Source: a virus
IMG/VR virus record: IMGVR_UViG_3300047095_000228
Span: 1 to 20,658 of that record
Length of the DNA stretch: 20,658 bases
Direction: 5' to 3' (one strand)
The translations under genes were made by a program, and so were the position numbers. How positions within the stretch are numbered: position 1 is the first letter of the stretch; the number at the start of each line of letters is the position of its first letter. The notes under the pieces are model-generated. The model worked only from the letters and a program-made list of their open reading frames with translations, was not told where the DNA came from and searched no databases. Shown here piece by piece: positions 1 through 20,658 of the stretch.

Positions 1-145
1 CATCTACTACGATAGGTCGTATCTCAAGCATCTGTGGAAAGTCCTGTATAGACTTAACCAACTTTTTAAACTTATCGTCTTTAATTAGACGTGGATTCTT
101 TGGGTTCGTCTTTACCTCGCTTATTTTTATTTTATCTACTTTCAT
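1..145 (-). CDS. ParB-like N-terminal domain protein (3' part outside window)
   Basis: Only the first 48 codons are present; the frame is open to the window edge. The start is fixed by an ATGA overlap with the stop of the GP88-like gene upstream. The visible part is Lys-rich at the N-terminus, then has the NPKNPR stretch near residues 14-19 and EIRPIVVD at 41-48, which resembles the opening of ParB/Srx-type nuclease domains (consensus around N.xNPR and RPIVVD). In phages this domain is often followed by a DNA methyltransferase or sits next to terminase genes, but nothing here shows which. Family call is from pattern recognition; what the protein does is not visible from this fragment. Confidence 0.65.
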   Translation of the reverse strand, partial: MKVDKIKISEVKTNPKNPRLIKDDKFKKLVKSIQDFPQMLEIRPIVVD

Positions 146-726
146 TTTTTAAAATTATCTAATAAATAGAAATTTACATTTGGTTTTCTTGCATAGTCAT
201 CATTATAATCAATAGGCATATCATCTTTTTGTTCTCTTATAACTATTGAATGCTTTAAATTATATTGTTTAATTAACTCGTCATTTCTTCCGCCATAACT
301 TGCAGTTAAAATTAAATTATTAGGTATATCATTAATTCTATTCACCCAATATTTTAATGATTTTGTATAAGCCCAGAATTCAATATTTGCATTTTCTTTT
401 GCTATTTCAATCCACATATCAAAATATTCCTGATTAAAAAAATCACCACTTGCGTGAATTCTAACCGCTTTGCAATCTTTTGGTAAAATTGGTTTTTGTT
501 TTAATAATACATATTCATAATTATTCCAGCGATGATTTCTAACCGCTGGAAATCTTTCTGGACTTGCAGCATAACATTTATAAGCATTTGATTTGTTATC
601 AAATTTTCCTGTTTCTCTATCAACCTTTACTAAACATTCTAAAGCAAAAGGACACGTGTGACCTGTTGGTAAATTCCATTCATATACAATTCCTGTATAA
701 TATTTAATATTTTTTACAAATTTCAT
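142..726 (-). CDS. GP88-like phage protein (194 aa)
   Basis: Seen: three cysteines in the N-terminal third (C25 and C31 in TCPFALEC, C51 in YKCYAAS), an HASGDF motif at residues 91-96, and aromatic-rich segments including FWAYTKSLKYW. This pattern resembles the phage Gene Product 88 family, whose members carry such an early Cys cluster and the SGDFF...Y...W...YTKS layout; the biochemical role of that family is not established to my knowledge. The cysteines could bind metal or an iron-sulfur cluster, but that is inference. It is four bases downstream of a small gene and overlaps the ParB-domain gene by ATGA, so the two are probably made together. Confidence 0.6.
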   Translation of the reverse strand: MKFVKNIKYYTGIVYEWNLPTGHTCPFALECLVKVDRETGKFDNKSNAYKCYAASPERFPAVRNHRWNNYEYVLLKQKPILPKDCKAVRIHASGDFFNQEYFDMWIEIAKENANIEFWAYTKSLKYWVNRINDIPNNLILTASYGGRNDELIKQYNLKHSIVIREQKDDMPIDYNDDYARKPNVNFYLLDNFKK

Positions 727-730
727 AATA

Positions 731-946
731 TTAGTTCAGTGAGTAATTATAACTTCTATACTCTTCATAGTTTACCTCTTCCATATGTATGGTCTTAATC
801 GTGTTATCATAAAACAACACATACTCAGCTTCAGCAATTGCCATAGTAAGTTTTAAGCTATTCCATACTTGTCTATGGAGTTCTGGGTTTATAACTACTA
901 AGTAATAGTTAGTTTCCACTTTTATTTTGTTCGGCTGCTTTAACAT
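731..946 (-). CDS. Hypothetical small protein (71 aa, start uncertain)
   Basis: The frame is open from 985, but the first 13 codons lie inside the preceding 60-aa gene, so the ATG at 946 (MLKQPNK) is preferred; a GTG at 919 would reduce the overlap to about 11 bases and is also possible. The body (ETNYYLVVINPELHRQVW, then AEYVLFYDN) has alternating hydrophobic residues typical of a small alpha/beta fold, and the C-terminus is Tyr- and Glu-rich. I do not recognise the family. Position between the 60-aa gene and the GP88-like gene suggests the same transcript. Confidence 0.5.
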   Translation of the reverse strand: MLKQPNKIKVETNYYLVVINPELHRQVWNSLKLTMAIAEAEYVLFYDNTIKTIHMEEVNYEEYRSYNYSLN

Positions 947-1091
947 CGTTCGTGTTTTCGTTAAAACTTGAAACGCATACGGCAAATCTTTGGTCTATAT
1001 CTGTGTATTCACTAACCATTGTATTATCTGCCATACATCGTTTAATAAACTCTTTCTCCGTTTCTGAAGATGTAGGATTAGTAATTGGCAT
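909..1091 (-). CDS. Small conserved phage protein, SETEKEFIxRCM type (60 aa)
   Basis: The protein begins MPITNPTSSETEKEFIKRCM and continues with a Tyr/Asp-rich stretch and QRFAVCVSSF. I recognise this arrangement (Pro-rich start, SE..xEFI.RCM, then QR.AVC.S) as a short module seen in many phages, often near or fused to prohead proteases or portals. Here it stands alone among accessory genes. It starts inside the end of the 155-aa gene (14-base overlap), consistent with coupled translation. Two Cys (19 and 39) are conserved features of the module as I recall it; the function is unknown. Confidence 0.6.
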   Translation of the reverse strand: MPITNPTSSETEKEFIKRCMADNTMVSEYTDIDQRFAVCVSSFNENTNDVKAAEQNKSGN

Positions 1092-1545
1092 CGTGTTCGT
1101 CTTTATATTGGTTGTATACTTTCTTCAACTGATTAATAATATCTCTCCAACAACTCGAGCAGCTTGTAGGCTCTCTGTTTATATTTAAAACTCTATTGTA
1201 AACTTTGAGTAGTTCGTGTTGGTCGCTCGGTGCTATTTCAGCAGTATTCTTACCAAAGAAAGTGTCTAATACATTATATTCGTCTTCATTTAGGCAGCTA
1301 ATCTTTCTGTATGGAAATAGTTCGTTTAGCTTCTTCTTACGCTCATCGCATCCGCAGTCCTCTCCAGCTATAAACTTTACTAACTTCTTTATGCCTGTTT
1401 TCTTAAATACCTTTTCTAAAGTATCTCCTAAACCTTCAGCGACATCTTCTTTAATCTCGTTTACTAATTCTTGTGCTTCGTCTTTTACTATCTCTACCAC
1501 TTCGGTAACTACCTTTGGCTGTCTACCTCTTCTTTTCTTTTCCAT
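1078..1545 (-). CDS. Cys-containing phage protein with basic N-terminus (155 aa)
   Basis: Residues 1-11 (MEKKRRGRQPK) resemble an AT-hook-like basic tail, residues 12-60 are predicted helical and charged, EDCGCDERKKKL carries a CxC pair near residue 64, and PTSCSSCWRDIINQLKKVY near residues 126-144 carries a CxxC pair. The two Cys pairs could form one zinc site; this is inference. I associate the GEDCGCDERK and TSCSSCWRDI motifs with hypothetical proteins of Bacteroidota phages, but no function is known to me. It overlaps the 58-aa gene upstream by 23 bases and the 60-aa gene downstream by 14. Confidence 0.6.
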   Translation of the reverse strand: MEKKRRGRQPKVVTEVVEIVKDEAQELVNEIKEDVAEGLGDTLEKVFKKTGIKKLVKFIAGEDCGCDERKKKLNELFPYRKISCLNEDEYNVLDTFFGKNTAEIAPSDQHELLKVYNRVLNINREPTSCSSCWRDIINQLKKVYNQYKDEHDANY

Positions 1546-1699
1546 TTCCTAATTCTTTAATCATTAATTCTAAATGTACTATTCTTTCTAAAAAGTGTTT
1601 TGCATCTAATAAGTTAACATTTTCGCCTTGCAAACTATGTGCAAATGATACATAGGCTAACTCCTTTTGGTTTTCTAAATACGCTCGTATCGTCTTCAT
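1523..1699 (-). CDS. Hypothetical small helical protein (58 aa)
   Basis: Reads MKTIRAYLENQKELAYVSF at the start and ends NGKEKKR. It has a predicted helix-loop-helix look (LLDAKHFLERIVHLELMIKEL) and a basic tail. The start overlaps the stop of the 53-aa coiled-coil gene as ATGA, and the end overlaps the start of the 155-aa gene by 23 bases, which is strong positional support for a real gene despite its size. No family recognised. Confidence 0.55.
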   Translation of the reverse strand: MKTIRAYLENQKELAYVSFAHSLQGENVNLLDAKHFLERIVHLELMIKELGNGKEKKR

Positions 1700-1857
1700 T
1701 TGTTATCTATTAAGTTCATATATCTTTCTTTTAGTTGGTCAAATTCTTCCTGTAGCTTTTCGTGTTTCTGTACCAACTGATAATATTTATCAATTAACTC
1801 AGCGTAATTATTTCTAATCTCACTCAAACTATGGTATGTGTTTTCAGATTCTTTCAT
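1696..1857 (-). CDS. Hypothetical coiled-coil micro-protein (53 aa)
   Basis: Starts MKESENTYHSLSEIRNN and continues with a heptad-like, Lys/Glu/Gln/Leu-rich helix (YYQLVQKHEKLQEEFDQL). The start lies 14 bases inside the end of the sigma-like gene, and the stop overlaps the next start as ATGA. Very likely a single long helix that oligomerises or binds a partner, possibly the sigma-like factor encoded just before it; that partnership is conjecture. Confidence 0.5.
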   Translation of the reverse strand: MKESENTYHSLSEIRNNYAELIDKYYQLVQKHEKLQEEFDQLKERYMNLIDNK

Positions 1858-2416
1858 AATCTCCATTCAAATAATCTTCGTAGTCTTCTCCTACATTCTC
1901 AATCAAACGTTGCTTACAATGCTTTATAGTGTGAAATATAGACGTTACAGATATTTTGGTTAACGCAGATAACTCACGCATAGAATGATTGTTCTCTTTA
2001 TATAACTTAAATAACATAGTATCGTACCAATGCCACGAATCTATCTCCACATAAATCTTTAACTCAATATCGTTTTTAGCTTTCTCTATTCCGGTAATCT
2101 CAATATCCTTTATATCTAAAGCATCGTTTACAGTAACTTTTTCAATCTTAGATTTTTGCTTACAGTAGTCTACATAAATATTACGCAGTACAAACCATAT
2201 AAACCCTTGATTTACTTGTCCGTCTTTTATTATCTTCTCTGGGTTCGTGTATTTGTAGATTCTTAAATACATCTCTTGCACTATGTCTTCTGAGTATCGG
2301 TCTTCTCCAAAGGATTTAACCACCGATATAAAGTGCTTGTGGTGTTTTGCCACCGATGCTAACCACTCAGAACTATTCTCAGTTGTCTTCGTTTCTATAC
2401 AATCGGCTAATAACAT
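1844..2416 (-). CDS. Sigma-70-like (ECF-type) RNA polymerase sigma factor (190 aa)
   Basis: Seen: an N-terminal region-2-like segment (YSEDIVQEMYLRIYKY, about residues 61-76, matching the A.D..Q.....Y pattern of sigma region 2), then IWFVLRNIYVDYCKQ, which resembles the region 2.3-2.4 helix (W...I..N...D..R). A C-terminal helix-turn-helix (HSMRELSALTKISVTSIFHTIKHCKQRL, given here in description as region 4-like, residues about 148-175) follows. Known: small phages of Bacteroidota often carry such proteins. Inferred role: redirecting host RNA polymerase, perhaps to late genes. Region 4 is more convincing than region 2, so a DNA-binding protein with a sigma-like HTH, or a terminase-small-subunit-like role, is an alternative. 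Confidence 0.6.
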   Translation of the reverse strand: MLLADCIETKTTENSSEWLASVAKHHKHFISVVKSFGEDRYSEDIVQEMYLRIYKYTNPEKIIKDGQVNQGFIWFVLRNIYVDYCKQKSKIEKVTVNDALDIKDIEITGIEKAKNDIELKIYVEIDSWHWYDTMLFKLYKENNHSMRELSALTKISVTSIFHTIKHCKQRLIENVGEDYEDYLNGDYERI

Positions 2417-2452
2417 ACACCCAAATTAAATCTATAACCTTATAAACATATT

Positions 2453-2578
2453 TCATTCTTCAGGGTTTAGCCTTATAAAAGCCATACCATCGTACATATA
2501 ATTTAAGAACCAATCACAAGTACGTCTTTTCATTCTATACACCCTGTGCATTTCGTCTTTTACTATCTTCCTACCCAT
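2453..2578 (-). CDS. Hypothetical basic micro-protein (41 aa)
   Basis: Reads MGRKIVKDEMHRVYRMKRR at the N-terminus, then TCDWFLNYMYDGMAF, ending LNPEE. It is strongly basic in its first half and aromatic in its second. It overlaps the end of the 58-aa membrane protein gene by 16 bases and is followed after 36 bases by the sigma-like gene. The overlap pattern matches the rest of this operon, which is the main reason to accept it. No family recognised. Confidence 0.45.
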   Translation of the reverse strand: MGRKIVKDEMHRVYRMKRRTCDWFLNYMYDGMAFIRLNPEE

Positions 2579-2739
2579 ATATCATAAATAAAGATGCTCA
2601 AAGCTATCAAATTCAATGCACCGATTACTAAAAATATTACTGCTAAATTAAAATATTCCATCTTAAATGCTAACATACTTAGTCCTAACATAAAAAATGC
2701 TTGAATCAAAAGGTATATAAATATTATTTCTCTTTCCAT
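2563..2739 (-). CDS. Small two-helix membrane protein (58 aa)
   Basis: Seen: two hydrophobic segments, IIFIYLLIQAFFMLGLSML (about residues 5-23) and AVIFLVIGALNLIALSIFI (33-51), joined by a short AFKMEYFN loop. The N-terminus is MERE and the C-terminus YDIWVGR. The gene starts 16 bases inside the end of the preceding single-span membrane protein gene. Two tandem membrane-protein genes in a phage accessory operon could act in superinfection exclusion or lysis, but neither can be shown from sequence. Confidence 0.5.
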   Translation of the reverse strand: MEREIIFIYLLIQAFFMLGLSMLAFKMEYFNLAVIFLVIGALNLIALSIFIYDIWVGR

Positions 2740-2951
2740 AATCTCTCGTAATAATTTTGTTTCTGCAAAGATAGATTTTCTTTTGATAAATCAGATGGCT
2801 TTAAATAAGACGTTTTAATCGTACTTCTTTCTATTGGATATACTTTGCTATTACTATCAGTAGAAAGTGCCTTAGAAACGAGTAAAACAAGTATTACGCT
2901 AAATATAATAAACATTGTAGCGTTATAGATTTTTAGTTCTGTGCTTTTCAT
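2724..2951 (-). CDS. Small single-span membrane protein (75 aa)
   Basis: A transmembrane segment (ATMFIIFSVILVLLVSKAL, about residues 11-29) follows a short polar N-terminus; residues 30-75 are hydrophilic (STIKTSYLKPSDLSKENL) and end in WKEK. The start overlaps the preceding stop as ATGA. The topology could be a signal anchor with the soluble part in the periplasm. No family recognised. Confidence 0.55.
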   Translation of the reverse strand: MKSTELKIYNATMFIIFSVILVLLVSKALSTDSNSKVYPIERSTIKTSYLKPSDLSKENLSLQKQNYYERLWKEK

Positions 2952-3166
2952 AGTTCTATACCTCCATCTTTAGCCATCTCCCACAATTTATCACGCGCAT
3001 CCTGTAACGCATTATATGCATCGTCGGTTATATTGTCTTCGTATTTAAGTCTCCCTCTTAAATATTGGTCGAACTCGTGAAGAACTACGCTCATATCTAC
3101 CGCCTTGTTTACAAGATTGTATTCGTGTGCGTCTTCAGGTAGGTTAAATTCTAATATTGCTTTCAT
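2948..3166 (-). CDS. Conserved phage protein, EFNLPEDxxE type (72 aa)
   Basis: Begins MKAILEFNLPEDAHEYNLV and contains LHEFDQYLRGRLKYED and a C-terminal helix ARDKLWEMAKD. This pattern (EFNLPED, then D..LR..LK, then A.....L......) is common in small hypothetical proteins of many phages, and I recognise it as such without any known function. It starts two bases after the end of the upstream gene and overlaps the next start by ATGA, so it belongs to the unit driven by the promoter at 3498-3505. Confidence 0.65.
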   Translation of the reverse strand: MKAILEFNLPEDAHEYNLVNKAVDMSVVLHEFDQYLRGRLKYEDNITDDAYNALQDARDKLWEMAKDGGIEL

Positions 3167-3167
3167 A

Positions 3168-3476
3168 TCAATCTCTATTATTCCAATTGTTTAACACATC
3201 TATAATTTCTTCCCAATCAATTTGGTCTCTCATCTGCGCTTCAATTGCGTTACATTCTTCTTCTGAGAAAACATAAGGAAAATAAATTCCTGTGATGCCG
3301 TTCCATTTCGCTCCTTGAATGCTTTCAAAAATAAACTCTGGTGTATCAGTTGCTAAATCATAGCTGTATCTGTATTCGGCTTTAGCTGAAAAAATCTCTA
3401 TCACTCCTTGTGCATAGACGATTTCTAATTCAAACTCTTTTTGAGTTCCTGTAAAGTTTTGGATTTCTACTTTCAT
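3168..3476 (-). CDS. Hypothetical protein (102 aa), first gene of its unit
   Basis: The frame is open from 3500, but a TATATTTG promoter box at 3498-3505 overlaps that longer start, so the ATG at 3476 (MKVEIQNFTG) is chosen. The protein has beta-rich N-terminal half (EFELEIVYAQGVIEIFSAKAE) and a helical acidic C-terminal half (SEEECNAIEAQMRDQIDWEE). The IQGAKWNGITGIYFPYVFS region is Gly/aromatic-rich. No family recognised. As the leader gene of the accessory operon it would be transcribed before the sigma-like gene. Confidence 0.6.
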   Translation of the reverse strand: MKVEIQNFTGTQKEFELEIVYAQGVIEIFSAKAEYRYSYDLATDTPEFIFESIQGAKWNGITGIYFPYVFSEEECNAIEAQMRDQIDWEEIIDVLNNWNNRD

Positions 3477-3497
3477 AATTTTTCTGTTTTGTTGGTT

Positions 3498-3505
3498 CAA
3501 ATATA
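3498..3505 (-). promoter_or_regulatory. Bacteroidota-type -7 promoter box TATATTTG
   Basis: On the minus strand the box reads TATATTTG, matching the established Bacteroidota consensus TAnnTTTG. It lies 4 bases after the NinG stop and 22 bases before the ATG at 3476, so transcription would begin near 3492. A clear TTTG -33 element is not seen; the expected region is A/T-rich (TTTAAAAATTAAA). It would drive the accessory operon 3476 to 1. Confidence 0.6.
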
Positions 3506-3508
3506 TAT

Positions 3509-4036
3509 TTAATTTTTAAAGTCTTTTATCTTTTGCTTATATTTTTCTATAATCTCTTTTAATTCTTCTCGTGTAAACTTTCGTGTTTTCATCGCATCAT
3601 TGCTTAAACGTTCAAATTCTTCATATCCTAACTTAACTAAAAGATTTTCACGGTAAGGTAAAAGATTGCCAGATAAAAACGAATTGCAATACTCACATTG
3701 TAAATGTACATTGCGCTCATCAAACCTTACGTTGAAGTGTCCACCTGCTGAATACATATGTCCTGCATTCGGTTTTTTAGGTTTTTTACCGCAGCTTATG
3801 CATAAATTTCCTTCATCTCTTAACCTGATATACTTGTTAAATACTTGCTGCGCTACTTTCATTAAATCCTGCACAGTAGTTAGTTCATCTTTTAGTATCT
3901 TCTTACGCTCTTTCCACGCTTGACTCTTCTTCTGGGCAGTTTGTTCAATAGCACAACTTAACGAACAGGTGCTTTGTGCAGTAGTGTATATCGGTGTAAA
4001 TTCGTTTTTACATACTTTGCATTTCTTAGCTTTCAT
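3509..4036 (-). CDS. ninG: NinG (Rap)-like recombination protein (175 aa)
   Basis: Seen: two zinc-knuckle-like clusters, an N-terminal one (C6, C9, C24, C28 in KCKVCKNEF ... STCSLSC) and a central one (CISCGKK at 79-85, AGHMYSAGGHFNVRF at 91-105, HLQCEYCN at 111-118, SGNL at 122-125). This order, with AGH..SAG.H..RF and H.QC.YCN, is the lambda NinG family signature. Known: NinG/Rap assists phage recombination by acting on branched DNA. It is the last gene before the promoter at 3498 and overlaps the nuclease-like gene by ATGA, fitting a recombination role. Length is close to that of family members. Confidence 0.9.
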   Translation of the reverse strand: MKAKKCKVCKNEFTPIYTTAQSTCSLSCAIEQTAQKKSQAWKERKKILKDELTTVQDLMKVAQQVFNKYIRLRDEGNLCISCGKKPKKPNAGHMYSAGGHFNVRFDERNVHLQCEYCNSFLSGNLLPYRENLLVKLGYEEFERLSNDAMKTRKFTREELKEIIEKYKQKIKDFKN

Positions 4037-4404
4037 ATTTTTATGGCATTATGTATAGAAATTAATGTATATGTCTTTTCAATCTTGTTATTATTTTCAA
4101 ATTCTGTTTGTTTAGGCATTGAATTATCAGTAATCCAATTTGGTTTTATATCATTTATATTGAAAACAAATATTCCTTCTGGTGTTGAATTTATATAAAG
4201 AGCCTTGCAATTCATTTTGTTTAAACTATCATATTTAATTTTCTCTAACATCAAATTATCGTAGTGTTTATTTCTACATTTTAATTCTATTACGCATTTA
4301 TATGTTGAACTAAAACAATCATAACTTGAAAATTTATCTTCGCTTTTTGTTAAATCGTATATATAATATTTTTTCAAATAATTAAATAATTGTTCTTCAT
4401 TCAT
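4033..4404 (-). CDS. PD-(D/E)XK-like nuclease candidate (123 aa)
   Basis: Seen: SSYDCFS (D29), then CVIELKCRNKHYDN (E40-L41-K42) and MLEKIKYDSL, followed by a strand CKALYIN and GIFVFNI. An acidic residue 11 positions before an E-x-K on a predicted strand, then a helix with Glu and Lys, is the core arrangement of small restriction-endonuclease-fold enzymes such as Holliday-junction resolvases and VRR-NUC-like proteins. It overlaps NinG by ATGA and the coiled-coil gene upstream likewise, so a branched-DNA nuclease working in recombination or packaging is plausible. The assignment is by motif only. Confidence 0.55.
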   Translation of the reverse strand: MNEEQLFNYLKKYYIYDLTKSEDKFSSYDCFSSTYKCVIELKCRNKHYDNLMLEKIKYDSLNKMNCKALYINSTPEGIFVFNINDIKPNWITDNSMPKQTEFENNNKIEKTYTLISIHNAIKI

Positions 4405-4673
4405 AACAACTCGTTTAATTGATTATTTTCTCGCTTCAATTTTAAATACTCCGTATGATACTGAGCAAGTCTTTTAATTAGCTGCTTGTTCTCATCTTCC
4501 ATAGCACTTAGAGTATCTCGTGTTTCGCTCATCCATATTTCGTATTTCTCTAAGGTTTCTATTAAATCTTTTCTGTGTTCGTGTTTATCTCGTAAATCGT
4601 GTAGAGAAAGTCGGATGCTTCCTATAATCGCATTTAAGGAAGTCTTAGCGTGTATTACATCAAATAAATTCAT
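4401..4673 (-). CDS. Coiled-coil protein downstream of helicase (90 aa)
   Basis: The ATG at 4673 (MNLFDVIHAKTSL) is preferred to the longer frame because it sits just after the helicase stop. Residues about 20-90 are one long charged helix (HDLRDKHEHRKDLIETLEKY, then DENKQLIKRLAQYHTEYLKL) with heptad spacing of Leu/Ile, so it is probably a dimeric coiled coil. Location between helicase and nuclease suggests an accessory or loading role in replication, which is inference. No family recognised. Confidence 0.6.
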   Translation of the reverse strand: MNLFDVIHAKTSLNAIIGSIRLSLHDLRDKHEHRKDLIETLEKYEIWMSETRDTLSAMEDENKQLIKRLAQYHTEYLKLKRENNQLNELL

Positions 4674-4674
4674 A

Positions 4675-5613
4675 TTAAAAAGGGAGTTTATCGTCAAAGT
4701 TACTATTATGTTCTAATGCTCTGTAAAAAGATTGGGTTTCATTATTCATTACATTCTTTCGTCTTTTAATAGGGTCTATACCACCAATCTTAAATCCTAA
4801 ACCACTATTAAAATCAAATAACAAAGGCATACCCAACTCAGTACATTGACCACCTGTATCTCTATCTTTAATTTTTTCTATGTCTATCATTGTAGAATAT
4901 TTCATTGTAGGATGTTTAACTAACCTGTGAATGATTAACATATCGTCACATCGATTTAAAAAAGGTTTACCGCCTTCTATGTGCGCTTTAAGTGGTGGTT
5001 TCAAATGTCCTTTCCATTCAGGAAAATCATCTCCGTATAACATACCACTTCTACCACTTTCTGAATTAGGGTGTGTTGATACATACAAAGTCTTTCCAGA
5101 TTGATTACAGAATTGTCTTGTAGTATTTAAAAATTCATAATTATCTGAATGCTGCATACCTCTATCTAACCCTGTAAATGGGTCAATAAATCCTATATTT
5201 GCATCTGTAGAACCAATTATATCTAAAACTTCTTTTGGCTTGTATAGTTTTTCATTGCTTAAGAATTTAAAATAGTATTCAATAAATGATTCGTGTTTAC
5301 GTATCTCATCATAAGTTAAATCCTTAAAATGTTTGCCTGAATACATTTGTATTAAATCACGCATCACTTGACCACTTGAGTTTTCACCCATCCAAACAAC
5401 TGTTTTTAAATCGTGATTAGTAGCTAACGCAAGAAAGTACCATTCCATCCAATAAGACTTACCTACATTATCGTGTCCTAAAACTATATTTAGCTGCTTA
5501 CGTTTAAATCTAATGTAGTCATCTAATACGCATCCTATACCCAAACCTTGAGATATCTTACCGCTCTTATAGTCGTTTAAGTATTTTGTGCTATGTCCTG
5601 TTGATAGTATCAT
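4675..5613 (-). CDS. RecA-like/DnaB-type phage helicase (312 aa)
   Basis: Seen: Walker A GHDNVGKS at 46-53, VVWMGENSS at 72-80 after the next strand, Walker B IGFID at 140-144, and YVSTHPNSESGR resembling motif H3-like sensor region (T/S-H-P-N). The C-terminal part (RCDDMLIIHRL, then MIDIEKIKDRDTGG) matches the late strands and arginine-containing end of RecA-fold replicative helicases. There is no N-terminal DnaB primase-interaction domain, so it is a minimal helicase core. It overlaps the initiator gene by ATGA, the usual phage initiator-helicase pair. The last residues NFDDKLPF look like an SSB C-terminal tip. Confidence 0.8.
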   Translation of the reverse strand: MILSTGHSTKYLNDYKSGKISQGLGIGCVLDDYIRFKRKQLNIVLGHDNVGKSYWMEWYFLALATNHDLKTVVWMGENSSGQVMRDLIQMYSGKHFKDLTYDEIRKHESFIEYYFKFLSNEKLYKPKEVLDIIGSTDANIGFIDPFTGLDRGMQHSDNYEFLNTTRQFCNQSGKTLYVSTHPNSESGRSGMLYGDDFPEWKGHLKPPLKAHIEGGKPFLNRCDDMLIIHRLVKHPTMKYSTMIDIEKIKDRDTGGQCTELGMPLLFDFNSGLGFKIGGIDPIKRRKNVMNNETQSFYRALEHNSNFDDKLPF

Positions 5614-6293
5614 TTGTTTAGTTCCATTTGTTTTAAAACGTGTTCGTATCTTATTTGCTCTTCAGATTTAGCTATCTGTTTAGGTTGTTTAGGTAAATAT
5701 GAAATTGTATTACTTAAAGTTGATTTCCAATTTACAATTTTAATCATTTTACCATTCTTCTCCTTACACCAATCATTAACTAACCAACTTTGGTGTTTAA
5801 GTTTTAAGGCTTCTATGGATACATCTTCAATTAATGAAACACCATAAGAAACAAACTCTTCTATACTTGGTATAGTATTCTTTTCATTCTTTACATTCTT
5901 GTTTGTTGTTATCTCCTTGTTATCTCCTTGTTGTCTGTTTGTTGTTTGCTTGTTGTCTCCTTGTTGCTCACTTTGATAACTATCGTAATTACAGACAGTT
6001 AGCCGTGTTGTTTTTCGTAGTCCTTCCGTGTTAATCATTCCATCTTTTTCTAATAATTTTAAAAATGTTCTGAGTTTCTGAATTGTCCAATCCTTACCTA
6101 AAATACTTACCCAAGTAGATAAGCTATTTATACTTTGTCCTCTTTTACATTCTATTAATTCTCCTTCAATAATAACCTTTGTAGATTGATGATTAACCTC
6201 TGAAATAATTACAACCCAAGCCTTAAAATAATTAGCATTTTTAAATACCCAATGGTTTCTAATTTGTCTATGTATTTTAATCCAACCGCTCAT
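5610..6293 (-). CDS. Phage replication initiator, winged-helix N-terminal domain (227 aa)
   Basis: Seen: GWIKIHRQIRNHWVF at 3-17, then FKAWVVIISEVNH, GQSINSLSTW, and RTFLKLLEKDGMI (75-87) and LTVCNYDSYQ (98-107): the layout of phage replisome organiser/DnaD-like initiators with a winged helix. A Gln/Asn-rich linker (about 108-135) holds two QQGDNK repeats and encodes DNA iterons. The C-terminal segment (residues about 140-200; LKHQSWLVNDWCKEKNGK) is consistent with a helicase-loading domain. It overlaps the helicase gene by ATGA. Inferred role: binds the iterons and loads the helicase. Confidence 0.75.
   Translation of the reverse strand: MSGWIKIHRQIRNHWVFKNANYFKAWVVIISEVNHQSTKVIIEGELIECKRGQSINSLSTWVSILGKDWTIQKLRTFLKLLEKDGMINTEGLRKTTRLTVCNYDSYQSEQQGDNKQTTNRQQGDNKEITTNKNVKNEKNTIPSIEEFVSYGVSLIEDVSIEALKLKHQSWLVNDWCKEKNGKMIKIVNWKSTLSNTISYLPKQPKQIAKSEEQIRYEHVLKQMELNK
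5906..5970. repeat. 11-bp iterons inside the initiator gene, candidate replication origin
   Basis: On the plus strand, TTGTTATCTCC occurs at 5906-5916 and 5917-5927 in direct tandem, and TTGTTGTCTCC at 5950-5960; degenerate copies begin at 5928 and 5961. The 11-bp spacing is one helical turn and not a multiple of three: the adjacent copies are read in different codon frames (GDN(K) versus KEIT), so the repeat is conserved as DNA, not as protein. A nearby inverted repeat CTATAC-ttg-GTATAG lies at 5861-5875 in A/T-rich sequence. Iterons within the initiator gene are the known lambda-like origin layout. Confidence 0.6.
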
Positions 6294-6490
6294 ACTTTAA
6301 TTAATTGAATGTGATTAATATTAACTAACAGTCTATAATCAGCTTCTAAGCCAATTGATTTATTTCTGTTTCTTACTTCTTGATTGTATTCAACTAATTC
6401 AATCCAATCTCCTTTTCTTTCTTTGTTTAAAATCTCGTCAAAAGATTCTTCTACATTAAGAACACCATTTGTTAAAACAATTTTTGCCAT
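6290..6490 (-). CDS. Hypothetical protein behind structured leader (66 aa)
   Basis: Reads MAKIVLTNGVLNVEESFDEI at the start, with KGDWIELVEYN in the middle and RLLVNINHIQLIKV at the end, a small beta-rich fold. It is the first coding gene after the leader RNA and overlaps the initiator start by ATGA, so any control exerted by the leader would act on it and on initiator synthesis. The pattern (short strands, then a hydrophobic C-terminal strand) is seen in small phage proteins of unknown function. No family recognised. Confidence 0.6.
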   Translation of the reverse strand: MAKIVLTNGVLNVEESFDEILNKERKGDWIELVEYNQEVRNRNKSIGLEADYRLLVNINHIQLIKV

Positions 6491-6512
6491 AATAATAATT
6501 TATTAAATAACA

Positions 6513-6602
6513 AACCCCGATAAATCCGTAGGAGTCTCACGTCTACTTCATTATCAGGGTTCAATAACTTCTTTAGGTTAACTATGTTTGAGACTCTAAC
6601 CT
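6513..6602 (-). ncRNA. Candidate structured leader RNA with kissing hairpin loops
   Basis: As minus-strand RNA: hairpin 1 is AGGUUA (6602-6597) with UAACCU (6580-6575). Hairpin 2 is AACCCUGAUAA (6561-6551) with UUAUCGGGGUU (6523-6513), 11 bp with one U-G wobble, then an internal loop UGAA/GGAU and an inner stem GUAG (6546-6543) with CUAC (6531-6528). Loop 1 holds GAGUCUCA (6596-6589) and loop 2 holds UGAGACUC (6539-6532): a perfect 8-bp loop-loop complement. The wobble pair would be a C-A mismatch in plus-strand RNA, favouring the minus strand. It begins at the predicted transcription start and ends 23 bases before the 66-aa gene. No known class recognised; a U-rich run follows hairpin 2. Confidence 0.6.
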
Positions 6603-6607
6603 TGTTG

Positions 6608-6615
6608 CAAATATA
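6608..6615 (-). promoter_or_regulatory. Bacteroidota-type -7 promoter box TATATTTG upstream of leader RNA
   Basis: Minus-strand TATATTTG matches TAnnTTTG. It lies just past the stop of the DUF736-like gene (6634). A start site some 4-6 bases downstream falls at about 6603, the exact base of hairpin 1 of the leader. The -33 region is T-rich (CTTTTAG) rather than a perfect TTTG. It would drive the 66-aa gene, initiator, helicase, coiled coil, nuclease and NinG. Confidence 0.65.
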
Positions 6616-6633
6616 ACTAAATTTATTTACATA

Positions 6634-6870
6634 CTAAAAGGGTAAACCAGAACTTTCATTTCTAATCTTGTCAGAAGTATTCTCCATCTTTTTAAATGGT
6701 TCTTGAATCTTACCTGAGAAGAACTTACCTGCTTTCCCATCTTTAACCCATAGACTAATTTCTAATTCTCTTCCGTCTACGTTTATAGTTCCTCTATAGT
6801 CAGGATGTTTTTCGTTTTCTTTCTTGTTATTCTTAAAAATAACTGCCGTGTTGGTGTTGTCGTAACTCAT
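6634..6870 (-). CDS. DUF736/SSB-like small protein (78 aa)
   Basis: Reads MSYDNTNTAVIFKNNKKENE, then HPDYRGTINVDGRELEISLW, DGKAGKFFSGKIQEPF and ends SSGLPF. The order (short strand, KHPDYRG, V.G.E...S.W, KFFS.KI) matches small DUF736-type proteins common in phages and plasmids, an OB-like beta fold. The terminal LPF recalls the C-terminal tip of bacterial SSB proteins, so a single-strand-binding role near the ERF/YqaJ recombinases is possible. Family call moderate, function inferred. Confidence 0.6.
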   Translation of the reverse strand: MSYDNTNTAVIFKNNKKENEKHPDYRGTINVDGRELEISLWVKDGKAGKFFSGKIQEPFKKMENTSDKIRNESSGLPF

Positions 6871-6872
6871 TT

Positions 6873-7070
6873 TTACTTTTGTTTTTGATTATTATTATTT
6901 TTACTTTCTTTCATTTCGTAATATAAATCTTCTAATTTATGGTTTAATATATACCATTCTTCTTTTGTAATATCTTCAGGAACCATTATTTCAAAAGATA
7001 AAGTATAATATTCAATTAATGTATCGTGGTTTATATAATGTTCTGATATTTTAAGACTACTTCTACTCAT
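6873..7070 (-). CDS. Hypothetical acidic/basic small protein (65 aa)
   Basis: Contains HYINHDTLIEYYTLSFEIMV, then DITKEEWYILNHKLEDLY and a polar Asn/Gln/Lys tail (SKNNNNQKQK). Beta then helix look. It sits between the YqaJ-type exonuclease and the DUF736-like gene with only 2 and 12 bases between, so it is a co-transcribed recombination-module gene. No family recognised. Confidence 0.55.
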   Translation of the reverse strand: MSRSSLKISEHYINHDTLIEYYTLSFEIMVPEDITKEEWYILNHKLEDLYYEMKESKNNNNQKQK

Positions 7071-7082
7071 TTTACTTTGTTT

Positions 7083-7754
7083 TTAAATTATACTTTTTAA
7101 TTGCTCGTAGTAGTTTCTACAAAGTTCTACTTTCTCTTTAATCTGTTCGATAGCTTGTTCGTCTCTTTCTACGATGAATCTTTTAATTCGTAGATTGTTA
7201 GGGATGTGGTCGAAAGTGTGTTGGCTCTGTACCGCTTCACGCAAGTCTAAATCCTCATCTATTAATCCTGCTTTCCAATGCGCTCTGCGTACCTCATCTT
7301 CTACAATTTGATGGGGAGTGTTCATTAAGCAGTAAATTAACTCAGCTTTATCCATTCCGGTAAGAAACATATAACCTTGCAGTTGCCAAAAATAATCTTT
7401 ATTCTTTAACTCAGTATCGAATAATGGAAACGTAGAACCATCCCAAGAGCATTTAATGTCAGCAAGTAAGTCTTTTGTAATTACATCGGGTTCTCCTGTT
7501 AGCCATTCGTTATTATATCGTTCCGTGTTTTTAACTACAAACTCCCACCCTAAGACTTGACCTGCAAACTCTATTGCTTCATCTTCCATCTGTAAACCTT
7601 TATCTGTATATCTACTCCAAAACTCTTTAGCTATTCCTAATTCCTTTTCTTTAAAGTAATCTTGAATATAAGTCTTTGCAGTTTCAGATAAAACCTCTCC
7701 CTTTGTTCTGGATGAAGTCATTATCTTACCTATTGCACTACATCTAATTTTCAT
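7083..7754 (-). CDS. YqaJ/lambda-exonuclease-type recombinase (223 aa)
   Basis: Seen: an N-terminal CSAIGKIMTSSR segment (residues 5-16), helix GLQMEDEAIEFA with Glu at 57 and 59, TGEPDVI (86-92), LADIKCSWDGSTF (97-109) with D99 and K101, and DYFWQLQGYMFLTG (120-133). The E...(GEPD)...(D.K)...Q..GY order is the PD-(D/E)XK catalytic signature of lambda exonuclease/YqaJ proteins. Known: these 5'-3' exonucleases make single-strand overhangs for an annealing protein. Here the ERF gene lies two genes upstream, the expected pair. It overlaps the 60-aa gene upstream by ATGA. Confidence 0.88.
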   Translation of the reverse strand: MKIRCSAIGKIMTSSRTKGEVLSETAKTYIQDYFKEKELGIAKEFWSRYTDKGLQMEDEAIEFAGQVLGWEFVVKNTERYNNEWLTGEPDVITKDLLADIKCSWDGSTFPLFDTELKNKDYFWQLQGYMFLTGMDKAELIYCLMNTPHQIVEDEVRRAHWKAGLIDEDLDLREAVQSQHTFDHIPNNLRIKRFIVERDEQAIEQIKEKVELCRNYYEQLKSII

Positions 7755-7933
7755 ACTAACTTTCTTAATGCTTGTTCAACTAATTCTTTTCTATTCTCTT
7801 CAGCAAATTCTTTAGTTATATGTCCGTTTCTAATCATATCTCTAATTGCTTTATTAATCAATCTAACTTTAATAGTTTCTTCGCTATTTCTTTTAGGTTG
7901 CTTATCTCGTGTAATTCTTATATTCTTACTCAT
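7751..7933 (-). CDS. Hypothetical basic protein between ERF and YqaJ genes (60 aa)
   Basis: Reads MSKNIRITRDKQPKRN at the N-terminus and continues as a helical, Lys/Arg/Glu-rich protein (VRLINKAIRDMIRNGHITKE, ELVEQALRKLV). ATGA overlaps with both neighbours support it. The basic start and helical body suggest nucleic-acid or partner-protein binding, but I recognise no family. Confidence 0.6.
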   Translation of the reverse strand: MSKNIRITRDKQPKRNSEETIKVRLINKAIRDMIRNGHITKEFAEENRKELVEQALRKLV

Positions 7934-8469
7934 AACAATAACATTGCTTTGGTTTGTAACTCAGTTAATTCATATCCTTTCAAAGCGTTCTTAAATTGTT
8001 CAGTAGTTAACTCTCCGTTTGATACTTTAGCAAGTCCTGATTCAAAACGCTCCTGAGGAAATAATTTACTTACCGCTTCTCGTGCCGTGTTTCCATCGTC
8101 ATCCACCGCCTGAAGCGTGAGCAGAGTTTGGAGTGACCCTCTTCGGTAATAAGTAATCGAAGCAATTAATTTCTGTGGGTCGGTAATCATTGGAAGAACT
8201 AAACTACTTTCTATCTTATCTCCGTTTTCTATGTCTATTATCTGAGTGCATACCTTGCCGTCTAAGATGGGTTGTAAGAGTATTAAACCGTGTTTTAATA
8301 GGATTGGTTCAGTTGCTTCTAAAATAGCGTTTAAATCAGCGTATTTTGATTTAAAGAAAGGATTGTTACTTCCTTTAGTAACTTTACCTATCTCTTGCTT
8401 TGCTTTCCATAGCTTAGTGTAGATAGTTTCGCTTTTCGGTAGAACGTCTACCACTTCTTCTTTTTTCAT
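7930..8469 (-). CDS. erf: ERF-family single-strand annealing protein (179 aa)
   Basis: Seen: LWKAKQEIGKVTKGSNNPFF followed by KSKYADLNAILEATEPILLKHGLILLQP, then IASITYYRRGSLQTLLTLQ and DDDGNTA. The N..FK.KYADL..I......L...G pattern, then SY.RR..L...L.L....DDDG..A, is the P22 Erf superfamily signature. Known: ERF proteins anneal complementary single strands in phage recombination and circularise genomes. The C-terminal region (LTTEQFKNALKG) is short. It leads the unit driven by the promoter at 8494 and is followed by the exonuclease gene. Confidence 0.9.
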   Translation of the reverse strand: MKKEEVVDVLPKSETIYTKLWKAKQEIGKVTKGSNNPFFKSKYADLNAILEATEPILLKHGLILLQPILDGKVCTQIIDIENGDKIESSLVLPMITDPQKLIASITYYRRGSLQTLLTLQAVDDDGNTAREAVSKLFPQERFESGLAKVSNGELTTEQFKNALKGYELTELQTKAMLLL

Positions 8470-8493
8470 AGTTATTCTGTTTTTAATTGTTTA

Positions 8494-8501
8494 CAAATAT
8501 A
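8494..8501 (-). promoter_or_regulatory. Bacteroidota-type -7 promoter box TATATTTG upstream of ERF gene
   Basis: Minus-strand TATATTTG, a match to TAnnTTTG, lies 25 bases before the ERF ATG at 8469 and just beyond the stop of the DnaA-domain gene at 8508. The predicted start near 8489 gives a short leader. A GTATTATATTTG context is shared with the box at 9819. A clear TTTG -33 is not seen. Confidence 0.6.
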
Positions 8502-8507
8502 ATACTT

Positions 8508-8942
8508 TTAAACACATAGCATACCTTCAGCAGCTAATTTTTTCTTAATCAATCGTTCTAAATAAATTAAAGAGTTCTTTTCGTTCTCGCTTGAATCGTT
8601 TGAATAAGGCACACTCAAGTCTATGCAGTTCATTATCTTATCAATCTTTTCTTTTAGCACATAATCAAATCCGTTATTTGCTTGTCTAACTACTTTTAAA
8701 GCGTGAATAACTGTGCTATGGTCTTTATCAAAGAACTTACCTGCTTTGCTCAGGTGCATATTTTCTATTGCTAACCAAACCATACCTAACTGCCGCCATT
8801 GCATTACTTCTCGTTTGCGTGATACTTGTCTAAGATACTCCAGAGAGAAAGGACAAGCTATTAGAAAATCCTCAAACACGAATCTTGTATTCTTAGGAAA
8901 TGAGTTCTTTGTGTCTGTAATTGATTGTATGTTATAATTCAT
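8508..8942 (-). CDS. Stand-alone DnaA domain IV-like DNA-binding protein (144 aa)
   Basis: Seen: RKREVMQWRQLGMVWLAIEN (42-61), then LSKAGKFF and DKDHSTVIHALKVV (72-85). The DHSTVIHA signature (here at 74-81) with the preceding L..G..F.K is the hallmark of DnaA domain IV, which recognises DnaA boxes. There is no AAA+ domain or P-loop, so the protein cannot be an ATPase initiator alone. Inferred: it binds DnaA boxes to recruit or displace host DnaA, or to serve as a phage-specific origin or promoter binder. It ends a coupled gene run and overlaps the preceding gene by ATGA. Confidence 0.85.
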   Translation of the reverse strand: MNYNIQSITDTKNSFPKNTRFVFEDFLIACPFSLEYLRQVSRKREVMQWRQLGMVWLAIENMHLSKAGKFFDKDHSTVIHALKVVRQANNGFDYVLKEKIDKIMNCIDLSVPYSNDSSENEKNSLIYLERLIKKKLAAEGMLCV

Positions 8943-9103
8943 TTTTTTGGTTTTATATATTTGATAAAGTAATCACATTGACCTTTTTCGTTAGGCTTTA
9001 TATCTGCGTATGTTTGCCAATATTTAGATGGTTCTGCCATATATCGGTAACATTCTTTCTTTAGTTTGCAAGTTTCATTTTTGCACATTGCTATATCTGG
9101 CAT
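8939..9103 (-). CDS. Small Cys-rich protein (54 aa)
   Basis: Reads MPDIAMCKNETCKLKKECYR, then YMAEPSKYWQTYADI and GQCDYF. Four Cys in a C-x4-C-x5-C ... C pattern (7, 12, 18 and 43) suggest a zinc-binding or disulfide knuckle. I associate this kind of MPDI.MC...C.LK..CYR...GQCDYF sequence with small hypothetical proteins of Flavobacterium phages. The start is one base after the preceding stop; its stop overlaps the DnaA-domain start as ATGA. Confidence 0.65.
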   Translation of the reverse strand: MPDIAMCKNETCKLKKECYRYMAEPSKYWQTYADIKPNEKGQCDYFIKYIKPKK

Positions 9104-9104
9104 C

Positions 9105-9248
9105 TTATATCTCGTGTATATCTGTTATTAAACCTTTCCATAATTGGAATTTATCTTTAGCATCTGACTGATTGTATGCGCTTACAATTAAGTAACGCTG
9201 CTCCCATTTCTTTAGCTTTACCTTGTATGTTATCTTAAATCTTTTCAT
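9105..9248 (-). CDS. Hypothetical small protein (47 aa)
   Basis: Reads MKRFKITYKVKLKKWEQRYL, then LIVSAYNQSDAKDKFQLW and ends DIHEI. The alternating pattern with YKV..KKWEQRYLIV..Y suggests a beta hairpin followed by a helix. It starts 14 bases inside the preceding gene. No family recognised. Confidence 0.5.
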   Translation of the reverse strand: MKRFKITYKVKLKKWEQRYLIVSAYNQSDAKDKFQLWKGLITDIHEI

Positions 9249-9423
9249 AGCTTTTTATCTCTGAGATTCTGTTAACTAATTGAGCGTTGTAATTATCCCA
9301 ATATCTTTTCAAGTCTCCGTGTCTTACTCCGTTGTTAGGAATAAACTCGTTTTCTAATGTCGTAGGCTTTACGTGTTGGTTAAATGCCTCTGTTACTTTC
9401 TTAAATACGTTTCGTGTTTTCAT
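9235..9423 (-). CDS. Hypothetical basic protein (62 aa)
   Basis: Reads MKTRNVFKKVTEAFNQHVKP and contains NNGVRHGDLKRYWDNYNAQL. Amphipathic and basic, possibly nucleic-acid associated. The start overlaps the stop of the 45-aa gene as ATGA, and the next gene begins 14 bases before its stop, so it is part of the coupled run leading to the DnaA-domain gene. No family recognised. Confidence 0.55.
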   Translation of the reverse strand: MKTRNVFKKVTEAFNQHVKPTTLENEFIPNNGVRHGDLKRYWDNYNAQLVNRISEIKSYEKI

Positions 9424-9557
9424 AATGACAATATTAGTTTGTGATACTCTTTAATTAAATTATCTAATCTGATTAATGTTTCTTCTGAATAAACATCTGT
9501 GTTTGCTTGTCGCTCAATCTCCAATTGCTCAACGTACTTTATTAAATCTTCTTTCAT
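9420..9557 (-). CDS. Hypothetical helical micro-protein (45 aa)
   Basis: Reads MKEDLIKYVEQLEIERQAN, then DVYSEETLIRLDNLIKEYHK and ends ILSL. It is one or two amphipathic helices with coiled-coil character. Both ends overlap neighbours as ATGA, which is the main support for so short a gene. No family recognised. Confidence 0.5.
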   Translation of the reverse strand: MKEDLIKYVEQLEIERQANTDVYSEETLIRLDNLIKEYHKLILSL

Positions 9558-9796
9558 ATCTCATCAAGACTTTTAAGTTTATCAATCACTATCTGGTAGC
9601 TTCTCCATAATCTACCTAATCCACGTTGGCAGGTATCAATAACATTCTCTGAATGCTCGTGAAAGTTGTTAGGGATGGCTATTTCTGCATTATACCGTAG
9701 CATATTATCTATTCGGTTCTGCATTCCTTCGCATAAATAAAGCAATTCGTTTGCTTTTGCGTGAAGTTCTAAGGCTTCTTTAATCTGTTTTTTCAT
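9554..9796 (-). CDS. Hypothetical helical protein, first gene of coupled run (80 aa)
   Basis: The frame opens at 9832, but a promoter box at 9819-9826 sits between that start and the ATG at 9796, so the 80-aa version (MKKQIKEALELHAKANELLY) is chosen. It is helical (LHAKANELLYLCEGMQNRID), then VIDTCQRGLGRLWRSYQIV, ending LKSLDEI. Two Cys (24 and 60 in this numbering, approximately) are present. No family recognised. ATGA coupling to the 45-aa gene follows. Confidence 0.6.
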   Translation of the reverse strand: MKKQIKEALELHAKANELLYLCEGMQNRIDNMLRYNAEIAIPNNFHEHSENVIDTCQRGLGRLWRSYQIVIDKLKSLDEI

Positions 9797-9818
9797 CTGT
9801 TTTGTATTATTGTTTCGA

Positions 9819-9826
9819 CAAATATA
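9819..9826 (-). promoter_or_regulatory. Bacteroidota-type -7 promoter box TATATTTG for the DnaA-domain run
   Basis: Minus-strand TATATTTG with TATTG about 19 bases upstream, a fair match to the Bacteroidota pair TTTG (-33) and TAnnTTTG (-7). It lies 23 bases before the ATG at 9796 and after the terminator of the metallophosphoesterase, the best-isolated promoter in the window. Predicted start is near 9813. It would drive the six-gene run ending at 8508. Confidence 0.7.
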
Positions 9827-9878
9827 ATACAATTGTTTATAACTGCAATACTTTTAAACAAATTATTTTAATTATTTT

Positions 9879-9914
9879 AAAAAAACAAAGGGAGAACATC
9901 TCTGAACTCCCTTT
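9879..9914 (-). terminator. Rho-independent terminator after metallophosphoesterase
   Basis: Minus-strand stem AAAGGGAG (9914-9907) pairs with CTCCCTTT (9894-9887), 8 bp perfect, 12-nt loop, followed after one G by seven T (9885-9879). It lies 58 bases past the metallophosphoesterase stop and closes that transcript before the next promoter at 9819. Confidence 0.8.
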
Positions 9915-9971
9915 CTTACCTAAAACAAAACAGATTGTACTTTACGAAAAAAGTTATGCTAATGTACGCAT

Positions 9972-10958
9972 TTATCTCACTTTACCGTTTATTATTCTCA
10001 AGTTCTTTACTTCAAAGTCTCCATTGTCAAACGTAGTAACGAATGCAAATCCGTGATTCCATTTATTGTAAGGCATATATTCCGGAGATAATCCACATAA
10101 ACTACCCATTGACCACGTTGTAACTACATTGCCTTGTAAGTCTTTCTCGCTATGCTCAGACGTTGCGTGATGGTGTCCTATGATTGCGTTAGCTTTCGCC
10201 CTTACATACAATCCTCGTGCTACGTTTACCGGACTAAATACACTTTGCCCAAATTCGTGCCCGTGCATAATGTTTAGATTACCTGCTTTAATGATTTGCT
10301 TGTCTTTAATTTCAGTAACTCCTAACTCTCCAAATCTAAGGATGCTTTTTAATTCAAAGTCTGCGATACCTAACAACTCAGGTGCTACCGTTTTTAAGTA
10401 GTTTTCCCACCTTGCCTCGTGGTTTCCTATCTTGAAATATATTGGACAATCAAACTCATCTCTAAGTTGTCTTAGAAAGTCTCGTGTCATATCTATTTCT
10501 CCTGACAAATCACGTAACCTTCTATCTTTAATAAAACGAGATGCCTGATACATATCCATAGTATCGCCGTTTAATATAATAGCGTTAGGCTTATGGTCGT
10601 ATGCCCATTCTAAAGCAATACTCAAAGCATCTACATCGTGGTAAGGTAAATGAATATCTGATAGTATTAAGATTCTATTATTCCCTTTAGGCATTATATA
10701 AGGAAGCTGCTCTTTATAGTCTGATTCTGGAAGTTTATTCCACCCGTTAGCTTTTCTTTTTTCTTCTTCCGTTCTTTTATATTTTTCTATTCCCTTGTAT
10801 TTAGTTTCTCCTCTAATTACTCTAATACAAGACCTTACTGCGCCTACATTTTTAAAGTCTAAAGAATGCTCTGCATAAATTAATTTAGCCAAGGTTTGAG
10901 TTGCCATAGCAGGATGCTTTTCTAAATAGTCTATAACTATTGTTTGATTTACTGTCAT
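9972..10958 (-). CDS. Calcineurin-like metallophosphoesterase (328 aa)
   Basis: Seen: the five metallophosphoesterase motifs in order: LSDIH (D101, H103), NGDTMD (G131-D135), GNHE (178-181), HGHEFG (232-237) and GHHHAT (261-266). Residues 1-75 form a separate basic helical N-terminus (AVRSCIRVIRGETKYKG, then TEEEKRKANGW), possibly DNA binding. Known: such enzymes hydrolyse phosphodiesters, and several phages carry them for nucleic-acid processing or host takeover; the substrate here is unknown. It is bounded by terminators at 10972 and 9879, so it is a monocistronic unit, yet I see no good promoter box before it. Confidence 0.85.
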   Translation of the reverse strand: MTVNQTIVIDYLEKHPAMATQTLAKLIYAEHSLDFKNVGAVRSCIRVIRGETKYKGIEKYKRTEEEKRKANGWNKLPESDYKEQLPYIMPKGNNRILILSDIHLPYHDVDALSIALEWAYDHKPNAIILNGDTMDMYQASRFIKDRRLRDLSGEIDMTRDFLRQLRDEFDCPIYFKIGNHEARWENYLKTVAPELLGIADFELKSILRFGELGVTEIKDKQIIKAGNLNIMHGHEFGQSVFSPVNVARGLYVRAKANAIIGHHHATSEHSEKDLQGNVVTTWSMGSLCGLSPEYMPYNKWNHGFAFVTTFDNGDFEVKNLRIINGKVR

Positions 10959-10971
10959 AATAAGTTTGAAT

Positions 10972-10995
10972 AAAAAAACCGAGGGTTACTCGGTT
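10972..10995 (-). terminator. Rho-independent terminator after endolysin
   Basis: Minus-strand AACCGAG (10995-10989) pairs with CTCGGTT (10983-10977), 7 bp with a five-base loop, followed by T-rich sequence that overlaps seven T (10978-10972). It starts immediately after the endolysin stop codon and ends the late structural and lysis transcript. The next gene begins 14 bases beyond it. Confidence 0.8.
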
Positions 10996-11445
10996 CTATT
11001 TGCGTTTGTAGGGTATATAGGTAGATTTTCCGCCTTTCTTTATCATTCGTAAGACTTGCTTACGATTGTGTCCTTCTCGGTAGGAAATATGAAACCACGC
11101 TGCCTCATTATCATTTCCTGCTTCATAAATTAATTGGTCGAAAACAACATTATCTATAATCCACTCGAATAAATCTCTATCGTGTAAATCTAAATCTATT
11201 GCTTCGCCTAAACTATGTTGAGACGTTAGAGCCCCTCCAATGCGTTTATTTACGGCAGGAGAACGATAACCACTATTAACTCTAATTGGCTTTCCTAAAT
11301 GCTCTCTAATAGGCTCAAAACAATTAATAGCTAACGCCATAGCTTTAGCAAGTTGCCCAGAGTTCATCGAGTTGTTTATTCCGTAGTTTGTAGCAGCATC
11401 TGAACGCTCAAATTCTGTTCTACTTAAATGCTTACTTAACTGCAT
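10996..11445 (-). CDS. Peptidase M15 family endolysin (149 aa)
   Basis: Seen: N-terminal LSRTEFERSDAA (7-18), IRVNSGYRSPAVNKRIGG (54-71) and the zinc-binding motif SQHSLGEAIDLD (75-86) with H77 and D84, then WFHISY with H119. The H...D...H set and SGYRS is the M15A (DD-carboxypeptidase/Ply-type) signature. Known: these enzymes cut peptide bonds in peptidoglycan at the end of infection. No signal peptide is seen, so exit needs a holin, and two holin candidates precede it. A C-terminal basic tail (KGGKSTYIPYKRK) could bind the wall. It is the last gene before a terminator. Confidence 0.92.
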   Translation of the reverse strand: MQLSKHLSRTEFERSDAATNYGINNSMNSGQLAKAMALAINCFEPIREHLGKPIRVNSGYRSPAVNKRIGGALTSQHSLGEAIDLDLHDRDLFEWIIDNVVFDQLIYEAGNDNEAAWFHISYREGHNRKQVLRMIKKGGKSTYIPYKRK

Positions 11446-11461
11446 ATTACTATTAGGTAAG

Positions 11462-11662
11462 TTACTCTTTAGTAAGTTGTGACAATGTAGCCGTTACTCC
11501 ACCGATTGCTAACAAATAACTACTCGCCGTAATTAATGCTGCGGGTAAAGCTACAGGTGCTGCGATTATAGCTGCTCCTACTGCTCCTGCAATGATTCCT
11601 ACTCTTTGTACTTTCTTCCAAAACTTAGGAGTTTTAGATAGCCATCTTTCTTTTAGTTCCAT
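11462..11662 (-). CDS. Small membrane protein, holin candidate (66 aa)
   Basis: Seen: a basic N-terminus (LKERWLSKTPKFWKKVQRVG) followed by two Ala/Gly/Ile-rich hydrophobic segments (AGAVGAAIIAAPVALPAA, then YLLAIGGVTATLSQL). I recognise the PKFWKKV...APVALPA pattern from small proteins of Bacteroidota phages annotated as hypothetical or holin-like. Two membrane helices, small size and position directly before the endolysin support a holin role; no holin family is proven. The start lies 29 bases inside the preceding gene. Confidence 0.6.
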   Translation of the reverse strand: MELKERWLSKTPKFWKKVQRVGIIAGAVGAAIIAAPVALPAALITASSYLLAIGGVTATLSQLTKE

Positions 11663-11909
11663 ATTTCTTTTTATCAGGTAAAATACCTACCATTAATTCG
11701 CTAAATTGTACGTGTTTATCTAATTGCCTTTTGCTTGTTTGTATTCTATCTTCTAGGCAATCGTACAACTTTAACTCTACTCTTTCAAGTTTAGATTCTA
11801 AAACCTCAAACCTTTTAGTAAAAAAGCTATACATTAAGAATATTACTAATACTAAAACACCTATTACTCCGTGTTTCTTTATAGCTTCTATTATAGGTAT
11901 TAGTGCCAT
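11634..11909 (-). CDS. Single-span membrane protein with coiled coil, holin/BhlA-like candidate (91 aa)
   Basis: Seen: one membrane helix (GVIGVLVLVIFLMYSFFTKR, about residues 14-33) after a short N-terminus, then a charged helical region (EVLESKLERVELKLYD, DRIQTSKRQLDKHVQF). Single-span BhlA/UviB-type holins share this layout (N-terminal helix, coiled-coil tail). It could also be an antiholin or a spanin-like protein; the pair with the 66-aa membrane protein and the following endolysin suggests a holin/antiholin pair. Not demonstrated. Confidence 0.5.
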   Translation of the reverse strand: MALIPIIEAIKKHGVIGVLVLVIFLMYSFFTKRFEVLESKLERVELKLYDCLEDRIQTSKRQLDKHVQFSELMVGILPDKKKYGTKRKMAI

Positions 11910-11917
11910 TTGTAAAA

Positions 11918-12163
11918 TTAATTTATTGGTGGGAATGGTGGTGTAGTAACTTCAAAATCTGTAGGATTCCCTAATACTACTTTCAATGATTCATCAAATG
12001 TGATGTAGTAAAAGATAGGTGTATCTAAAGATGCAGTCTGATATTCTACCCAATTCTGTGTAACGTCATCAGGAGATACTGGAATGCCATAGTAAGTATC
12101 ACAAGCCTCTCTCGCATCAATTGCTTCTTGCTCCGTATTGTATTTATATCCGTTTACTTCCAT
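11918..12163 (-). CDS. Conserved small protein downstream of the lectin-like gene (81 aa)
   Basis: Reads MEVNGYKYNTEQEAIDAREA, CDTYYGIPVSPDDVTQNWVE, then FYYITFDESLKVVLGNP. The NGY.YNTE.EAI.A...C..YYGIP pattern is one I recall from short phage proteins near tail fibres. Its ATG overlaps the preceding stop. Possibly a fibre chaperone or cap, which is inference. Confidence 0.55.
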   Translation of the reverse strand: MEVNGYKYNTEQEAIDAREACDTYYGIPVSPDDVTQNWVEYQTASLDTPIFYYITFDESLKVVLGNPTDFEVTTPPFPPIN

Positions 12164-12987
12164 TAGTATATTGAATAGAATGTGTTGATATTAGTTTGAA
12201 TTCCTGCTCTATTTGTCATTTGGTTACTATTCCATACAATGAATTCTTGCATATACATATTAGACCACGATGAGCCTCCACCCCTAGCATATAAACTTAC
12301 AACATCACCGATGGTAGTACCTATATTTTCACCTGAATTAGTTACTGTTGTATTGTTACCATAAAATTCCCAATTAGTACCAGTTGTTGCTGTTTTAGTC
12401 ACGAGTAAAGATTGATTATTATTTAAGTAGTTTGGAGAAAATGAAGGGCCATTTTGATAAAAATGATAGCCTGTTGATAATAAAGTAAATGCTCCAGATA
12501 AACCAGTGATACTAAATAAACCAAAACTTCCCGATGTACCTACTTTATCAACTACTGTAAATATTGAACTTGGATTTGTTAAAGACAATGTACTATTTAT
12601 CAATGTATCATTAACACCATCTCCAAGCATAGCTGGTTTAGTATTTACTAAATCTATGCTTCCTGCATTTACTATTCTTGGTTGATTGATTGCAGTTGCT
12701 TGTGTTGCATTTTTAGCATTCCCTGATTGGTCGTATATAGTAACTACAAATCCATTATTAGCCCCTACAAATGTAGTAAGTGCTGATTCATCTAATACAT
12801 TACCTACAGTATATCCTATATCTTGTTCTGCATTGTCAGATGAACGTCTTACTCTAATAAGTGCCCCAGTGTATGCAGTTGCTAATCTACGAGCAGCAGA
12901 ATAAGCTACCGCAGCACCTGAGTAGGTGTCAAGCAATCCAGTGAATGCTGGCACACCTGGCTGCACTAAATATGGATTGATTATCAT
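12163..12987 (-). CDS. Lectin/arabinofuranosidase-B-like receptor-binding protein (274 aa)
   Basis: Seen: LLDTYSGAAVAYSAARRL (18-35), ALIRVRRSSDNAEQDIGY (about 42-59), GANNGFVVTIYDQSGNAKNA and NQPRIVNAGSI. This order is the N-terminal signature of concanavalin-A-like domains related to the alpha-L-arabinofuranosidase B catalytic family, widely seen in phage and Bacteroidota proteins. The Ser/Thr/Asn/Gly-rich remainder with Tyr and Trp is typical of carbohydrate-binding beta-sandwiches. Inferred: a virion adhesin binding host polysaccharide. Catalytic residues were not identified. Its ATG overlaps the preceding stop as ATGA. Confidence 0.7.
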   Translation of the reverse strand: MIINPYLVQPGVPAFTGLLDTYSGAAVAYSAARRLATAYTGALIRVRRSSDNAEQDIGYTVGNVLDESALTTFVGANNGFVVTIYDQSGNAKNATQATAINQPRIVNAGSIDLVNTKPAMLGDGVNDTLINSTLSLTNPSSIFTVVDKVGTSGSFGLFSITGLSGAFTLLSTGYHFYQNGPSFSPNYLNNNQSLLVTKTATTGTNWEFYGNNTTVTNSGENIGTTIGDVVSLYARGGGSSWSNMYMQEFIVWNSNQMTNRAGIQTNINTFYSIY

Positions 12988-13490
12988 ACTCTTGTTCCTA
13001 TGATAGTAACTTTCAAACCTTTCGCAGTTCCATCACCAATTTGGTCGATGTCTATTGTTATCTCAGCATCGTCTGCTAGTGCAGTATCAGATACAACCGC
13101 TGGTGTTGCTGCCGTTGTAGATGTCTTTTCAGTATTGTCTATTGTTAGCTTTGTTGATAGGATACTTGTCCCACCTTCATTTATGTCAACAGTGAAGATA
13201 CTACCTGATGCTTGAGCAGTTGAAAGAGATGCACGAACCGCAGTAATTGTCATTGCATAAGGCATTCTAAAAGTAACTTTTGCAGTACCTGTAGTTAAAG
13301 CAGTAGTTTCATCTGACGCAGCTACTTGCACCTCAGTTGGCAAACCACTCTGAGCAAATGTCTTAACGTTTGCTCCTGTAACTCTTTTAGTAACATATGA
13401 TGCACCTGATACCTCAGATATAACCATTAAATCCGTAGCCGCAAGTGCTGCGCCTTTAGCCGTTAGTTCACTTATTTTCTTTTCTGCCAT
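12984..13490 (-). CDS. Tail-fibre-like virion protein (168 aa)
   Basis: Seen: N-terminal MAEKKISELTAKGAALAATD, a common anchor of phage fibre-like proteins (KISELT...TD..), and a C-terminal beta-rich domain (VTFRMPYAMTITAVRASLS, then FTVDINEGGTSILSTKL, DDAEITIDIDQIG, GLKVTIIGTR). I recognise this C-terminal domain from many phage tail and baseplate proteins. It follows the connector and 74-aa genes and precedes the lectin-like gene, which fits an adsorption apparatus. The very Thr/Ala/Ser-rich composition is usual for fibres. Confidence 0.7.
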   Translation of the reverse strand: MAEKKISELTAKGAALAATDLMVISEVSGASYVTKRVTGANVKTFAQSGLPTEVQVAASDETTALTTGTAKVTFRMPYAMTITAVRASLSTAQASGSIFTVDINEGGTSILSTKLTIDNTEKTSTTAATPAVVSDTALADDAEITIDIDQIGDGTAKGLKVTIIGTRV

Positions 13491-13500
13491 TTTGTATTTT

Positions 13501-13725
13501 TTATCGTTCTAATAATGTTTCGCCTGAATAAGAAACGTCATAAACTGCTCCAAATCCACCGCTATTAAATAATGTCTCATCTATAAGAAAGTCCTCTGCT
13601 TCTGTAACAAAGAAATCCGAATTCTCAGCAAGTAAATTAGTAGTCTCTAAACCACCGCTACTTCCATCTGCTCCCCAACTAATTGTGTTAAGAACGCCTT
13701 GTCCCCATCCTATTGTGTTCGCCAT
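13501..13725 (-). CDS. Small virion-like protein with NTIxWG repeats (74 aa)
   Basis: Reads MANTIGWGQGVLNTISWGAD, with two copies of NTI-x-WG (residues 3-8 and 13-18), then a Gly/Ser spacer and FLIDETLFNSGG, ending DVSYSGETLLER. Short proteins with repeated NTIGWG units recur in Bacteroidota phages near the head-tail junction, in my recollection. Function unknown. The gene lies between connector and fibre, so a minor virion protein is likely. Confidence 0.6.
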   Translation of the reverse strand: MANTIGWGQGVLNTISWGADGSSGGLETTNLLAENSDFFVTEAEDFLIDETLFNSGGFGAVYDVSYSGETLLER

Positions 13726-13795
13726 CTTTCTCTACTTTCTTTAAGTATAACTTTAACTTTTGTATATTGTTTTCTTTTACCTTGTACTTCTTCAT
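13688..13795 (-). CDS. Possible Lys-rich micro-protein between connector and 74-aa gene (35 aa)
   Basis: Reads MKKYKVKENNIQKLKLYLKK then VEKDGEHNRMGTRRS. Its ATG overlaps the connector stop as ATGA, as for real neighbours, but the frame runs 38 bases into the following gene and the last 12 residues are read from that gene's coding sequence. It fills an otherwise empty 66-base gap. Weak; could be chance. Confidence 0.3.
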   Translation of the reverse strand: MKKYKVKENNIQKLKLYLKKVEKDGEHNRMGTRRS

Positions 13796-14526
13796 AAATA
13801 CCACCCATTTAAGTTATTCTCTCCTCGTGGGTACATATCACCATTTGAATTAGAATTATACTCTGGGAAAGATGCCGTATTAAAATTAATGTAATCTACA
13901 AATCTTTGTGTATAGTGTTGTGCTATTTGTCGTTGCTTTTCTACTAAGAAATCTACTTCGTTTTTTTCTACGTTTTCAGCGTTCTCCGAAGAGTGCTTGT
14001 AAACTCCCTTGTTAGCAATTGTGTAAGCTGCGAAAGGCAGATATTCAACGAGACTCCAATGGATGAGCATTGGCTTTATATAGTCAATTAAAAGATTATT
14101 ATACGCACTTGGTATTGTATAGATTGAGCTGATTGTTACCGCTCCATTTGTACCACCTGCTACCGTTGCAGTATTTCCAACTTTATAACCCGTTCCTGCC
14201 GTGTTTATTGTAGCGTTTGTAATTAACCCTGCCGCAGCAGTAATATTTAATTTTAAACCCGTTCCCGTTGCGCTTGTTGTACTTCTGTCTGTTCCCGTTG
14301 TATAACCTGTTCCTTGATTTGTTACAGTTATTGCCGTTGGGATTCCTGACGTAGCTAAAGTAATTTCATCTTTGATTCTATTCAACAAGTCTGTACCTAA
14401 CATAGTTTGTATGTGTACATCCTGCGCTATTTTGATAAACTGAATAAATTTATCTGTATCTACATTACCATTTACCGCAGTAAATTTAACTAAGTCTGTT
14501 CTCGATATTAAAAGTGCTTCCGCCAT
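13792..14526 (-). CDS. Head-tail connector/head completion protein with inserted repeat module (244 aa)
   Basis: Seen: N-terminal LLISRTDLVKFTAVNGNVDTDKF (residues 5-27) and MLGTDLLNRIKDEI (42-55), then an inserted Gly/Thr-rich block, then YNNLLIDYIKPMLIHWSLVE, AAYTIANKGVYKHSSENAE, RFVDYIN and FPEYNSNSNGDMYP. The outer parts match a connector family (DUF6712-type, known from Bacteroidota phages). The block at about residues 60-135 has two GTGY repeats (NQGTGYTTGTD; TAGTGYKVGNT) and looks like a beta module spliced into a loop. Position next to portal supports a connector role. Confidence 0.72.
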   Translation of the reverse strand: MAEALLISRTDLVKFTAVNGNVDTDKFIQFIKIAQDVHIQTMLGTDLLNRIKDEITLATSGIPTAITVTNQGTGYTTGTDRSTTSATGTGLKLNITAAAGLITNATINTAGTGYKVGNTATVAGGTNGAVTISSIYTIPSAYNNLLIDYIKPMLIHWSLVEYLPFAAYTIANKGVYKHSSENAENVEKNEVDFLVEKQRQIAQHYTQRFVDYINFNTASFPEYNSNSNGDMYPRGENNLNGWYL

Positions 14527-14535
14527 TATTTAATT

Positions 14536-16284
14536 TTATTTTGGTAAAAATCCTTTGTTAGGCATATCTATAGGTCTTGTAGATACTAAAGATGGATTCT
14601 TAATTACATAACCGAATTCTTCTGCTTTTTTACCCGCTATAATTCGTGCGTTAGGATTGTTTACATCTATTCCCACACCTTCAAAACTTGCGTATACTCT
14701 TTTATTCCATCTGTGATGACAAGCACCACCACCTTTGTAAAACCAAATGTCATAAGTGTTAGTTCCTCTCGGTCCCCATCCTGCATTAACTATCTGGTTA
14801 TTCATTTGTATGATATCTTCTTTTCTGTAAATTTTATTAGCTGCAATCATATTTTTACAGAACTTTCTACTTTTTTCTGTAGTATCTCCAGCATAAACGT
14901 AACGAGTAATAAACTTAACACCATCTATAATTTCGTATTGTGACGATTTAGAATTAGGTCTTGCAGTTCCTGTACTAACTAAGTTTACTATCTTATCAAA
15001 TAAAGACAATTTAACGCCATTTAAAAGCATTTCATTCTCTTTATCGTCATTATCATAGTCTACCTCGTATTCGTCTATTAGAAGCCAATTTTGGTTAGGT
15101 TCTTCTCCTTTCTCAATTAACGCATTCGATATAAAATCGTCTTGTGAACTTAACTCCGTTCCTGTTTCTTCTGCTACTTGCTCTTCAGTTTGAGCATTCT
15201 CTAAATCTGTAAATTCAAGTGGTTTAAGAGTTCTAAAGAATAGGTTAAGACTGATTCCGTTAACTGCTAAGATTCTATCAATAGCACTAAGCAATACTTC
15301 TTGTTTTGGTCGTATAACTAAATTATCGAATAGCACAAAGCTGTTTTGTAACTCATCCGCATTTGAACTAAATCCATTTGTTGAAGCAATACCGAAAAGC
15401 AAAGGACTTGTAACGTTATGTGATAACATAATCTTACGCATACATTCCTCACTCAACTGATTGTATAAATCGGGTGCATTGTCTACCGGTATAGAGTCTA
15501 TTGTAGTTTTACTTTCAGCGTTGTTATTAAATGCTACGATTACTCGTTGTCCATTTGCGCCTGTAAGTTTAGACATAACCTTAGAAGAGATAATATCTTG
15601 CTCCTCTGGAGTTGGTTGTCCATTATTGAAGTTTACTACCGTGCGTGAACTAAAAGAACTTTGAACCTCAGAAATTAAATAGCTTGATATCTCTTCTTCT
15701 AATACTGCGTAAGGTATACCACCTTGATAATCTACATAGCTAAAGTATTTCATCCCTACCGAATAAGGTTGAATGAACATAATTTCTACTTGCTCATTAC
15801 CAAATCCAAATGCAGGAATTCTCTTAGGTGCATAGTTTCTTAAATCTTCCCAATTGTCCGAATAGTAATAAGCTTCGATTTGTCCGTCTTTATTGCATTT
15901 CTCAGGTGCTAAAAGATGTACAGGAATATGATATGCCTTTAATACTTTGCTTCTGTCTTTAGAATAATGTACTTGAAACGCTGCTTGTCCTAACATCTCA
16001 AAATCTAATACTACTTTACGCATATCGTCTGCGTTAATCATAGCCATCATTTGAGCGTACTCATTAGGCTTTCTTGAAGCATCTACTGCGCTTAAACCTT
16101 TGCCATATACCAAACGGCTAATATTGTTTATAATAGCGTTATTGGTAGTAGAATTTTTATATCTATCAATTAAGAACTGATAGTAAGAGTTGTTTTCCGA
16201 ATACGTTACCCACTCATTCTTCTTTGATTCCTCAATGATAGGTGCTTCGTATTTTGCTAAATTTAAGATGTGTAGATTACTCAT
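14536..16284 (-). CDS. Phage portal protein with C-terminal extra domain (582 aa)
   Basis: Seen: residues 40-70 (RYKNSTTNNAIINNISRLVY GKG), FEMLGQAAFQVHYS, IQPYSVGMKYFSY, ISSYLISEVQSSFSSRTVVN, and LYNQLSEECMRKIMLSHNVT with PLLFGIASTNGFSSNADELQ further on. This layout (N..I...S...YGKG; F...G...F......; VP...L..P.....; GI....G.S...E) fits HK97/BeeE-type portals. The C-terminal third (about 470-582) carries FCKNMIAANKIYRKEDI and ACHHRWNKRVYA, a Mu-F-like head-morphogenesis style module. Twelve copies form the DNA channel at the vertex. It overlaps the 110-aa gene by eight bases. Unusual: it lies downstream of the capsid gene. Confidence 0.82.
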   Translation of the reverse strand: MSNLHILNLAKYEAPIIEESKKNEWVTYSENNSYYQFLIDRYKNSTTNNAIINNISRLVYGKGLSAVDASRKPNEYAQMMAMINADDMRKVVLDFEMLGQAAFQVHYSKDRSKVLKAYHIPVHLLAPEKCNKDGQIEAYYYSDNWEDLRNYAPKRIPAFGFGNEQVEIMFIQPYSVGMKYFSYVDYQGGIPYAVLEEEISSYLISEVQSSFSSRTVVNFNNGQPTPEEQDIISSKVMSKLTGANGQRVIVAFNNNAESKTTIDSIPVDNAPDLYNQLSEECMRKIMLSHNVTSPLLFGIASTNGFSSNADELQNSFVLFDNLVIRPKQEVLLSAIDRILAVNGISLNLFFRTLKPLEFTDLENAQTEEQVAEETGTELSSQDDFISNALIEKGEEPNQNWLLIDEYEVDYDNDDKENEMLLNGVKLSLFDKIVNLVSTGTARPNSKSSQYEIIDGVKFITRYVYAGDTTEKSRKFCKNMIAANKIYRKEDIIQMNNQIVNAGWGPRGTNTYDIWFYKGGGACHHRWNKRVYASFEGVGIDVNNPNARIIAGKKAEEFGYVIKNPSLVSTRPIDMPNKGFLPK

Positions 16285-16609
16285 AAATTATAAAGTCGTT
16301 TGTTGTGGTCGAACTTACATACTGACCATTGTTTACGCTAAATGATACCAAAGGCTGATTAGTACAAAATATCTTGTCTTTAAATACTATATCACTCCCG
16401 TTTTTTAATACCAACATATAGAAATGATTTTCAACTAAATCAAATATAGCTTCTATAGTGTGGTAATATTCACCTACCGTAGAATCGATTATAGTTACAA
16501 CCTGCGTATCATTTGTTTGCTCGTCAGTTAACTCCAAAGTATCATAGCTTTCCTCTCGTGGAATGAAGCTAATAATTTGGCTTGTAGCTGATACATTTAA
16601 TACTATCAT
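16277..16609 (-). CDS. Hypothetical virion-region protein (110 aa)
   Basis: Reads MIVLNVSATSQIISFIPREE, then LELTDEQTND and a beta-rich remainder (YYHTIEAIFDLVENHFYMLV, VFKDKIFCTNQPLV). The N-terminal half looks like a small beta-sandwich of the type seen in head-tail joining or tail-completion proteins, but no family is recognised. It follows the terminator at 16643-16672 and overlaps the portal start by eight bases, so it is coupled to the portal. Confidence 0.5.
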   Translation of the reverse strand: MIVLNVSATSQIISFIPREESYDTLELTDEQTNDTQVVTIIDSTVGEYYHTIEAIFDLVENHFYMLVLKNGSDIVFKDKIFCTNQPLVSFSVNNGQYVSSTTTNDFIIYE

Positions 16610-16642
16610 ACTATATTAACTTAAACACTTCGATATTGTTTT

Positions 16643-16672
16643 AAAAAAGAAAAGGGTAACCGAAGCTACCCT
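16643..16672 (-). terminator. Rho-independent terminator with UUCG tetraloop after 183-aa gene
   Basis: As minus-strand RNA, AGGGUAGC (16672-16665), loop UUCG (16664-16661), GUUACCCU (16660-16653): an 8-bp stem with one G-U wobble closed by the extra-stable C(UUCG)G tetraloop, then a T-rich run (TTTCTTTTTT) to 16643. It lies 24 bases past the stop of the 183-aa gene and about 34 bases before the start of the 110-aa gene, so it would attenuate rather than fully block portal transcription. Confidence 0.85.
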
Positions 16673-16696
16673 AATCCAACTATTATGAAAGAAAAA

Positions 16697-17248
16697 CTAT
16701 ACAGTTACAATGTTCGCGTTAGAAAGAACTGTTTTAAGTCCTACCTCAGTTGAACAATTCAAGAAGTTTGCAGGGATATTCTCCATTCCTGTGAACGTCA
16801 AAGTGTACCCAGAAAAATCTCCAAGTGCCGTTCCGTTAGAGATAGTACCCGCAGTTACATCCATTCCTCTCTCTACACCTGCGAGAAAGAACTGATTGTT
16901 TCTGTTTCTTACGATAATGTGAGGGCGTCCGTATGAAAGTAATTTCACCGCTTTATGGGTAGCTACATCTTGCTTTTTCAAGTTAGCAACTAAAACCTGC
17001 TCTACAAAAGTAGTTCCGTTGTCTCTTGAAGAGTTTATCGTTTGCTCAAAAGAGTTAGTTCCTTTAAGTTCGAATTTATACACGTTTGTTACGTTGTTAA
17101 TGTCATCAATAACATCCGTGTTGGTAACGTTATACGTTAAATCTACTGGGTAAGAATAGTCTCCGTAATTGATAATGTAGATAGCATCTAAACCACCTAC
17201 CGCATCTTTACAAGGCTCTATTCTTCCGTTTGCAATATCACAGCTCAT
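16697..17248 (-). CDS. Abundant virion protein, possible major tail tube (183 aa)
   Basis: Reads MSCDIANGRIEPCKDAVGGL, then DAIYIINYGDYSYPVDLTY, FEQTINSSRDNGTTFVEQVL, LLSYGRPHIIVRNRNNQFFL, VTAGTISNGTALGDFSGYTL and ends ALSNANIVTV-like in a beta-strand-rich pattern. I associate the opening C..A.GR...CK...GG...I(Y).I with tail-tube-like proteins of Bacteroidota phages. Beta-rich composition and the dedicated transcription unit (terminators before and after) match a highly expressed virion protein. A tail tube function is inference; a head decoration protein is the alternative. Confidence 0.5.
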   Translation of the reverse strand: MSCDIANGRIEPCKDAVGGLDAIYIINYGDYSYPVDLTYNVTNTDVIDDINNVTNVYKFELKGTNSFEQTINSSRDNGTTFVEQVLVANLKKQDVATHKAVKLLSYGRPHIIVRNRNNQFFLAGVERGMDVTAGTISNGTALGDFSGYTLTFTGMENIPANFLNCSTEVGLKTVLSNANIVTV

Positions 17249-17250
17249 TT

Positions 17251-17279
17251 GTTAAAATTTTAACACTTTGTTAAAGTGT
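17251..17279 (-). promoter_or_regulatory. Paired palindromes at the start of the 183-aa gene
   Basis: Just upstream of the ATG (17248), GTTAAAATTTTAAC (17251-17264) is a perfect 14-bp palindrome, and ACACTTT (17263-17269) with AAAGTGT (17273-17279) form a 7-bp inverted repeat with a 3-base loop. They overlap by two bases and share the core GTTAA. They could be an operator for a phage regulator or a translation-control hairpin covering the start region. I see no -7 box here, so a promoter cannot be placed. Confidence 0.35.
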
Positions 17280-17292
17280 GGTTAATATTTTA

Positions 17293-17322
17293 TAAAAAAG
17301 GGTGGTAGATATTCCACCACCC
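17293..17322 (-). terminator. Rho-independent terminator after major capsid gene
   Basis: As minus-strand RNA, GGGUGGU (17322-17316), a 9-nt loop, ACCACCC (17306-17300): a 7-bp G/C-rich stem with possible inner pairs, followed by six U (17299-17294). It lies about 22 bases past the capsid stop and before the 183-aa gene, so it partially isolates the capsid transcript. Confidence 0.82.
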
Positions 17323-17343
17323 TCGTTATTTTATTGGTTAAGA

Positions 17344-18297
17344 TTAGTTAGCTGAGTTAGTTACACCGTAAGTAACACAATCTCCAGCGAAACCATATTT
17401 AGCATCTGCAGTAAAACGCATAATTACTCGTACGTTTTGAGAACCATCAAGGTCTGCCATATCGATAACTTTAACTTCATTCAAGTCAGAAAGAAGACCT
17501 GTAGCGAAGTGTAGGTTAGAAGACTGAGTTAAAAGACCTCTGTTGTCATCAAGACCATAAGCCAAGAAGATTGGAATACCATCGAAAGAAAGTGAACCGT
17601 TAGTATACCACTGAGTACCTTGTGCGTTAACACCATTAGCACCCAAACCTGATGCACCAAATCCACCCAAAGCACGGATATAAGCACGTACGATGTTAGA
17701 AGAAAGATACAATTTCAAATCTGGTTGTCCGTACAAACGTGATGGACAAGCGTCTACGATTTTACCAAGTTCTGCGATAACGTCACCTGCATCTACTGTA
17801 GTACCTGCTACCTCTTGTGCGGATGGTAAAGCAGAATCAGCTGCAAGTTGGCGCATAATACCTGAGAACTCACCTGCAGAAGCATTGTTACCTTCCCAAA
17901 TAACACCTTCCATATGAGAAGCAACTTTCTCAGCTACGTGAGCAATAAGGAAATCAGCGAAAGATTTAGGAAGAACATCGAATGCTCCGTAACCCATCTC
18001 TGCCGCCTGCCAAGTTTGGTGGAAATCTTTTCGGCAAAGGCTCAAATTTACTTGAAATTCCTCCGGCTGAAGTACTCTTTCAGTAAGAGTTAAAGTTGAG
18101 GTAGCGTCAAAATCACAAGTAGCGTTCTTAACGATTCCGTCAGTAGCAACACGTTGGATAACTTGCTTGTACTTAACATTTGGGTGGATAGTTAAACCAC
18201 CTTGCTCTAAAGTTGGTGCAGACAAAAGTGCTGCAGCAATGTACTTACCTGCGAACTCCCCAGCATAAGTAGTTGTAATTGATGTTGTAGTAGCCAT
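17344..18297 (-). CDS. Major capsid protein, HK97-fold type (317 aa)
   Basis: Seen: a Thr-rich N-terminus (MATTTSITTTYAGEFAGKYI), GLTIHPNVKYKQVIQR, LQPEEFQVNLSLCRKDFHQT, then EKVASHMEGVIWEGN and LYLSSNIVRAYIRALGG, and a C-terminal DLNEVKVIDMADLDGSQNVR. The pattern LTERVLQPEEFQVNLSLCRKDF with VAEKVA..ME..IW.G matches HK97-fold capsids of Bacteroidota phages. The gene is flanked by a scaffold-like gene and an own terminator, the normal place for the most abundant virion protein. A Cys at about 82 could matter for stability. Confidence 0.82.
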   Translation of the reverse strand: MATTTSITTTYAGEFAGKYIAAALLSAPTLEQGGLTIHPNVKYKQVIQRVATDGIVKNATCDFDATSTLTLTERVLQPEEFQVNLSLCRKDFHQTWQAAEMGYGAFDVLPKSFADFLIAHVAEKVASHMEGVIWEGNNASAGEFSGIMRQLAADSALPSAQEVAGTTVDAGDVIAELGKIVDACPSRLYGQPDLKLYLSSNIVRAYIRALGGFGASGLGANGVNAQGTQWYTNGSLSFDGIPIFLAYGLDDNRGLLTQSSNLHFATGLLSDLNEVKVIDMADLDGSQNVRVIMRFTADAKYGFAGDCVTYGVTNSAN

Positions 18298-18320
18298 CTT
18301 TTTTTTAAATTATTAGTTAA

Positions 18321-18932
18321 TTATTTATTTAATTTTTCAAGGATAGAATCCATTGTAGTTCTTGCTCTTTTAGAAGCAAATTTGAATCCTTCTGCTTTAT
18401 TTACATTCTCAGGGTTGAAAGTGATAGGAGATACTTCCTCTAATTCAACCTTATTCTCTTTAGTAGTTTCTTCAGTAGCAACTTCTGTAGTAGGCTCAAC
18501 TTTTGAAAACATTTCTAACTTAGCTTTCAACTCTTCGTTTTCGATTTTAAGTGCTTCCATTTCTGAGAAGAACGTTTCTTTAACGATAGATTCAACCGTC
18601 TTTTTAATGTCTTTAGGTGCTGCTGCTTCTGCCTCAACTTCTACCTCTGCTTCTGCTTCTGGCTCTTCCATCGGCATTTCCTCTTCCTCTTCTTTTTCTT
18701 TAATTTCAGCAATAATACCTTCTTCGATTACTACCAACATTTTAGAATCTTCCAATTCATACTCTCCTACAGGTAAAGCGATTTTTTGGTCTTCAGCAAC
18801 TATAAATACTTCTGCTCCTGCTTCAAACACTTCAGCTTCTAATACTGTAACTCCGTCTGAAAGTTTCATAGTACCTAATTTAACTTCCATCCCGAGAAGT
18901 TCTTTAATTTGATTGATTACGTTCTTTTTCAT
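18321..18932 (-). CDS. Scaffold-like acidic protein (203 aa)
   Basis: Three regions: an N-terminal beta-rich domain (VKLGTMKLSDGVTVLEAEVF, then VFIVAEDQKIALPVG), a low-complexity Glu/Ala-rich linker (about residues 80-105), and a C-terminal helical region (SEMEALKIENEELKAKLEMF, and TFNPENVNKAEGFKFASKRA). Position between protease and capsid, acidity and helical C-terminus fit an assembly scaffold that the protease removes. The Glu/Ala codon runs explain the repetitive plus-strand DNA around 18630-18700. Recognition is by context, not by a family motif. Confidence 0.6.
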   Translation of the reverse strand: MKKNVINQIKELLGMEVKLGTMKLSDGVTVLEAEVFEAGAEVFIVAEDQKIALPVGEYELEDSKMLVVIEEGIIAEIKEKEEEEEMPMEEPEAEAEVEVEAEAAAPKDIKKTVESIVKETFFSEMEALKIENEELKAKLEMFSKVEPTTEVATEETTKENKVELEEVSPITFNPENVNKAEGFKFASKRARTTMDSILEKLNK

Positions 18933-18951
18933 ATTTATTTATTAAAGAGAT

Positions 18952-19374
18952 TTATAATTTTACATTTTTAGTAGAAACACTTTTAGAATATTTAACTAAA
19001 TCTGCAATATTTTTTAATGTATTATCAATGCTTTTTGGATAATCTATTCCTAAATCTGAAGTCTTATTTACTAAATCTTGGTAGATTTTAGCAGTTCTAT
19101 TATAACCAACATTAATGTTTTGTATTCTTGTTTCAATAGCACCTAAATCAGATTCCAAAGATTTTTTTTGATTTTCTAAATCATCTTTTAATTTAAAATA
19201 TTTATTTAAATTTTTTTCTATTTCATTACTTTCTTTTTTAAGCAAATCTCCTTGTACAACAGTTTCGTTAGCTTGTTTTGTAAAATCATCTACTAATGAT
19301 AATTCTACATTATGCTTTGCTAACTCTATTTTGTCAGGTTGTGAAATCTTTTTAAGAATACTATTTAAACTCAT
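18952..19374 (-). CDS. Coiled-coil protein upstream of the scaffold (140 aa)
   Basis: Reads MSLNSILKKISQPDKIELAK, then a long helix with heptad-spaced Leu/Ile (EIEKNLNKYFKLKDDLENQK, KKSLESDLGAIETRIQNI) and Asn/Ser-rich end (LKNIADLVKYSKSV). Almost entirely predicted coiled coil. It may help scaffold or portal assembly; no family recognised. Its A/T-rich leader contains the repeated element TTCGTGTT described under the findings. Confidence 0.55.
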   Translation of the reverse strand: MSLNSILKKISQPDKIELAKHNVELSLVDDFTKQANETVVQGDLLKKESNEIEKNLNKYFKLKDDLENQKKSLESDLGAIETRIQNINVGYNRTAKIYQDLVNKTSDLGIDYPKSIDNTLKNIADLVKYSKSVSTKNVKL

Positions 19375-19419
19375 AGCTTTTTTATTTAATAACTTTCGTG
19401 TTTTTGTTCTGTTGTATTT

Positions 19420-19605
19420 TTAATTAATCTGTCTTTCCGTGTTCGTGTTTACAACGTTACTTACGACTTGATTTACCGTACTACCAACTCCTTGATTTTG
19501 CAACTCTCCTGTGCAGCATTTTGAGTTATAAGTACCATCGTCACATAGACATCCTCTTTTACCGCCTTTAGGACTTGTCTTACTTAGTGTTTTTTGTTTT
19601 GCCAT
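19420..19605 (-). CDS. Small Cys-rich conserved phage protein (61 aa)
   Basis: Reads MAKQKTLSKTSPKGGKRGCL, then CDDGTYNSKCCTGELQNQGV. The GGKRGCLCDDGTYNSKCC motif, with four Cys, is one I recall from small proteins between prohead protease and scaffold in Bacteroidota phages. The Cys set could bind zinc. The C-terminal half is polar and Asn/Thr/Val-rich (VNQVVSNVVNTNTERQIN). It starts two bases before the protease stop, so is tightly coupled to it. Confidence 0.65.
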   Translation of the reverse strand: MAKQKTLSKTSPKGGKRGCLCDDGTYNSKCCTGELQNQGVGSTVNQVVSNVVNTNTERQIN

Positions 19606-19606
19606 C

Positions 19607-20658
19607 TTATTTGTTTTTGATTTGTTCTAATTTACGTTGCGCCCATTCTACTCCTTCATCACCACCCCACGCTAACCACATTAACCTACCGCATCCATCT
19701 CCTAACTCCTTGTCAGAGTTTTGACGTTGACGTTCAAACGATGCCATTCGTGCAATAGTTTCTTCGCTTATAGGTTCGCCATTTGCTAACTGATTTGCTC
19801 GTGCTTTACCTACAGGTGTTCCGCAATCTCCCCATCCGTTTTCTTCTGCATATCTTAAAGCTATCTTAGCGTTTTCTTTAGCTGCTTCTGGATAGTCTGT
19901 GTAGCTTTCAAGTTGTAAGGGTAGTTCGTCTTTATGATATAAATACTCGCTATCTTCTGTATGTACCGCTCCCGTCATTAATCTACCTGAAGCGTCTTTA
20001 TGCGTTGGGCCTGTATATAGCTTTCCGTCTTTTGTGTAATGCTCTACTCCCTCTTCTAATTCCTCTTGTTCAGCTTTTAAAATAAGTGCTTTTAACTTCT
20101 CAATTAATTCCTCTTCTGTTTCTGGCTCAGTAACTGCAGGTTTAAGGCTCATTTCGTATTTATCTGCAAAGTAACCTTCTATAGAAAATCCTTTTACCCT
20201 ACCTTCTTTTACGTCTTTCCATACCTCGTCATTGTTTACCTTCATAGAAATCATCCACGTTCCTACCGGTAGACTGAATCCGTATTTTGCAGACTTGTCT
20301 TTTTTCTCATCTTCGATAATCCACGATTCTACCACACTCATTCCACTTAATTTTTTATCGTGTTCGTATGTAGCGTTATTTTGGTTTGCTCTCATTAAGA
20401 ATAACTCAGATGCTTTTCTAACCGTGTCCTTACTGAAATAGATATGATACTCTTCGTTCTTATCATTACGTCTGTAGATTTGTTTATTAGGAACTAAAGC
20501 AGCACCCATTAAGATACGCTTCTCAGTATCTATTTCTTTCAACTCTACTTCGTGTTTATGTAACGCAATAAAATTCTCTTCTATCGCAGGAGAACTAACA
20601 ACTGAAACGGCATCTATTCCGCTCATCTCATCGTTCTCGTCTATCACTAATTCTATTA
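19607..20658 (-). CDS. XkdF-like prohead protease with C-terminal module (5' end outside window)
   Basis: The frame is open to the window edge, reading IELVIDENDEMSGIDAVSVV, so a GTG start at 20647 is unlikely and the true start is upstream. Seen: AVSVVSSPAIEENFIAL, RILMGAALVPNKQIYR, HIYFSKDTVRKASELF, EHDKKLSGMSVVESWIIED, and VWKDVKEGRVKGFSIEGYF: the XkdF/S78-type serine protease pattern. Residues about 200-245 are a Gly/Thr linker (HYTKDGKLYTGPTHKDASG). The C-terminal 100 residues (YPEAAKENAKIALRYAEENG, TPVGKARANQLANGEPISEE, CGRLMWLAWGG) form a module common at the ends of such proteases. It processes scaffold during head maturation. Confidence 0.8.
   Translation of the reverse strand, partial: IELVIDENDEMSGIDAVSVVSSPAIEENFIALHKHEVELKEIDTEKRILMGAALVPNKQIYRRNDKNEEYHIYFSKDTVRKASELFLMRANQNNATYEHDKKLSGMSVVESWIIEDEKKDKSAKYGFSLPVGTWMISMKVNNDEVWKDVKEGRVKGFSIEGYFADKYEMSLKPAVTEPETEEELIEKLKALILKAEQEELEEGVEHYTKDGKLYTGPTHKDASGRLMTGAVHTEDSEYLYHKDELPLQLESYTDYPEAAKENAKIALRYAEENGWGDCGTPVGKARANQLANGEPISEETIARMASFERQRQNSDKELGDGCGRLMWLAWGGDEGVEWAQRKLEQIKNK

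Follow-up and report, generated by a model that had tools for sequence, protein, structure and literature searches.

A Predicted Leader RNA Family with a Loop-Loop Pairing in Early Operons of Phages of Flavobacterium-Type Bacteria

A Leader RNA before the Replication Genes

The virus record analyzed here, a stretch of 20,658 bases herein referred to as the window, contains a structured segment on the minus strand at positions 6513-6602, directly before genes for DNA replication. This location raises the question of which RNA the segment encodes and what this RNA does for the genes that follow. On one side, the segment is flanked by an SSB-like gene (6634-6870). On the other side, the first gene (6290-6490, minus strand) encodes a 66-aa protein without family match, and in relatives its place is taken by unrelated genes. 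It is followed by a gene for a DnaD-like helicase loader or replication initiator (5610-6293, minus strand; phrog_2514, E 8.7e-31) and by a primase/helicase-type gene (4675-5613). The first-pass annotation, made from the letters of the window alone, had described the segment as the leader of a replication operon beginning at a promoter, and this description is supported. The iterons that it had placed inside the initiator gene are also real, being 11-nt repeats at 5906-5966. Additionally, a small ORF located upstream in the same early region (8508-8942, minus strand) encodes a DnaA C-terminal DNA-binding domain (PF08299, E 2.7e-9).

The promoter, both hairpins, the internal loop UGAA/GGAU and the 8-nt complement between the two loops were all found on the minus strand where the first-pass annotation had placed them. 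A Bacteroidota -7 promoter element, TATATTTG, is located at 6608-6615 (this and the following features are all on the minus strand); among 67 distinct relatives, 63 have an exact TAnnTTTG at most 22 nt upstream of the first hairpin, P1. The 5' strand of P1, AGGUUA (6597-6602), pairs with the 3' strand UAACCU (6575-6580), which is supported by covariation on 33 aligned relatives, and double changes were found in all five modelled P1 pairs. The P1 loop opens with loop-loop strand a, GAGUCUCA (6589-6596), which follows P1 with 0 nt between them, likewise in 33 of 33 relatives, and forms eight of eight Watson-Crick pairs with 6532-6539. The remaining part of this loop, AACAUAGU (6581-6588), corresponds to the consensus AUUAUA, a 6-nt AUUAUA-like stretch being present in most relatives. 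An A/U-rich linker of 13 nt (6562-6574) leads to the second hairpin; over the 67 distinct relatives its length is 10-16 nt, mostly 12-15 nt.

The second hairpin is terminator-like. Its 5' arm is the P2 5' strand AACCCUGAUAA (6551-6561) and its 3' arm the P2 3' strand UUAUCGGGGUU (6513-6523), the latter supported by covariation on the 33 aligned relatives; P2 cells are 99.7% paired, with double changes in 9 of 10 pairs. The internal loop, with UGAA on the 5' side (6547-6550) and GGAU on the 3' side (6524-6527), separates P2 from P3, a helix of GUAG (6543-6546) and CUAC (6528-6531). P3 is 99.2% paired, with double changes in 4/4 pairs, and its 3' strand, too, covaries on the 33 aligned relatives. 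Loop-loop strand b, UGAGACUC (6532-6539), lies inside the P3 loop, 0 nt from the P3 3' strand. The hairpin is followed by the U-rich tract UUUGUUAUUU (6505-6514). The hairpin and tract of the window were not called by a simple terminator scan, which permits loops of 3-8 nt only.

Covariation and Shape of the RNA

Folded as a single sequence without the pseudoknot, the window segment gives z = -1.43, and an equally good fold is reached by 16 of 200 shuffles; thus, one sequence alone does not prove the fold, and comparison with relatives decides. A covariance model, R1, was built from 17 sequences with no pseudoknot included. The alignment used here, A2, holds 33 R1 matches fitted by R1, that is, ignoring the loop-loop pairing. 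Standard pairs occupy 96.3% of its paired cells (73.6% in shuffles). Double changes were found in 24 of 27 pairs (197 cells), a level reached by none of 500 shuffles, so that the compensatory changes proposed as a check by the first-pass annotation are present in all helices as well as in the loop pairing. The covariation score is 0.643, compared with 0.202 in shuffles, and falls to about 0.085 when the partners are slid by one column. RNAalifold recovered the same nested helices.

The loop-loop helix, although absent from R1, is paired in 91.3% of cells and has double changes in six of its eight pairs across the 33 sequences, and the 8-bp pairing noted in the first pass is thereby upheld. One of these pairs occurs as C-G in 12 relatives, G-C in 11, U-A in 4, A-U in 2 and G-U in 1. 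Among the 67 distinct members, 26 different 8-nt pairing sequences were found, all still complementary; this count leans towards complementarity, the parser having allowed at most one mismatch. The strand assignment, earlier suggested by a G-U wobble, rests now on 80 G-U cells against 9 A-C cells, which identifies the minus strand as the RNA strand. Taken over the relatives, the structure, including the 8-bp loop-loop pairing, is near certain as a prediction by comparative analysis.

The anatomy is strict. In the 33 sequences, 0 nt separate the P1 5' strand from strand a and strand b from the P3 3' strand, and usually 2 nt (AA or AG) precede strand b. Since P1 and P3 exit at the same end of the loop-loop helix, an ordinary coaxial kissing complex was rejected on topological grounds for the window's family. 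Among the 67 members, A[A/G]-GU and AC-AUUAUA are strongly conserved and the helices are variable. The frequencies of UGAA (65/67), GGAU (64/67) and AC at the end of strand a (67/67) lean to the consensus, because the parser accepted only sequences with UGA, with 2 nt ahead of strand b and with one of a restricted choice of 3' loops. Strand a of the window ends in CA, which places the window outside this set of 67 sequences. Altered cores were found in FCL-2 and in locus L078. In locus L042 (799-897), the loop strands are mismatched (GGTCTGAC and GTGAGAGC), whereas those of the close relative L020 are intact; decay, recombination or an assembly error may be the cause.

Distribution among Phages

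Neither the locus nor the RNA gave anything useful in blastn searches of phage records, since the family conserves shape and not sequence. Through the 66-aa protein, 9 IMG/VR relatives were found; they carry leaders of two types, with P1, P3 and the two loop strands rewritten and the pairing kept. A degenerate DNA pattern of the conserved core yielded 55 stretches, 13 of them judged to be chance, and a second DNA pattern at least 120, mostly real. The R1 search added members upstream of other DnaD-like genes. In total, the structure parser found the 67 distinct sequences at 132 places among the IMG/VR loci collected, some contigs having been entered twice. Of 42 records scanned over their full length, two contain a pair of copies and the other 40 a single one; overall, one to three elements were found per genome.

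Members were also found in cultured phages. Flavobacterium phage FL-1 has one at 18929-19029 (48.5 bits) and snusmum9-1 one at 9092-9191 (40.1 bits). FCL-2 has a divergent one that scores low (22.6 bits) and is located directly before the replication initiator gp54. Other low-scoring matches of the model, located in Nonlabens phage P12024L and at other places in FCL-2 and FL-1, resemble ordinary terminators and were rejected. A promoter-anchored detector, which has no sequence knowledge beyond the promoter box and asks for a hairpin and a downstream hairpin with a perfect 7-9 nt loop pairing, found 8 leaders, compared with 0.33 in Markov shuffles. They come from FCL-2, FL-1, snusmum9-1, lillamy9-5, FCOV-F56 and the window, six of the nine viral genomes or stretches that were searched. 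In stretches of bacterial genomes (1.69 Mb, both strands), the same detector gave no leader. The covariance model matched one of 397 Flavobacteriaceae genomes, before a gene reading like a replication protein. In 257 Gb of bacterial genomes, the degenerate DNA pattern was found at 116 places; 80 of these were screened for A+T richness, TTTG upstream or a T-run behind, and no survivor resembled a member, nor did the promoter-anchored detector find one in those stretches. Judged by sequence and predicted fold, this leader RNA is a widespread family in phages of Flavobacterium-type bacteria (Flavobacteriaceae). RNA-level control is little explored in Bacteroidota phages, for which this family is a common, covariation-backed case; its presence in cultured phages (FL-1, Ficleduovirus, Muminvirus, Lillamyvirus) makes it testable at once.

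A Class with Exchanged Hairpin Roles

Loci without an R1 match revealed a second class, found at the same place in other phages, in which the hairpin with the AA-GU loop comes first and the partner strand lies in the terminator hairpin. These loci (L083/L397, L384, L386, L388-L396 and L082) have a strong terminator before DnaD-like and other first genes. In about a dozen IMG/VR contigs, the first hairpin reads CTAATAAG-AA-GTAGTGAG-CTTGTTAG and the terminator GAAACCTGTCG-AAA-CTCACTAC-CGATGGGTTTC-TTTTTTTT. Compensatory changes in both P1 and the 8-bp loop-loop helix were found among 10 distinct sequences, and a U-tract is mostly present in the class. Thus, the hairpin with the AA-GU(N6) loop stands second in the window's family and first in the role-swapped class.

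Related forms were found in Ficleduovirus FCOV-F56 (L398, 690-830; pairing GUAGAGAG/CUCUCUAC), Muminvirus snusmum9-1 (L403, 900-1030; GUGGAACG/CGUUCCAC) and Lillamyvirus lillamy9-5 (L415; GUGAGACG/CGUCUCAC), the three pairings being different sequences and perfect matches. Three leaders of this kind, each with a different pairing sequence, were found in phage snusmum9-1: one precedes a helicase gene, one an endonuclease gene and one a helicase-VapE operon. The role-swapped class is without the UGAA/GGAU core and keeps the loop-loop pairing, and the very existence of this version makes the pairing itself look central. It is conceivable, although we hold it with some doubt, that both classes are one RNA device with a single exchangeable loop-loop module: a hairpin X (stem, AA, GU plus 6 nt) and a hairpin Y (6 nt plus AC, A-rich flank) in either order, with pairing sequences differing between copies in one genome, which would set early-operon expression, possibly without a ligand or protein.

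Genomic Context

Where an exact TAnnTTTG was found, P1 begins 2-7 nt after it, usually 3-6 nt. At the other end, of the 9 nt that follow the last GC pair of P2, at least 7 are U in 63 of the 67 distinct members; by comparison, a run of at least 5 T was found in only 13.6% of control gene starts in the same contigs. The U-rich, attenuator-like tail proposed by the first-pass annotation is therefore a property of the family, whereas the window's own tract is weak, weaker than that of most relatives, and the earlier description is corrected in this point. The tract is missing or broken in L371 and in the FCOV-F56 type, which is near-identical in most of 70 phage records and keeps the loop-loop pairing. 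In all 67 members, a co-directional ORF starts 16-49 nt past the hairpin base (median 26 nt, mostly 24-28 nt). A second sense promoter within 60 nt after the hairpin was found in only 2 of 66 cases, which indicates that transcription of the gene has to come through the element.

The following gene is usually a replication gene, from unrelated families, and sometimes another early gene. The first genes encode DnaD-like proteins, DUF6291 proteins or other primosomal and replication types, or are small ORFs ahead of these; helicase and HNH-type endonuclease genes were also found. Exceptions are L124, where DUF6378 stands with thymidylate synthase (a thymidylate synthase/MazG context), L055, where DUF6378 stands with other genes, and the second copy of L036, located before PAPS-reductase-like and ParB-like genes (named by eye). 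Control of replication genes, as earlier proposed, thus describes the usual case, but operons of these other kinds and the HNH-type endonuclease gene fall outside it. The unrelated families of first genes suggest that the element travels as a cassette.

Comparison with Known RNAs

The window had no match in Rfam 15, and a permissive search of 6400-6720 returned noise far below threshold. Likewise, no match at E<=0.5 was found in 12 loci with relatives, and none for L083 of the role-swapped class. The earlier statement that the RNA belongs to no known class is in agreement with this result, as not even an ordinary terminator or known leader of Rfam 15 was matched. No title or abstract describing such a leader was found in the open-access literature. 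The RNA family is new to the sources searched (Rfam 15 and open-access literature titles and abstracts); in kind, it is one of the structured leader and attenuator RNAs.

With intrinsic terminators and attenuator hairpins, the leader shares a GC-rich base, an immediate U-tract and a position before a gene. In contrast to a plain terminator, it has a conserved internal loop and an apical loop paired to an upstream hairpin, and some members are without the U-tract. In the pistol ribozyme, the P1 hairpin loop pairs with a downstream strand, as it does here, and the pseudoknot strand is located in the junction before P3. Strand b of the leader lies instead in the terminal loop of P3 inside P2, 0 nt before the P3 3' strand in 33/33 relatives, and the pistol-type resemblance suggested in the first pass, which Rfam did not match either, was not retained.

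Structured leaders of replication-initiator mRNAs in which loop-loop contacts matter are also known from plasmids under antisense control, such as pT181 and the IncI/IncK/IncB rep mRNA with its kissing RNAI (PMC10724649). There, the antisense RNA kisses in trans, whereas both partners of the phage leader are in one RNA. A TAnnTTTG facing the leader was found in 6 of 66 cases, compared with 19% of control windows (this promoter type only). Antisense-type copy control, which had been considered in the first pass, is unlikely.

Possible Functions of the Leader

The leader stands at the point of commitment to phage DNA replication and probably acts as an on/off or dimmer element for the DNA-copying genes. 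Tentatively, and with confidence slightly short of even, we favor a cis-acting attenuator of early operons whose terminator-like hairpin is held by the loop-loop pairing. This mechanism would build on what the family displays in structure, strand, promoter adjacency, U-tract and nearness to the start codon. Transcription would start at P1, and polymerase coming from the adjacent promoter would make a leader of about 95 nt; P2 and the U-tract would serve as an intrinsic terminator, the features of which (stable hairpin, GC-rich base, immediate U-tract) the family has. The loop-loop pairing would hold the terminator hairpin in one state or tune termination, so that the early operon, mostly one of replication genes, would be expressed according to the share of polymerases reading through. 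A factor making or breaking this pairing would turn the leader into a switch. If the pairing in cis is indeed the switch, its principle would be simple, realized in two orders with many pairing sequences, and could provide a design part for Bacteroidota gene control.

Attenuation, earlier named as a possibility and as such supported, is preferred for two reasons: the U-tract belongs specifically to the element, and downstream of the element the gene has no second promoter. A conserved competing (anti-terminator) fold was not found; pairing of the P2 5' strand with the linker before the 3' arm is made scored 0.30, against 0.24 in swapped controls. A classical two-state attenuator or riboswitch expression platform is accordingly not supported, there being no anti-terminator partner beyond swapped controls. 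A leader peptide was rejected as well, the core AUG being lost in several members. The RNA-seq of the F. columnare CRISPR paper comes from cells grown without phage (PMC8092290) and for this reason contains no phage transcripts. With the U-tract missing or broken in the FCOV-F56 type and L371 and weak in the window, termination is not the whole function everywhere.

We give two other readings a lower probability. The 5'-end structure could protect the early mRNA and open or close the ribosome site, the U-tract being a landing site for the ribosome or S1; we consider such control of translation or mRNA stability rather improbable, yet it would account for the start of P1 only 2-7 nt after the -7 box, for the FCOV-F56 type, and for the narrow distance from hairpin base to start codon, which counts to this extent against attenuation. 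The rarity of T runs at other starts of the same phages makes a terminator tail likelier than a general landing site. Alternatively, the nascent RNA could bind host RNA polymerase and make it resist pauses and terminators further down the early operon. The precedent is HK022 put (PMC9378689), an RNA of about 70 nt with two hairpins and two copies per genome. Located immediately after an early promoter, put binds RNA polymerase and, needing no phage protein, suppresses termination in cis. The leader shares with put the position downstream of early promoters and the number of hairpins and would likewise act in cis, and an RNA-only element present one to three times per genome before unrelated first genes would suit such a role. 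The leader, however, ends in its own terminator-like hairpin and U-tract, and its 8-bp loop-loop pairing and long linker (10-16 nt) are unlike put, for which PMC9378689 mentions no pseudoknot. This antitermination is unlikely.

Lower still in probability are a free small RNA and the sensing of a ligand. In the former case, most transcripts would end at the U-tract and the compact RNA of about 95 nt would act in trans, for example on a host protein. The promoter and terminator-like end of its own, the compact fold and the near-invariant core are in keeping with this, but a co-directional start codon always follows within 16-49 nt, practically without its own promoter, little unpaired sequence is left for pairing with a target, and the role-swapped class does not keep the core; we regard a free RNA as quite improbable. 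Improbable to a still higher degree is a riboswitch, or a leader sensing a protein, whose putative binding site would be formed by AUUAUA and the UGAA/GGAU internal loop. Conservation of UGAA, GGAU, A[A/G]-GU and AC-AUUAUA while helices vary would fit it, as would the thymidylate synthase/MazG context; on the other hand, the downstream genes share no pathway and the cores of FCL-2 and L078 are altered. The role-swapped class, which keeps the loop-loop pairing and has no UGAA/GGAU core, speaks against a single conserved ligand pocket.

Other Structured Elements

Several further elements were observed in the analyzed loci. FL-1 contains tRNA-like ends (ggagtgtggcgg...ccactcc with gggttcgaaccc) around a long insert (L375, 3496-3670), perhaps an intron-bearing tRNA or tmRNA-like gene, for which ARAGORN reports nothing. 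In L137, some 900 nt upstream of a DnaD-like gene, positions 2094-2159 match the Rfam int-alpA RNA at 36.0 bits, barely over the gathering score; in the L137 leader upstream of the DnaD-like gene, an early ATGTGGG is complementary to CCCACAT in a terminator-like hairpin. Upstream of the DnaD-like gene of L134, a hairpin with T8 was found immediately before the ATG. In Maribacter phage Panino (L378, 1750-1860), another terminator-like structured leader, which has no R1 match, is located between SSB and the replication operon, with a possible alternative pairing GTCAG/CTGAC.
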